Source: Sandaracinaceae bacterium (GTDB lineage: Bacteria; Myxococcota_A; Polyangia; Polyangiales; Sandaracinaceae). From it: DNA of 64,000 nucleotides. The translations under genes were made by a program, and so were the position numbers. Location: assembly GCA_019637095.1 (NCBI GenBank), contig JAHBWG010000032.1, positions 1 through 64,000 on the forward strand, read 5' to 3'. The number at the start of each line of letters is the position of its first letter. The stretch's first letter is position 1. A model generated the notes under the pieces. The model saw only the letters and a program-made list of their open reading frames with translations, was not told the origin of the DNA and ran no database searches. Below, piece after piece: positions 1-64,000 of this stretch.

Positions 1-389
1 AGGCGGCCCCTGCCGCGCTCGGGGCCGAGGCGGAGGAGGAGGAGGCGATCGCGCCCGACGTGACGCCCGCGCCGGCGGAGCCCGGGCCCCGGCGCGCGCG
101 CGCCGGGCTGTCGCCCGCGCCGTCGCTCTCGAGCGAGACCGAGCTGCTACGCGACGCGCACCGCGCCCTGCAGGCCGGCGCGCCCGCCCGCGCGCTCACG
201 CTCCTCGACGAGCACGCCGCGCGCTTCCCGAGCGGCGCGCTGAGCGAGGAGCGCGCCGCGACGCGCGTGCTCGCGCTCTGCGAGGCTGGGCGGGAAGACA
301 GCGCGCGCAGCGAGGCGGCGCGCTTCCTCGCCGCACACCCTCGCTCGATGCACGCGGCGCGCGTCCGCGCCTCCTGCACAGCGCCCTGA
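1..389 (+). CDS. C-terminal end of a truncated gene, TPR-like tail
   Basis: Only the last ~128 codons are inside the window: the frame is open from base 3 and stops at 387-389. The first ~25 residues are an acidic Ala/Glu/Pro-rich linker. From about base 147 follows an Ala/Arg-rich helical stretch whose pattern resembles one or two tetratricopeptide hairpins, including a segment reading RALTLLDEHAARFP and ending AAHPRSMHAARVRASC. Tails of this kind are seen in myxobacterial FecR-like or sigma-associated proteins (family knowledge), but the diagnostic N-terminal part is outside the window, so the function is unknown. It converges with the lipoprotein gene that ends at 395. Confidence 0.7.
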   Translation, partial: AAPAALGAEAEEEEAIAPDVTPAPAEPGPRRARAGLSPAPSLSSETELLRDAHRALQAGAPARALTLLDEHAARFPSGALSEERAATRVLALCEAGREDSARSEAARFLAAHPRSMHAARVRASCTAP

Positions 390-394
390 GCGCC

Positions 395-1105
395 TCACAG
401 CGAGTCGCAGACGAAGCCGAAGTCTCGGTCGGGGGGTCCGACGAGGTGGGCGCGGTACGCCGGCGCGTCGAAGGTACCCACCGAGAGAGGCCGCTCGTAG
501 AACGCGACGTCGGTGTCGGAGTCGCAGCGGCCATCTCCGTCGACGTCGATGAAGCCCAAGAACGACGGCGGCCACGCCGCGTGGAGCGGCTCCTCGAAGC
601 GCACCTCGAAGCGCCCACCGACGACCACGACCTCGCGCCGGGTCGAACCGGCCGACGAGTCGAGCGCGACGATCACGGGCCGTCCGTCGTGCGCGTCGAG
701 CCCCTCGGCCGAAGCCGTGGCCGGGATGGCGGTCGGCTCGGGGTAGCGCCGCGCGTAGACGCACGTGTCGATCGACTGGAAGCAGAGCGGGTCCTCCCAG
801 ACACAGCCCTCGAACGCCGCGCGGGTCGCCGCGCTCATCTCCGCGACCTCGGCGCACCGATCCTCGCAGCGCCCGCTCTCGGAGAAGGTCTCGAACGGGC
901 AATGGCCCGAGGTCAGCCTCGCGCGACGTGCCTCGCAGAGATCGACGCAGTGCCGCGGGGGCGCGCCCGCGTCGGAGACGGCGGAGTCGGAGCGCGCCAC
1001 GCCCGAGTCGACGTCGCCCGCCGAGTGGATCGCGCCGCAACCGGCGAGCAGGAGCGCGCCCAAGCGCCACGCCACACGGCCGTGGGCCCAGAGTTCGGAG
1101 GTCAT
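395..1105 (-). CDS. Hypothetical Cys-rich lipoprotein
   Basis: 236 residues. The N-terminus has a hydrophobic signal ending in a lipobox, LLAGC, so the mature protein should be lipid-anchored. A Ser/Asp/Ala tether follows, then a Cys-rich block (about residues 50-120, ten Cys) and a C-terminal beta-rich domain containing IDVDGDGRCD, a loop that resembles a calcium-binding DxDxDG turn. The ATG at 1105 has no Shine-Dalgarno; a -10-like CATACT (1112-1117, minus strand) lies 6 bases upstream, which fits a leaderless transcript. I do not recognise the family. It is probably a surface or periplasmic protein, and it is followed by another lipoprotein in the same direction upstream (1183-1986). Confidence 0.75.
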   Translation of the reverse strand: MTSELWAHGRVAWRLGALLLAGCGAIHSAGDVDSGVARSDSAVSDAGAPPRHCVDLCEARRARLTSGHCPFETFSESGRCEDRCAEVAEMSAATRAAFEGCVWEDPLCFQSIDTCVYARRYPEPTAIPATASAEGLDAHDGRPVIVALDSSAGSTRREVVVVGGRFEVRFEEPLHAAWPPSFLGFIDVDGDGRCDSDTDVAFYERPLSVGTFDAPAYRAHLVGPPDRDFGFVCDSL

Positions 1106-1182
1106 GCCCCCAGTATGCGGCGCCGCGCGCGGCCGAGAAGACGCCGGCGGCCTATGGCTCTCATACGCGGCACGTATCGGGC

Positions 1183-1986
1183 TCAGCGGCGCGCGCGCGG
1201 AGGCTCGAGGCGTCGCCAGCCCGCGGCGCTCGCCTCGTAGAGCGTCCAGCCCGGCGGCTCGCGCGCGCCGTCGGCGCGGACCGCCCAGGGCCCGGACGCC
1301 GGACGCGCCGCCTCGGGATCTTCACGTGGCCACGCGAAGACGGAGGGGCCCGCGTGTGCGCGCTCGCGGATCCGCGCGACCACCGGCGCGCCCGCGGGCA
1401 GGCCGAGGAGCCCGCGCGCCTCGGGGGCCGCCCACGCGGCGAGCACCCGGGTCACGCCGCGAGGCGGCGCGGCGAGGGTCCAAGCCGCCGGCGCCGAGTC
1501 CTCGAGCCCACAAGCCTCGTTGCTCGCCGTGTAGCGCAGCGGCGCGCCGGGGACCGGCACGAGCTCGACGGGACCGGCGCGGACGAGCCGCAGGCCGGTG
1601 GCGTCGACGACCCCCTCGGCCGCCGCGAGCGCCGCGGTCCACGCCGCCCACTCGTCGGCGCCGCCAGCGATCGCGAGGACGAGCGCGCGCGTGCCGCGCG
1701 GCGGCGCGGTGATCGGCCCACCGAGCACCACCGCGAGCTCGGCGTCCGGCACCTCGCCCTCGAGCGGACCCGCCGCCACCGCGACGCGCACGACGTCGCC
1801 GAGCCCCTCGATCGCCAGCGTGCGCGCGTCGAAGTCGAGGCGCAGCGAGCCGTGGGTGCGCTCACCCTCGGGCGGCGGCGCGAGGTGACAGCGCACGTGA
1901 CCCTCGCCCGAGAGCTCCGGCTCCTCCTCGCACGAGCAGCCCGCGAGCAGGGCGACCGCGATCATCCAGCGCACGCGGGCACGCAT
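1183..1986 (-). CDS. Hypothetical lipoprotein
   Basis: 267 residues from the ATG at 1986; an upstream in-frame start at 2019 would only add a basic stretch before the signal peptide. The signal peptide is MRARVRWMIAVALLAGC, with lipobox LLAGC, followed by a second Cys and an acidic run. The rest is Ala/Pro/Gly-rich, predicted beta-rich, with one conserved-looking Cys near residue 155 and no recognised domain. Its start faces deoC, 46 bases away, so the two genes share a short divergent promoter region. Function unknown; the export call rests on the signal and lipobox. Confidence 0.7.
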   Translation of the reverse strand: MRARVRWMIAVALLAGCSCEEEPELSGEGHVRCHLAPPPEGERTHGSLRLDFDARTLAIEGLGDVVRVAVAAGPLEGEVPDAELAVVLGGPITAPPRGTRALVLAIAGGADEWAAWTAALAAAEGVVDATGLRLVRAGPVELVPVPGAPLRYTASNEACGLEDSAPAAWTLAAPPRGVTRVLAAWAAPEARGLLGLPAGAPVVARIRERAHAGPSVFAWPREDPEAARPASGPWAVRADGAREPPGWTLYEASAAGWRRLEPPRARR

Positions 1987-2032
1987 ACCACGCTTGATTG
2001 GGGCGGCGATCGGGCGCACCCTCGTTCGCCCG

Positions 2033-2992
2033 ATGGATCACACCCTCCCCCGCAACCCGGGCATGCCGCTCGCGCTGGACCTGGTCGAGGCGGTGCAGGC
2101 GAACACGAGCGCCATCGAGCGGCGCGCGGCCAGCCTCTTCCCTCGCCGCAGCGTCAAGAAGCAGTGGCAGGCGGCCTGGCTGCTCAAGGCGATCACGCTC
2201 ATCGACCTCACCACGCTGTCCGGCGACGACACGCCGTCCAACGTCATCCGGCTGTGCGCGAAGGCGCGCCGGCCGGTGCGCGCGGACCTGCTCGAGGCGC
2301 TCGGCGTGAGCCACCTGCCGATCCAGACCGCGGCGGTCTGCGTCTACCACGGGCTCGTGAAGACCGCGGTCGGCGCGCTCGACGGGAGCGGCGTCCCGGT
2401 CGCCGCGGTCTCGACCGGGTTCCCGGCCGGGCTCACCCCGCTGCCGCAGCGCCTCGCCGAGATCCGCGCGAGCGTGGAGGACGGCGCGCGCGAGATCGAC
2501 ATCGTGGTCACGCGCAGCCACGTCCTGCGCCACGAGTGGCAGGCGCTCTACGACGAGATCGCCGCGTGCCGCGAGGCGTGCGGCGAGGCGCACATGAAGA
2601 CGATCCTCGCGACCGGCGAGCTGGGCACGCTCCGCAACGTCGCGCGCGCCTCCTGGGTCGCGATGATGGCGGGCAGCGACTTCATCAAGACCTCGACGGG
2701 CAAGGAGCCGATCAACGCGACGCTCGAGTTCGGGCTCGTGATGGTCCGCGCCATCCGCGCGTACGAGGAGCTCACCGGCTACAAGATCGGGTTCAAGCCC
2801 GCGGGCGGGATCCGCACGGCGAAGGACTCGCTCGCGTGGCTCGTCCTGATGAAGGAGGAGCTCGGCGACCGCTGGCTCGAGCCGGACCTGTTCCGCTTCG
2901 GCGCGAGCGCGCTGCTGTCCGACATCGAGCGGCAGCTCGAGATGTTCACCACGGGGCGCTACTCCGCCCATCACCACCACCCGATGGCATGA
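2033..2992 (+). CDS. deoC: Deoxyribose-phosphate aldolase (long, eukaryote-like form)
   Basis: 319 residues. Catalyses the reversible cleavage of 2-deoxyribose 5-phosphate to acetaldehyde and glyceraldehyde 3-phosphate (EC 4.1.2.4). The three expected active-site residues are in place: Asp156 in REIDIVV, the Schiff-base Lys189 in MKTILATGELG, and Lys219 in SDFIKTSTGK; the phosphate-binding Gly-rich segment KPAGGIRTAKD follows. At ~319 residues it is nearer the long human-type enzyme than the ~259-residue E. coli form. I chose the ATG at 2033 (MDHTLPRNPG) over one at 1994 because the added residues look non-coding and would enter the divergent promoter region. It lies 10 bases before an ALDH gene and almost surely shares its mRNA. 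Confidence 0.93.
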   Translation: MDHTLPRNPGMPLALDLVEAVQANTSAIERRAASLFPRRSVKKQWQAAWLLKAITLIDLTTLSGDDTPSNVIRLCAKARRPVRADLLEALGVSHLPIQTAAVCVYHGLVKTAVGALDGSGVPVAAVSTGFPAGLTPLPQRLAEIRASVEDGAREIDIVVTRSHVLRHEWQALYDEIAACREACGEAHMKTILATGELGTLRNVARASWVAMMAGSDFIKTSTGKEPINATLEFGLVMVRAIRAYEELTGYKIGFKPAGGIRTAKDSLAWLVLMKEELGDRWLEPDLFRFGASALLSDIERQLEMFTTGRYSAHHHHPMA

Positions 2993-3002
2993 GGACGCGG
3001 CG

Positions 3003-5525
3003 ATGAGCGAGCACGGCGCGGAGGCCCTCGACGACGAGGGCAAGAAGAAGAAAAAGAAGAAGAAGGACAAGCACGGCCGCGAGGGGCACCGCGACGAAGG
3101 CGCGGCGCCGCGCACCGGGGGCACCACCGTCGCGGAGATCTTCGAGACGATGGAGTACGGCCCGGCGCTCGAGGAGGACACCGTGGCCAACGCGTGGCTC
3201 GACGCGCACCGGCGCCGCTTCGACCACTACGTCGGCGGCCGCTGGGTGGCGCCGAGCGACGGCGAGTACTTCGAGACGCGCAACCCGGCGCGCGGCGCCA
3301 AGCTCGCCGAGGTCGCGCAGGGCTCCGCCGAAGACGTCGCCGCCGCGGTGCGCGCCGCGACCGAGGCGCAGCCCGGCTGGCGCGCGCTCGGCGGCCACGG
3401 CCGCGCGCGCTACCTCTACGCGATCGCGCGGCACGTGCAGAAGCACCACCGCCTGTTCGCGGTGATCGAGTCGCTCGACAACGGCAAGCCGATCCGCGAG
3501 AGCCGCGACATCGACGTGCCGCTCGTCGCGCGGCACTTCTACCACCACGCCGGCTGGGCCCAGCTGATGGACGACGAGCTGCGGGACTACGTCCCGATCG
3601 GCGTCGTCGGGCAGGTCATCCCGTGGAACTTCCCGCTCCTGATGCTCGCGTGGAAGATCGCGCCCGCGCTCGCGATGGGCAACACGCTCGTGCTCAAGCC
3701 GGCGGAGTACACGCCGCTCACCGCGCTGCGCTTCGCCGAGCTGTGCAAGGAAGTCGGCTTGCCCCCCGGCGTCGTCAACATCGTCAACGGCGACGGCCGC
3801 ACCGGCGCCGCGCTCGTCGACCACCCGGGCGTGAAGAAGATCGCGTTCACCGGCTCGACGGGCGTCGGCCGGATCATCCGCAAGGCCACCGCCGGCACCG
3901 GGAAGAAGCTCAGCCTCGAGCTCGGCGGCAAGTCGCCTTTCGTGGTGTTCGAGGACGCCGACCTCGACAGCGTGGTCGAGGGTGTCGTCGACGCGATCTG
4001 GTTCAACCAAGGTCAGGTGTGCTGCGCGGGCTCGCGCATCCTCTGCCAGGAGAGCGTCGCCGAGCGGCTGCTCACGAAGCTGCGCGCGCGCATGGAGCGG
4101 ATGCGGATCGGCGAGCCGCTCGACAAGGCGATCGACATCGGCGCGATCGTCGCGCCGGTGCAGCTCGAGCAGATCACGCAGCTCGTCCAGCAGGGCACCG
4201 AGGAGGGCGCCACGCTCTGGCAGCCCTCGTGGAGCTGCCCGAGCGAGGGGCTCTTCTACCCGCCGACGATCCTCAGCGACGTCTCGCCTGCATCGACGGT
4301 CGCGCAGGTGGAGATCTTCGGGCCGGTCGTCACGTTCATGACGTTCCGCACGCCGAGCGAGGCGATCGCGCTGGCGAACAACACGCGCTACGGCCTCGCC
4401 GCGAGCGTGTGGAGCGAGAACCTCAACCTCGCGCTCGACGTCGCCCCGAAGATCAAGGCCGGCACCGTGTGGGTCAACTGCACGAACGTCTTCGACGCGG
4501 CCGCCGGCTTCGGCGGCTACCGCGAGAGCGGCTACGGGCGCGAGGGCGGCCGAGAGGGCCTCTTCGAGTACGTGAAGCCGCGCTGGATGGAGGAGGCCGC
4601 CGGTCGCCCCGCGCCCTCGCCGACGCCGAGCGAGGTCGGGATGGCCGCGCCCGCGGAGGCCGCACCGCGGAGTGGTCTGCCGCCCATCGATCGCACGGCC
4701 AAGCTCTACATCGGCGGCAAGCAGAAGCGGCCGGACTGGGGCTACGTCATCGAGGTGCCCGCCGCCGACGGCGCGCCGCTCGGCGAGGTCGGTCGCGGCA
4801 ACCGCAAGGACATCCGCGACGCGGTCGAGGCCGCGCACGGCGCGCGCGGCTGGGCCGCGGGCACCGCGCACCTGCGCGCGCAGATCCTCTACTACCTGGC
4901 GGAGAACCTCGCGGAGCGCGAAGCCGAGATCGCGGCGCGCATCGCGAGGATGGTGGGCGACGCGGCGGCGGGTGCGCGCGAGGTCGCCAAGTCGATCGAT
5001 CGCCTGTTCACGTACGCCGCGTGGGCGGACAAGTACGACGGGCTGGTCCACGCGACGCCGTATCGCAACGTGACCATCGCGATGAACGAGCCGATCGGCG
5101 TGATGGGCGTCGTGTGCCCGAACGAGCACCCGCTGCTCGCGTTCGTCTCGCTCGTCGGGCCCGCGCTCGCGACGGGCAACTCGGTCGTGGTGATCCCGTC
5201 CGAGCGCCACCCGCTGGCCGCGACCGACTTCTACCAGGTCGTCGAGACGAGCGACCTGCCGCCTGGCGCGCTCAACATCGTGACCGGCCACCGCGCCGAG
5301 GTCGTGCCGGCCCTCGCCGCGCACGACGACGTCGACCAGCTCTGGTACTTCGGACCGCCGGAGGGCGCGCGCGAGGTGGAGCTGGCGAGCGCGGGCAACA
5401 TGAAGCGGACGTGGTGCGACGTCGGCCCACGCCGCGACTGGATGAGCGACCGCGAGTCGGCCGGGCGCGAGCTCCTGCGCGAAGCGACGCACGTGAAGAA
5501 CATCTGGGTCCCCTACGGCGAATAA
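3003..5525 (+). CDS. Two-domain aldehyde dehydrogenase, ALDH16 type
   Basis: 840 residues. An N-terminal tail with eight consecutive lysines (residues 14-21) leads into a full ALDH domain (~75-530): substrate Asn209 in IPWNFP, cofactor turn FTGSTGVG, general-base Glu306 in LELGGK and nucleophile Cys340 in GQVCCAGSR. A Pro/Ala linker (~535-555) joins a second ALDH-like domain (~560-840) that keeps the PNEHPLLAF segment but has neither the ELGGK glutamate nor the GQxC cysteine, so it is catalytically dead. This architecture matches ALDH16, whose bacterial members keep one live site (family knowledge). Placed 10 bases after deoC, it probably oxidises the acetaldehyde or a related aldehyde released from deoxyribose. 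The start codon overlaps a weak GAGGA motif at the deoC stop. Confidence 0.9.
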   Translation: MSEHGAEALDDEGKKKKKKKKDKHGREGHRDEGAAPRTGGTTVAEIFETMEYGPALEEDTVANAWLDAHRRRFDHYVGGRWVAPSDGEYFETRNPARGAKLAEVAQGSAEDVAAAVRAATEAQPGWRALGGHGRARYLYAIARHVQKHHRLFAVIESLDNGKPIRESRDIDVPLVARHFYHHAGWAQLMDDELRDYVPIGVVGQVIPWNFPLLMLAWKIAPALAMGNTLVLKPAEYTPLTALRFAELCKEVGLPPGVVNIVNGDGRTGAALVDHPGVKKIAFTGSTGVGRIIRKATAGTGKKLSLELGGKSPFVVFEDADLDSVVEGVVDAIWFNQGQVCCAGSRILCQESVAERLLTKLRARMERMRIGEPLDKAIDIGAIVAPVQLEQITQLVQQGTEEGATLWQPSWSCPSEGLFYPPTILSDVSPASTVAQVEIFGPVVTFMTFRTPSEAIALANNTRYGLAASVWSENLNLALDVAPKIKAGTVWVNCTNVFDAAAGFGGYRESGYGREGGREGLFEYVKPRWMEEAAGRPAPSPTPSEVGMAAPAEAAPRSGLPPIDRTAKLYIGGKQKRPDWGYVIEVPAADGAPLGEVGRGNRKDIRDAVEAAHGARGWAAGTAHLRAQILYYLAENLAEREAEIAARIARMVGDAAAGAREVAKSIDRLFTYAAWADKYDGLVHATPYRNVTIAMNEPIGVMGVVCPNEHPLLAFVSLVGPALATGNSVVVIPSERHPLAATDFYQVVETSDLPPGALNIVTGHRAEVVPALAAHDDVDQLWYFGPPEGAREVELASAGNMKRTWCDVGPRRDWMSDRESAGRELLREATHVKNIWVPYGE

Positions 5526-5536
5526 CGCCGACGCGA

Positions 5537-6307
5537 CTACGCTCCGGGCCCCGGCTCGCGGAGCACCGAGCGCAGCAGCGGGCCACCGCCGCGGAAGCCC
5601 ACGAGCGATCGATCGCGCGCGCGCGTGGGCGGCGCGGCGCGCGAGGTGAGGTAGCTCCCGACGAACATCCGCAGGCCCTCGCGGCGCTGAGGGCGGACCG
5701 CGTGCCAGGTGCACTGCTCGAACACGAGCGTGCTGCCGCGCGGGAAGGTCAGCTCGACCTGGCCGTCCCAGTCCGGCGCGCGCAGGTCGAAGGGCGGCTC
5801 GGTCGGGTCGGTGATCCGCCGCGGCAGCGCGAGGAGCGGGCCGCCGTCGGCGTCGACGTCGTCGAGATACACCACCGCGATCAGGCGCTCGCTCCGCGCG
5901 AACCGCGGGAAGACCCCCGACGCCCGCTGCGCCTCGACGTCGATCCCGCCGATGTGGTTGTGCCACGAGAAGAACGGGCGCCCCGCGTCCGAGATCACCG
6001 CGCCGGTGAGCTCGAGGGAGCAGTCCTCGCCGAGCACCGCCCGCGCGACCGCGAGGAGGCTCGGCGAGAGCAACCGCGGCGCGAGCTCGGGGGCGATCCC
6101 GAGCAGTTCGAAGATCACGAAGCCCGTCGGGTTGAGCATCGCGTTCTCGCCGAGCGCGCGCGCGGCGCTCGCGTACGGCGGCGGCGCGCCGTGCGCCTCG
6201 TGGATCGCCGTCAGGCGCGCCCGCATCGCCGCGACGGTGGCGTCGTCGTGCGTGCGCGGGAGCACGGTGTAGCCGCGCTCCGAGATCGCGCGGGCGTGCT
6301 CGTTCAC
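5537..6307 (-). CDS. PhyH-like Fe(II)/2-oxoglutarate oxygenase, paralog 1
   Basis: 256 residues; GTG start at 6307 overlaps the stop of the radical SAM gene by 4 bases (GTGA). The fold signals are those of phytanoyl-CoA dioxygenase: a proximal metal motif SWHNHIGGID (His116, His118, Asp123), a central segment VVYLDDVDADGGPLLALP, a distal His202 in CTWHAV and an Arg about ten residues later in GLRMFVG, the usual 2-oxoglutarate contact. The first motif reads HxH where PhyH enzymes normally have HxD. Substrate unknown. It is the last gene of a four-gene operon with two paralogs and a radical SAM enzyme. Confidence 0.82.
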   Translation of the reverse strand: MNEHARAISERGYTVLPRTHDDATVAAMRARLTAIHEAHGAPPPYASAARALGENAMLNPTGFVIFELLGIAPELAPRLLSPSLLAVARAVLGEDCSLELTGAVISDAGRPFFSWHNHIGGIDVEAQRASGVFPRFARSERLIAVVYLDDVDADGGPLLALPRRITDPTEPPFDLRAPDWDGQVELTFPRGSTLVFEQCTWHAVRPQRREGLRMFVGSYLTSRAAPPTRARDRSLVGFRGGGPLLRSVLREPGPGA

Positions 6308-7998
6308 GAGGCGCCCTCGCCGGCGAAGAGCCGGGCGAGATCGTCGGGCCCCAGTCCGTCGAGGCGCGCGGCGATCGAGTCGAGCGTCGAGAGGAGCCGC
6401 GGCGGCGCGGCGCGCCCCCGGTAGCTCAGGCCGAGCTGCGGCGTCGCGCGGTAGAACCGCCCACCGTCGTTCGCGCCGATGGTGACCGCGTGGGGCGCGA
6501 GGTCGACCGCCTCGAGCTCGAGGGTGACCACGCCGCCCCGCCACGCCGCGGCGTTGAGGCGCACACCACGATCGAGCGGCGCCGACGGCGCCTCGAGGCC
6601 GAGCAGCTCGACGAGGCCCGGCGGCGGCGCGGCCGCGGTCGCGGGGACGTCGACGGGGCGTGCGCGCGCCGCGCGCCCCTCACTCGTTGCCGCGACCAAC
6701 GCGGTCTGCAGCGCGGCGAGCTCGCGGAACGTCTCTTCACGCTCGGCCGCGCTGACGCACGCCGGAGTCGTGGTCTCGAGCGGCGGGTGGTCGTCGAGCC
6801 GCTCGCGCGCCGGCGCGGGCCACGCGCGCACCGCGGCGTCGCCCAGGCGCGTGCCCGGCAACGGCTGATAGGTCGACCAGACGAACGAGCCTGGGCGCAG
6901 CTTCTCGAGCAGCGCCTTGGTGCTGACCATCTGCGCGCGCGTCTCGCCTGGCAGCATCGTCATGAGCGACGCGCTCGTCGCGAGCCCGAGCGCGCGGCAG
7001 TCCTCGAAGACGCGCTCGAGCACCGCGTCGGGCGTGCGGCGACGGAGGACATCGCGCCGCAGCGCCTCGTCGCCGGCCTCGACGCCCGCGTGGAAGAGCA
7101 CGCAGCCCGCCTCGGCGAGCAGCGCGAGGCGCTCGCGAGTCGCGGCGCTCGGGTGCATCTCGACCTTGAACGGCAGCCCCACCCGCCGCGGGTAGGCCCG
7201 CGCGAGCGCGCGCAGCCAATCGACCGAGATCGGGAAGTGCTCGTCCCAGAACTCGAAGCCCTCGGGCGCGTAGTGGTCGCGGAGCACCGCGAGCTCGCCG
7301 AGCAGGTGCTCGACGGGGCGCACGTTCACGCGCCCGGGGCGCCGGTGCCCGCCGACCTCCCCCCACGCGGGCGCCGAGCAGTAGGCGCACTCGTAGGGGC
7401 AACCGCGGCTCGCGCGCACCGGCAGGAACCGATCGACGTGCGGCCCGAACGTGTTCACTCCCTCCCGCAAGATCGCTTGCACGTCTCCGAAGACCTCGTA
7501 GTCCCAGGGCGGGAGGCGCGCGATGTCCGGCTCGGGCGCCGCCTCGGGCGGCGCCCCCTCGAAGCCGCCGTCCCGTGAGCGGGCCCAGAGGCCCGGCTGC
7601 GTGCGCGGCACCTCGCCCGCCGCGAGCGTCCGGAGGAGCGAGGCGAGTGGCCGCTCGCCCTCGCCGATCGCGATGGCGTCCACCGCCGCGCAGGCCGCGA
7701 CGTCGAGGGACGCGAGCGTCGCGTGGTAGCCGCCGACCACCACGAACGCGCGCGAGCGCGGGCGCACGCGCTCCAAGACCGCGCGAGCGCCCGGCCAGTC
7801 GCGCGACATCGAGGAGACCGCGACCACGTCCGGCCCGCGCCGGACGATCTCGTCCGCCGCCGCCGCCACCGATCCCTTGCACGAGACCTCGAGCGCGTCG
7901 GGCGCGTGGCCCTCGACGCGCGCGACCGCCGACAGCGCCGCGACGGAGGAGCTGAAGGGGCGCGGCGGATCGGTGAAGAAGACGAAGAGGACCTTCAT
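6304..7998 (-). CDS. B12-binding-domain radical SAM protein
   Basis: 564 residues; ATG at 7998 overlaps the upstream oxygenase stop by 4 bases. Residues 1-130 look like the Rossmann-type cobalamin-binding domain of B12 radical SAM enzymes (MKVLFVFFTD at the start, VVVGGYHAT at 87-94), without the DxHxxG histidine motif. The radical SAM core follows with the cluster-binding Cys200, Cys204, Cys207 (GCPYECAYC), a GVEAGDE segment near 305 and a MLPGET strand near 349. A C-terminal domain of about 100 residues (460-564) is beta-rich and unfamiliar. Such enzymes methylate or rearrange unactivated carbons (family knowledge). Being sandwiched between PhyH-like genes suggests they act on the same small molecule or lipid. 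Confidence 0.88.
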   Translation of the reverse strand: MKVLFVFFTDPPRPFSSSVAALSAVARVEGHAPDALEVSCKGSVAAAADEIVRRGPDVVAVSSMSRDWPGARAVLERVRPRSRAFVVVGGYHATLASLDVAACAAVDAIAIGEGERPLASLLRTLAAGEVPRTQPGLWARSRDGGFEGAPPEAAPEPDIARLPPWDYEVFGDVQAILREGVNTFGPHVDRFLPVRASRGCPYECAYCSAPAWGEVGGHRRPGRVNVRPVEHLLGELAVLRDHYAPEGFEFWDEHFPISVDWLRALARAYPRRVGLPFKVEMHPSAATRERLALLAEAGCVLFHAGVEAGDEALRRDVLRRRTPDAVLERVFEDCRALGLATSASLMTMLPGETRAQMVSTKALLEKLRPGSFVWSTYQPLPGTRLGDAAVRAWPAPARERLDDHPPLETTTPACVSAAEREETFRELAALQTALVAATSEGRAARARPVDVPATAAAPPPGLVELLGLEAPSAPLDRGVRLNAAAWRGGVVTLELEAVDLAPHAVTIGANDGGRFYRATPQLGLSYRGRAAPPRLLSTLDSIAARLDGLGPDDLARLFAGEGAS

Positions 7999-8789
7999 CG
8001 GCGCTCGCTCCGGGGCGCGGCTCGGTCGAGCGTCGGCGCCGCGCGATAGACGGCGGCGAGGCGCGCGTCGATCGCGAGGGCGCGCGCGATCGACGGATCG
8101 GCGCGCCGGGTCGGAGGCGCGCCGGCGGCGCGCACGAAGCCCGCGACGAAGCGGCGCAGCCCCGGCGCTTGCATGGGGGTCACCGCGTGCCACGTGGCCT
8201 CGTCGAGCACGAGGACCGAGCCGGCGGGCGCGCGCACGACCTCGGCGTCGGGCCACGGCGCGTCGCGCCGCGGGTGCGGCGCGGCGAGCGGCTCGCCGAC
8301 GGCGCGCGGGTGCGCGAGCATGACGCCGTGGCGCTCGTCGAGCGGCGTCGCGTAGAACGTGCAGACGAGGCGCCCGAGCCGCGCTGGCGGAGGCGGCAGC
8401 CGGCCGCGGAAGTCCTCGCCGTCGATCCCGCCGACGTGGTTGTGCCAGAAGAAGAACGGGCGCGTCTCGTCGCTGATCACCGCGCACGTCAGCTCGAGCT
8501 CGAGCGCGTCGCCGAGCACCTCGCGCAGCAGCGCCACGAGCCCCGGGACCAGGAGCAGCGTGTCGAGCTCCGGCGCGCGGTCGAGCACTCCCGAGAACGT
8601 GAGCCCCACGGGGCTTATCGTGGCACCTTCGGCGACGCGCCGATCCTCCCGCGCACAGAGGGGGACGTCACCCACTTCGGCGCGCAGACGATCGAGCACG
8701 CACACCAGGCCGGCGGTGGCGGCGGCGTCGAGCGGCTCGGGCAGCAGAGTCCACCCGCGCGCCGCGAGCTCCTCGGCCGACCGGCTCAT
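7995..8789 (-). CDS. PhyH-like Fe(II)/2-oxoglutarate oxygenase, paralog 2
   Basis: 264 residues. The start ATG at 8789 overlaps the stop of paralog 3, and its own stop overlaps the radical SAM start, each by 4 bases. Motifs line up with paralog 1 residue for residue: FWHNHVGGID with His116 and His118, distal His201 in ATWHAV, and the Arg in GLRRFVAGF. The central segment (CTFYATPLDERHGVMLAHP) diverges from the LDD/LDE form of the other two, so the substrate pocket may differ. Like its paralogs it has HxH in place of HxD. No signal peptide; expected to be cytoplasmic. Confidence 0.8.
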   Translation of the reverse strand: MSRSAEELAARGWTLLPEPLDAAATAGLVCVLDRLRAEVGDVPLCAREDRRVAEGATISPVGLTFSGVLDRAPELDTLLLVPGLVALLREVLGDALELELTCAVISDETRPFFFWHNHVGGIDGEDFRGRLPPPPARLGRLVCTFYATPLDERHGVMLAHPRAVGEPLAAPHPRRDAPWPDAEVVRAPAGSVLVLDEATWHAVTPMQAPGLRRFVAGFVRAAGAPPTRRADPSIARALAIDARLAAVYRAAPTLDRAAPRSERR

Positions 8790-9628
8790 CGCGCGCGACC
8801 CGGCAACACGGCGCGCAGCACGTCGTCGGGTGACTCGAGCGCGCCGAGCGACGCGTCGACGCGCTCCGCCACGGTCGCGTGCGCGGCGGCGAACCAGAAC
8901 CCGACGAACATGCGGAGCGTGTCGCTCGGGGCGCGCGGCAGGACCGCGTGCCAGGTGCTCTGCTCCATCCACACGGCCGTGCCCGCCGGCCCCTCGACCG
9001 CCACCTGCCCTTCCCATCGTCGGGCCGAGATCGGGAACGGTGGCTCGAGCGGATCGGCCGGCGCGCGCGGCTTGATCAACAGCTGCCCCGTGTCGGCGCG
9101 CATCTCGTCCAGGTACACGATCATCGCGACCCGCTGCGGCGCGTCGAACGTCGGGCGCCACCCGCGCCGGCGGTACGCTTCGTCGTCGATCCCGCCGACG
9201 TGCATGTGCCACTCGAAGAAGCGGCGGCGGTGATCCGAGATCACCCCGCCGACCGCCTCGAGGTGCATGCCCTCACCGAGCGCGCCGCGCACGATCGTCA
9301 CCGCATCGGCCGGCAACGAGCCGCGCGCGAGGGAGGGCGCGCGGCCGAGCAGCCCGTGGATCACGAGGCCGGTCGCCGAGAGCTCGAGCCCGGGGCCGAG
9401 CCACGTCACGCCCTCGCCGTAGGGCGCCGGCGCGCCGGCCTCGCGGTGCACGCGCTCGAGCGCGGCGCGGAGGCGCGCGACCGCCTCACCGTCGTAGAGC
9501 GCCGGCCACACCGCGAACGAGCGCTCGCGGAGCTGCCGCGCGAGCCGCTCGACCCGCGCGTCCGCCGCGCGCCGTCCCGCCGCGAGCTCCACCGTGCGAT
9601 CCGACGTCCCGGACACGCGACACATCAT
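8786..9628 (-). CDS. PhyH-like Fe(II)/2-oxoglutarate oxygenase, paralog 3
   Basis: 280 residues from the ATG at 9628; an in-frame GTG at 9682 would add 18 residues and a GTG at 9592 would remove 12, and no Shine-Dalgarno decides between them. Motifs: EWHMHVGGID (His141, His143), IVYLDEMRADTGQLLIKP, distal His227 in STWHAV and the Arg in TLRMFVGFW. First gene of the operon, so its promoter should lie in the 122 bases shared with the divergent gene at 9751. Most similar to paralog 1 by eye, including the LDE/LDD strand and the PLEPPF / PTEPPF segment. Substrate unknown. Confidence 0.8.
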   Translation of the reverse strand: MMCRVSGTSDRTVELAAGRRAADARVERLARQLRERSFAVWPALYDGEAVARLRAALERVHREAGAPAPYGEGVTWLGPGLELSATGLVIHGLLGRAPSLARGSLPADAVTIVRGALGEGMHLEAVGGVISDHRRRFFEWHMHVGGIDDEAYRRRGWRPTFDAPQRVAMIVYLDEMRADTGQLLIKPRAPADPLEPPFPISARRWEGQVAVEGPAGTAVWMEQSTWHAVLPRAPSDTLRMFVGFWFAAAHATVAERVDASLGALESPDDVLRAVLPGRAR

Positions 9629-9713
9629 CGCACACGCGCCGGGGGAGGTCAGCGCGGGGCGAGCGCGCCCTGACTGAACCACGATTCAGCTGGCGGCGCG
9701 CGGAGGCGGGCAC

Positions 9714-9743
9714 TACGTTTCGTCCCAGCACCAAGAGGGGGGA
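9714..9743 (+). promoter_or_regulatory. Possible promoter and strong ribosome binding site
   Basis: A TACGTT hexamer (9714-9719) could serve as a -10 element; no clear -35 is seen. A purine run GAGGGGGGAAA (9735-9745) sits 5-10 bases before the ATG at 9751 and is one of the clearest Shine-Dalgarno sequences in the window. Confidence 0.4.
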
Positions 9744-9750
9744 AACCGTC

Positions 9751-9899
9751 ATGACCACCGCGTTCGTCGTCACGCTCCTCGTCGGCATGGGCCTCGGCGT
9801 CGCCCTCGGCGTGCCGATGGGCCGCTTCTTCGAGCGCGTGCGCCCGAGCCGCAAGGAAGAAGGCGACGAGCGCGGCGCCAAGAGGAAGCCCAAGAAGCG

Positions 9900-9903
<4 letters not shown>
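9751..9903 (+). CDS. Small single-span membrane protein (50 residues)
   Basis: An ATG with a strong Shine-Dalgarno opens a 50-residue frame: one hydrophobic Gly-rich span (about residues 4-22, FVVTLLVGMGLGVALGV) followed by a highly basic, Lys/Arg/Glu-rich tail ending KRKPKKR. Its stop overlaps the ATG of the MoxR-type ATPase gene by 4 bases (ATGA), so translation of the two is probably coupled. Function unknown. The layout suggests an inner-membrane peptide with a cytoplasmic charged tail that could anchor or recruit the ATPase/VWA pair. It is short enough for automatic pipelines to miss. Confidence 0.7.
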
Positions 9904-10745
<842 letters not shown>

Positions 10746-10746
10746 C

Positions 10747-11943
10747 GTGTTCGTCCCCTTCGTCTACGAGCTTCGCGCGCGGGGCGTGCCGGTCGGCACG
10801 CAGGAGGCGATGAACCTCGCGCGCGCGCTCGAGGCCGGGCTGCACGAGAGCTCGCTCGAGGGCTTCTACGACGTCGCCAAGGCGCTCCTGATCCACTCGG
10901 AGGCGCACCTCGACGACTTCGATCAGGCCTTCATGAAGCACTTCAAGGGCGTCGAGGTCGAGGCCAAGAAGCTCAAGGCCGAGCTCCTCGAGTGGCTCGC
11001 CGAGGCGAAGGAGCGCGTGCGCGAGCTGACGCCGGAGGAGCGCGCGCTCCTCGAGCAGTTCGATGCCGAGGAGCTGCGCCGGCTCTTCGAGGAGCGCATG
11101 AACGAGCAGGACGCGCGACACGACGGCGGCAACCGCTGGATCGGGACGGGCGGGACCTCGCCGTTCGGTCACTCGGGCGCAGCGCGCCCGGGCATCCGCG
11201 CCGGCGGCGCCGGCGGCAACCGCAGCGCGATCCAGGTCGCGACCGAGCGGCGCTACGCGGCCTACCGCGACGACGTGACCCTCGACGTGCGGCAGATGGC
11301 GGTCGCGCTCCGCAAGCTGCGCGCGCTCACCCGCGACGGCGCCGAGGAGGAGCTCGACCTCGACGAGACGATCGCCGAGACGGCGAAGAACGCGGGTGAG
11401 CTCGAGATCGTGATGCGCCCGCCGCGGCGGCCGAACACCCGCGTGCTCCTCTTGATGGACGTCGGCGGATCGATGGATCCGTACGCGCACCTCGCGAGCC
11501 GCCTCTTCACCGCGGCCAAGAAGTCCGCGCACTTCAAGGAGCTGCGCTGCTACTACTTCCACAACTGCGTCTACGGGAAGGTGTTCGAGGACGCGACGTT
11601 CACCAAGCCCGTCCGCGTGCGAGACCTGCTCGCCGACTGCGGGCCGCACTACAAGCTCATCATGATGGGCGACGCGCTGATGGCGCCCTACGAGCTCTTG
11701 CAGGCGGGGGGCAGCCACGACCTCGGCCCCGAGGATCGCGTCGAGGGGATCGTGTGGCTCATGACGCTCGAGGATCACTTCGAGCGCTCGTGCTGGCTGA
11801 ACCCCGAACCCGAGAAGTACTGGGGCGGCAACACGATCGAGTACGTGCGCCAGGTCTTCGAGATGTTCCCGCTGACCGCGGAGGGCCTCGGCAACGCGGT
11901 CACGCACCTGACCAAGGGCAAGACCGCGCGCCGCGCGCGCTAG
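10747..11943 (+). CDS. CoxE-like VWA-domain protein
   Basis: 398 residues; GTG start directly after the MoxR stop. The N-terminal half is helical and charged (to ~120), then a Gly-rich segment (~130-160), then a VWA domain with the metal-binding motif DVGGS at 238-242. The first Ser of the classical DxSxS is Gly here, a variant I associate with the CoxE-like subgroup. The end is basic (KGKTARRAR). With the preceding ATPase it forms the standard MoxR-VWA pair; the pair together with the 50-residue membrane protein probably works on a membrane or cofactor-bearing client. Confidence 0.9.
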   Translation: MFVPFVYELRARGVPVGTQEAMNLARALEAGLHESSLEGFYDVAKALLIHSEAHLDDFDQAFMKHFKGVEVEAKKLKAELLEWLAEAKERVRELTPEERALLEQFDAEELRRLFEERMNEQDARHDGGNRWIGTGGTSPFGHSGAARPGIRAGGAGGNRSAIQVATERRYAAYRDDVTLDVRQMAVALRKLRALTRDGAEEELDLDETIAETAKNAGELEIVMRPPRRPNTRVLLLMDVGGSMDPYAHLASRLFTAAKKSAHFKELRCYYFHNCVYGKVFEDATFTKPVRVRDLLADCGPHYKLIMMGDALMAPYELLQAGGSHDLGPEDRVEGIVWLMTLEDHFERSCWLNPEPEKYWGGNTIEYVRQVFEMFPLTAEGLGNAVTHLTKGKTARRAR

Positions 11944-11965
11944 CCCCGGCGCGAGCCACGCGGCC

Positions 11966-12886
11966 TCAGTCCGGCGCGCCGGCGGCGACCCAGGCGCGGA
12001 ACGCGGCGACGGTGGTCGGCGCGAGCGGAGCGCCGACCGGCATGCGCGCGCCACAGCTCGGCGCGCCCTCGAGCTTCTGGACGAGGAGCGAGGCGTCGGG
12101 ATCGCCCGGGACGATCAGGCGCCCGCCGCCGCCGCACTCCCCGCTGCCCTCGCGCGCGCGCAACGCAGCGAGCGAGCCGGCCTCGCCGCGCAGGTCGAGC
12201 TCGGACTCGCGCTCGCTGCCGTGGCACGCGCTCGACGCGCACCGCGGCGCGACGACGCGGGCGTAGAGCTCGCTCCACACGGGCTCCGGCGGCGTGCGGT
12301 CGAGCCCCGCCACGACCTGACCGTCGCTCGGGAGGCCGTCGTCGCGCGGGCGCGGCCGCTCGACGACCGGCGCGCCGCACGCGAGCCAATTGCGGAGCAC
12401 CGCGCGACCCTCGGGCGTCTCGAGCCCGGGCAGAGGGGCGAGCTCCGCGTCGGTGAAGGGCGGCGCCGCCTCGAGCGCCGCCGCGCCGGCCACGCCTCCC
12501 GGCGGCATCGTCCCCGCGCTCACCGCGCCCCAGATCGCGTGGCGATGCAGGAGCGCGCGAAACTGTCCGCGCGTGAGCCGCGCGATCTCCGCGGGCTCGA
12601 CGCGGCCATCCGGAGCGGCGAGCCGCACGTCGAAGTCCAGCTCCGCCGGCACGCCCTGCCGCGCGCCCGGCGCGATGGAGTCCGCGTGACAGAACGCGCC
12701 CGCGCCGCAGGAGCGGACGAGCTGCGCCTGCCCCTCGTACATGGCCAGTCCGTCGGGGTCGTACGCGACGCGCAGGGCGCCGGTCCCGTCGCACGCGCCG
12801 AGCTCGGGCGCGCAGCCGACGAGCGTCGCGGCCGCGATCCCCGACGCCAGCGCCGCGGGCGCGACGCGGCGCCGCGAGCCGCTCAA
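11966..12886 (-). CDS. Cytochrome-like lipoprotein with CASSACH motif
   Basis: 306 residues from a TTG at 12886 that overlaps the stop of the FG-GAP gene by 4 bases (TTGA). Signal peptide with lipobox TLVGC. Two Cys/His motifs: SCGAGAFCHAD near the N-terminus and CASSACHGSE further on, followed by a possible axial-Met segment, CGARMPVGAPLAP. The spacings are CX5CH and CX4CH, not the canonical CX2CH, so covalent heme binding is unproven. Proteins with this CASS-CHG...RMPxG layout are frequent in myxobacteria and loosely called cytochromes (family knowledge). Last gene of a three-gene minus-strand operon with an FG-GAP protein and a CxxCH lipoprotein. Confidence 0.75.
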   Translation of the reverse strand: MSGSRRRVAPAALASGIAAATLVGCAPELGACDGTGALRVAYDPDGLAMYEGQAQLVRSCGAGAFCHADSIAPGARQGVPAELDFDVRLAAPDGRVEPAEIARLTRGQFRALLHRHAIWGAVSAGTMPPGGVAGAAALEAAPPFTDAELAPLPGLETPEGRAVLRNWLACGAPVVERPRPRDDGLPSDGQVVAGLDRTPPEPVWSELYARVVAPRCASSACHGSERESELDLRGEAGSLAALRAREGSGECGGGGRLIVPGDPDASLLVQKLEGAPSCGARMPVGAPLAPTTVAAFRAWVAAGAPD

Positions 12887-15800
12887 GGCGCGACCCCCGC
12901 CGAGTACGCGGCGCCGTCGTCGAGCGCGTCCACGCGAGACCACGACGCGCCGGTCGAGAGGTAGAGCCGTCCGGCGGCGAAGCGCGCGGCGAGCGCGTCG
13001 CCGAGCTCGCCGCGGCCCGCGCTCTCGCCGGCGACGCGTGCCCAGGGCGCCGCCGCGACCCCGCGCGCGCCGAGCTCGTAGAGCGCGACGCCACCGCTGA
13101 GCGGGACGCCGCTCGCGTCGCCGAAGGGCGCGCCCGCGATCAAGAGCGCGGGCTGGCCGGCGCGCGCCACGAGCGCGAGCGAGCTCCCGAGCCGCTCGCC
13201 GGAGCTCGTCCCATCGACGAACGCGCGGAAGGCCGGATCCGGCTCGGCGAGCCGGTGCGGGCCGGTGCCCCACCCGAGCGCGCGCAGCGTCGCGCCGCGC
13301 AGCACGAACACGCGCCCCACCTCGCCGGCGCCGGCCCGGTAGCGCGACATGCCGACCGCGAGCTCGGGGTGGCCGTCGCCGTCGACGTCGACGCCGCCCG
13401 CGAGCGCGTTGCCCGCGCGCGCGTTGGCCTCCCCCGAGAGGAGCACGATCGACTCGGGCGCGTCGGGCCGCGCGCACCCCGGGCCGAACCCAGAGTAGAC
13501 GTGCAAGGCACCTTGCGCCGCGAATGTCCCGCCGGTGTCCGGCGCGCCTGCCGCGAACGCGTGGCATCCGTCGCCCTCCCCGAGGTCGCCGACGAAGCTC
13601 ACCGCGGTCCCGAGGCGGCTACCCGCCGGCCCGTCGATCACGCGGCTCGGGCACACGATCGCGATCCGTCCATCGCCCGGTCGCGCGCGGCCCCGCACCA
13701 CCATCAGGCCGCCGGCGCCGTTGCCGGCCACCGACCACTCGCGGCTGCCGACGAGGAGATCGTCGAAGCCGTCGCCGTCTACGTCACCGCCTCCCGCGAC
13801 CGCGGTGAGCCGCCCGCTCGTGTAGGGCCCGAAGACCACGAAGGCGGGGTCCGGCTCGACCGTTCCGTCCCCGCGGCTCGCGAAGAGATAGACCGCCCCC
13901 GCGGTGGTACGCGCGCCGTCGCAGCCCGGCTCGACGTCGAAGCGCGCGTCGTCGAGATCGGCCGGGCGGCTCGTCTGACGCGCGAGCACCGCGAGGTAGC
14001 CGCGCATCGTCCCGTCGAAGCGACCCGCCGCCGCGAGCGCGAAGCCGAGCTGGTTGCCGGCCGCGCGGAAGGGCAGCGCGTCGTCGAGCGTCTGCGCGGG
14101 CGCCGGCTCCGCGCCGCCCGCGCTGCCGCGGTGCACGCGGACGACGCCCATGTCGATCTGACGCGCCGCGCCGATCGCCCCGTGCGCGCCGACGACGACC
14201 TCGGGGTGCGCGTCGCCGTCGAGCTCCACGAGCGCGACGCTGGCGCCGACGCGCTGCCCCGCGGGGCGATCCGGGACGACGAGGCGCCGCGGTGGGCTCG
14301 CGTCCGCGGGCTGGAGGAAGAGCGCGCCACGCCCGTCGCCCGGCTCGAGGTCCGCGTAGGGGGCGAACACGAGCAGCGGCGCCGGCCCGCCGCCCGCGAG
14401 CCCACGCACGACGCCGAGGCCGAGCCCGAAGCGCGCGTTCGCGGCGGGGATGGTGTAGACGCGCCACGGCTCGGCGCCGGGGCCCTCGGCGCGACCGAGG
14501 AACACGCGGACCGCGCCGGGGCGCGTCGCGTCGACGCCCTCGACGCTCGCGCGGCTCTCGCCGCTCACCACGTCCGGCCGCCCGTCGCCGTCCACGTCGG
14601 CGAGAGCGACGCGATGGCCCGCCTGATCCTCGCGGCCGCCCTCGACCGTCCACCACGCATCGGCAGGCGGCTCGAGCGCGCTGCCCGCCGGTCCGTCGAG
14701 CGGCCGGCCGCGGAAGAGCCACAGCGCGCCCGCGTTGCTGCCCGCCGCGCCCGCCCGCGTGCGCTGGCCCACGAGGAGCTCTGCGCGCCCATCGCCATCG
14801 ACGTCCGCCATGGCGAGGCTCTCGCCGAAGCGACCCACGCTCGAGGCCGCGTCGGTCGGCGCCCACACGAGGCTCGGCCGCGGCTCGAGGCCGCCGCGCC
14901 CCTCCCCCGCGGCGCGCCCCCGATAGAGGAGCACCGCGCCCCAGTTGCTCCGATCGGCGTGCGGGCGCGTCGCGTAGACCGCGAGGTCGCAGCGACCGTC
15001 GCCGTCGAAGTCGCCCGCCACCATCCCCTCGCCCAGGCGCATGCCCTCGACCGGCCCGAGCCCCGGCATCTCGCCGTACAGGCGCTGATCGGGCGCGCTC
15101 ACGAACCGCCCGCCCGGGTAGGCGATGAACACGAAGACGCCGCCCTGATCGTTGGTGACGGGGCTCCGCCCCCGGTCCTCCGCCTGCGGCGCGCCGACCG
15201 CGAGGTCGAGACGACCGTCACCATCGAAGTCGCAGGCGGCGAGCGACTGGCCGAAGCGATCGCCGGCGGCGAGCCCGAAGAAGCGCGTCGCGGGCTCCCG
15301 CGCCAGCCCGTCACGCGCGCCGTGGTAGACGAGCACCGCGCCGTTGCCGCTCGTGGTCGGGCTGCTCGCGGGTGCGCTCACGACGAGATCCGCGAGGCCG
15401 TCTCCGTCGAGGTCCGCGACCTCGATCGCGCGCCCGAGCTCGGCGTCGCGCCGATCCCCGCCGAGCACGATGGAGGGCTCGTCGGCCAGACCGCTCGCCG
15501 TGCCCGGGTACACCCACACCGCGCCGGAGCGGAACGCGCCGACGCTCGCGCGCGGGTGGCCGACGACGGCGTCCGCGAGGCCGTCGCCCGTGAGGTCGCG
15601 CGCGGCGCGCGCGACCTGGTGCAGCTCGGTCCGATCGGGCGGGACCTCGCGCGGGACGACGTGGCGCGCCGCGACCGTGACGGCGACGGCGAGCGTCCGA
15701 TCGGTGTGCACGTCGCGCACCGTGAGCTCTGCGCTGCCCGCCGCGCGTCCGCGCAGCGCGCCGCCGGTCGCCTCGATCTGCGCCTCGCCGCCCTCGACGC

Positions 15801-16515
15801 GGTACACGCCGCTGCCGCCCTGGATGGGGAGGTGGACCTCGGCGCCGAGCGGGACGATCCAGCGCGTCGGCGCGAGCCGGAGCGAGCCGTCCGCGACCAC
15901 CTCGACGTACGCGTCGGCGCTCGCACCGAGCACGTCGTCTTGCATGCGTACGACGTCGCGACCGAGCCGCGCGCCCGCCCGGTAGCTGCCGTCGGGCTCG
16001 ACCGAGCCGCCCGACTCGCTCGACGCGAGCTCGAAGCGGTGCTCCCCGCTGCCACCCTGCCCGACGAACGCGAGGGCGCCGCCCGGCTCGATCTCCACGC
16101 GCGAGGGGACGATCGCCGGCGCCGCGACGACGCGCACGGTCGCGACCGCCTCGCCAGCGCAGCCGCGATCCTCGAGCAGGACGAGATCCTCGATCGCCTC
16201 CTCGCCGACGCGCGAGCCCGCGACGTAGAGGCCTCGGCTCGGATCGACCGCGCCCCCCGAGGGCGCGTCGAGCATCGAGAAGCGGTACTGCCCCGTCCCG
16301 CCGCGCGGCTCGAGCACCAACAGCTGCCCTGCGCCGGCGATCGCGCGCGCTGGATCGACGCCGAGGCGAGCGCCGAGGTCATCGCAGCGTGGCCGCGCGC
16401 CGCCCGCGCCCGGGCGCCACGGCTCGTCGAAGCCCGCCTCGCACCCGAGGGCGAGGCTCGCCGCGAGCGCGAGCCCTCCGAGCCCTCCGAGCCCGGACCC
16501 GCGCCTCGCGCTCAC
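12883..16515 (-). CDS. Large FG-GAP repeat surface lipoprotein
   Basis: 1210 residues; GTG at 16515 overlaps the upstream stop by 4 bases. A signal peptide with lipobox SLALGC is followed by three Ig-like segments (each with a GGTGQYRF/GGSGEHRF/GGSGVYRV strand, ~35-285), then an integrin-alpha-like propeller region. I count nine calcium-loop motifs of the type DxDGDGxxDLxVG (for example DLDGDGLADLVVS, DFDGDGRLDLAVG, DVDGDGFDDLLVG). Each is followed by blocks on pseudo-'charts' of amounts with GA.W.Y.G. FG-GAP propellers usually bind ligands or partners at the surface (family knowledge). It is coupled to two exported cytochrome-like proteins, so it may be a scaffold or receptor for that complex. 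Confidence 0.85.
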   Translation of the reverse strand: MSARRGSGLGGLGGLALAASLALGCEAGFDEPWRPGAGGARPRCDDLGARLGVDPARAIAGAGQLLVLEPRGGTGQYRFSMLDAPSGGAVDPSRGLYVAGSRVGEEAIEDLVLLEDRGCAGEAVATVRVVAAPAIVPSRVEIEPGGALAFVGQGGSGEHRFELASSESGGSVEPDGSYRAGARLGRDVVRMQDDVLGASADAYVEVVADGSLRLAPTRWIVPLGAEVHLPIQGGSGVYRVEGGEAQIEATGGALRGRAAGSAELTVRDVHTDRTLAVAVTVAARHVVPREVPPDRTELHQVARAARDLTGDGLADAVVGHPRASVGAFRSGAVWVYPGTASGLADEPSIVLGGDRRDAELGRAIEVADLDGDGLADLVVSAPASSPTTSGNGAVLVYHGARDGLAREPATRFFGLAAGDRFGQSLAACDFDGDGRLDLAVGAPQAEDRGRSPVTNDQGGVFVFIAYPGGRFVSAPDQRLYGEMPGLGPVEGMRLGEGMVAGDFDGDGRCDLAVYATRPHADRSNWGAVLLYRGRAAGEGRGGLEPRPSLVWAPTDAASSVGRFGESLAMADVDGDGRAELLVGQRTRAGAAGSNAGALWLFRGRPLDGPAGSALEPPADAWWTVEGGREDQAGHRVALADVDGDGRPDVVSGESRASVEGVDATRPGAVRVFLGRAEGPGAEPWRVYTIPAANARFGLGLGVVRGLAGGGPAPLLVFAPYADLEPGDGRGALFLQPADASPPRRLVVPDRPAGQRVGASVALVELDGDAHPEVVVGAHGAIGAARQIDMGVVRVHRGSAGGAEPAPAQTLDDALPFRAAGNQLGFALAAAGRFDGTMRGYLAVLARQTSRPADLDDARFDVEPGCDGARTTAGAVYLFASRGDGTVEPDPAFVVFGPYTSGRLTAVAGGGDVDGDGFDDLLVGSREWSVAGNGAGGLMVVRGRARPGDGRIAIVCPSRVIDGPAGSRLGTAVSFVGDLGEGDGCHAFAAGAPDTGGTFAAQGALHVYSGFGPGCARPDAPESIVLLSGEANARAGNALAGGVDVDGDGHPELAVGMSRYRAGAGEVGRVFVLRGATLRALGWGTGPHRLAEPDPAFRAFVDGTSSGERLGSSLALVARAGQPALLIAGAPFGDASGVPLSGGVALYELGARGVAAAPWARVAGESAGRGELGDALAARFAAGRLYLSTGASWSRVDALDDGAAYSAGVAP

Positions 16516-17948
16516 TCCGGGAACTCCGCGAGGCCCCACGCCTCGATCAGCGCGATGTCGCGCGCGCCGAGCGGCGCGCGGCCGAGCGGCATCCGGCCGT
16601 CGCGCACGTTCGCGAGGATCACCTCGAAGATCGGTCGCCACCGCGCCGGCTCGTCGAGGCGCGTGTTCGCAGGGCCCGCCTCGCCGTGACAGTCGCCGCA
16701 ATGCTGCTCGTAGATCGCGGCGACCTCGCCCGCCCAGCCTGCGCGCGAGATCACCTCGAAGCGCGCGCGCCGGCGGCTCTCGAGGGTTCCGTCCGCGAAG
16801 CGCACGTCGAGCTCGAGGGTGTGCAGCCCGTCTCCGAGCTCGCCCGGAGCGAGCACGACCCGAGGGGGCTCGCCCGCGACCTCGAGCGCGCGATCGCCGA
16901 CGCGGGCCTCGATGCGCGGGTCGGCGCCATCCGTCTCGATCCGCACCTCGAGCGGGCGCACGATCACCGCGCCGTCTGGCGAGCCGCTCACTCGCACGCG
17001 GTGGCGGACCGCGTGACGCTCGAGCCGGCCGTCGTGCACCGTGTAGAGCGCGCCGTCCGCGCCGACCGTAGACGGCGCATCGGCGGGCGGTGCGCGGAAG
17101 CCGGCGAGGTGGAACAGCTCGCCGTCGGCGTGCACGCGCGAGCGATCCGCGTCGAGGAGCCACACGTCATCCCCGTGCGCCGAGATGACGAGCCGCGCGG
17201 GCGCCGGCCCGTGGTCGCGCAGCCGGCGATCCGCGCCGACGCTCTCGAGCCGATCGGCGTGGACGAGCCATACGCGGCCGTTCGCGTCGCCCTCGATGCG
17301 CGCCGGCGTGCGTTCGAGCACCACGCGCGCCGCCTCGAGGCGAGCGCCTTCCACGCGAAGCTCGAGGACGCGACCCGGCAACCTGACCCAGAGGGCCTCG
17401 GCGCCGCTCGGCCGCCGCGCGACCGCGAGGCTGACGTCGGCGAGGTCCGCCTCGAGGTCGACGCGTTGCGCGCGCTCACCGACGACGCGGTAGAGCGCGT
17501 CGCGGGTCGCGACCCAGAGCTCGGGGCCCGCGGGCCCCTCGAGCCGGACGACGTCCAGCAGCTCCGCGCCGAGCGCGTCGCTCACCGGCGCGCGCATGAA
17601 CGCCTCGTGCGCGAGCAAGAACACCCCTCGGTCGGTGAGGACGAAGGTCTGCTCGCCGCGTCGGACCGCGCGCCGCACGCGGCCGACCAGCGAAGGCGCG
17701 CCGAGGACCACCGGCTCTCGCTCCGGCCACTCGGGGTCCACCACCAGCACGGCGTCCTCGCGCTCGATGACGAGGCGGCCGTCGGGGAGTGACGCGAGGG
17801 TCGCGCCGATCGCCGGAAGGAGCGTGGACGCCACGGGCGTGAGCTCGCCGATCGGCGCGTCGCAAGCGACGCTGACGGTGGCGGCGAGGCACGCGGCGAA
17901 CGCGCTCGTTCGTGGCCTCGAGGGCGGCCGGAGCCGAGCCACACGCAT
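16512..17948 (-). CDS. Exported lipoprotein with C-terminal CxxCH cytochrome-like domain
   Basis: 478 residues from the ATG at 17948; ATGs at 17957 and 18005 are also in frame. I prefer 17948 because a -10-like TAGGAT (17956-17961, minus strand) lies 7 bases upstream. Signal peptide with lipobox SVAC. Residues ~30-340 consist of repeated short beta blades (LPDGRLVIEREDAVLVVD, GRVWLVHADRLESVG), probably a propeller, followed by an Ig-like segment. The C-terminus carries a canonical heme motif, HCGDCHGEAG, and RDGRMPLG with a candidate axial Met. First gene of the operon, facing the DUF1549-like cluster across a 116-base gap. Confidence 0.78.
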   Translation of the reverse strand: MRVARLRPPSRPRTSAFAACLAATVSVACDAPIGELTPVASTLLPAIGATLASLPDGRLVIEREDAVLVVDPEWPEREPVVLGAPSLVGRVRRAVRRGEQTFVLTDRGVFLLAHEAFMRAPVSDALGAELLDVVRLEGPAGPELWVATRDALYRVVGERAQRVDLEADLADVSLAVARRPSGAEALWVRLPGRVLELRVEGARLEAARVVLERTPARIEGDANGRVWLVHADRLESVGADRRLRDHGPAPARLVISAHGDDVWLLDADRSRVHADGELFHLAGFRAPPADAPSTVGADGALYTVHDGRLERHAVRHRVRVSGSPDGAVIVRPLEVRIETDGADPRIEARVGDRALEVAGEPPRVVLAPGELGDGLHTLELDVRFADGTLESRRRARFEVISRAGWAGEVAAIYEQHCGDCHGEAGPANTRLDEPARWRPIFEVILANVRDGRMPLGRAPLGARDIALIEAWGLAEFPE

Positions 17949-18064
17949 CGCGTCCATCCTAGCCCTCGCGCGGCCCGCCTGGGAAGGCGCCGAGCGAGAG
18001 ACCACGCGACGCCTTTACACGACCGCGGACCTGCACGACCATGAGGTGGCCTGGGAGGTGGTGG

Positions 18065-19687
18065 ATGCCGCCACGTTCGCGATTCGAGACGAGACGCCTC
18101 GCGCTGCTCTTCGTAGCGGCGACGGGCGTCGCCGCGACCATCGCGGTGACGTGGCCGCGCGCGGCCGCCTCCGACGACCCGCGCCTCTGCCGGCCGCAGC
18201 AGACCCGCCTCGACATCCACGGCTACGTGCGCGCGGTGAGCCTCGACGTGCGCGGCGTCGTCCCGACCGTCGAGGAGCACCGCGCGGTCGACGGACTCGA
18301 CGACCTCCCGGACGCGATGCTCGACGAGTGGCTTCGCTCGCAAGAGTTCCGCGAGCGGGTCGTGCGCCGGCACCGCGATCTGCTCTGGCCGAACATCGAG
18401 GCCGTCGATCAGATCTTCCACTTCCGCCGATCCTTCGGTCAGTTCGGCACGGGCGAGGATCGCATCTGGGCGCTGACGAACCAGCAGTCGCGCGCGCTGT
18501 TCCGCGGGGGCAACGTGACCTGCCGCGACGAGCCGGCGACCTTCGACGCCGAGGGCCGCCCGATCACGGTCGAGGAGGCCGACGGGTCGCGCCGCGAGGG
18601 CTGGGTGCGGGTGACTCCGTTCTGGGCGCCCGGCACGAGCGTGCGCGTCTGCGCGTTCGACGCCCAGGCCGCGCGGCTCTCCCCGAGCGGGATCGACTGC
18701 GCGACGCGCGCGGGCATCAACGACGCGGCGTGCGGCTGCGGGCCCGGCCTGGCCTGGTGCCCGCCGGCCGCGGCGCGCACCCAGATCCTCCGCTCCTTCA
18801 ACCGCGAGGTCGAGCGCCGCGTCGCCGCGCACCTCGAGGCCGACGAGCCGTACACCGCGCTCTTCACGAGCCCGCGCGCGTACGTCAACGGCCCGCTGGT
18901 CCACTACTGGCGTCACCTCACGGGGATCTTCAGCGGCGTCTCGATGCAGCCGCTCGCGATCGACGTCGAGCGCCTGCCCGACGTCCCGTTCGACCAGGCG
19001 GATCGCTGGGAGGAGATCCGCCTGCCGGACACGCACGCGGGCGTGCTCACGAGCCCCGTGTTCCTGCTGCGCTTCCAGACCAACCGCGCGCGCGCGGCGC
19101 GCTTCCACGAGGCGTTCCTCTGCGAGCCGTTCCAGCCTCCGCCGGGCGGCATCCCGCACGAGGACGAGGTCGCCGCGCTGAACCCGGACGTGCAGCAGCG
19201 GCCGGGCTGCAACTACTGCCACGCCATCCTCGAGCCCACCGCGGCGCACTGGGGCCGCTGGACGCAGCAGGGCGCCGGCTTCCTCGAGCCGACGCGCTTC
19301 CCGACCTACCGCGACGAGTGCCGCGAGTGCGCGCTCGGCACGACGGCGTGCTCCGACCTCTGCCGCTTCAACTACGTGACGCGCGCGATCTCGCCCGAGG
19401 AGGAGCCGTTCCTGGGGATGCTCTCCTCCCTCCAGTTCCTGCGCCGCGAACACCAGGAGAACGTCACCGCGGGCCCGCGCCAGCTCGTGACGCGCGGCAT
19501 CGCGGACGGCCGCCTCACCGCGTGCACCGCGCGAAACGCCGCTCGCTGGCTGCTCGGCCGCGACCCACGCGAGGGCGAAGAGGCGTGGCAGGCCGAGCTC
19601 ACCGACACGCTCATCGACTCGGGGCTGCGCTACCGCGAGCTCGTGCGCGCCATCGTGCGCAGCGAGACGTACCGGAGGGCGCTGTGA
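18065..19687 (+). CDS. Exported DUF1549/DUF1588-like cytochrome-type protein
   Basis: 540 residues. The ATG at 18065 has a good Shine-Dalgarno (GGAGG at 18054-18058), which decides it over an ATG at 18041. An N-terminal signal/anchor is followed by a segment that resembles DUF1549 (YVRAVSLDVRGVVPTVEEH...), then a canonical CxxCH, GCNYCHAILEP, as in DUF1588, and a C-terminal tail (LRYRELVRAIVRSETYR) like DUF1585. Planctomycetes and myxobacteria carry such proteins next to DUF1501 genes, usually with unknown roles in exported redox or polymer degradation systems (family knowledge). First gene of a five-gene plus-strand cluster; its stop overlaps the next GTG by 4 bases. Confidence 0.8.
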   Translation: MPPRSRFETRRLALLFVAATGVAATIAVTWPRAAASDDPRLCRPQQTRLDIHGYVRAVSLDVRGVVPTVEEHRAVDGLDDLPDAMLDEWLRSQEFRERVVRRHRDLLWPNIEAVDQIFHFRRSFGQFGTGEDRIWALTNQQSRALFRGGNVTCRDEPATFDAEGRPITVEEADGSRREGWVRVTPFWAPGTSVRVCAFDAQAARLSPSGIDCATRAGINDAACGCGPGLAWCPPAAARTQILRSFNREVERRVAAHLEADEPYTALFTSPRAYVNGPLVHYWRHLTGIFSGVSMQPLAIDVERLPDVPFDQADRWEEIRLPDTHAGVLTSPVFLLRFQTNRARAARFHEAFLCEPFQPPPGGIPHEDEVAALNPDVQQRPGCNYCHAILEPTAAHWGRWTQQGAGFLEPTRFPTYRDECRECALGTTACSDLCRFNYVTRAISPEEEPFLGMLSSLQFLRREHQENVTAGPRQLVTRGIADGRLTACTARNAARWLLGRDPREGEEAWQAELTDTLIDSGLRYRELVRAIVRSETYRRAL

Positions 19688-20316
19688 TCCGGCCCGCGCG
19701 CGTGATCGCGCTGGCGCTGCTCACCGGCCTGCTCGGCGGGAGCTGCGATCGCTCGGTGCCCATCGAGCTCGAGGACCGACGGCTCACGCCCCCCGAGGAC
19801 GTGGACCTCGGCACGGACCCGTGGCGCGGCCGGCGCCGGATGGACGTCGATCAGCTGCGCGCATCGATCGCGCGGGTCACCGGCGGGCTCGCGTGGGAAG
19901 TGAGCGGCGTCGACCAGCTCTCGCGCTTCTCCGAGACGCTCGGCGTGCCCGACTACGCGCGCGACACCGCGGAGGACCTGCAACCTTCGTTGCTGTTCCT
20001 CAAGTTCCTCGACGACGCGGCGCGCAGCGTGTGCCGGCGGCTCGTCGACGCGGAGCAGACCGCGCCGGCCGAGGCGCGCGTCTTCTTCACCGCGCTCGAC
20101 CCGAGCGTCCAGAGCCCGCCGCCCGCCGCGGTCCGCGAGAACCTCGCGGCGCTGCTGCTGCGCTACCACGGCCGCCTGCTCGAGCCCGAGGATCGCGCGA
20201 TCGACCCGTGGGTCGAGCTGCTCGAGAGCGCCGCGGTCGAGGACGCCGCGCCGGCGCGCGCCTGGGAGGCGGTCTGCGTCGCCCTCATCGATCACCCGGA
20301 CTTCTTCACGTACTGA
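19684..20316 (+). CDS. Lipoprotein of the DUF1549/DUF1501 cluster
   Basis: 210 residues from a GTG at 19684 (GTGA overlap with the previous stop). Signal peptide with lipobox LGGSC. The middle is helical. The C-terminus, AWEAVCVALIDHPDFFTY, resembles the 'ALLNSxEF' tail of DUF1549/DUF1553 proteins, so this gene may be a split-off partner of its neighbour. It is followed after 11 bases by the DUF1501 gene. Function unknown; probably part of the same envelope complex. Confidence 0.75.
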   Translation: MIRPARVIALALLTGLLGGSCDRSVPIELEDRRLTPPEDVDLGTDPWRGRRRMDVDQLRASIARVTGGLAWEVSGVDQLSRFSETLGVPDYARDTAEDLQPSLLFLKFLDDAARSVCRRLVDAEQTAPAEARVFFTALDPSVQSPPPAAVRENLAALLLRYHGRLLEPEDRAIDPWVELLESAAVEDAAPARAWEAVCVALIDHPDFFTY

Positions 20317-20327
20317 GAGGAGCAGCC

Positions 20328-21710
20328 GTGCGCGACCAGCCCGACACGCGCGCCTCCCGGCGCAACTTCCTGAAGGGGGTCCTCTTCGCGGGGGGCGGCG
20401 CCGCGCTCGGCGCCGGCTCGCTCGACGTGCTCGCGCGGCTCGCGCGCGGACAGGAGGACACGCGCGACCGCTTCTACGTGTTCGCCTACTTCTCGGGTGG
20501 CTGGGACACGCTGCTCTCGCTCGACCCGCGCGACCCGGCGACCTTCGGGCCCGACGCGATCGGCGGCACCCGCATCATGCCCGGCTACGAGCAGCTCGCG
20601 ACGCCGCCCGCCGACCCGCTCGTGCGCGCGTCCGACGCCCTGACGTTCGGCCCGTTCGTCGGCGAGCTCGCCTCGCTCGCGAGTCGCACCGCGGTCATCC
20701 GCGGCATGAGCATGGACACGCTCACGCACGAGGTCGGGCGCCGCCGCTTCCTCACCGGCAAGGTTCCGTCGGGGCTCAACGCGCGCGGCTCGAGCGGCTC
20801 GGCGTGGATCGCCTCGCAGTTCGGGACCAACCGGCTGATCCCGAACCTGTCGGTGCGCGTCGAGGCGTTCAACCCCGAGCTCGGGCCGGACTACTCCGCG
20901 CTGCGCGTGTCGCGCGCCGAGGATCTCGTCGCGATGCTACAGCGCGCGACCCCCGTGCTCGCCGAGCCCGTCGACGAGGCGGTCGACGCGTTCCTCACCC
21001 AGAGCGCGCGCTGCTCGCGCGCGACGGGATCACCGATGCTCCGCGCTGCGGAGGCGTCGCGGCGCCGGATGCGCACCGTGCTCGCGGCCGACGTGCAGTC
21101 CCTCTTCGACTTCCGCGCCAACACGCCCGAGATGGAGGCGCTGCGCAGCCACTTCGGCTTCACCGCGACGACGAGCGACAGCCCGGGTGGGCGCGCCGCG
21201 ATCGCGGCGCAGGCGCTCGTCCACGGCGTCGCGCGCTGCGTGACGATCGAGGCCGCGGGTGGGCTCGACACGCACTTCGACGAGTGGTCGCGCGATCAGG
21301 GCCCGCGCCAGCAGGCCGGCTTCGACGCGCTCGCCCGCCTCGCGCGCTACCTCGAGGGGGTCCCCTACGACGAGCGCGGCTCCGAGAGCATGCTCGACCG
21401 GACGGTGATCGTCGGCTTCAGCGAGTTCATGCGCACGCCGCTCCTCAACGCCCGCGGCGGCCGCGACCACTGGCTGACGAACTCGTGCTTCCTCCTCGGC
21501 GGCCCCTTCCGTGGTGATCAGGCGATCGGCGCGTCCTCCGACGTCGGCATGGCGCCGCAGCCGGTCGACCTCGCGACGGGGCGCCTCGATCCGGGCGGCG
21601 TCGTGATCCGACCCGAGAACGTGCTGCGGACGCTGCTCGTCGACGCCGGGCTCGCCGACGACCGGGCCGACCTGCGCGCCGACCCGATCGGCGCGTTGCT
21701 GCGGAGCTGA
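20328..21710 (+). CDS. DUF1501 protein with Tat signal
   Basis: 460 residues; GTG at 20328 with a GAGAGGAG Shine-Dalgarno (20315-20322). The N-terminus has a twin-arginine motif SRRNFLKG (residues 10-17) and a Gly/Ala-rich hydrophobic stretch, so it is exported folded, as expected for a cofactor- or metal-bearing protein. The body has the DUF1501 features: a YFSGGWDTLLSLDPRD start, a central GGLDTHFDEW segment and an IVGFSEFMRTP...GGRDHW segment, which resembles the metal-site region of the sulfatase/alkaline phosphatase superfamily. Substrate unknown. Core member of the cluster. Confidence 0.88.
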   Translation: MRDQPDTRASRRNFLKGVLFAGGGAALGAGSLDVLARLARGQEDTRDRFYVFAYFSGGWDTLLSLDPRDPATFGPDAIGGTRIMPGYEQLATPPADPLVRASDALTFGPFVGELASLASRTAVIRGMSMDTLTHEVGRRRFLTGKVPSGLNARGSSGSAWIASQFGTNRLIPNLSVRVEAFNPELGPDYSALRVSRAEDLVAMLQRATPVLAEPVDEAVDAFLTQSARCSRATGSPMLRAAEASRRRMRTVLAADVQSLFDFRANTPEMEALRSHFGFTATTSDSPGGRAAIAAQALVHGVARCVTIEAAGGLDTHFDEWSRDQGPRQQAGFDALARLARYLEGVPYDERGSESMLDRTVIVGFSEFMRTPLLNARGGRDHWLTNSCFLLGGPFRGDQAIGASSDVGMAPQPVDLATGRLDPGGVVIRPENVLRTLLVDAGLADDRADLRADPIGALLRS

Positions 21711-21711
21711 G

Positions 21712-22926
21712 GTGCGCGCAGCGGGCCTCGCCCTCGCGCTCCTCGCCTCGTCGGTCGCGTGCCCCGCGCGCGCGCAGCCCGGGACCTCGGTCGTCCTCGT
21801 GGTCGAGGGTCGGGGCGCCGGCGCGTTCGCGCGCGAGGTGCGCGCCGGCCTCGAGGAGGCGGGCCTGCGCGTCGCCGCGGCGCCACGCGCCGAGGCCGCC
21901 GCGATCGCGGCCGCGGAGGGCGCGGAGTCGATCCTCGTCGTGCGCGTCACCTCGCGGCGCGTCGTGCTGTCGCGGCTCGCCGCGGACGGCGCCGCGCGCG
22001 ACGCCCCGCTCTCCGTCCCGCGCGCACGAGGCCCCGCGGCGGCGCGACGCGCCGCGCTCGCGCTCCTCGGACGCGGCGCGGCCGACCCCGAGGCGCTCGA
22101 CCCCGATCCTGGTGCGGGCTCCGACGCCGAGACCTCCGCGGAGGCCGAGCCCAGCGCGCCTGGCTCGACCGCGTCGCAGCCGTCCGCCGTTCGGTCGTCG
22201 CGCGGGGACGTCACTGCGCCGCGCGCGACGCCCGCGCCAACCACCGCGCCGGCGTCGGACACGGCGCCGATCGCCGCCTTCGACGCCACGGTCGGTGGCG
22301 GAGCACGCACGCGGAGCTTCACGCTGCTCCGGCCCGACGGACGCGGGGTCGCGTACCACGCGCCGCTCTTCGCCGAGCTCCGCGTCGACGCGGAGGCGCG
22401 CCTCCTCGACGTCGCGTTCGTGCGAGGACGTTTCGGCAGCTCGCTGGGCCTCGAGACCCGGCTCGACGAGTCGAACCGCGCCGACGCGCTCTACCTGCGC
22501 GCGGCGGTCGAGGCGGGCGCGCGGCTCCCGCTCGACCCCGTGCAGATCGGCGTGAGCTTCGGCGTCGCGTGGGATCGCTTCGAGCAGCCGTTCGACGAGC
22601 GGCTCCCGACGGCCGACTACCTCGCGCTGCGCCCCGCAGCGAGCGTCGCGATCCGGTTCGTCTCTTGGCTGGCGCTCGACGCAGAGCTCGGCGCGCGCGT
22701 CGCGCTCGGCGCCGGCGACCTCGAGAGCGTCTACGGCGTCGATCGATCCGTCTACGGCCTCGACGTCACGGCGCGGCTCCGGCTCGAGGCGGACTTCGGC
22801 CTGCGCGTCACGCTGGAGGCCGGCGTCACGCGCTACTGGCTCGAGCTGCGCGGCCCCGCCGGCCCGACGCGCGGCGCCGACGAGAGCCTCTCGGTCGCGC
22901 TGCTCGCCGGCTACGGCCTGCCGTGA
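21712..22926 (+). CDS. Putative outer-membrane beta-barrel protein
   Basis: 404 residues; GTG one base after the DUF1501 stop. Signal peptide MRAAGLALALLASSVACPARAQ with likely cleavage after ARA. Residues ~25-130 form a small alpha/beta domain (VVLVVEGRGAGAFAREVRAGL...), ~135-195 are a Pro/Ser/Thr linker, and ~200-404 are alternating aromatic/charged strands (LRLEADFGLRVTLEAGVTRYWLEL) typical of a beta barrel ending in a C-terminal strand. No known family recognised. Possibly the outer-membrane component of the adjacent exported system. Confidence 0.72.
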   Translation: MRAAGLALALLASSVACPARAQPGTSVVLVVEGRGAGAFAREVRAGLEEAGLRVAAAPRAEAAAIAAAEGAESILVVRVTSRRVVLSRLAADGAARDAPLSVPRARGPAAARRAALALLGRGAADPEALDPDPGAGSDAETSAEAEPSAPGSTASQPSAVRSSRGDVTAPRATPAPTTAPASDTAPIAAFDATVGGGARTRSFTLLRPDGRGVAYHAPLFAELRVDAEARLLDVAFVRGRFGSSLGLETRLDESNRADALYLRAAVEAGARLPLDPVQIGVSFGVAWDRFEQPFDERLPTADYLALRPAASVAIRFVSWLALDAELGARVALGAGDLESVYGVDRSVYGLDVTARLRLEADFGLRVTLEAGVTRYWLELRGPAGPTRGADESLSVALLAGYGLP

Positions 22927-22967
22927 CCAGCGCGCCCTGGCCCGTGGCGCGGGTACCCTCGCGGGTG

Positions 22968-24473
22968 ATGCGCCCCGCTCACAGCACGCCCCATCGAACC
23001 GCGCGGCCGGCGCGAGCCCTGTTCGCGCTCGCGCTGATCGCGTGCGGCGCCGCGCCGGTCCACGCGCCCGCGCCTCGGATCGGCGAGGCGATCGAGATCG
23101 CGCGCTGCGCGCTCCCCGAAGGCGGCGACGCGACGTTCGTGGACCTCGACGCGTGCCTCGGCGGCGAGCTCGCCGAGGCCGCGGCCACGGTGCGCGCGGC
23201 GCTCTCGTCCCCCGTCGTCCCGGTCGATCTGGCGCGCCTCTTCACCGAGGACGGCGAGCTCGTGTTCGCGCGGCTCCCCGCGGCGGGACCGCACGACCTC
23301 GTGCTGGGCCACGCGGCGATGAGCGCCCGCAACGCGTTCTTCTCCGAGACCTCCGGCGGGATCGACCCGAGCGCGGGCGCCTACGAGAGCGGCTTCGGCG
23401 CCGTCGAGGTCGAGCGCGAGGGCGATCTCGCGCGCCTGCGCGGCACGCACCTCGAGGTCTACTTCGGCGGCGAGGAGCACGTCGACGGCGGCGTGACGGC
23501 CGAGCTGGTCCGGATCGAGGGCGCGTGGCGCATCCGCCGCCTGCGGACGTGGCCGATCGACGAGCTCGCGGTCGACGCCGGCGGGAGGTTCGACGCCGAG
23601 GAGTGGGCCGCGCGCGATCGCGCGGTCGACGTGGCGCGCGCCGCGGTCGCGGCGAGCGCCGAGCCCGAGGCGCGCCGCCTCCTCGTCGAGGCGCTCGCGC
23701 GCGCCGCCCGCCTCGTCGAGGCCCTCGAGGCGCTCGGCCCCCTCCTCGCGGGCGCGCCCAACGTCGACGACCTGAACGCGCTCGCCCACCTCGAGGCCCT
23801 GCGCGGGCGCGCCGAGCCGGCCCGCGCCGCGCTCCAGCGCGCGCGTGACCCGGCGACCCCCATCCGGACGCTGGCCGGCTCGATGCGGCGCGACTGGTGC
23901 ACGAGCGCGCGCGTCGCGCCGGCCGATCCCGACGAGGACGAAGGCGCCGAGACGCGCTGCACCTTCGAGGTGCTCGCGGAGCTGCCGCTCGAGGGCCCCG
24001 ACGTTCGCGCCGTCGGCGTCGTGCGCACGATCACCGGCGTCGAGGGCGCCGAGGCGCTCCACCTCCTCGTGCACACCGACGGCGCCTGGGCGCGCGGGCC
24101 GCGGATCGCGGCGGGGCCGATCGCCGGGCGCGCGGGCGACGGCCCCCGGCGCCTCACCGCCGCCGACCCGCGCCTCGTGGAGCTCGACGACGCGCCGCCG
24201 CCCGAGCTCCAGATGCGCTACGAGCGCGAGTCGGTCGAGGGCGACGTCGTCGTGACCGAGGCGGGCGTCCTCGTATGCCTCGCGCGCCCGCGCGAGGACG
24301 GCGCCTGCGCGCTCGTCCCCGAGCGGGTCGAGCGCACCGCGAACGGACGGACGCAGACGAGCGAGTACGACGTGGCGTTCGAGGGCGGCGAGCTCCAGGC
24401 GCGCCTGCGTCGCGGGCCTCCCGCGCCGGGCGTCTGGACGGGCCGCCGCGCGATCCACGCGCTCGGTCGGTGA
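22968..24473 (+). CDS. Hypothetical lipoprotein with TPR-like region
   Basis: 501 residues. The ATG at 22968 has a -10-like TACCCT (22954-22959) 8 bases upstream and no Shine-Dalgarno, so it may have its own leaderless promoter. Signal peptide with lipobox ALIAC. After an N-terminal domain that resembles a SnoaL/NTF2-like fold by pattern (LGHAAMSARNAFF...VERIEGAWRIRRL), a helical Ala/Arg/Leu stretch (~225-300) has TPR character, followed by a beta-rich C-terminal half. No function can be named. Confidence 0.68.
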   Translation: MRPAHSTPHRTARPARALFALALIACGAAPVHAPAPRIGEAIEIARCALPEGGDATFVDLDACLGGELAEAAATVRAALSSPVVPVDLARLFTEDGELVFARLPAAGPHDLVLGHAAMSARNAFFSETSGGIDPSAGAYESGFGAVEVEREGDLARLRGTHLEVYFGGEEHVDGGVTAELVRIEGAWRIRRLRTWPIDELAVDAGGRFDAEEWAARDRAVDVARAAVAASAEPEARRLLVEALARAARLVEALEALGPLLAGAPNVDDLNALAHLEALRGRAEPARAALQRARDPATPIRTLAGSMRRDWCTSARVAPADPDEDEGAETRCTFEVLAELPLEGPDVRAVGVVRTITGVEGAEALHLLVHTDGAWARGPRIAAGPIAGRAGDGPRRLTAADPRLVELDDAPPPELQMRYERESVEGDVVVTEAGVLVCLARPREDGACALVPERVERTANGRTQTSEYDVAFEGGELQARLRRGPPAPGVWTGRRAIHALGR

Positions 24474-24495
24474 TCGACCCGGCCTGGCCCGCGCG

Positions 24496-25512
24496 TCAGC
24501 GCGCGGCGGCGGCGACCGCCTCGACGCGGCGCAGCAGCTCCGCCGGGACGACCGCGCCGCTCATCCGCTGCCGCGTCTGGCGCGCCGTGTCCTCCCACTC
24601 CGCGCGGTGCGCCTCCACGTCGATCGGCGTGATGCCGTGGCGCTGGAGCGCCTCGTACGCGCGCTCGTCCGCCTGGCGCGCGCTCTGGATCGTCCGCTGG
24701 TGGTTCTGTGCGCTCACGTCGATCAGCGCGCGTCGATCGGCCTCGGAGAGCTGGTCGAGGAAGCCGCGCCGCACCACGAGCCCGCCGACGAGGAAGCCAT
24801 CGCCCTGCGCGGTGCAGTACTGCACCGACGTGAACCACTGCAGCCCCGCGACCGCGAGCGCGGTCCCCGGCGCGGCGTCGATCATCCCCGAGCGCAGGCC
24901 TCCGAAGACCTCGCCGATCGAGAGCGGCACGCCCGTGGCGCCGACCACCGCGAGGAAGTGACGGAAGATGGCGTCGGTCCGCGGGACCCAGGGCCGCATC
25001 CTGCGCAAGTCTTGTGGACGGCGCACCGGCTCGCGCGAGAAGATCCGGATCCTGCCCGAGTCGCCGAAACCGAGCAGCCCGAACCCCTCACCCTCGATCC
25101 CGCGCTGCAGCTCGGGCCCGATCTGCTCGCGCACCGCGTCGACCTGCCGGTAGTTGGCGATGATCCCCGGCGCTTGCAGCGCGAGCACCGGGCGGTAGAT
25201 CAGCGACAGCCCCGACGACGTGAGCGACGCGGCGTCCACGTCGCCGATCCGCATCTTGCGCACGACCGTGCGCTCGTCGCCCATCTGGCCGCCCCAGTAC
25301 ACGCGCACCTGCAGGCGGCCGTCCGTCGCCGCGGCGAGCTGCTGGTTCCAGCGCGCGACGCCGCGGACCATCACGGGGTTGCGCGGCGCGAGCGTGGCCA
25401 TGCGGATCGTGTGCGCGGCCGCCGGCGACTGCGCCCCCACGTCGCGCGAGACGACGAGCGCGAGCGCGACACCGAACAGACCGAGGAGAGGGAGACGAGC
25501 CCGGCGCCACAT
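24496..25512 (-). CDS. TRAP-type substrate-binding protein (orphan)
   Basis: 338 residues with an N-terminal signal/anchor (MWRRARLPLLGLFGVALALVV) and the DctP fold signature: MATLAPRNPVMVRGVARWNQQL near the start, LQVRVYWGGQMGDERTVVRKMRIG, RSGMIDAAPGTALAVAG and a C-terminal helix pair. DctP proteins bind organic acids or related ligands in the periplasm and deliver them to a DctQM membrane pair (family knowledge); neither membrane component is nearby. A -10-like TAGGCT (25520-25525) lies 7 bases upstream of the ATG. Possibly a solitary sensor or an unlinked transporter subunit. It faces the SPOR gene across a 93-base gap. Confidence 0.85.
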   Translation of the reverse strand: MWRRARLPLLGLFGVALALVVSRDVGAQSPAAAHTIRMATLAPRNPVMVRGVARWNQQLAAATDGRLQVRVYWGGQMGDERTVVRKMRIGDVDAASLTSSGLSLIYRPVLALQAPGIIANYRQVDAVREQIGPELQRGIEGEGFGLLGFGDSGRIRIFSREPVRRPQDLRRMRPWVPRTDAIFRHFLAVVGATGVPLSIGEVFGGLRSGMIDAAPGTALAVAGLQWFTSVQYCTAQGDGFLVGGLVVRRGFLDQLSEADRRALIDVSAQNHQRTIQSARQADERAYEALQRHGITPIDVEAHRAEWEDTARQTRQRMSGAVVPAELLRRVEAVAAAAR

Positions 25513-25539
25513 GCTCCCGAGCCTACTCCTCCGTTTTTC

Positions 25540-25600
25540 TTGACGCCCTGTATGCGTCTAACCTACATCTCGCGACAGGTAAGAGTAGGTAGCAGGAGGA
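25540..25600 (+). promoter_or_regulatory. Sigma70-like promoter and ribosome binding site for the SPOR gene
   Basis: TTGACG (25540-25545) matches the -35 consensus at five of six positions. TACATC (25564-25569), 18 bases on, is a plausible -10. The area is locally AT-rich. An AGGAGGA Shine-Dalgarno at 25594-25600 precedes the ATG at 25606 by 5 bases. This is one of few starts in the window with both a promoter and a strong ribosome site. Confidence 0.5.
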
Positions 25601-25605
25601 CGCCC

Positions 25606-26400
25606 ATGGACAGTGCGATGCGAGACCTCGAGCAGATCCAGGAGCGAGACGACGCCGAGGGGCGCCCGCTCGCGCTCGTGGTGCTCCTGATCGTCGTGAC
25701 GGTCACGCTCGTCTTCGCGATGGGGAGCCTCGTGGGCTGGTCCTCCGAGGAGGGCGAGCTCGCCGACGATCCGCTCGCGCGGCTCGACCGCGCGGCGGGC
25801 CTGCTCGCGGAGGGCGCGGACGACGACGCGGACGAGCCCGAGCGCGCGGTCCCCACGGTGGACCGGCGCGCCCTCACCTTCCCGGCGGCGCTCGCGCCGA
25901 GCGAGGATCGGCCCGAGCTGTCCGCGGCGCTCGCGGCCGCGTCGGCGGAGCTCGCGCACCCCGACCCCCTCGCGCACCTTCCGCCGTTCGAGGAGTCCGC
26001 GGAGGCGCGCATCGCGCGCTCGCTCCCCGCCGCGGTGCCGGCCGCCGTCGCCGTCGGCCCCGGCTCGCGCACGCTCGCCCGCGCCGCGGCCCACGACCCG
26101 CTCGTGGCCTCGTCGCTCCCCGCGCCCTCGGCCGAGCCGCCGGCCCCGGTCGGCCGCGAGGGGGAGTACACCGTGCAGGTCATCAGCGTGCCGGAGCGCG
26201 AGGCGGCCGACGCGTTCGCGTCCGGCCTGCGGGCGCGCGGCCACCGCGCGTTCGTCGTCTCCGCGGAGCTCCCGGATCGCGGCACCACCTACCGCGTGCG
26301 CATCGGCCCGTTCGAGACCGCCCGCGAGGCGGCCGCGTACCAGCGCACGTTCGAGATCGCCGAGCGCATGAGCACGCTCGTCGTCCGCCGCCGCGAGTGA
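25606..26400 (+). CDS. SPOR-domain membrane protein
   Basis: 264 residues. A short cytoplasmic N-terminus (MDSAMRDLEQIQERDDAEG) leads to one transmembrane span (~residues 23-46, LVVLLIVVTVTLVFAMGSLVGW), then a long acidic and Ala/Pro-rich periplasmic linker, and a C-terminal SPOR domain (~185-262: YTVQVISV...ADAFASGLRARGHRAFVV...YRVRIGPFETAREAAAYQRTF). SPOR domains bind denuded peptidoglycan glycans at division sites (family knowledge), so a cell-division or wall role is likely. Followed 47 bases later by a PilT-like ATPase. Confidence 0.88.
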   Translation: MDSAMRDLEQIQERDDAEGRPLALVVLLIVVTVTLVFAMGSLVGWSSEEGELADDPLARLDRAAGLLAEGADDDADEPERAVPTVDRRALTFPAALAPSEDRPELSAALAAASAELAHPDPLAHLPPFEESAEARIARSLPAAVPAAVAVGPGSRTLARAAAHDPLVASSLPAPSAEPPAPVGREGEYTVQVISVPEREAADAFASGLRARGHRAFVVSAELPDRGTTYRVRIGPFETAREAAAYQRTFEIAERMSTLVVRRRE

Positions 26401-26447
26401 CGGCGGATCCGCCCGCGAGGGCGCGCGATGGTCTATCCTGAGCCTCG

Positions 26448-27488
26448 ATGGAAGAGTCGGCGCTCCACGCCTTGCTCAAGAAGGGGCAGCAGTACGCGGC
26501 CTCGGACATCCTGCTCAAGGTCGGGCAGCCGCCCGCCTTTCGCGTCGGCGGCACGCTCCACTACCTGCAGGGCGAGAAGCTCAAGCCCGACCAGACGCGC
26601 GACCTCGGCCGGCTCGTGCTCGCGGGCTCGCCATACACCGGCTCGATCGACGAGCTACACCAGTACGACACCGCTTACTCGGTGGCCGGCGTGGGCCGCT
26701 ACCGCGTCAACGTCTACCGCCAGCGCGGCACCATCGCGATCGCGCTGCGCACCATCCCGTTGCGCATCCCCTCCTTCGAGGATCTGCGCCTGCCCGAGGT
26801 CGTCCGGAAGCTCGCCGAGCTCGAACGCGGGATGGTCCTCGTGTGCGGCGCCGCCGGCAACGGCAAGTCGAGCACGCTCGCCTCGATGATCGGGCACATG
26901 AACCAGACGGTGCGCTCGCACATCATCACGATCGAGGACCCGATCGAGTTCATCCACACCGACGGCACGAGCCTCATCTCGCAGCGCGAGGTCGGCATCG
27001 ACACGGACGACTTCGCGACCGCGCTGCGCGGCGCCCTGCGCCAGTCGCCGGACGCGATCCTCGTCGGCGAGATCCGCGACGAGGAGACGATGGACATCGC
27101 GCTCAAGGCCGCCGAGACCGGCCACCTCCTGCTCTCGACGCTCCACACCCCTGACGTGCAGCGCACGATCGGGCGCATCCTCGCGCTCGTCGGAGAGCGC
27201 GAGGTCACGGAGACGCGCGAGCGGCTCGCGGACAACCTGAAGGGCATCGTCGCGCAACGTCTCTTGCCTCGGGCAGACGGCCGCGGGCTCGTGCTCGCGG
27301 CCGAGGTGCTCGTGGTGACGGGCACCGCACGCGAGACCATCAAGCGACCGGACGGCAACGTCCCGCTCAAGGACATCATGGAGAAGGGGCGGCACCCCTA
27401 CGGGATGCAGACCTTCGAGATGCACCTGCGCGAGCTCGTCAAGGAGGGCCTCGTCGACGTCGAGGTCGCGCGCGCCGCGCTCGGGTGA
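26448..27488 (+). CDS. PilT/PilU-type secretion or pilus ATPase
   Basis: 346 residues. Conserved sites: Walker A GAAGNGKSS (134-142), Asp box TIEDPIEF (161-168), Walker B ILVGEIRDEE (204-213) with Glu208, and His box HLLLSTLHT (226-234). The C-terminal segment MQTFEMHL matches PilT/PilU, but the AIRNLIRE motif of PilT is not evident, and the Walker A has Ala and Asn where PilT has GPTGSGKST. This makes it a PilT-like paralog, perhaps PilU-type, that powers pilus retraction in the cytoplasm. No other pilus gene is near. A -10-like TATCCT (26434-26439) ends 8 bases before the ATG. Confidence 0.9.
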   Translation: MEESALHALLKKGQQYAASDILLKVGQPPAFRVGGTLHYLQGEKLKPDQTRDLGRLVLAGSPYTGSIDELHQYDTAYSVAGVGRYRVNVYRQRGTIAIALRTIPLRIPSFEDLRLPEVVRKLAELERGMVLVCGAAGNGKSSTLASMIGHMNQTVRSHIITIEDPIEFIHTDGTSLISQREVGIDTDDFATALRGALRQSPDAILVGEIRDEETMDIALKAAETGHLLLSTLHTPDVQRTIGRILALVGEREVTETRERLADNLKGIVAQRLLPRADGRGLVLAAEVLVVTGTARETIKRPDGNVPLKDIMEKGRHPYGMQTFEMHLRELVKEGLVDVEVARAALG

Positions 27489-27494
27489 GAGCCA

Positions 27495-28823
27495 TCAGCG
27501 CGCGGCCGTCGCGTCGCTCTCGGGCTCCGCGGCGGACGCGGCCGCCTCGCGCTCGGCGCGGCGCGCCGCCTCGCGGAGCTGTCGCGGCCGCGTCACGAGC
27601 CAGTGGCGCATCGCCTCGCGGGCGACGAACGAGCCCTTGATGCGCCAGCGCGCGCCGTTGACGACGAGCGCGGCGACCGCGATGCGCGGCTCCTCGACGG
27701 GCGCGAACCCGACGAACCACGTGTAGCTCCGGTACGGATCGTTCGACGCCAGCGTGCCGGTCTTGCCGGCCACCTCGATCCCGGGGAGGAACGGCTCCCC
27801 GCTCGGATCGAAGAACCACTGCCGCCCGGTGCCGCCGCGGGCGAGGGTCCGCTGCATCATGCGCGTCACCGCGGCGGCGGTGGGCTCCGCGATCACCTCG
27901 CGGTGCATCGCGGGGCTCGCCTCGTACGTGATCGCGCCGCTCGCGTCGATCACCTCGTCGACCAGGGTCGGCCGCGGCATGCGGCCGCCGTTCGCGATCG
28001 TCGCCGCGATCAGCGCGCCGTGGAGCGGCGAGAGGTGCATGTGCCAGAAGCCGGCCGCCGTGCGCGCGAACTCGAGCCGGTCGGGCGGTACCTCCATCGG
28101 GCTCGCGCGCGTCGGCACGTCGAAGGGCAGCGCGTGCCCGAACCCGAACGCCGACGCATAGCGCTCGAGCGTCGGCGGATCGAGGTGGCGCACCGCGAGC
28201 TTCGCGAAGATGGGGTTGATCGAGCCGCCCATCGCGCCCGCGAGGCTCGCGCAGCTGCGGTCGCGGGCGGGGTCGTCCTCGAGGTGCCCATCGTTCAGGC
28301 GGCGCAGGCCGCCGTGGTAGCAGACCTCCGCGTCGGGCGAGACGCCCGCCTCGAAGAGCGCGGCGCCCGTCACGATCTTGAAGACGGACGCGGCCGGCGC
28401 GCTCGGATCGAGCACGAGATCGCCCGCGCTGGGGTCTTCGCTCGAGTGCGAGACGTAGGCGAGGACGCGGCCGGTGGCCGGCTCGAGGGCGATCGCGGCG
28501 CCGAACGGCACCTCGTGCCGCGCGAAGATCCCGGTCAGGTGGGCCTGCAGCGACGGGTCGAGCGAGAGGAGCGCGGTCGATCCGTCGGCGAGGTCGGCGA
28601 GCGCGACGCCGTCCTCGACGCGGTGCCGGGACGGATCGAGCCCGGGGAACGTGCGCCCGGCGCGGCTGGGCGCGCGCGCCGGGGGGACCGGCGTGACCTC
28701 GTCCGAGGCCTGGGGCGCAGCGGGCTCGTCCGCGGCGATCGGCCCGGAGAGGAAGCCGACCGCCGCCCCGACCGCGGCCACGCCGAGCGTGACGCGGACG
28801 CTCGTCCGCCAGCAGAAGCGCAT
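27495..28823 (-). CDS. Penicillin-binding protein, transpeptidase domain
   Basis: 442 residues. An N-terminal signal/anchor (residues 10-30) is followed by a Pro/Ala linker and a transpeptidase domain with all three motifs: SxxK at 146-149 (SVFK), SxN at 201-203 (SIN) and KTG at 354-356. Ends in an Ala/Glu-rich tail. It lacks a large PBP dimerisation module, so it is a compact class B-like or class D-like enzyme that cross-links or trims peptidoglycan in the periplasm. A -10-like TAGGGT (28832-28837) lies 8 bases upstream of the ATG. It converges with the PilT-like gene, 6 bases away. Confidence 0.88.
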   Translation of the reverse strand: MRFCWRTSVRVTLGVAAVGAAVGFLSGPIAADEPAAPQASDEVTPVPPARAPSRAGRTFPGLDPSRHRVEDGVALADLADGSTALLSLDPSLQAHLTGIFARHEVPFGAAIALEPATGRVLAYVSHSSEDPSAGDLVLDPSAPAASVFKIVTGAALFEAGVSPDAEVCYHGGLRRLNDGHLEDDPARDRSCASLAGAMGGSINPIFAKLAVRHLDPPTLERYASAFGFGHALPFDVPTRASPMEVPPDRLEFARTAAGFWHMHLSPLHGALIAATIANGGRMPRPTLVDEVIDASGAITYEASPAMHREVIAEPTAAAVTRMMQRTLARGGTGRQWFFDPSGEPFLPGIEVAGKTGTLASNDPYRSYTWFVGFAPVEEPRIAVAALVVNGARWRIKGSFVAREAMRHWLVTRPRQLREAARRAEREAAASAAEPESDATAAR

Positions 28824-28926
28824 CGTGCGCGACCCTAGCCAGGGCCGGATCCGCCGGTCAAAAGAACCGCGGATGGACAGCCGACTTTCGCTCCGCGCCG
28901 CCCTCGGTCATGATGACCGGGAGCGC

Positions 28927-29829
28927 ATGGAAGACGAGAGGACGACCAACCCGAACAAGACGGTCGTCACGGTCATCACCAAGTCGCCCGGGGCGGGCGG
29001 TGAGGAGGGGCCCCGCGAGGGCTGCCTCGTGGTCATCTATGGCGAGGACCTCGGGCGCCGCGTCCCCCTCGGCCAGGAGCCGTGCATCCTCGGGCGCTCC
29101 TCGAAGTGCGACGTGCAGCTCGACCAAGAGAGCGTCTCGCGCAACCACGCGCGCATCCGGCGGCAGCGCACGCACTACGTGATCAGCGATCTCGGCTCCA
29201 CGAACGGCACCTACGTCAACGACGAGCTCGTCGACGAGGTGGTCCTGCGCGACGGCGATCAGGTCAAGGTCGGCCGCACGATCTTCAAGTTCATCGTCAG
29301 CGGGAACATGGAGGCGCAGTACCACGAGGAGATCTACCGCCTGATGACGGTGGACGGGCTCACGGAGCTGCACAACAAGCGGTACTTCAACGAGGCCCTC
29401 GAGCGCGAGGCCTCGCGCTCGCAGCGCTACTCGCGCACGTTCTCGCTCGTCCTGTTCGACATCGACCGCTTCAAGGACATCAACGACACGTTCGGCCACC
29501 TCGCGGGCGACTCGGTGCTGCGGCAGCTCGGCGCGCTGGTGCGCACGCGGGTGCGGCGCGACGACATCCCCGCGCGCACGGGCGGCGAGGAGTTCAGCGT
29601 GATCGTCCCCGAGGTCGCCCGCGAGGGCGCGATGAACCTCGCCGAGAAGCTCCGCGCGAGCATCGAGGCCGCGGTGTTCAAGTTCGAGGGCACGCAGATC
29701 CCGGTGACGATCAGCCTCGGGGTCGCGGAGTGGGACCCGAAGCTCCAGGACCCGCAAGACCTCGTGCGCCGCGCGGACGAGCTGCTCTACGAGGCCAAGC
29801 GGACCGGGCGCAACCGCGTCTGCGGGTGA
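28927..29829 (+). CDS. FHA-GGDEF diguanylate cyclase
   Basis: 300 residues. A short disordered N-terminus leads to an FHA domain (~33-125) with GRSSKCD (57-63), SRNHARI (71-77) and DLGSTNGTYVN (88-98), the phospho-threonine-binding surface. A helix then links to a GGDEF domain with DFID/RFKDIND (178-187) and the active-site GGEEF (219-223). The inhibitory site RxxD is intact: RRDD at 210-213, five residues before GGEEF. So it should make cyclic di-GMP, be product-inhibited, and be gated by a phosphorylated partner, plausibly a Ser/Thr kinase. I chose the ATG at 28927; one at 28873 would add an unstructured tail. Confidence 0.92.
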   Translation: MEDERTTNPNKTVVTVITKSPGAGGEEGPREGCLVVIYGEDLGRRVPLGQEPCILGRSSKCDVQLDQESVSRNHARIRRQRTHYVISDLGSTNGTYVNDELVDEVVLRDGDQVKVGRTIFKFIVSGNMEAQYHEEIYRLMTVDGLTELHNKRYFNEALEREASRSQRYSRTFSLVLFDIDRFKDINDTFGHLAGDSVLRQLGALVRTRVRRDDIPARTGGEEFSVIVPEVAREGAMNLAEKLRASIEAAVFKFEGTQIPVTISLGVAEWDPKLQDPQDLVRRADELLYEAKRTGRNRVCG

Positions 29830-29836
29830 GGCGCGC

Positions 29837-31393
29837 TCACGGCCTCTCTTCTCGGGCGAGCACGCTGTTGCGCCGCCCGTAGCCGAAGTAGATCGCGAAG
29901 CCGACCGCGAGCCACGCGATCAGCCGCAGCCACGTGTCCCACGGCAGACCGATCATCACCCAGAGGCACGTCGCGGCGCCGAGCAGCCCGACCACCCACG
30001 GCGCCTTGACCGCGAACGGGCGCGGCGTGTCCGGGTGCGTGCGCCGCAGGATCGGGACGCCGAGGCAGACGAGCACGAACGCGAGCAGCGTCCCGATGGA
30101 GACGAGCTCACCGACGAGCGTGATCGGCATGAACGCGGCGCAGGTCGCGACGAACGCGCCGGTGACCAGCGTCGCGCGGTGCGGCGTGTGGAAGCGCGGG
30201 TGCGTGTCCTTGAACCAGGGGAGCAGCCCGTCGCGGCTCATCGCGTAGAACACGCGCGACTGCGCCAACAAGAGCACGAGGATCACGCTCGTGAGGCCCG
30301 CGAGGGCGCCGAGCTTCACGGCGAACGTGAAGAGCCGCCGCGTCGTCTCGTGCCACCCGCGCAGCTCGACGATGCGGTCGATGCCGACCGCGATCGGATC
30401 CGGCACGCCGAGCTCGCGGTAGGGGACGACGCCGGCGAGCACGACCGCGACGAGCACGTAGAGCACGGTGCAGACGACGAGCGAGCCGAGGATCCCGAAC
30501 GGCAGATCACGGCTCGGCCGCTTGGCCTCCTGCGCGGTGGTCGAGACCGCGTCGAAGCCGATGTACGCGAAGAACACCACGCCGGCGCCGGTGAGCACGC
30601 CGCCCATCCCCCAGCCGTACCGCGACACGCCGTCGACGAGCATGGGCGCGGGCACGAGCGCCGCCGGCCCGCTCGCCGTCGGATCCGCGATCAGGTTGTC
30701 CATCGAGATGACGCCGATGCCGAGCGCCACGAACGCGAGGATGATGGCGACCTTGAGGACGACGATGAGGTTGTTGACCCACGCGCTCTCGCGCATGCCC
30801 CGGTAGAGGACGGCCGCGAGCACGAGCCCCACGAGCACCGCCGGGAGGTTCACGATCCCCGAGACGGTGGACTCGTCGGGCAACGTGACTTGCTCGAACG
30901 GCCCCTTCGTCAGCCGCAGGACCCCGACGGGTAGCTCGATCCCCAGGCTGTGGTGCAGGAGCGAGTAGAGGTAACCGCTCCAGGCGATCGAGACGGTGAC
31001 CGCGCCGAACGTGTACTCGAGGATCAGGTCCCAGCCGATGATCCACGCGATGAGCTCGCCCATCGTCGTGTACGAGTACGCGTACGCGGAGCCCGCCACC
31101 GGGATCATCGACGCGAGCTCCGCGTAGCAGAAGCCCGCGAACGCGCAGAGCACGCCGGCGATCAGGAAGCTGTAGACGATGCCGGGCCCGGCGTAGGTCG
31201 CGGCGGCGGTGCCGGTCAGCGAGAAGATGCCCGCGCCGATGATCGCGCCGACGCCGAGGGCGGCGAGGTGCCAGCCGCCCAGGGTCCGCTTGAGCCCGCC
31301 GGAGTCGGGCGCGTGACCGTCGGCGCGGTTGGGATCGCCGGCCTCCGCCAGGACCCGGTCGAGCGACTTCTTGCGGAAGAGCGACGCCAGCAT
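29837..31393 (-). CDS. APC-family amino acid permease
   Basis: 518 residues with about twelve hydrophobic spans. The first has the APC signature GVGAIIGAGIFSLTG (~47-61), and a segment GVVFFAYIGFDAVSTTAQEAKRPSRDLP (~295) carries the conserved FDAV...AKRP motif of the cationic amino acid transporter subfamily. The central RVFYAMSRDGLLPW block is also typical. Predicted to import amino acids across the inner membrane. Specificity cannot be read from sequence; a cationic or aliphatic substrate is plausible. It ends 7 bases before the divergent-running GGDEF gene's stop and lies downstream of a fatty acid hydroxylase gene in the same direction. Confidence 0.93.
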   Translation of the reverse strand: MLASLFRKKSLDRVLAEAGDPNRADGHAPDSGGLKRTLGGWHLAALGVGAIIGAGIFSLTGTAAATYAGPGIVYSFLIAGVLCAFAGFCYAELASMIPVAGSAYAYSYTTMGELIAWIIGWDLILEYTFGAVTVSIAWSGYLYSLLHHSLGIELPVGVLRLTKGPFEQVTLPDESTVSGIVNLPAVLVGLVLAAVLYRGMRESAWVNNLIVVLKVAIILAFVALGIGVISMDNLIADPTASGPAALVPAPMLVDGVSRYGWGMGGVLTGAGVVFFAYIGFDAVSTTAQEAKRPSRDLPFGILGSLVVCTVLYVLVAVVLAGVVPYRELGVPDPIAVGIDRIVELRGWHETTRRLFTFAVKLGALAGLTSVILVLLLAQSRVFYAMSRDGLLPWFKDTHPRFHTPHRATLVTGAFVATCAAFMPITLVGELVSIGTLLAFVLVCLGVPILRRTHPDTPRPFAVKAPWVVGLLGAATCLWVMIGLPWDTWLRLIAWLAVGFAIYFGYGRRNSVLAREERP

Positions 31394-31447
31394 CGGGCCC
31401 GCAGGGTGCCCGAACGGGCGCGCCGGCGGAAGCCCTGCGCACCCGCG

Positions 31448-31990
31448 TCACACGAGGCGGTACGCGCCCTCGTACTCGGCCTTGATGCGCGCGTCGTCGC
31501 CGAGCAGCCACGCGAAGCACCGGACGTGGCGGCGCGGGACGCGCACCTCACCGGGCGCCGCGAGCGTCCCGAACGCCCAGTCCCAGAGGGGCGAGGTCAC
31601 CCCGTGGTTGGTGTTCGAGTCCTCGAAGTGATGGTGCAGGTGGTGGCGCCGCGCCCACCGCCCGTAGCGGCTCTTCGGGCCCCGCACGTGCGTGGCCCGG
31701 TGGAGCCGCTCGTAGAAAGTCCAGCCGACGACGACGCCCGCGACGCACGCGGCCCCCGCCGCGCCGAAGATCGGCACGAGCACGAGGGCGAGCGCGCCGA
31801 CGACCGGGACCGCGAGCACGAGCTTCTTCGCGAGCGTGCTGAAGTGATCCGGCTGCGCGTGGTGCATGAGGTGCTCCTTGCGCACGTGCTTGCCGAGCCG
31901 GCGGTCGTGGCCCGCGAAGCGGTGCAGCACGTACTCGAGCAGCGTCCACAGCAAGAGGCCGACGATGAAACCGATCCCGATCCCGATCAT
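31448..31990 (-). CDS. Fatty acid hydroxylase/sterol desaturase superfamily protein
   Basis: 180 residues, compact membrane enzyme. The histidine boxes of the superfamily are visible: HRFAGH (23-28), HLMHH (~40-44), HRATH (~98-102), HHLHHHFED (~116-124) and NHGVT. Two or three hydrophobic spans separate them. These coordinate a di-iron centre that hydroxylates or desaturates lipids (family knowledge). A GGGAGT Shine-Dalgarno precedes the ATG at 31990. It is 36 bases downstream of the TetR gene in the same direction, so it is probably under that regulator. Confidence 0.88.
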   Translation of the reverse strand: MIGIGIGFIVGLLLWTLLEYVLHRFAGHDRRLGKHVRKEHLMHHAQPDHFSTLAKKLVLAVPVVGALALVLVPIFGAAGAACVAGVVVGWTFYERLHRATHVRGPKSRYGRWARRHHLHHHFEDSNTNHGVTSPLWDWAFGTLAAPGEVRVPRRHVRCFAWLLGDDARIKAEYEGAYRLV

Positions 31991-32026
31991 GGTGCGACTC
32001 CCTCTCTCCCGACGCGCGCGCGCCGC

Positions 32027-32755
32027 TCAGGCGAGCTTCTTGGCGCGGCGCCACGCGTCCGCGAACGTCTCGTCCGTCGCGCCCCAGCCCACGAACAGGG
32101 CGCGACACAGCTCGTCGATCAAGGGCTCCTGGCGGAGCGCGTCGAGCCCGAAGCGATCGAGCTTGCGCAGCGCGAGCGCGCCGTGGAGCGCGGCCTGGAG
32201 CGCGAGCACGCGCCGGGCTCCGTCGCCCGCGGCGAGCGCCCCGCCGGCCACCGCCTCCTCGAACAGCACCGGCACCTGCGCGAACAGCGCGAGCAGGCTG
32301 GCGAGGACCGGCGCGGCGACCTCGGTCGCCACCAGCGGCTCGGGATCGCCCATCCAGCGCGCGAGCAAGAGCCAGTGCGCCGGCCGCCGCTCGGGGAGCG
32401 TGACGAACGCGCGCACCGCGGCCAGCAGGGGCGTGAGCGCCGCGACCGGCGCGGGCACGGAGCGACCGCGGGTGATCGCCGCGCGCGCTCCGCGCTCGGC
32501 CTCGCCGAGATCCGCGGCGAGCGCCTCGAGCACGCGGCGCTGCACCGCGAGCAGCAGCTCGTCCTTGCTGGGGTAGTAGCGGTAGAGCGCGCCCGCCGCG
32601 TAGCCGAGCTCGTCGGCGAGCCGCTTCATCGTGAGCGCGTCGAAGCCCTCCTCGGTCACGACGCGCAGCGCGGTCTGGACGATCCGCTCGGTCGTCTCCG
32701 CCCGGCGCTTGGCCCGCGTCCCCGGAGCCTCGCTCACTTCGTGAACCACGGCCAT
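32027..32755 (-). CDS. TetR-family regulator
   Basis: 242 residues from the ATG at 32755; a GTG at 32773 is in frame but would lie inside the operator-like repeat. Residues ~18-65 form the TetR helix-turn-helix (ERIVQTALRVVTEEGFDALTMKRLADELGYAAGALYRYYPSKDEL split across the helices); the remaining helical domain binds the ligand. Such proteins usually repress themselves and a neighbour. The candidate target is the fatty acid hydroxylase immediately downstream. Inverted repeats overlap its own -35 and start codon, which supports autoregulation. Confidence 0.9.
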   Translation of the reverse strand: MAVVHEVSEAPGTRAKRRAETTERIVQTALRVVTEEGFDALTMKRLADELGYAAGALYRYYPSKDELLLAVQRRVLEALAADLGEAERGARAAITRGRSVPAPVAALTPLLAAVRAFVTLPERRPAHWLLLARWMGDPEPLVATEVAAPVLASLLALFAQVPVLFEEAVAGGALAAGDGARRVLALQAALHGALALRKLDRFGLDALRQEPLIDELCRALFVGWGATDETFADAWRRAKKLA

Positions 32756-32784
32756 AAAGTGAATCACGTTCACGAACCTGTCAA
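32738..32784 (-). promoter_or_regulatory. Promoter with operator-like inverted repeats for the TetR gene
   Basis: On the minus strand a perfect -35, TTGACA (32779-32784), is followed by TTCGTGAAC (32768-32776, minus strand). The inverted copy, GTTCACGAA, is at 32738-32746, 21 bases further on. Between them lies a second near-palindrome with arms GTGAA and TTCAC (32759-32773). A repressor dimer bound here would block RNA polymerase and cover the ATG at 32755. Confidence 0.6.
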
Positions 32785-32832
32785 GGCGTTCTTGCCGCGG
32801 CCCCGGGGGTGGCCCATCCTCGCGCCCCTCTG

Positions 32833-34923
32833 ATGGACGAGCACCTCACGGATCGCACGCGGCGCCGGCGGCGCGCGATCGGGGTCGCGTCCGCCGCCGG
32901 GCTCCTCGGGGTCGCGCTCCTCCTCGCGCTCGACGCGGGCTACTTCGCGCACGGCTACGCGGCGACGTGGTACGCGAACGTCGAGGGCCGGCGCGAGCGG
33001 CTGACCACGACGACCGAGCACCGCGTCGAGCTCCCGAACGTGCACCGGCCGCTCGCCCGCGTCGTGCAGGGCTGGCCCTCGCCGCGCCTCCCGCTCCCGG
33101 CGCGGCTGCCCGAGATCGACGTCGAGCTCGCCGCGACGCTGACCGTGCCCGACGGGCGCCCGCACTACCTCGCCGCCGACGTCGAGCGCGAGGCGGAGAT
33201 CGTCGCCGACGGACGCGCCCTCGGCCCCGAGGACGCGCTCGCGCCCGGCGCGCACGCGCTCGTCGTGCGCTGGCGCGCGCAGCCGCTCCCGCAGGGCGAC
33301 AGCGGCCGTAACCGGCGGAGCGACTCGGCGCGCTTCGCGCTGCTCTGGGGGCCCGCGCCGTACCCCGCGCGGCCGGTGCCCGCCTCCGCGCTCGTCCCCG
33401 ACGGCGCGGCGTGGCCGGCCGCGCGCGTCGCGCTCTACGGCCTCGGGCTCCCGCTGCTCTTGCTCGTGGCGTACTGGCTCTTCCGCGCCGCCGACGCCGC
33501 GCGGCCGCTCGATCGCGCGCGCCGCCTCGGCCTGCTCGCGACCGCGGCCGTCGTCGCGCTCTCGGTCGGCTACCGCGCGTACGACTACGACGTGATGCCC
33601 GAGTTCCGCGAGAACGCGGACGAGCTCTTCGCGACGTGGAACGGCTGGTCGCTGCTCCACGACGGAACGACGCGCGGCTGGTCGCTCTGGGCGCACGACT
33701 ACCACGGCCTGGTCGAGGTCGAGCAGGTGCGCTTCTTCGGCGAGTCGCGCAGCGTCATCTCGCCCTACTTCGAGCACCCGCCGCTCCTGCACGTCCTGGT
33801 CGGCGTCGCGGCGCACGCGGGCGGTGCGAGCCACTGGCTCGAGGCCAAGCTCTCGCACACGCGCTGGGTGCCGATCCTGCTCGCGGGGCTGTGCACGCTG
33901 CTCGTGATGGCGATCACGCGGCGCATCGAGGGCGCAGGGCCCGCGCCCTACCTCGCCGGCCTCCTCTACGCGACGCTCCCGTCGATCGTCCTGCAGACGC
34001 GGGTGATCAAGGAAGAGGCGTTGCTCACCGTGCTCGTGGCCGGGCTCGTCTGGTTCTTCCAGCGCTGGCGCGACGACGGCCGCCGCACGCGCGATCTCGC
34101 CATGGCCGCGGTGTGCGCGGGCGCCGCGACGCTGACGAAGGTGCCCGCGGTCGTCTACGTGCCGGCGCTCGTCATGCTCGTCGCGGCGGAGCGCGGTCAG
34201 CTGCGCCGCGCCGGGTTCGCGCTCGCGGTCGGCCTCGGCGTCAGCGCGCTGCTGCCGATCTTCGGCGCGATCGTCGACTGGGACGCGTTCGTCTACTCGC
34301 TCGGTCGCCAGGGCGGCCGGCCCATGCACTGGAACCTGTTCCCGCGGTGGTTCGACGCGACGATGATCAACCACAACTTCCTCGGTCGCGGCTGGATCCT
34401 CTTCCTCTGGCTCGGCTTCGCGGGCGCCATGGTGCGGCGCGGCGTGCGCGACACCGCGCCCGTGATCGTCCCGCTCGTCGCGTACATGTGCGCGATCGCG
34501 ATCGGCACGGGCAACTGGACGTTCGGGTGGTACATCGTGCCCTTCTATCCGCTGCTCTGCGTCGGCGCGGGGCTCTTCCTCGCGCGGGTGTGGCAGCGGC
34601 CGGACCTGCTCGGTGGGACCCTCTTCGTGACGCTGCTCGTGATGTACACGCTGAACTTCACCCTCGACGTCCACTACGCGAAGCAGCCCGCGTCGTGGTC
34701 GGGGCTGCGCACGATCGTGACGCTCTTCGTGGTCTTCGGGCTCGCGCCCTACGCGGCGGTCCAGGTGTGGCGCGAGAGCCGGCTCGCCCGCGGCGCCGCC
34801 AAGCTCGCCACCGCGCTCGGGCTCGCCACCGTGGTCGGCGTGAGCGGCTGGTTCGTCGCGCGCTACGACACCCTCTACGAGTCGCACCACTCGCTCGACG
34901 GCGACGAGTACTTCACGAGGTGA
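32833..34923 (+). CDS. PMT/ArnT-like GT-C glycosyltransferase, membrane
   Basis: 696 residues. One N-terminal span (~20-40) is followed by a ~170-residue periplasmic beta domain and then about ten hydrophobic spans. The first periplasmic loop of the membrane part carries acidic residues in EFRENADELFATWNGWSLLHDG, the position of the catalytic acid in PMT (GT39) and ArnT-like enzymes. These transfer a sugar from a polyprenyl phosphate donor to a protein or lipid (family knowledge). A downstream LTKVPAVVYVPALV segment also fits the family. The next gene starts 4 bases after its stop, so both are probably co-transcribed. Confidence 0.75.
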   Translation: MDEHLTDRTRRRRRAIGVASAAGLLGVALLLALDAGYFAHGYAATWYANVEGRRERLTTTTEHRVELPNVHRPLARVVQGWPSPRLPLPARLPEIDVELAATLTVPDGRPHYLAADVEREAEIVADGRALGPEDALAPGAHALVVRWRAQPLPQGDSGRNRRSDSARFALLWGPAPYPARPVPASALVPDGAAWPAARVALYGLGLPLLLLVAYWLFRAADAARPLDRARRLGLLATAAVVALSVGYRAYDYDVMPEFRENADELFATWNGWSLLHDGTTRGWSLWAHDYHGLVEVEQVRFFGESRSVISPYFEHPPLLHVLVGVAAHAGGASHWLEAKLSHTRWVPILLAGLCTLLVMAITRRIEGAGPAPYLAGLLYATLPSIVLQTRVIKEEALLTVLVAGLVWFFQRWRDDGRRTRDLAMAAVCAGAATLTKVPAVVYVPALVMLVAAERGQLRRAGFALAVGLGVSALLPIFGAIVDWDAFVYSLGRQGGRPMHWNLFPRWFDATMINHNFLGRGWILFLWLGFAGAMVRRGVRDTAPVIVPLVAYMCAIAIGTGNWTFGWYIVPFYPLLCVGAGLFLARVWQRPDLLGGTLFVTLLVMYTLNFTLDVHYAKQPASWSGLRTIVTLFVVFGLAPYAAVQVWRESRLARGAAKLATALGLATVVGVSGWFVARYDTLYESHHSLDGDEYFTR

Positions 34924-34927
34924 GCGC

Positions 34928-36670
34928 TTGCGACGGCTCAGCAAGCTCCAGCCCTGGCTCTTCGGCCTCGCGTTCGGCGCGATCGTGTTGGCGCAGGCGC
35001 TCTGGGAGTGGGAGAAGGCCGGCTGGGGGGACTGGGGGCAGTTCCATCACTGGTGGGAGGTCGGCCGCGTCGCGATCCTGCGCTGGGGCGAGTTCCCGCT
35101 CTGGGATCCGCACCACTGCGGCGGCGTCTCGATGTGGGGCCAGCCGCAGTCGCAGCACGCCGCGCCGACGTGGTGGATCACCGGCCTCGCGTTCGGCACG
35201 GTGCCCGGCCACAAGCTCTTCATCCTGCTGCACGGGATGATCGGCTTCGTCGGGATGTACAAGCTCGGCCGCAAGCTCTTCGGCCTGCGCGAGGTCGCCG
35301 CCGCGCTCACGGCGATCACGTGGGCGTACAGCGGCTTCTTCGCCTGGCGCGGCGCCGGCGGGCACTCGACCTTCCTCGCGTTCCACTACCTGCCGCTGAT
35401 CTACTACTGCTGGCGGCGCACGAACGAGGACCTGCGCTACGCGGGCGGCGTCGCCGGCCTGATGGCGCTCGCGCTGCTCGAGGGCGGGACCTACCCGTTC
35501 CCGTACATGTTCCTCGTGCTGCTGGTCGACTTCGTCGCGCAGCTCGCGCCGCCGCGCCCGCGCTGGGCGGTGATCCGCACGGGGCTCGTCACCGGCGTGC
35601 TCACGCTCTCGATGGGCGCGATGCGGCTCTGGCCGGTGTACCTCACGATGAGCCGCTTCCCGCGGAACACGGCGAACGAGGATTCGCAGCGCTGGGACGA
35701 GGTGCTGCACTCGATCACCGCGCGCGCGCCGCACCCGTGGACCTGGGGCCACCGCTGGGTGTGGGCCGAGTACTCGGCGCACGTCGGCTGGGGGATCGTC
35801 GGGCTCTCGCTCCTGGGCGTGCTCGTCGCGCTGCGGAGCGGGCGCCGCCACCTGATCCTCGGCGCGGTCGTGTTCTTCCTGTGCGCGATGGGCAACGCGG
35901 GGGAGTACTACCCGTGGCCGCTCCTGCACGAGCTGCCGGTGTTCGAGAACCTCCACGTCCCGAGCCGCTTCCACGTGCTGTTGACGTTCTACCTCTGCCT
36001 GCTCGCGGGCCTCGCGGTCGAGCGCGGCGTGGCGCTCCTGACCAAGCCCACGCGGCGGCGCTGGAGCCGCCGCGCGATCCTCGCGGTCGCGTGGCTCGGG
36101 TTCCTCGCGAGCGGCGCGGAGGTCCTCAGCAACTCGGCGGTGATCGCGGCGCGCTGGGACGGCATGGCGATCACCGGCGTGCCCGAGGACAACTTCCACC
36201 TCGTCTCGCCCGCCGGCTACCTCGAGCAGTACATGACGTATCCGCTGCGCAACGTGGGCACGCGCGCCTGCTACGACCCGGTGCCGTGGGAGATCTCGCG
36301 CTACCTCTGGGAAGGGGACCTGCCGCAGGCGCGGCTCACGCCGCCGAACGCGGGCGAGGTCCCCGCGTGGGGCCGCACCAACCACACGGTCTACGCCGAG
36401 GTGCGGCTCGACGCGCCGGCCCGCGTCGTGTTCAACCAGAACTTCGATCCCGACTGGCGCGCGTCGGTCGGTGAGGTCGTCGAGGACGCGGGGCGGCTCG
36501 CGGTCGATCTGCCCGCCGGCGAGCACCGGGTCGACGCGTGGTTCGCGCCCGCCGACCTGCCCTGGTCGCTCTTGGCGAGCGCAGGTGGCGCGCTCGTCGC
36601 GATCCTGCTCGCGCTCTTCGCCGGCCCGCTGCGCCTCCGGCGCCTGAGCGCCCGCCGGCGCGGCGCGTGA
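34928..36670 (+). CDS. YfhO-like polytopic membrane protein
   Basis: 580 residues from a TTG at 34928, 4 bases after the upstream glycosyltransferase. About ten to twelve hydrophobic spans with short loops; the first loop has a cluster of conserved-looking aromatic and acidic residues (WGDWGQFHHWWEVGR, then PLWDPHHCGG), a pattern of GT-C-like and YfhO-type proteins. The C-terminal ~120 residues form a periplasmic beta domain (AEVRLDAPARVVFNQNFDPDWRASVG), as in YfhO proteins, followed by one last span. Likely an envelope glycan or lipid modification enzyme; substrate unknown. A long minus-strand frame runs opposite its whole length (see findings). Confidence 0.75.
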   Translation: MRRLSKLQPWLFGLAFGAIVLAQALWEWEKAGWGDWGQFHHWWEVGRVAILRWGEFPLWDPHHCGGVSMWGQPQSQHAAPTWWITGLAFGTVPGHKLFILLHGMIGFVGMYKLGRKLFGLREVAAALTAITWAYSGFFAWRGAGGHSTFLAFHYLPLIYYCWRRTNEDLRYAGGVAGLMALALLEGGTYPFPYMFLVLLVDFVAQLAPPRPRWAVIRTGLVTGVLTLSMGAMRLWPVYLTMSRFPRNTANEDSQRWDEVLHSITARAPHPWTWGHRWVWAEYSAHVGWGIVGLSLLGVLVALRSGRRHLILGAVVFFLCAMGNAGEYYPWPLLHELPVFENLHVPSRFHVLLTFYLCLLAGLAVERGVALLTKPTRRRWSRRAILAVAWLGFLASGAEVLSNSAVIAARWDGMAITGVPEDNFHLVSPAGYLEQYMTYPLRNVGTRACYDPVPWEISRYLWEGDLPQARLTPPNAGEVPAWGRTNHTVYAEVRLDAPARVVFNQNFDPDWRASVGEVVEDAGRLAVDLPAGEHRVDAWFAPADLPWSLLASAGGALVAILLALFAGPLRLRRLSARRRGA

Positions 36671-38122
36671 GAGGGCGCGTGCGCGCAAGGTGCCGAGCCA
36701 GGCGCGCAGGGCCTCGCTCGTGGGGAGCGCGTCGAGGCGGAGCGTCATCGACACGGCGGCTCCGGCGCGCGCGACGTGCTCGACGCGGGCGCCGAGCGGC
36801 GCGGCGAGCGGCGCGGCCCACGCCGCGAGCGCGGCGTGCTCGGCGCGCACGCTCGGTGAGAGCCGACCGCGGACCCACGCGGCGAGGCGCACGAGCGACG
36901 ACGGAGTCTCGCGCACGGGCAGCTCGGCGCCGAGCGCGCTCACCACGACGAGCGAGAGCCCCGCGCGCGGATCGGGCCGGAGCGAGATCGCGATCTGGCC
37001 GCTCGCATCGGTCAGCGTGACGGTGGTGCCATCGCGCGAGAGCGCCAGCGCCTCGAGGCGGTCGCGGTACCCGCGCTCCCCGCGGAGCGGATCGGCGAGC
37101 GCCGAGAGCACCTCGCGGATCGCGCGGAGCGTGAGGCGCGCGCTCGCGTGCGGATCGTCGAGGCGCGCGGTGCGCTCGCGCTGCGCGTCGCCGTCGCGCG
37201 CGCACTGGAAGAGGCGCAGCTCCGCGCCCGCCGCGTCCGAGGCGACCTCGACGACGTGGAACACCTGCGAGCGATAGAGCGCCGCGAACGGCCCGCGCGG
37301 CGCCGGCGCGACGAAGGGGGCGCCCTTGTCGCCCACCGGCGTGACCACGAGGCGTTCCGCGCCGCGATCGCACGCGAGCACGGTCCAGTGGTCGTCGCAC
37401 CAGACGGCGTCCGGCCACGCGAACGGGCCCTCGCCGACGCCGAACACCCGGTGAGGTCGCTCCGTGACGCGTCCGCCCGGGCCGAGGAGCGCGAGCTCGA
37501 CGACCCCTCCGCCCGCGAGCAGCACCGCCGCGCGCCCGCCGACCGCGCGTACGCGCGCGTCCTCGACCGCGCGCGCGCACGGGTGGCGCACCACCGTGGC
37601 CGACGATCCCACCATGTCGAGCACCATCCACTCGCGCGCGCCGCGATGGAACGCGACGCACACGCTCTCGGCGCGCGCCCGCGCCGCGTGGAGCGCCGGT
37701 GGGCTCCGCTGCTCGGCCAGGATGCGCACCGGCGCCGCGCGCGGCGCGCCCTCGGCGTCGAGCGTCACCGCGACGATGCCCGCGTCGTCGGCCCCGAACA
37801 GCACCGCCTCGTCGCGCCCCGCCGCGAGCGCGATCCGCGCGACGCCCGGCAGCACGAGCGCGGGCGCCCTCGCCTCTCCGCTCGCAGAGAGGCGAGTGAT
37901 CCACGCGCCGTCGTGCTCGACGTGGATCGCCGACGAGCCGCTCGGCGTGGCGAAGAGCTGCGGCGTCACCGCGCGGTCCGCGCCGGCGTGCCCGAGGCCG
38001 CGCACGAAGGCGGGCCGCTCGCGCGAGGCGGTCTCGAAGCGCGCCACCGCCGGGCCCGCCGCGCCGTGCCAGCCGATCACGAGGCCGCGCGCGTCGTAGA
38101 GAGCGCTCGGCCGCTCGCTCAC
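36671..38122 (-). CDS. Hypothetical protein; reading frame has no stop at its expected end
   Basis: GTG at 38122 overlaps the pgi stop by 4 bases, so it is coupled to pgi. About 484 codons look like real protein: beta-rich blades ([39 protein letters not shown]) that could be a propeller, then a helical/beta domain ending [22 protein letters not shown]. No signal peptide or known family. The frame does not stop there. It continues to 34913, fully antisense to the YfhO-like gene, where composition turns Arg/Glu/Asp-rich and unlike protein. I end the feature at the convergent gene's stop; the true end is uncertain and a lost stop codon or an indel is possible. Confidence 0.6.
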
Positions 38123-39768
38123 GCGCCGCGCCGTGCGCGGACGTGCGCGATCGCCGCGGCCGTCGACGCGTCGTGCGCGCCCACGGCCTCGGTGCGCAGC
38201 TCGCGCAGCACGGCCGACGCGAGCTGCTTGCCGAGCTCCACGCCCCACTGATCGAAGCTGTTCACGCCCCAGATGCGGCCCTGCACGAAGATGCGGTGCT
38301 CGTAGAACGCGAGCAGGGCGCCGAGCGTCCTCGGGTCGAGCAGGTCGAAGAGGATGGTCGTCGACGGACGGTTGCCCTCGAACACCTTGTGCGGCGCGAG
38401 CCGCGCGACGGTCGCCTCGCTCGCCCCCGACGCGATCAGCTCCGCCCGCGCCTCCGCCTCCGTCTTGCCCACCATCAGCGCCTCCGCCTGCGCGAGCAGG
38501 TTCGCGAGGAGCTGGTCGTGGTGATCGGGCAGCGGGTGATGTGAGCGCACCGGCGCGAGGAAGTCGACCGGGACGCGGCGCGTGCCCTGATGCAGGAGCT
38601 GGAAGAACGAGTGCTGCGCGTTCGTGCCCGGCTCCCCCCACACGATCGGGCCCGTGGAGTAGCCCTCGACGACGTCGCCGTCGGCGCGCGTGCGCTTGCC
38701 GTTGCTCTCCATGTCGCCCTGTTGGAGCCACGCGGGAAGCCGCGCGAGCGACTGGTCGTACGGGATCACCGCGTACGACTCCCAGCCGAAGAAGTTCGCG
38801 TACCAGACGCCGAGCAGGGCGCTCAGGACGGGCAGGTTCTGCGCGAGCGGCGCGCTCCGCGCGTGCAGGTCCATCGCGTGCGCGCCCTCGAGCAGCTCCT
38901 CGAAGCGGTCCATGCCGACGTAGAGCGCGATGGGGAGCCCGATCGCGCTCCAGAGCGAGTAGCGACCGCCGACCCAGTCCCACATCTCGAAGCAGTTGGC
39001 GAGATCGATGCCGAACGCGCGCACCGCGTCGTGGTTGGTGGAGACCGCGGCGAAGTGACGCCCGACCGCCGCCGGATCGCCGAGCCCCTCGAGGAGCCAG
39101 CGCCGCGCGCTCGCCGCATTGGTGAGCGTCTCGACGGTGGTGAACGTCTTGGAGGCGACGACGAACAGCGTCGTCGCGGGATCGAGGGGCGCGAGCGTGC
39201 GTGCGAGGTGCGCGCCGTCGACGTTGGAGACGAAGTGCGCGCGCAAGGACGGCGACGCGTACGGCGCGAGCGCCTCACAGACCATCGCGGGGCCGAGGTC
39301 GCTCCCGCCGATCCCGAGGTTCACCACGTCGGTGATCGGGCGGCCGGTGTGGCCGACGTGCGCGCCGGAGCGCACCGCGTCGACGAGCCGCCGCATCTTC
39401 GCGAGGCACGCGCCGACGTCGGGCATCACGTCTCGCCCGCCGACGATGACCGGGGTCGCGGCGCGGTTGCGGAGGGCGACGTGCAGCACCGCGCGACCCT
39501 CGGTCGTGTTGAGCGTGTCCCCGCGGAACATCGCGTCGAACCCACCGGTGACGTCGCGCTCCTGCGCGAGCGCGACGAGCAAGCGCACCGTCTCTTCCGT
39601 GGCCAGGTGCTTCGAGAGGTCCGCGCGCAGCCCGGCGACCTCGAAGGTCATGCGCGCGGCGCGCCCCGGGTCGTCGCGAAACAGCGCGCGCAGGGTCAGC
39701 CCGCGCAGGGTCTCGAAGTGCGCGTCGAGGGCGCGCCACGCCTCGGTGTCGGTCGGTGCGGTGGACAT
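38119..39768 (-). CDS. pgi: Glucose-6-phosphate isomerase
   Basis: 549 residues, the usual length. Interconverts glucose 6-phosphate and fructose 6-phosphate (EC 5.3.1.9). Family signatures are present: [36 protein letters not shown], and the C-terminal [14 protein letters not shown] with the catalytic Lys region. The substrate-binding [10 protein letters not shown] segment is also intact. The ATG at 39768 has a -10-like TAGAAC (39776-39781, minus strand) 7 bases upstream. Its stop overlaps the downstream hypothetical gene's start by 4 bases. Confidence 0.97.
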
Positions 39769-39837
39769 GCCGCGCGTTCTACCAGAGGCGCGGGGCGCCC
39801 GCGATCGGCCGCGCGGAGCATGGCTCGCAACGGTGGC

Positions 39838-40503
39838 TCAGAAGTGCTGGAGCGAGACGCGGACCTGGCCACCGCCCGGCAGCGGGTCGACGTCGAAGCC
39901 GAGGGTGGGGACGTTCGGATCTTCCGGGTCGCCCGCGCGCACCGGGACGCGGACGCTCTCCGTCTCCGTCAGGCCGACCGCGAAGAGGACGGCGCCGACG
40001 AGCTGGAGCAGGCCGGTGGTGATCGGGATCGCCGGGTGCGGCGCGCCGAGGCCGAGCTGGACGATCGGGCCCACCACCGGCAGCAGCGACCACGCCCACG
40101 CGTCCTGCTCGATCGCGGGGTCGCGGTCGTCGCTGATCCCGTTCGCGAGCGGCGTGATCGCGAGGTTCAGGACATAGCCGGCGAGGAACAAGCCGATCCC
40201 GGTCCCCCACAGCGCGGGCGGCGCGCGCGTCTCGTTGCGGTACGCGACGATGGGGCGGTGCCGTCCCGTCGGCGCGGGATACGCGGGCGCCGGCGCGTAG
40301 AGCGGCGCGTAGGGCGCGGCGTAGACGGGCTGCGGGGCCGGTGCCGGCGAGACGCTCGCGGCGGGCGGCGGGGCGGAGACGACGGGGGCCGCCGCGGCGG
40401 GCGGCGGCGTCAGCTCGGCGCCGTCCTGTGCAGAGAGCGGCGCGCTCCACGCCAGCGCGGCGAGGAGGGCGAGGAGGGACGCGATGGCAGCGCGACGAGA
40501 CAT
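39838..40503 (-). CDS. Hypothetical exported protein
   Basis: 221 residues. Signal peptide MSRRAAIASLLALLAALAWSAPLSAQ with cleavage after SAQ. A Pro/Ala/Tyr-rich linker (27-85) precedes two hydrophobic spans (~100-120 and ~155-180, GLFLAGYVLNLAITPLANG and IPITTGLLQLVGAVLFAVGL) and a short C-terminal domain. A GAGGTG Shine-Dalgarno lies before the ATG at 40503. No family recognised. The 216 bases upstream, to 40719, hold no gene that I can support. Confidence 0.65.
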   Translation of the reverse strand: MSRRAAIASLLALLAALAWSAPLSAQDGAELTPPPAAAAPVVSAPPPAASVSPAPAPQPVYAAPYAPLYAPAPAYPAPTGRHRPIVAYRNETRAPPALWGTGIGLFLAGYVLNLAITPLANGISDDRDPAIEQDAWAWSLLPVVGPIVQLGLGAPHPAIPITTGLLQLVGAVLFAVGLTETESVRVPVRAGDPEDPNVPTLGFDVDPLPGGGQVRVSLQHF

Positions 40504-40719
40504 GAGAGCACCTCGGTGGCAAGGGGATGCCGAGGTCCTCTGCGACGCGCGGGCCAAGCGCGCGCGAGGCGGCGCCGCCCGAGTCGTCGCGCACGGCGAG
40601 CAGCGCGCTGCCCAGGCGGCGTGCACGTGGCTTCCCGCGGCTCGAAGCGATGGGGTCGAGCGCGGCTCTGGGCCTCACGCGGCTCTGCCGCATGGGGGAG
40701 GTCGAACTGCCCCGAAGAC

Positions 40720-42158
<1,439 letters not shown>

Positions 42159-42165
<7 letters not shown>

Positions 42166-42842
42166 GCCTCCGGCGGGAGCGGCACGACGAGCGACGGATC
42201 GTCGTTCTTCACCTGGTTGACCCGCGTCGAGACCCGCGTGTCCTCGAGGTAGTCGCCGAGGTGCGCCGCGAGCAGCGCGCGCAGTCCGTCGGCGTCGAGC
42301 CCGCCCTCCGTCGCGAGCCACGGCGCGTACGCCTCGTGAGGCAGCACGATCGGCATGCGGTCGTGGATCGGCGCGACCGCGCCGACCGCGGGGCAGGTGA
42401 GGATCGCGAAGCTCACCACCCGCACGCCGTCGGGATCGCGCCAGGTGGCCCAGAGGCCGGCGAACGCGAACGGCCGGCCGGCGAGGTGGAAGCGGTGCGG
42501 GAGCTTCTCTTTGCCGCGCGTCTCCCACTCGTAGAAGCCGTCCGCCGCGACGAGGCAGCGCCGGCGCGCGAACGCGTCGCGGAACGCGGGCTTCTCGGCC
42601 ACCGTCTCGACGCGGGCGTTGAGCATCCGCACGCCCTCGCGCGCGGACTTCGCCCAGTGGGGGATCAGGCCGAAGCGCGCGAGCCCGAGGCGCCGCTCGC
42701 CCTCGCGCGACAGCACCACGATCGGCGCGTCGTCGGTCGGCGCGATGTTGTAGCGCGGCGGCAGTGCGGCGACGGTGAGGGTCGCCTCGAGCTCCTCGAC
42801 CAGCACCTCGGTCGGAGTGATCATCGTGTAGCGCGCGCACAT
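42159..42842 (-). CDS. SRAP protein (abasic-site DNA-protein crosslink shield)
   Basis: 227 residues. Contains every known functional residue at the same positions as E. coli YedK: Cys2 (the nucleophile, after Met removal), Asn75 in NARVET, Glu105 in DGFYEW and His160 in HDRMP. SRAP proteins covalently bind abasic sites in single-stranded DNA and protect them (family knowledge). A -10-like CATACT (42855-42860) lies 12 bases upstream of the ATG. The stop is inside the start of the kinase gene, so the two are translationally coupled despite unrelated functions. Confidence 0.95.
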
Positions 42843-42928
42843 CGTCGCGCCCCGAGTATGCGGACGGCGCGCGCGGAGGTCACCAGGGACCGGCGTGCCC
42901 GGACCACGCCACCTGCTACCGTGGCCCC

Positions 42929-44338
42929 ATGCGGCCCTCTTGGATCGGCGCGCTCCTGCTCGCGGCCTCGTGCGGTGGGGACGGCGACGGCCGAGGCGAC
43001 GCCGGGCGCGACGCGGGCGGCGCGGACGCCGGCGCCGACGCGGGGCCTGACGCGGGCGGCGCGGACGCCGGCTCCGACGCGAGCGCGTCCGACGGAGGAA
43101 TCGACGGCGGCCCCGACGGCGACGCCGACGCGGGGGCGCCCGACGCGGGGGCCGAGCCGACGGAGGCGCTGCGGCCGGTCCCCGGTGAGGTGACGATCCT
43201 GCTCCTGCGGCTCCCCGGCCTCGTGCGCCTCGGCGAGGCGGCGATCCTCGTCGGCCCCGACGGCACCCTCGTGCTGATGGACGTCGGGAACTCCAGCCAC
43301 GCCGACGTCGTCAGGGACATGGTCCGCGCGCTCAACACGTCGTGGATCACGCCGGCCCGCGGCTTCCCGCGCGCCCGCCGGCCGCTCGAGGTCGACTGGA
43401 TCGTCGTGAGCCACTTCCACTCCGATCACGTCGGTGGCTTCGAGGATCTGGTGAGCGGCGCCGGCGCGGTGGAGGTCACCCGCGGGATCGTCCATCGCGG
43501 CGCGACCGACGTCGGCGCCTCGCTCAACGAGGGGCACTTCGAGACGTTCTGCGGCCTGCTCTCGGGCCCGCTCGCGGCGCGCGCCTTCCCGCTGTGCACG
43601 GCCGCGCCGCCCGCGCCGTGCCGCCGCGCCGACTGGTCGGGCGCGCACCCCGCGACCGAGTGCGCGGGGCTGTTCCTCGGCGCGCTCGACGACGCGCTCG
43701 ACGACGCGCTCGGCGCACCGAGCTACGTCTCCCTCGGCGGCGGCGCCCGCATGGCCTTCGTGGCCGCCAGCGGTTTCGTCTCGGACGGCGCGCGCGCGCA
43801 CCCGATGCCCGCGTTCGGACACTCGGACAGCAACGAGGAGAATGCGCGCAGCGTCGTCACGCTCATCGAGCACGGCGCCTTCCGCTACCACTGGGGCGGC
43901 GACCTGACCGGCTCGGGCGACCCGGGCGAGCCCGACGTCGAGAGCCACCTCGTCGCCTTCGCGGGCCCGCGCTTCTACGAGGCGCTGGGCTCCGACGTCG
44001 TGCAGGCGCATCACCACGTGCGCCGCACCAGCTCGAACGCGACGTTCGTCGGCGCGCTCGTGCCCCTCGACGGACGCAGCCGCAACGTCGTCGGCGGCAT
44101 CAACGGCGGCCACGCGGGCTCTCCCCACCGCGAGGTCCTCGCGCGCTTCGGCGACGACGGCCGCCTCGGCGACGGACGGATCTGGATCACGATGAGCGCG
44201 GTCGGCGGCGGCTCGCACCCGACGCTGGTGAACGCGGACGCGGACGTGATCGTGCAGACGCTCGGCGGCGGCGCCGGCTACCGCGTGCAGGCCGCCCGCG
44301 CCACGCCCGAGTCGCGCGCGTACCGCAGCGTCCGCTGA
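42929..44338 (+). CDS. Metallo-beta-lactamase-fold lipoprotein
   Basis: 469 residues. Signal peptide with lipobox LLAASC, then an Asp/Ala/Gly tether (residues 21-75, repeated DAG units). The catalytic domain has the MBL zinc motif SHFHSDHVGG (HxHxDH); later candidate ligands are in FRYHWGGDLTG and DVVQAHHHVRRT. Likely an extracytoplasmic hydrolase of the ComEC/competence-hydrolase or phosphodiesterase kind. A -10-like TACCGT (42917-42922) lies 6 bases upstream of the ATG. Confidence 0.83.
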   Translation: MRPSWIGALLLAASCGGDGDGRGDAGRDAGGADAGADAGPDAGGADAGSDASASDGGIDGGPDGDADAGAPDAGAEPTEALRPVPGEVTILLLRLPGLVRLGEAAILVGPDGTLVLMDVGNSSHADVVRDMVRALNTSWITPARGFPRARRPLEVDWIVVSHFHSDHVGGFEDLVSGAGAVEVTRGIVHRGATDVGASLNEGHFETFCGLLSGPLAARAFPLCTAAPPAPCRRADWSGAHPATECAGLFLGALDDALDDALGAPSYVSLGGGARMAFVAASGFVSDGARAHPMPAFGHSDSNEENARSVVTLIEHGAFRYHWGGDLTGSGDPGEPDVESHLVAFAGPRFYEALGSDVVQAHHHVRRTSSNATFVGALVPLDGRSRNVVGGINGGHAGSPHREVLARFGDDGRLGDGRIWITMSAVGGGSHPTLVNADADVIVQTLGGGAGYRVQAARATPESRAYRSVR

Positions 44339-44362
44339 GCGAGCTCGCGCTATCCTCTCTGC

Positions 44363-44857
44363 ATGGCCGACGAGCCGCGGTACACCCGCGACATCTTCAT
44401 CTCGTGGGACGAGCTGCACCGCGACACGCGCGAGCTGTGCCGGCAGCTCCTCGAGCGCGGCGAGCGCTTCGAGCGCCTCGTCGCGGTCACGCGCGGCGGC
44501 CTCATCCCCGCGGGGGTCGTCGCCCGCGAGCTCGACCTGCGGCTCGTCGACACGATCTGCGTGCTCAGCTACCACGGCGGGCAGGGACAGGAGCAGGCCC
44601 CCGCCGAGCTGCTCAAGGCGCCCGAGGGCGACGGCGCGGGCTGGCTCCTCGTCGACGATCTCGTCGACACCGGGCGCACCGCCGCGGTCGTGCGCGCGCG
44701 CCTCCCGCGGGCGCTCTTCGCCACCGTCTACGCCAAGCCGGAGGGGCGCCCGCACACCGACCTCTGCGTCCGCGAGATCCCGCAGTCGACCTGGGTTCGC
44801 TTCCCCTGGGACACCGAGCTGTCGTTCGCCGTCCCGCTCGTCGAGCGCGACCCGTAG
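44363..44857 (+). CDS. gpt: Xanthine-guanine phosphoribosyltransferase
   Basis: 164 residues, close to the E. coli enzyme. Salvages guanine and xanthine with PRPP (EC 2.4.2.22). The PRPP loop is LLVDDLVDTGRT (~105-116); the VTRGGLIPAG segment (~43-52) and the C-terminal TWVRFPWDTE also match XGPRT. Cytoplasmic or membrane-associated. A -10-like TATCCT (44351-44356) lies 6 bases upstream of the ATG, with no Shine-Dalgarno. Confidence 0.92.
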   Translation: MADEPRYTRDIFISWDELHRDTRELCRQLLERGERFERLVAVTRGGLIPAGVVARELDLRLVDTICVLSYHGGQGQEQAPAELLKAPEGDGAGWLLVDDLVDTGRTAAVVRARLPRALFATVYAKPEGRPHTDLCVREIPQSTWVRFPWDTELSFAVPLVERDP

Positions 44858-44911
44858 ACGATCTCGCGAGTCCCCCCGCGCGCGAAATTTCCGCCAACCC
44901 GCAAGATCTCC

Positions 44912-44940
44912 TTGTGTCAGGAAAATCCCCACGACAGACT
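44912..44940 (+). promoter_or_regulatory. Candidate promoter for the repeat lipoprotein gene
   Basis: TTGTGT (44912-44917) and CAGACT (44935-44940) are separated by exactly 17 bases; the ATG at 44948 follows 7 bases after. The region is the most AT-rich part of the neighbourhood. A start site near 44947 would give a leaderless mRNA. Confidence 0.45.
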
Positions 44941-44947
44941 CGGGGAC

Positions 44948-49567
<4,620 letters not shown>

Positions 49568-49635
49568 GCGACCCGACGGCGAGCCGAGGACCGCGCGCGC
49601 GGCCTGGGGATCGCGCGCGCGAGTATGCTCGGCGA

Positions 49636-50160
49636 GTGACCGACGCCCACCACGGGCCGATCCCGGACGCCTACTGGGCCGACGACGGCGTGCTCGCCGG
49701 GCCGCATCCCACCGCGCGCGCGGCTGATCGCGACGAGGCGCGCGCGGCGGTGCGCGCGCTGCTCGACGCCGGCGTGCGCACCGTGATCGATCTGCGCACG
49801 CCCATGGAGCCTCCGTCCATCCGCGCGCTGCTCGACAAGCTCGGCGGCGACGACGCCGTCTTCATCGCGGTCCCGATCCTCGACGGCGCGGCGCCGACAC
49901 GCGCGCAGATGGTCGCGATCCTCGACGCGATCGACGCGGCGCGCGCGCGCGGTCGCGGCGTGTACTTCCACTGCCAGGGCGGGCGCGGGCGGACGGGGAC
50001 GGTCGCGGCCTGCTTCTGGGTGCGTCACGGACGGTTCGAGGCGGAGGAGGCGCTCGCCGAGCTCGCGCGCCGGCGCGCCGGCCTGCTCCACGGCGCGCAT
50101 CCGTCGCCGGAGACCGGGCCGCAGCTCCGCCTCGTGAGGAGCTGGCGCCGCGGCGCCTGA
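49636..50160 (+). CDS. Dual-specificity/tyrosine phosphatase
   Basis: 174 residues; GTG at 49636 with a -10-like TATGCT (49624-49629) 6 bases upstream. The cysteine phosphatase loop HCQGGRGRTGT (HCX5RT) is at ~115-125 with Cys116 as nucleophile and Arg122; an upstream Asp in VIDLRTPMEP may be the general acid. No signal peptide. Likely removes phosphate from proteins or a phospho-lipid in the cytoplasm. Converges with the PhoD-like gene with no spacer. Confidence 0.85.
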   Translation: MTDAHHGPIPDAYWADDGVLAGPHPTARAADRDEARAAVRALLDAGVRTVIDLRTPMEPPSIRALLDKLGGDDAVFIAVPILDGAAPTRAQMVAILDAIDAARARGRGVYFHCQGGRGRTGTVAACFWVRHGRFEAEEALAELARRRAGLLHGAHPSPETGPQLRLVRSWRRGA

Positions 50161-51609
50161 TCAGAAGACGATCTCGGAGGTCTGGAGGACGGTGGCGTCG
50201 CGGTCGTGCCACGCGACGCGCGCGCGGCGGCGCGCCGGATCGAGCTCGAGCGTCGTGTAGTTGTTCGTCATCGACGACCACTCGTACTGCGGAGCGCGCA
50301 AGAGGAGCTGCGCCGGGTTCCCCGTCTGCGCGCCCGGCCCCGCGAGGACCTCGCGCTGGTTCCAGCCGAGCGCGCGGTCGTTCGCGCCGACGCGGCCGAA
50401 CGACGCGAAGTGGAAGTCCCCCGAGACCCAGATCACGCCGTCGATGGGCGCCTCGTCGACGTAGCGCAGGATCTCCTCGCGCTGCGCCGGGAAGCCCTCC
50501 CAGCGATCGCTCTCGCTCGGGAACGGGAAGTCCCCGATCGGCACCGAGTTGGCGATGATCTTGAAGACGCATGGGCTGTCGGCGAGGCCCGCCTTCAGCC
50601 AGTCGAGCTGCGCTCGCGAGAGGTACTCGTTCATCGATCGGCGGCGCTCGCCGCGGCAGTCGAGCACGAACACCTCCGCGGTCAGGCCCCAGCGCACGCG
50701 CTTGTAGAGGCGGTCCGGCGCGCTCGCGTCGCGCCGCAGCGGGAGGTTCTCGAACATCACCGACAGCGCGTCGGTGACGTCGTCGCGCTCGGGATCGAAG
50801 TTGTTGTCGACCTCGTGATCGTCCCACGTCGCGAGGACGCTCGTCGCGCGGCGCACCGAGCGCCAGCCCGCGGAGGCGAGGCTCTCCGCCCACTTCGCGC
50901 GGTACTGCGCGACGCTCGACGAGCCGTCGTTGTAGGTCGTGTCGCCGAGCATGAGGAACACGTCGAGGTCCTCGCGCTCGCCCGCGCGCTCGAGCGTCGG
51001 CTTGTCGCGCCCGTTCGACGTGCAGCTCACCGCGCCGATCACGAGCGGCTCCATCGCGCTCGGCGCGATCGCCGCGCGGAACGCGCCGATGGGGCTGCGC
51101 GCGACCCGCGCGTCGCCGTCCATCTCGAAGAACGCGTAGCGGTAGCGCGCGCCGGGCGTCAGCCCGCGCACCTCGACGTGCACGAAGCCGCCCTCCGCCG
51201 GGCTCGCCGGGAGCCGGGGGAGCTGCTCCGCGTAGCCGCCCGCCGCGTCGAGGCGGAAGACCACCGCGGCGAGCGGCATCGCGCCGTCGTAGCGCGCCCA
51301 CAGGATCGCCGCGTCCGCCGTGACGTCGCCGCTCGCGACGCCGAGGCCGAACGCGTCGACCTCGGGCGTCGACTCGGGCGGGACGACCGGCTCGGGAGGG
51401 CCGGCGTCGCGGCCTCCGTCCTCGCCCTCGCCTCCGTCTGCGCCTCCGTCCGCGCCTCCCGCGTCGCGCGCGCCTGCGTCGAGGCCGGGGACGGCGCCGT
51501 CCTCGCCTTCCCCCGTTCCGTCGCCGCAGCCGAGGGCGAGCCCCGCCACCGCCGCCGCGCTCACCCCGAGGAATCGGCGCCGCCCCAGCTGCTCGTCGTC
51601 GTCCGCCAT
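50161..51609 (-). CDS. PhoD-like phosphatase/phosphodiesterase, Tat-exported lipoprotein
   Basis: 482 residues. A twin-arginine signal GRRRFLG (9-15) ends at a lipobox LALGC (Cys28), so it is exported folded and lipid-anchored. A long Asp/Ala/Gly tether follows. The PhoD-type metallophosphatase signatures are present: VASGDVTADAAILWARYDG, GAVSCTSNG, FLMLGDTTYND, LATWDDHEVDNNF and WVSGDFHFASFG. These bind Ca/Fe in known PhoD enzymes (family knowledge). Releases phosphate from organic esters in the envelope, probably under phosphate limitation. Confidence 0.9.
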   Translation of the reverse strand: MADDDEQLGRRRFLGVSAAAVAGLALGCGDGTGEGEDGAVPGLDAGARDAGGADGGADGGEGEDGGRDAGPPEPVVPPESTPEVDAFGLGVASGDVTADAAILWARYDGAMPLAAVVFRLDAAGGYAEQLPRLPASPAEGGFVHVEVRGLTPGARYRYAFFEMDGDARVARSPIGAFRAAIAPSAMEPLVIGAVSCTSNGRDKPTLERAGEREDLDVFLMLGDTTYNDGSSSVAQYRAKWAESLASAGWRSVRRATSVLATWDDHEVDNNFDPERDDVTDALSVMFENLPLRRDASAPDRLYKRVRWGLTAEVFVLDCRGERRRSMNEYLSRAQLDWLKAGLADSPCVFKIIANSVPIGDFPFPSESDRWEGFPAQREEILRYVDEAPIDGVIWVSGDFHFASFGRVGANDRALGWNQREVLAGPGAQTGNPAQLLLRAPQYEWSSMTNNYTTLELDPARRRARVAWHDRDATVLQTSEIVF

Positions 51610-51615
51610 CCCGGA

Positions 51616-51660
51616 GTTGTCCGGCGAGGGCCGCGACCGGTCAAGGCGCTGCGCTATCCT
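51616..51660. promoter_or_regulatory. Divergent promoter region between phoD-like and MopE-like genes
   Basis: Minus strand: TTGACC (51639-51644), 17-base spacer, weak -10 GACAAC (51616-51621), ATG 6 bases on. Plus strand: TATCCT (51655-51660) 7 bases before the ATG at 51668, no clear -35. The two promoters overlap in a 58-base gap, so polymerase or a regulator bound at one could exclude the other. Confidence 0.45.
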
Positions 51661-51667
51661 CGGGGTC

Positions 51668-52945
51668 ATGCGCCTCCTCGCCGCGCTCGCGCTCGGCCTG
51701 CTCGCCGCCGGCTGCCAATGCAGCCCCGGGCGCGTCGGCGCGCGCCCCCTCGACGGCGGCGGCATGGACGCGGCCGGCGGCTTCGACGCAGGGAGCGACG
51801 ACGGCGCGATCGGGCCCGACGGCGCGAGCGACGGCGCGACGCCCATCGGCGACGGCGGGCGAGACGCCGGCAGGCCGCCGCTCTTCGAGACGCGCTGCGA
51901 CGACGGCATCGACGACGACGACGACGGCCGGACCGACTGCGAGGACGAGGACTGCGAGGGCGCGGCGTGCGACGTGGCCGGCGGGCGCTGCCGCTTCGCG
52001 GCGTGCGACGGTTGCCGCGGCGCGCCGACGGAGACGATGTGCGGCGACGGCGTCGACGACGACTGCGACGGGCTGCGCGACTGCGCCGACCCCGACTGCG
52101 ACGGGATCGAGTGCGGCCCCGACGGCATCGTCTGCGCCTCGAGCGCGTGCCCGTGCGGCGACGGGTTCTCCGAGTGGAGCTGCCACGACGGCGCCGACAA
52201 CGACTGCGACGGCCTCGTCGACTGCGCCGACCCCGACTGCGATCGCGCACGCTGCTCGGCGACGGGCGAGATCTGCATGAGCGGGAGCTGCGCGTGCCCG
52301 TCGGGCATGGAGCTCTGCCAGGGGATCGACGACGACTGCGACGGGCTGATCGACGACGGCTGCCCGCGGACGATCGCGCAGGGCCCGCCGAGCACGTCGA
52401 GCCCGGTCGGCGGCGACGTGGGGACCGCGTGGGCGGACCCCTGCCCGATGGGCACGGCGCTGATCGGCGTCGCGGGCGCCGCCTCGGCGCGCGTCGATCG
52501 CCTGCAGCCGCTCTGCGCGGTCGTGCGCTTCGTGGTCGACGAGCGCCTGAGCTTCGCCAACCCCGAGCACCGCTTCTTCGTGGAGACGGGGGCGCCGATC
52601 GTGGGCAGCGTGCACGGCGGCGCGGGCGGCACCGCGTTCGAGGATCGCTGCCCCGAGCACCAGTTCGTCGTCGCGGTCGAGGGGCACGCGGACCTCGGCG
52701 GCCTCGACCGCATCGCGCTGCGGTGCGCCTCGTTCTCGATCGCGCGCGACGATGGCTTCACGTGGCGGCTGCGCTCGAGCCCCGGCGGATCCACGCCGAG
52801 CCGCGGGGGCGCCGGCACGGGCGAGCTGCCCTTCGCGCACGAGTGCGGCGCGAACGCCGTCGTCACCGGCCTCGAGGGCCGCGCCAGCACGCACGTCACC
52901 AGCCTCGCGACGAGCTGCCGCGCGCTCTCGCTCGAGCTGCGGTGA
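51668..52945 (+). CDS. MopE-like Cys/Asp-rich lipoprotein with C-terminal triple repeat
   Basis: 425 residues. Signal peptide with lipobox LAAGC, an Asp/Ala/Gly tether (25-75), then a Cys/Asp-rich region (~80-240) with five metal-binding-type motifs (DDDDDGRTDCEDEDC, DDDCDGLRDCADPDC, DNDCDGLVDCADPDC, DDDCDGLIDDGC) of the MopE/putative-metal-binding family. The C-terminal third (~270-425) has three related units (GVAGAASARVDRLQPLC, AVEGHADLGGLDRIALRC, GLEGRASTHVTSLATSC), which suggests a three-fold beta-trefoil or jacalin-like fold. Surface metal or sugar binding is likely, but not shown. Confidence 0.82.
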   Translation: MRLLAALALGLLAAGCQCSPGRVGARPLDGGGMDAAGGFDAGSDDGAIGPDGASDGATPIGDGGRDAGRPPLFETRCDDGIDDDDDGRTDCEDEDCEGAACDVAGGRCRFAACDGCRGAPTETMCGDGVDDDCDGLRDCADPDCDGIECGPDGIVCASSACPCGDGFSEWSCHDGADNDCDGLVDCADPDCDRARCSATGEICMSGSCACPSGMELCQGIDDDCDGLIDDGCPRTIAQGPPSTSSPVGGDVGTAWADPCPMGTALIGVAGAASARVDRLQPLCAVVRFVVDERLSFANPEHRFFVETGAPIVGSVHGGAGGTAFEDRCPEHQFVVAVEGHADLGGLDRIALRCASFSIARDDGFTWRLRSSPGGSTPSRGGAGTGELPFAHECGANAVVTGLEGRASTHVTSLATSCRALSLELR

Positions 52946-53145
52946 ACCGCGGGCTCGGCTCGCGCGAGCCGGCGCGAGCTGCTATCCGTCGCGCCTCGCG
53001 AGAGAGCCCCATGGACCACGCGGACCCCAACCCGCTCGAGCGCCTGCGTGCGCCCGAGCCCCGAGCCGGCTCCGGCCGCGCCTGGACCTCCGCGTAGCGC
53101 TCACCTCCACGCCTCGTCCACGCGCGCCGCCCGGCGGAGCGCGCG

Positions 53146-53607
53146 ATGTCGAGCCCCCGTCCCCTCATCCTCCGACTCCCGTGGAGCGCCGTGGCGCGCT
53201 CGGACGGCTTCGTGCGCCGCCTGCGCGCGCTGCGCCGCGATCCGCCTGCGAAGCTCGTGCGCGCGTTCGCGTTCAAGAACGACGAGCTCGCCTTCGCGCG
53301 CCGGTTGCTCGAGGCGCACCCGCGCATCTGGCTGTTCCGCTGCAACCAGCTCGCGTTCGCGGGCGACTTCGTCGCCGTCGACATGTCGAGCGCGCACGTC
53401 GAGGCGCGCCGCGCGCTCTGCCTCGACCTGAAGCGGGGCGCGCCGGTCAAGCTCGGCGGGGGCGGCGCCGGCAACTCGTTCGTGCGCGTGCGCGCCGCGA
53501 TCCGCGAGATCGCACGCTGCCACGGCGCGCTGACGCCCGAGCACTCCGTCCTGTGCGCGACCGGCGACGGCGACGCGCTGCTGCGCGTGGTCGCGGGGGG
53601 CGCGTGA
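53146..53607 (+). CDS. Hypothetical cytoplasmic protein
   Basis: 153 residues from an ATG without an obvious Shine-Dalgarno. No signal or spans; two short hydrophobic strands and several Arg/Ala-rich helices. A GGGGAGNSF segment near 105 and a CATGDGDALL segment near 140 could form a nucleotide- or phosphate-binding turn, but I cannot match it to a family. The 200 bases before it hold only a 28-codon frame (53011-53097) that I do not trust. Confidence 0.6.
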   Translation: MSSPRPLILRLPWSAVARSDGFVRRLRALRRDPPAKLVRAFAFKNDELAFARRLLEAHPRIWLFRCNQLAFAGDFVAVDMSSAHVEARRALCLDLKRGAPVKLGGGGAGNSFVRVRAAIREIARCHGALTPEHSVLCATGDGDALLRVVAGGA

Positions 53608-53633
53608 CGCCGCGCGCGCGGCGCACCCTCGCG

Positions 53634-54005
53634 TCAGAGCCTGCCGGCGGGCTCCGCGGCGCAGCCGCAGACCTCGGCCACCCGCGCGCGGGCGCCCGCG
53701 CAGCGCCGCCGCCCGTCCGCGCAGCGCGCGGCGAGCTCCTGATCGCCAGCGTGGCGCGCCGCGATGGCGCAGAGCGAGCCCGAGAGCTCGCACACCTGCC
53801 CCGCGGCGGGGCACGCCTCCTCCTCGCAGCGGCGCGCCTCGATCGCCGCCGCGACCGCGCGCTCCGCGTCCCGCAGGAGCGCGTGCTGCGCGACCGCGTC
53901 GTCGCGCGCCGCGCTCGCCTCGTCCGGCCCATGCGCCGGCGGACGCGCCGCCGCGCAGCCGCTCGCGAGCGCGAGCCACGCCACGGCGGCTCTCAGGGCG
54001 CGCAC
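53634..54005 (-). CDS. Small Cys-rich lipoprotein A
   Basis: 123 residues; GTG at 54005 overlaps the upstream stop by 13 bases. Signal peptide with lipobox ALASGC. The core is a helical Cys-rich domain (ARRCEEEACPAAGQVCELSGSLCAIAARHAGDQELAARCADGRRRCAGARARVAEVCGC) that is clearly paralogous to the next gene, sharing the ICxLAxxICAIA...RCxDGxRRCxxARARVA pattern. Last gene of the ECF sigma operon. Function unknown. Confidence 0.72.
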   Translation of the reverse strand: MRALRAAVAWLALASGCAAARPPAHGPDEASAARDDAVAQHALLRDAERAVAAAIEARRCEEEACPAAGQVCELSGSLCAIAARHAGDQELAARCADGRRRCAGARARVAEVCGCAAEPAGRL

Positions 54006-54367
54006 GCGCAGCTCCCCGCCACGCGCGCGCGGGCGTCCTCGCAGCGCCTCGCGCCATCTTCGCAGCGCGCGCGCGTCTCGCGGTCCGCCGGCCGCCGCCC
54101 GGCGATGGCGCAGATCCGATCGGCCAGATCGCAGATGCGTGTCTCGAGCCCGCACGCGGTCGCGCAGTCGGGCTCGCGCCGCGCGAGCGCCACCTCGAGC
54201 GCGTCCGCTTCGCGGCGCTGCGCGCGCTCGAGCTCGACGCTCTCGTCGCCCACCGGCACGGGCTCGAGCGGGCGCTCGTGCGTGACCGCGCCGCCGCAGC
54301 TCGGCAGCAGAGCCAGCGCCACGCCGAACGCCATCCAGCTCTTCTTCCACCCGCGCGCCCGCCTCAT
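53993..54367 (-). CDS. Small Cys-rich lipoprotein B
   Basis: 124 residues; the ATG overlaps the TPR lipoprotein's stop by 4 bases. Signal peptide with lipobox LLPSC. The Cys-rich helical core (CATACGLETRICDLADRICAIAGRRPADRETRARCEDGARRCEDARARVAGSCAC) aligns with lipoprotein A, with Cys at the same spacings in the C-terminal part. The two are tandem duplicates that have diverged in their tethers. Probably envelope proteins whose disulphides matter. Confidence 0.75.
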   Translation of the reverse strand: MRRARGWKKSWMAFGVALALLPSCGGAVTHERPLEPVPVGDESVELERAQRREADALEVALARREPDCATACGLETRICDLADRICAIAGRRPADRETRARCEDGARRCEDARARVAGSCACAP

Positions 54368-54828
54368 CGCTCACCTCCCAGCGCGCGCTCGAGGAGCGCC
54401 TCGTGGATCACCAGCGCGCGGTGGTACGCCCGCGCCGCTTCGCGGTCGTCGCCGCGCGCCTCCGCGACCCGGCCGGCGAGCGCCAGGAGGTTCGCCGTGA
54501 AGATCTCCTCGCGCTCGCCGAGCGCGAGCCCCTCGCGGGCGTGCGCCGCCGCGCGGTCCACGTCGCCGCGCGCGAGCGACGCGCGCCCGAGCCGCTCGTG
54601 GGCGTCCTGGCGCACGACGCGCAAGTCCTCGGCGGCGAGCCCTCGCGGCGCCTCACGCGAGAGGATCGCCTCGAGCGCGTCGATCGCCGCCGCGTGATCG
54701 CCGCGCGCCTCGGCCGCGTCGGCGCGCTCGCTCGCGGCGCGCACGTCCGTCATCCACGCCCGCGGGTCGTCGGCGCAGCCCGCGAGCAGCGCGCCCAAGA
54801 GCAACGTGGTGGCGGTCGCGCGGGTCAC
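54364..54828 (-). CDS. TPR lipoprotein
   Basis: 154 residues; GTG at 54828 overlaps the anti-sigma stop by 4 bases. Signal peptide with lipobox LLAGC. About three TPR-like hairpins follow (AAEARGDHAAAIDALEAIL, LGRASLARGDVDRAAAHAREG, AGRVAEARGDDREAARAYHRAL). TPRs mediate protein contacts, so this may scaffold the operon's other envelope proteins. Confidence 0.82.
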   Translation of the reverse strand: MTRATATTLLLGALLAGCADDPRAWMTDVRAASERADAAEARGDHAAAIDALEAILSREAPRGLAAEDLRVVRQDAHERLGRASLARGDVDRAAAHAREGLALGEREEIFTANLLALAGRVAEARGDDREAARAYHRALVIHEALLERALGGER

Positions 54829-55313
54829 TCGTACCTCGCCTCGAGCGCCTCGTAGACCGACACCCGGTACCCGCGCAGGGCGTCGCGGAACGCGGCCTCG
54901 TCGCCGCCGGGGCCGAGCCGCTCGATGCCGCTCGACACCAGCGCGGCGCTCGGGCGCGGCAGCTCGGTCGCCGCGATCTCCTCGCTCGGCATCCGGAACC
55001 AGAGCACGAGCGCCAACGCGATCGCGACCCCCGTGAAGCCGATCAGCCAGCGCCAGAGCGGCGCGGGCGCGGGCGCCGCCGCGGCCTCGCGCTCCTTCGC
55101 GCGCGCCGCCCGAGCGAGCACCTCCGCGAGCAGCGCGTCCTCGCGGTCCGCCGGCAGCTCGCCGCCGCCCGCGCTGTAGCGCAGGAGGGCGGCCGCCTCG
55201 AGCGCGTCCTCGGGCAGCGCGTCGAGCGCGCTGCCGCGCTCGAGCGCGTGCGCGAGCGCCTCGGCCTCGCGGCGCTCCGTCTCCTCGACCTCCTCGTCGT
55301 CCCGCTCGGTCAT
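54825..55313 (-). CDS. Putative membrane anti-sigma factor
   Basis: 162 residues; ATG overlaps the sigma gene's stop by 4 bases. A cytoplasmic Glu-rich N-terminal domain (1-80), one transmembrane span (~98-116, LIGFTGVAIALALVLWF) and a short periplasmic C-terminus. It lacks the ZAS zinc motif. Immediately after the ECF sigma gene and with this topology, it is most likely the cognate anti-sigma, but its sequence does not prove that. Confidence 0.68.
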   Translation of the reverse strand: MTERDDEEVEETERREAEALAHALERGSALDALPEDALEAAALLRYSAGGGELPADREDALLAEVLARAARAKEREAAAAPAPAPLWRWLIGFTGVAIALALVLWFRMPSEEIAATELPRPSAALVSSGIERLGPGGDEAAFRDALRGYRVSVYEALEARYE

Positions 55314-55933
55314 GTCGAAAGGCTCCCTCGCTCGGTGCCCACCATCGCCTCCCAGCGCGCGCGGAACGCGCGCAGCGCGCGCAGCAACAGGACGTCGAAC
55401 GTCCCGAGCCTCACCTCGAGCGCGTCGGCGCACTCGTCGCGGCTCTTGTCCTCGAAGAAGCGGAGCTCGATCGCGCGCGCGTAGCGCGGGTTGAGCACGC
55501 CGAGCACCTCCTGCACGCGCTCGCGCAGCATCGCCTCGCGCTCGCGCTCGACGAGCTCCTTCTCCGGGCGAGGCGCGCTCGGGCGCAGCGGCGCGAGCAG
55601 CTCGTCGAAGCTCGCGAGCGCGCGGCGCGTGCGCGCCTTCACCCGGTGCATGTCGGTGGCCTTGTTCACGGCGATCCTCGAGAGCCAGAAGTAGATGCTG
55701 GTGCCGCGCTCGTCGAACGTGTCGAGCCGCTCGAGGGCGGTCCGGAACGTCTCCGAGAGGGCGTCCTCGGCGGCCTGGGCGTTCCCGAGGCGCGGCATCA
55801 GGACGGTGCGGTAGAGGCGGGCGGCGAACGCGCGGTAGAGCTCGGCGACCGCGGCGGTGTCACCGCGCCGCGCCCCCGCCACGAGCCCGCGCTCGCGGGC
55901 CAGCCACGCCTCGCTCGTGAAGTCGACCTCCAC
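55310..55933 (-). CDS. ECF RNA polymerase sigma factor
   Basis: 207 residues from a GTG at 55933. Region 2 (~28-100: AVAELYRAFAARLYRTVLMPRLGN...AEDALSETFRTAL, then the SIYFWLSRIAVNKATDMHR region 2.4-like helix) and region 4 (~143-190: LGVLNPRYARAIELRFFEDKSRDECADALEVRLGTFDVLLLRALRAFR) fit an ECF sigma. A TACAAG hexamer lies 7 bases upstream. It lies 15 bases downstream of the VWA gene and is followed, overlapping, by the putative anti-sigma factor. It probably controls an envelope response including its own operon. Confidence 0.88.
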   Translation of the reverse strand: MEVDFTSEAWLARERGLVAGARRGDTAAVAELYRAFAARLYRTVLMPRLGNAQAAEDALSETFRTALERLDTFDERGTSIYFWLSRIAVNKATDMHRVKARTRRALASFDELLAPLRPSAPRPEKELVEREREAMLRERVQEVLGVLNPRYARAIELRFFEDKSRDECADALEVRLGTFDVLLLRALRAFRARWEAMVGTERGSLST

Positions 55934-55948
55934 CGACCGCCTTGTACC

Positions 55949-57349
55949 TCAGCCTTCCTCCACCGCGACGCGCAGCCGCGCTCGGACGGTGCGATGAGGG
56001 CGACCGGTCCGCGCCGCGAGCGCGCGCGCGTAGTCGTCGAGCATCTGGAGATCGTCGCGCAGCTGCGCGTCTGCCGGCCGCGCCACGCTCACCGCGGAGA
56101 TCACGGCCCGCGCGCGCGTCAACCGCCGCTCGGCCTCGTCGAAGCGCCCCGCCTCGGCCAGCGCCGCGACCTCGCGCAGATCGCTCGCCATCCACGCGAC
56201 CGCCGCGTTGCGGGCGACCGTCCCCTGCGCCGCGTCGGCGATCGCGCGCACCGGCGCGGCGCTCGCGACGCGCGTCGGCTCGCCCGCGCGCAGGTCCACG
56301 AAGTCGAGCGAGAAGCGGCCGACGTCGACCTCGCGCGCGCTCGGGTTGGCGCCGCGCAGCGTGAACAACACGATCCGATGCTGGCCCGCGCCGAGCCGCC
56401 CGAGCTCGACGCGCCACTCGCCGCCGCTCGATGCCACGTCCGCGCCCTCGACGCGCACGATCTCCACGCCCGGCGCCGGCCGGAGCGTGAGCAGCGCCTG
56501 GTCCGCCACGTCCTCGAGGAGCCCCTCGAGCTCGCGCGCGAACACCCGGTCGATGCGCTCGGGCGAGTCGAGGAAGTAGTGGTTGCCCTGCCCTTGGCGG
56601 GCCATCTCGACGAGCACCTCGTCGCGGTAGGCGAGGCCGACGCCGACCGCGGAGAGGCGCACGCCGCGCGCGTCGCCCGCGCGCGCCTGGTGCGCGATGC
56701 GGTGGAGGTCCGTCTCGCCGACGTTCGCCATCGCGTCGGTCAGGAGCACCACGCGGCGCATCACCGGCTCGCCGGCGAGGGCGTCGAGCGCCTCGTACCC
56801 GACGCGCAGCCCCTCGGACAGGTTCGTGCCCCCCCGCGGCGCGAGCGCCGCGATCGCGGCGCGCAGGGCGGCGCCGTCGCCGACGGGCACGACCGGCAAG
56901 AGGACCTGCGCCTGGTGGTCGAACGCGGTGAGCCCTACCCGGTCGAGCGGATCGAGCCGCGCGGCGAGGCGCAGGAGACCCTCGCGCACGTAAGTCATCT
57001 TGTCGGCCTCCTGCATCGAGCCGCTGCGGTCGACCACCAGCATCAGCGCGAGCGGCGGGCGCACCACGGAGCTGCGGGCGCGGACCGCGACCTGCGCCAC
57101 GAAGAGCGGCTCGGCGTCCTCGTCGCCCCACGCGGCGCGGGCGCCCTCGATCGTCATCCCGAGCGCGTGCGGGGCGGGATCGGGCAGCGCCTCTTCGTAG
57201 TCGGCGAGGTACTCCTCGACGCGGATCTCGGCGGGCCGCGGGAGCTCACCGTGCGCGACCGCGTAGGCGGTGCGCGCGCGCGACGCGCCGAGGCCTCCGC
57301 AGCCGGACAGTGAGAGGGCGAGAGCGATCAGGAGCGCAGTCGGTCGCAT
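55949..57349 (-). CDS. VWA-domain lipoprotein
   Basis: 466 residues. A GGAGG Shine-Dalgarno precedes the ATG at 57349. Signal peptide with lipobox LSGC (Cys17). A VWA domain (~98-275) has an intact MIDAS, DRSGS at 107-111, then a conserved Thr/Asp pair (GGTNLSEG, LLTDAMANVGE). The C-terminal part (~280-466) matches the DUF3520-like tail of YfbK-type proteins, ending in helices. Divalent-metal ligand binding at the envelope is expected. Likely first gene of the sigma operon. Confidence 0.87.
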   Translation of the reverse strand: MRPTALLIALALSLSGCGGLGASRARTAYAVAHGELPRPAEIRVEEYLADYEEALPDPAPHALGMTIEGARAAWGDEDAEPLFVAQVAVRARSSVVRPPLALMLVVDRSGSMQEADKMTYVREGLLRLAARLDPLDRVGLTAFDHQAQVLLPVVPVGDGAALRAAIAALAPRGGTNLSEGLRVGYEALDALAGEPVMRRVVLLTDAMANVGETDLHRIAHQARAGDARGVRLSAVGVGLAYRDEVLVEMARQGQGNHYFLDSPERIDRVFARELEGLLEDVADQALLTLRPAPGVEIVRVEGADVASSGGEWRVELGRLGAGQHRIVLFTLRGANPSAREVDVGRFSLDFVDLRAGEPTRVASAAPVRAIADAAQGTVARNAAVAWMASDLREVAALAEAGRFDEAERRLTRARAVISAVSVARPADAQLRDDLQMLDDYARALAARTGRPHRTVRARLRVAVEEG

Positions 57350-57427
57350 GGGTCCTCCGGGTGTTCAGAGCGCCCAACGCGCGGCGCGCCCGGGCCTTAC
57401 ACCTCGACGAGCGGCGCTCGTGCGCCC

Positions 57428-57456
57428 TTGTTCGCGTGAGCGGCGGGGTGCAGAAT
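57428..57456 (+). promoter_or_regulatory. Candidate promoter for the Gly-rich lipoprotein gene
   Basis: TTGTTC (57428-57433) and CAGAAT (57451-57456) are spaced by exactly 17 bases, and the ATG at 57464 follows 7 bases later. No ribosome site is present. Confidence 0.45.
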
Positions 57457-57463
57457 CGGCCTC

Positions 57464-58981
57464 ATGCGAACGAGTCGGGCCCACGCCGCGTGGTTGATGA
57501 TCGTGGCGGGCGGATGCAGCGCGCTCGTGAGCCCCGATCCCGGGCGCCTCGGAGGCGGCGAGGACGACGGAGGGCCGCCGGTGACGCTGATGGACGGCGG
57601 GCCGCCGCCGGGCACCGACTCCGGCGTGCCGCCCGGCGCCGACGCCGGCGTGCCACCCGGCACCGACGCCAGCGTGCCGCCCGGCACCGACGCCGGCGTG
57701 CCGCCCGGCACCGACTCCGGCGTGCCCGGCGCCGACGCGGGGACGTGCGTCCCGAACTGCTCCAGCGGGGTGCTCGACGCGTGCGTCGGGCCGAGCCAGC
57801 GCTGCTCCCTCGGGTGCGCGCTCGACGGATCCCCGCGCTGCGCGGAGATGGTCCCGTCCAACGTGGAGCCCTCGCTCTGGCGTGCGGACGCGCGCAGCCT
57901 GATCGTCGAGAGCGCCGGCGGCGGCGGGCTGTCCTTCGACACGACGATGTGCATGGCGAGGATGGTCGACTCGCTCATCGTGCGGCAGTTCGACACGACC
58001 GAGGTCTGCGTGCTCTCCGTGCGCGACCTGACGATCCGCCGCGGCGCCACGCTCACCGTGCGCGGCAGCCGCCCGCTCGTCGTGATGGCGACCGGCGACG
58101 TCACGATCGAGGAGGGCGGCGTCCTCGACGTCTCCGCCCGAGGCGCGGTGCCGGGCCCCGGCGGCAAGCCCGGCGGCGCGCGCGGCGCCCCCGACGGTCA
58201 CGGCGAGCACGGCGGCGGCGGCGGCACCCGCGGCCGGGCGCCTCGCTTGGACGACGGCGGCGGCGGCGAGAAGGCGGCGGCAGGTGCGGGCCAGGCGGCG
58301 CCAGCGGCGCGGCGGCGCGGCGGCGCGGGGGGACGCGCGCTCACGTCGGCCGAGGTCAACTTCCTCATGCCGCTCCACACGGGCGGCGGCGGCGGGATGG
58401 GCCCGGGCGGCGGCTCCGCGAGCGACCCGGTGGGCAACGCGGGGCTCGGGGGCGGCGCCGGCGGCGCCCTGCAGATCAGCGCGCAGGGCACGGTGCGGCT
58501 CGCGGGGGTGATCCTCGCCGGCGGCGGCGGCGGCGGCCCCGGGCGCAGCGTCGTGCAGCAGTGGGGCGCGGGCGGCGGCGGGGGCTCGGGCGGCTCCGTG
58601 CTGATCGAAGCGCCCGAGATCGTGGTCGCGGACAGCGGCGGCGTGACGACCTCCGGCGGCGGCGGCGGCGGGAGCGCGAGCGACTCGGGGACGGCCGAGG
58701 CCGGACAGAACGGCGGCGAGACGTTCGAGCGCGCGAACGGCGGGCGGCGCGCGGGCAGCAACTTCGGCGCGGACGGCGGGCGCTCGGGCGGCGGCGGCAC
58801 GCTCGCTGGCGAGGGGGGCGGGTCGAACAACCGCACCGGCGCGAACGGCGGGGGCGGGGGCGGGGGCGTGGGCTGCGTCGTCTACCGGAACGCGGACGGG
58901 ACGGAGCCCGCGGGCGCGCGCGACGGGACGAGCGGGAGCGTCGACGGGGCGATCTACTTCGCGCCGGTGATGGTGCGCTGA
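57464..58981 (+). CDS. Gly-rich lipoprotein
   Basis: 505 residues. Signal peptide with a lipobox-like VAGGC, then a tether built from eight-residue repeats (GTDSGVPP and variants, residues 50-93). Next a Cys-containing domain (~95-240, with strands DLTIRRGATLTVRGSRPLVVMATGDVTIEEGGVLDVSARG that look like a right-handed beta-helix). The C-terminal half is ~35% Gly with many GGGG runs, as in autotransporter-adhesin-like or glycine-rich surface proteins. Gly-rich loops may stem from repeat slippage. Likely surface-exposed; function unknown. Confidence 0.78.
   Translation: MRTSRAHAAWLMIVAGGCSALVSPDPGRLGGGEDDGGPPVTLMDGGPPPGTDSGVPPGADAGVPPGTDASVPPGTDAGVPPGTDSGVPGADAGTCVPNCSSGVLDACVGPSQRCSLGCALDGSPRCAEMVPSNVEPSLWRADARSLIVESAGGGGLSFDTTMCMARMVDSLIVRQFDTTEVCVLSVRDLTIRRGATLTVRGSRPLVVMATGDVTIEEGGVLDVSARGAVPGPGGKPGGARGAPDGHGEHGGGGGTRGRAPRLDDGGGGEKAAAGAGQAAPAARRRGGAGGRALTSAEVNFLMPLHTGGGGGMGPGGGSASDPVGNAGLGGGAGGALQISAQGTVRLAGVILAGGGGGGPGRSVVQQWGAGGGGGSGGSVLIEAPEIVVADSGGVTTSGGGGGGSASDSGTAEAGQNGGETFERANGGRRAGSNFGADGGRSGGGGTLAGEGGGSNNRTGANGGGGGGGVGCVVYRNADGTEPAGARDGTSGSVDGAIYFAPVMVR
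57611..57742. repeat. Tandem 24-base repeat coding GTDxGVPP tether
   Basis: Four complete 24-base units and one 21-base unit (57611-57727), plus a partial unit to 57742, encode GTDSGVPP, GADAGVPP, GTDASVPP, GTDAGVPP, GTDSGVP, GADAG. High identity suggests expansion by slippage; the tether length may vary between strains. Confidence 0.8.
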
Positions 58982-59009
58982 GCGGTCGACGGCCTCCGAG
59001 CGCGCGACG

Positions 59010-60816
59010 TTGAGCACGACCGTCGAATGCCCGCACGCGGATCGGTGCGCGGGCTGCCCCGCCATCGCCCTCGACCCGGCGGCGCAGGCCGCGCGCAAGG
59101 ACGCGCGCGTCGCCGAGGCCCTCGCCCGCCATCCGGAGCTCGCGCACGTCGAGCGCGCGCCCGTGATCGACGCGCCGTGGGTCGAGGGCTACCGCATCCG
59201 CGCGAAGCTCGCCGTCGCGGGCGGCGCGATCGGCCTCTACGCGCGCGGCACCCACGACGTGGTGGACATCCCCGCGTGCCCGGTGCTCGCGCCGGGGCTG
59301 CGGGCGGCGGCCGAGCGCGTGCGGGCGTGGCTGTGCGCGAGCCCGCGCGCGGGCGACGTGCTCGCGGTCGATCTTCGCGAGGCGGCGACCGAGGACGGGC
59401 CGCGCGGGATCGTCACGCTGATCGTCGACGAGGCCGCCCCGCGTCCATCGCGCGCGGCGCTCGACGCGCTCGCGGACGAGCTCGCGCGGGCGGGCGTCGC
59501 GACGGTGGCGCTCGCGCGGCGCGCGCGGCGCGCGCCGCAGCTCCTCGGGCACTCGCTCGAGGTGGTGCGCGGCCCGAGCGCCCTCGACGATCGCGTCGCG
59601 GCGCCGGAGGGTCACGTGGTGTCCGTGCCGGCGGTGCCGGGCGGCTTCGCGCAGGCGCACCCCGCCCAGGCGGCGCGGCTGCGCGCGCGCGTCGCCGACG
59701 CGATCGCCGAGGCGCGCGGCGCGCTCGAGGGCGCGTGGGTGATCGACGCGTACGGCGGGGCGGGCGCGCTCGCGCTCGGCCTCGCCGCCGCGGGCGCGCG
59801 CGTCTCGCTCGTGGAGAGCCACGCGCCCTCCGCCGCCTCCCCCGCGAGCGCGGCAAGGCCTCGCCGTCGAGGTGCGCGCCGCCGACGCGGGGAGCGCGCT
59901 CGAGGCGTGGGCCGCCGCGGGCGCGCGCCCCGACGCGATCGTGCTCAACCCCCCCCGCCGGGGCGTCACGCCGCGCGTCCGCCGCGCGGTCGCCGCGCTC
60001 GCACCGCGGCGGCTCGTCTACGTGAGCTGCGCGCCCGAGACGCTCGCGCGCGACCTCGCGCACCTCGCGCGCCTCGGCTACGCGACCCCGCGCGTCGAGC
60101 CGTACGATCTCTTGCCGCTGACGTTCGAGGTCGAGACGGTCGCGGTGCTCGCGCCCTCGGCCGCGCCGCCGCCGCGGGTCGTGCACGACGCGGGGGAGGT
60201 CTGGGTGCTCGACAAGCCGCCGCACGAGCCGACGACGCCCCACCCGGACGCGCCGAGTTCGCTCCTCGCGCGCGCGCAGCGCCTCGCGGGCGCGCCGGAC
60301 GCCGTCGCGGTGCACCGGCTCGACGCGGACACGAGCGGGCTCGTGCTCGTCGCGCTGCGGCCGGAGGCCGCGGGCGCGTGGGCCGCCGCCCTCGCCGCGG
60401 GGCAGAAGACCTACCTCGCGCTCGTTCGCGGCGTCACGCGCAAGAAGGGCGTGATCCGGCGCGCGCTCGCGATCGACGGGCGCAGCGTCGAGGCGGTCAC
60501 GCGCTATCGGCGCGTGCGCGTGGTGCGCGGGCACTCCCTCCTCGAGGTCCGCCCACAGACGGGGCGGACGCACCAGATCCGCCGCCACCTCGCCGGGCTC
60601 GGTCACCCGATCCTCGGCGACGCGCGCTACGGCCACGCGCCGTCCAACCGACACCTCGAGGAGCGCTACGGCCTCGACCGCTCCTTCCTGCACGCCGCGC
60701 GCGTCGAGCTCGTCACGCCCGCCGGCGAGCCGCTCGCGCTCGCAGCGCCGCTGCCGGGCGACCTCGCGGTGGTGCTCGACGCGCTCGACGCGGAGCGGCC
60801 CGGGGTGCGAGGATGA
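59010..60816 (+). pseudogene. Frameshifted TrmA/RlmD-type RNA methyltransferase fused to RluA-type pseudouridine synthase
   Basis: A TTG at 59010 opens a frame with the iron-sulfur cysteines CPHADRCAGC (C7, C13, C16), the TRAM-less RumA middle domain and the SAM-binding VIDAYGGAGALALGLAAAGARVSLVE. It then loses sense near 59845. The frame from about 59843 onwards (+1) resumes the same domain (RQGLAVEVRAADAG, LNPPRRGV, and VSCAPETLARDL with the nucleophile Cys at 60028-60030). It continues as an RluA-family domain with HRLDADTSG (catalytic Asp at 60322-60324). Removing one C from the five-C run at 59839-59843 joins the two frames exactly. Either an assembly error or a real lesion. Confidence 0.75.
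59872..60816 (+). CDS. Downstream part: methyltransferase C-terminus plus RluA-like pseudouridine synthase
   Basis: 314 codons in the second frame from a GTG at 59872. Residues 1-98 are the C-terminal third of a TrmA/RlmD methyltransferase with its catalytic Cys; residues ~103-314 (from VVHDAGEVWVLDKPPHEPTTPH) are a full RluA-family synthase with HRLDADTSG, QKTYLALVRG, RPQTGRTHQIRRHL and LGDARYG. A ribosome could initiate here, so a working pseudouridine synthase may still be made even if the upstream frame is broken. Confidence 0.75.
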   Translation: MRAADAGSALEAWAAAGARPDAIVLNPPRRGVTPRVRRAVAALAPRRLVYVSCAPETLARDLAHLARLGYATPRVEPYDLLPLTFEVETVAVLAPSAAPPPRVVHDAGEVWVLDKPPHEPTTPHPDAPSSLLARAQRLAGAPDAVAVHRLDADTSGLVLVALRPEAAGAWAAALAAGQKTYLALVRGVTRKKGVIRRALAIDGRSVEAVTRYRRVRVVRGHSLLEVRPQTGRTHQIRRHLAGLGHPILGDARYGHAPSNRHLEERYGLDRSFLHAARVELVTPAGEPLALAAPLPGDLAVVLDALDAERPGVRG

Positions 60817-60828
60817 ACCTCGTTCACC

Positions 60829-61353
60829 ATGGAGGCGCTCGTGCATCGGCTCTGGCTCACGGTGGCGCTCGCGCTCGCGGCGGGCGCGTGTGATGGCGAT
60901 CCCGGCGTCGACGCGGGGTCCAGCGACGCGGGACTCAGCGACGCGGGACCCAGCGACGACGCGGGACCCAGCGACGCGGGCACGGACGCGGGACCGAGTG
61001 ACGCGGGCACGGACGCAGGCGCCGAAGCCGACGCGGGCGCGGACGCCGCGATCCCGCCGGGCGCCTGTAGCAACGCGGACGACGAGCTCGCGCTCGCGGC
61101 GATCGACGTGCCGGCGGAGGCGCGGACGTGCGGCACGATGTGCTTCGGCGGCGCGATGTGCGTCACGCGCTGCATGGAGGACCACGGCCTCTCGAGCGCG
61201 TGCGCGACCTGCTTCGGCGCGGTCGCGCAGTGCACGACCCGCAACTGCGCGCTCCAATGCTCGGGCGACGACGACGCGGCGTGCACCGCGTGCCGGGTGA
61301 GCGCCGGCTGCGCGGCGGCGTTCGAGACCTGCTCGGGCCTGCCGGGCAGTTGA
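60829..61353 (+). CDS. Small Cys-rich lipoprotein with SDAG-repeat tether
   Basis: 174 residues from an ATG at 60829 (a GTG at 60841 is also possible and would shorten the N-terminus by four). Signal peptide with a weak lipobox, LAAGAC. Repeated SDAG/TDAG units (~25-65) form the tether. The C-terminal domain (~75-174) has fourteen Cys in CxxC-like patterns (CGTMCFGGAMCVTRCMEDH, CTTRNCALQC, CTACRVSAGC), so it is disulphide-rich. Function unknown. Follows the frameshifted gene by 12 bases. Confidence 0.75.
   Translation: MEALVHRLWLTVALALAAGACDGDPGVDAGSSDAGLSDAGPSDDAGPSDAGTDAGPSDAGTDAGAEADAGADAAIPPGACSNADDELALAAIDVPAEARTCGTMCFGGAMCVTRCMEDHGLSSACATCFGAVAQCTTRNCALQCSGDDDAACTACRVSAGCAAAFETCSGLPGS
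60907..61020. repeat. Degenerate SDAG/TDAG coding repeat
   Basis: A run of nine to ten 12-18-base units (GACGCGGG(A/C) with AGC or ACG inserts) encoding SDAG, GPSDAG and TDAG, probably expanded by slippage. Confidence 0.65.
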
Positions 61354-61415
61354 CGCAGCGCGGCGTGAGCGGAGGCACGGATCGCCGGACGGTTCTGGCT
61401 CACCGTGGAGACCTC

Positions 61416-61586
61416 ATGCGTACCGAGCCCGCCGTCTCGGCCCACTGGGCCACCCGCTTCCTCGCGTGGATCCGGCCGACGCGCGTCTACCTGACGGACG
61501 ACGGCGCGCGCGTGATCGCGCAGCGCATCGCGACGCAGTTCGAGGACGAGCTCGAGACGCGCCGCCTCAAGGCCGTGCGCGCCTGA
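61416..61586 (+). CDS. Small hypothetical protein (56 residues)
   Basis: ATG at 61416 with a GGAG Shine-Dalgarno 5 bases upstream. 56 residues: a short aromatic/basic N-terminus (MRTEPAVSAHWATRFLAWIRPTRVYL) and an amphipathic helix rich in Arg/Glu/Ala at the C-terminus. No span, signal or known domain. The region and codon use are consistent with a real gene, but support rests only on the ribosome site and the clean stop. Confidence 0.5.
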   Translation: MRTEPAVSAHWATRFLAWIRPTRVYLTDDGARVIAQRIATQFEDELETRRLKAVRA

Positions 61587-61626
61587 CGCCCTCGGCACGC
61601 GCCGCGCGCCGCGGTATCGTGCACGG

Positions 61627-62856
61627 GTGCCGACCTACCTCTACGGCGACTCGCGCCCCTTCGAGGGTGGCTACGACTTCCTCGCCGAGCTCCGCGGCTT
61701 CGTGGCGGCGGCGAGCGGCGCGCTCGCGCTCGCCCACGCGGCGGACGAGCTCGAGCACAACCTCGGCGAGCGCGCGCAGGAGCACCTGCACGCCATCGAG
61801 GCGCTCACCACGTTCTTCGACCACGCGGGGCGCCTCGTCGCGGAGCGGGCGGCCCGCTCGCCGGCGCCCGCGCTCGTCGCGCCGTACGCGCAGGAGCTCC
61901 TCGCGCACATCGAGACGATGGGGCAGCGCGCGAAGCAAGCGCGCGCCCACGATCTCGACGCGGACTCCGTCGCGGTCACCACGAGCATCCGCCAGAAGCG
62001 CGGCGAGCTGCGCGATGTCCTCTCGCGGTGGCTGAGCGACGACCCGCTCCCGACGCTGTCGTGGGCGATGTCGCTCCACCTCGGCGGGACCGCGCCCCAT
62101 GGACAAGTCGTCTTGTCGCACCCGGATGCGGTGACCACCGGGTTCTCGATCGACATCGCGGACGGCTCGTGGAGCAAGCCGCGCAAGGTCGGCGAGCTGG
62201 TCGGGCCGCTCTCGCTGCAGGTCGGCTTCAAGAAGGCGTTCCTGCGCAGCGCCCTGTCGCCGGACGTGCACGCGCTCGAGGACTACTGGGTCGGCGAGCT
62301 CGAGCTCGGGCCGGACTCGATGGAGGTGCACCTGCGGCGCAAGCCGGACGCGCCGCGCGACAGCTACGTCCTCGAGCTCGACGTCGACGACGACGGCGTG
62401 ACCCTCGCGCGCGTCATCACGCGCAACGTGAAGAAGGGCGGCGAGAGCGAGGCCTTCGCCTCCGAGGGGGAGGACGTCGGCAAGCTCGAGGCGCTCGGCG
62501 ACGCCCTGCGCCGAGAGTGCGCGCCGCTGCTCCGCCGCAAGCGGCGCCTGATGTTCGCGCAGCTCGACGGGCACGACGTGTTCGAGCGCGGGCTCGTGCG
62601 CCCGCTCTTCGAGCGCGTGGTGGCGCGCATGGCGCCCATCGCGCGGCAGGTCGCCGCGCGCTCGCCCAACCCCGCCGAGCTCTCGCTCAAGGTCGAGCGC
62701 GACGGCGGCCGGCGCGAAGAGCTCTACCTGAAGAAGGAGGAGCTGGTCGGCCTGGTCGCGCACCTCCCGGAGGAGGAGCGGGCGCTCTTCGAGCCGCTCG
62801 GCTTCTTCCCGCCGCGGCGGCCGAGCGCGCCGCCGCCGCCCAAGGCCAAGTGGTGA
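61627..62856 (+). CDS. Hypothetical protein, MPTYLYGDS type
   Basis: 409 residues; GTG at 61627 with a -10-like TATCGT (61615-61620) 6 bases upstream. It starts MPTYLYGDSRPFEGGYDFLAELRGF, a beginning I associate with a group of myxobacterial hypothetical proteins. A helical N-terminal half (~1-130), a beta-rich centre (~140-270: HLGGTAPHGQVVLSH, VGELELGPDSMEVHLRRK) and a C-terminal helix pair with a Pro-rich tail. No signal peptide, no known catalytic motif. Confidence 0.72.
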   Translation: MPTYLYGDSRPFEGGYDFLAELRGFVAAASGALALAHAADELEHNLGERAQEHLHAIEALTTFFDHAGRLVAERAARSPAPALVAPYAQELLAHIETMGQRAKQARAHDLDADSVAVTTSIRQKRGELRDVLSRWLSDDPLPTLSWAMSLHLGGTAPHGQVVLSHPDAVTTGFSIDIADGSWSKPRKVGELVGPLSLQVGFKKAFLRSALSPDVHALEDYWVGELELGPDSMEVHLRRKPDAPRDSYVLELDVDDDGVTLARVITRNVKKGGESEAFASEGEDVGKLEALGDALRRECAPLLRRKRRLMFAQLDGHDVFERGLVRPLFERVVARMAPIARQVAARSPNPAELSLKVERDGGRREELYLKKEELVGLVAHLPEEERALFEPLGFFPPRRPSAPPPPKAKW

Positions 62857-62887
62857 GCGCGCGCGCGCACGATAGACTGCGCCCCGC

Positions 62888-64000
62888 GTGATCTACCGCC
62901 ACCTCGTCCGGCCCCTCTTCTTCCGCGTGGAGCCCGAGCGCGCGCACCACGTCGCGTTCGGCGGTCTGCGCGCCGTGATGGCCATCCCGGGCGTCGGCGC
63001 GCTGACCGAAGCGCTGCTCGCGCCGCGCGACCCGCGCCTCGCGGTCGAGGCGTTCGGCAAGCGCTTCGCGACGCCGATCGGGCTCGCCGCCGGCTTCGAC
63101 AAGGACGCGATCGGCCACCACGCGCTCGCGCGCCTGGGCTTCGGACACGTCGAGATCGGCACGCTCACCGCCCACGCGCAGCCGGGCAACCCTCGACCGC
63201 GGCTCTTCCGGCTCTCGGCGGATCGCGCGCTGATCAACCGCATGGGCTTCAACAACGAGGGCTCGGCCGCCGCCGCGCCGCGGCTCGCGCGCCCGCGCAC
63301 CTTCCCGCTCGGCGTCAACCTGGGGAAGAGCAAGATCACCCCCGAAGCGGAGGCGCCCTCGGACTACGCGACGAGCGCGCGCCGCGTGGCGCCGCACGCG
63401 GACTACCTCGTCGTGAACGTGAGCTCGCCCAACACGCCGGGCCTGCGCGACCTGCAGGCGGTGGACAAGCTCCGCCCGATCCTGGCCGCCGTGCGCGAGG
63501 CCGCGGCGGACGCATGCGATGGCGCGTCGCCCCCGATCTGCGTGAAGATCGCCCCCGACCTCTCGGACGACGACGTCGACGCGGTCGCGGACCTCGCGCT
63601 CGAGCTCGGGCTCGCAGGCATCGTGGCGACGAACACCACGATCTCGCGCGCCGGGCTCCGCACCGACCCCGCCATCGTGGCCGCCTGCGGCGCGGGCGGG
63701 CTGAGCGGGGCACCGCTCAAGGCGCGCGCGCTCTCGGTCCTCGCGCGGCTGCGGCGGCGCGCGGGCCCGCGCCTCGTCCTGGTCGCGGCGGGCGGCGTCG
63801 AGGACGCGGCCGACGCGTGGGCGCGCATCCGCGCGGGCGCGACGCTCGTCCAGATCTACACCAGCTTCATCTACGGCGGCCCGCTCCTGCCGCGCCGGCT
63901 CGCGCTCGGGCTGCTCGCGCACGCCGAGCGCGAGGGCTTCGCCACGGTCGCGGCCGCCATCGGCGCCGAGGCCGACACGGCGCGCGCCCCCGCGTCGGAT
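62888..64000 (+). CDS. pyrD: Dihydroorotate dehydrogenase (quinone), runs off the window
   Basis: GTG at 62888 with a -10-like TAGACT (62873-62878) 9 bases upstream; 371 codons without a stop to the edge. Oxidises dihydroorotate to orotate with FMN in pyrimidine synthesis (EC 1.3.5.2). Class 2 features: N-terminal membrane-associating extension ([21 protein letters not shown]), [21 protein letters not shown], the catalytic-base Ser in [14 protein letters not shown], and [13 protein letters not shown]. At 371+ residues it is near complete; the tail is Ala/Glu-rich. Confidence 0.95.

Follow-up and report, generated by a model that had tools for sequence, protein, structure and literature searches.

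Oxygenases of the PhyH fold hold their iron through an H-x-D...H ligand set, and FtmOx1, EasH, SnoN and SptF are 2OG oxygenases of this kind that act in alkaloid, meroterpenoid and polyketide pathways. In prolyl 4-hydroxylase, Asp-to-His substitution and rearranged triads gave inactive enzymes (PMC2767507), and 3-His centers are described in thiol dioxygenases and Dke1 (reviewed in PMC4019311). No PhyH enzyme with an H-x-H motif was found in the literature searched, the coverage of which was incomplete.

Members of a family in which this motif prevails are encoded in the window examined here, the first 64,000 nucleotides of contig JAHBWG010000032.1 from a Sandaracinaceae bacterium (genome of 9.25 Mb, phylum Myxococcota). 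Four minus-strand genes run from position 9628 to position 5537 in the order OxA-OxB-R1-OxD. OxA (8786..9628, 280 amino acids), OxB (7995..8789, 264 amino acids) and OxD (5537..6307, 256 amino acids, GTG start) are paralogous PhyH-fold oxygenases, and R1 (6304..7998, 564 amino acids) is a B12-binding/radical SAM protein with a CxxxCxxC motif. The overlaps between neighboring genes are ATGA (OxA/OxB), ATGA (OxB/R1) and GTGA (R1/OxD), from which translation as a single unit would be expected; codon statistics back all four genes. The order and overlaps are as the initial annotation described them, and its statement that no scaffold-making gene lies alongside also holds, as the flanking genes of the window encode only a DeoC aldolase, an aldehyde dehydrogenase, an AAA (MoxR-like) ATPase and a VWA-CoxE protein, all ordinary and unrelated.

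The motifs WHxHxGGID, TWHAV and LRxFV, on which paralogy had been claimed, are present in all three oxygenases: WHMHVGGID (H-x-H), TWHAV (distal His) and LRMFV (Arg) in OxA; WHNHVGGID, TWHAV and LRRFV in OxB; and WHNHIGGID, TWHAV and LRMFV in OxD. Identity to OxD is 43% for OxA and 39% for OxB, and the three fall in one tree. Only OxD exceeds the cut-off of the Pfam PhyH model (8e-8); OxA lies below it (0.13), and OxB, which has no match in Pfam, was assigned through its homology to OxD. The AF2 oxygenase model (pLDDT of 96.2) has the double-stranded beta-helix fold of PhyH enzymes and is closest in VIA comparisons to FtmOx1, EasH, SnoN and SptF (Z scores of approximately 19 to 21), with a Z score of 21.1 and a deviation of 3.2 A over 233 residues for FtmOx1. 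Across 39 sequences of the family (Ox), the distal His is invariant, and a 2OG-type Arg that aligns with that of SnoK follows it in 38. The description of these enzymes as PhyH-like therefore stands for the fold, the distal His and the Arg, but the HxD that defines the family is missing. No Ox sequence of the 39 contains the 2-His-1-carboxylate triad HxD/E...H; at the first position of the metal site, 35 carry His and four carry Glu, the latter forming one clade (support of 0.997), and all 39 have His at the third position. In OxD, His116-Asn117-His118 (codons at 5954..5962, minus strand) occupy the place of the PhyH metal motif, and His118 aligns with the HxD Asp in a profile alignment against true PhyH proteins from related loci. 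The metal ligands would thus be His-x-His...His, or Glu-x-His...His, in place of His-x-Asp...His. Glu99, which is invariant in the alignment, or Asp123, which is frequent, could serve as a further ligand.

R1 matches the Pfam B12-binding (PF02310, 1.4e-11) and Radical_SAM (PF04055, 7.1e-16) models, and its cluster motif reads RGCPYECAYC, as expected of a B12-dependent radical SAM enzyme. It falls in none of the named NCBIfam subfamilies compared (KedN5, HpnR, ApyD and TIGR04013), as its best score, 88 bits, falls short of the cut-off of 251. The B12-type assignment made in the initial annotation was thus correct, but an additional C-terminal domain that R1 has in common with its partners had been overlooked.

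The oxygenase tree (39 sequences) placed OxA, OxB and OxD in separate clades with supports of 0.998, 1.0 and 0.998, respectively, each containing the gene from the window together with its Enhygromyxa orthologs; members from a Sandaracinus-type genome (G181) are also found in the OxA and OxB clades, and a member from a Polyangia bin (L196) is found in the OxD clade. The paralogs are therefore old and probably serve distinct functions. Relatives of R1 with 49 to 68% identity are found in Enhygromyxa salina SWB005 and SWB007, in Sandaracinaceae and in other Polyangia. Both E. salina loci (L198 and L199) read R2-OxA-OxB-R1-OxD, where R2 is a second B12-radical SAM protein that resembles KedN5-type B12 radical SAM methyltransferases below cut-off. 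The order in G181 is R2-OxA-OxB-R1-X4-R3-Ox, and the Polyangia bin carries R2-R1-OxD beside Ox-R3-X4. Here R3 is a radical SAM protein resembling the HxsC/HxsC4/MoaA type, far below the HxsC cut-offs, and X4 is described below. Judged from gene order and the tree, OxA-OxB-R1-OxD is an ancient, recurrent unit. The recurrence that had been put forward as a check on the cassette was thus borne out in the two Enhygromyxa genomes and in G181, with one orthologous clade for each oxygenase, although the three oxygenases and one radical SAM gene make up only part of a bigger, modular set of genes to which R2, X4, R3 and further Ox genes also belong. No description of such a gene cluster was found in the literature searched, of which coverage was incomplete.

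In the genome from which the window derives, R2, X4 and R3 lie together with a fourth oxygenase, OxE, on another contig (C163). The "missing" partner of the cassette is therefore encoded elsewhere, as had been proposed, and two relatives (L051 and L196) unite both halves. To what extent these genes travel together was surveyed in 184 genomes of the same order, with Ox counted at E<1e-30. Ox was found in 13 genomes, R2 in 24, X4 in 22 (one weak match excluded), R3 in 21 and R1 in 7. All 13 genomes with Ox have R2 and 12 have X4 and R3; every R1 genome has Ox, and R3 is present in 21 of the 22 X4 genomes, where the paired matches adjoin in nearly all cases. Hypergeometric values for co-occurrence range from 1e-9 to 1e-14, ignoring shared ancestry, and the genomes span five families. 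In four of the seven R1 genomes (G017, G048, G179 and G180), R1 is not linked to the oxygenases. Among 379 Myxococcota genomes, strong Ox matches were confined to the order of the window and one family (f16) that includes Enhygromyxa. In genomes with X4-R3 and no Ox, the pair is adjoined by WelO5-type proteins, Rieske oxygenases or canonical PhyH proteins, which suggests that X4-R3 is a conserved core with exchangeable oxidative tailoring. The WelO5-type enzymes were rejected as partners of Ox, as the two never co-occur.

X4 has no match in Pfam or NCBIfam, and its sequence matches in the PDB (capsid and gp41) were dismissed as chance. Its AF2 model (pLDDT of 94) is predicted to form an ABBA barrel, with ABBA prenyltransferases as the top fold matches: Foldseek gave an E value of 4e-7 for AmbP3, followed by KgpF, LimF and DciF, and VIA gave Z scores of up to 13.6 (4.1 A over 245 residues), with deviations of 3.9 to 4.5 A over approximately 240 residues among the matches. 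The conserved Lys and Tyr of A1 in X4 would be compatible with diphosphate-binding residues. Other prenyltransferase-like proteins of pathway-type loci (the c6/c13/c15 set) show weak sequence similarity in the PDB to peptide prenyltransferases of the LynF/TruF/PatF types; no link between X4 and this set was found by profile comparison.

R1, R2 and R3 all end in an undescribed domain of approximately 90 residues, which in R1 occupies 6307..6567 (minus strand; placed by profile comparisons) and ends in ...LGLSYRG... and a helix. As read from the sequences, the domain is beta-rich, followed by ...SYRG/HYRN... and then a helix, and no relative of it was identified by sequence in the PDB. It is also present in other proteins of pathway-type loci, namely at the N termini of PhyH-amidohydrolase fusions and of SplB-like radical SAM proteins, and in prenyltransferase-like proteins. 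Profile-profile comparisons linked R1 with R2 (E value of 4e-7), R2 with the PhyH-amidohydrolase N terminus (9e-8) and the SplB-like N terminus with R1 (3e-6) and R2 (7e-7). The SplB-like domain was also matched, less strongly, by R3 and by the prenyltransferase-like c6 (3e-5); R2 and R3 are linked only via third profiles, with no direct match. Scores for these links were 25 to 42, compared with no more than 17 for unrelated control pairs. In the genome of the window, the domain profile detected R1, R2, R3, c6, the SplB-like protein (C158) and an unknown protein (C133); it also picked up one oxygenase from outside the training set (L050, 2e-14). The domain is present in 66 of the 379 Myxococcota genomes. 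Many carriers among 20 sampled domain regions are radical SAM proteins, and some are secreted-type proteins of other Myxococcota families, so the domain is not exclusive to the pathway.

On balance, we consider it somewhat probable that Polyangia-class myxobacteria tailor a small aromatic molecule by a biosynthetic pathway split over two loci, with the four genes making up one half of it. The best-supported assignment of the cassette is as the oxidation and radical-functionalization module of this split pathway, the product of which is probably a prenylated aromatic. X4 would add an isoprenoid group to an aromatic compound of the indole or tyrosine type, either the substrate or an intermediate, which R3 may process; R1 and R2 would functionalize unactivated carbons, most likely by C-methylation, and the four nonredundant iron oxygenases could each oxidize a separate position. 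The domain common to R1, R2, R3 and other pathway-type enzymes may act as a docking or substrate-presentation module. Only tentatively do we propose the fuller picture, in which the oxygenases are PhyH-fold, 2OG-type three-His iron enzymes (with a carboxylate at the first position in one clade) working within a modular pathway whose radical SAM, prenyltransferase-like and oxygenase members have a single recruiting domain in common.

The initial annotation suggested a lipid or cofactor as a target, and R1 does in part resemble the HpnJ/HpnR and ladderane-type lipid radical SAM models and stands alone in four genomes. That R1 and the oxygenases modify a lipid or cofactor and have no connection with X4-R3 is improbable in our view, however, and the suggestion was not retained: the lipid-model matches are all far below cut-off, R1 occurs within the order only where Ox, R2, R3 and X4 are present, its C-terminal domain is common to R2 and R3, and in G181 it lies in one operon-like run with both. 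That the pathway makes indiacens A and B, prenyl indoles known from Sandaracinus, is very unlikely. The two putative producer genomes (G181 and G182, taken to be S. amylolyticus and S. defensii; PMC9306752) both carry X4-R3, and the X4 locus of G182 includes WelO5-type halogenase-like enzymes. However, both possess a canonical Trp_DMAT prenyltransferase elsewhere (4e-15) that the genome of the window lacks, so the indiacens can be accounted for without X4, and this role for the pathway is weakened accordingly; moreover, the Ox family is missing from G182 and the WelO5-type match from G181.

A single domain that occurs in enzymes of several superfamilies recalls the way in which RRE domains work and, by analogy with cyanobactins and HXS systems, might read a common leader or carrier peptide that the radical SAM proteins, prenyltransferase and oxygenases would modify. 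R3 is closest to HxsC-type maturases, the cluster in G181 runs straight into an HXS system (HxsD, HxsD-like, HxsB and HxsC4), the best Foldseek matches of X4 include the peptide prenyltransferases LimF, KgpF and DciF, and the weak PDB matches of the c6/c13/c15 set are of the LynF/TruF/PatF types. Such a RiPP or peptide-tag pathway is nevertheless unlikely in our view, as the HXS neighborhood was observed in only two Sandaracinus-type genomes and the genome of the window has the enzymes on at least four different contigs. Furthermore, a search confined to the gaps of 23 loci, covering 394 small open reading frames, yielded none conserved between genomes beyond a single pair, from two Enhygromyxa genomes, which is apparently a lipoprotein.

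The gene set represents an uncharted class of myxobacterial cluster, a pair of radical SAM and prenyltransferase-fold proteins with exchangeable iron enzymes, that standard Pfam and NCBIfam models leave unnamed. The shared domain provides a handle for finding all members even where the genes are scattered. A natural PhyH-fold family in which H-x-H or E-x-H replaces H-x-D while the 2OG-type Arg is intact would make the inactivity rule from prolyl 4-hydroxylase directly testable, and new iron chemistry could emerge from it.

Compared with the PhyH Fe(II)/2OG oxygenases of natural-product pathways (SnoK, FtmOx1, EasH, AsqJ and SptF), the Ox proteins are alike in fold (Z scores of approximately 20 to 21), length, distal His and 2OG-type Arg and differ in having HxH, or ExH in one clade, in place of HxD, with OxA below and OxB outside the Pfam PhyH model. 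R1 and R2 share the B12-binding and Radical_SAM domains and the CxxxCxxC motif with KedN5, ApyD, TIGR04013 and HpnR, but enzymes of the cassette type fall under every family cut-off and carry the extra C-terminal domain of approximately 90 amino acids. R3 resembles HxsC/HxsC4 and an HXS locus adjoins the G181 cluster, although HxsB and HxsD are found beside the cluster only in the two Sandaracinus-type genomes. Finally, the X4 model shares the ABBA fold of the aromatic and peptide prenyltransferases AmbP3, LimF, KgpF, FgaPT2 and 6-DMATS, whereas the protein is only 10 to 15% identical to them and Pfam negative, and its gene, unlike those of the known ABBA prenyltransferases, is nearly always located directly upstream of a radical SAM gene.

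In G181, a Sandaracinus-type genome, the run R2-OxA-OxB-R1-X4-R3-Ox (Ox, PhyH-fold oxygenase paralogues; R1 and R2, B12-type radical SAM proteins; X4, an ABBA-prenyltransferase-fold protein; R3, a MoaA/HxsC-like radical SAM protein) is followed downstream on the same strand by a His-Xaa-Ser system gene set (L051:3237-6950), comprising HxsC4, HxsB, HxsD-like, and HxsD genes, that appears complete. An HxsC4-like gene was also identified in the vicinity of the X4 locus (L220) in G182, a second genome of this type. At L099:7394-13670 in G182, X4-R3 and a prenyltransferase-like gene are flanked by three WelO5-type halogenase-like genes, a candidate free-standing halogenation cluster.

Two genes, each adjacent to R2 (L065:5248-7770 and L067:3649-5982), encode proteins in which the ~90-residue domain common to R1, R2, and R3 is fused to an amidohydrolase domain and to a PhyH domain of the canonical type, with HQD. 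A radical SAM-SAM-methyltransferase fusion (L158:2687-4534) is encoded in the region adjoining the G181 cluster, and a protein whose two radical SAM domains are arranged in tandem (L068:4350-6161) recurs, with its homologues, close to X4-R3 loci in several genomes. The shared domain also lies close to the N terminus of secreted-type proteins of 489 to 1,145 amino acids (L206, L208, L209, and L211) from other Myxococcota families.

The adjoining genes at 18065-21710 of the window are unrelated to the OxA-OxB-R1-OxD cassette (5537-9628, minus strand). One has a weak, below-cutoff match to PSD2/DUF1585 and the other a DUF1501 domain, a pairing typical of myxobacterial or planctomycete secreted protein pairs.
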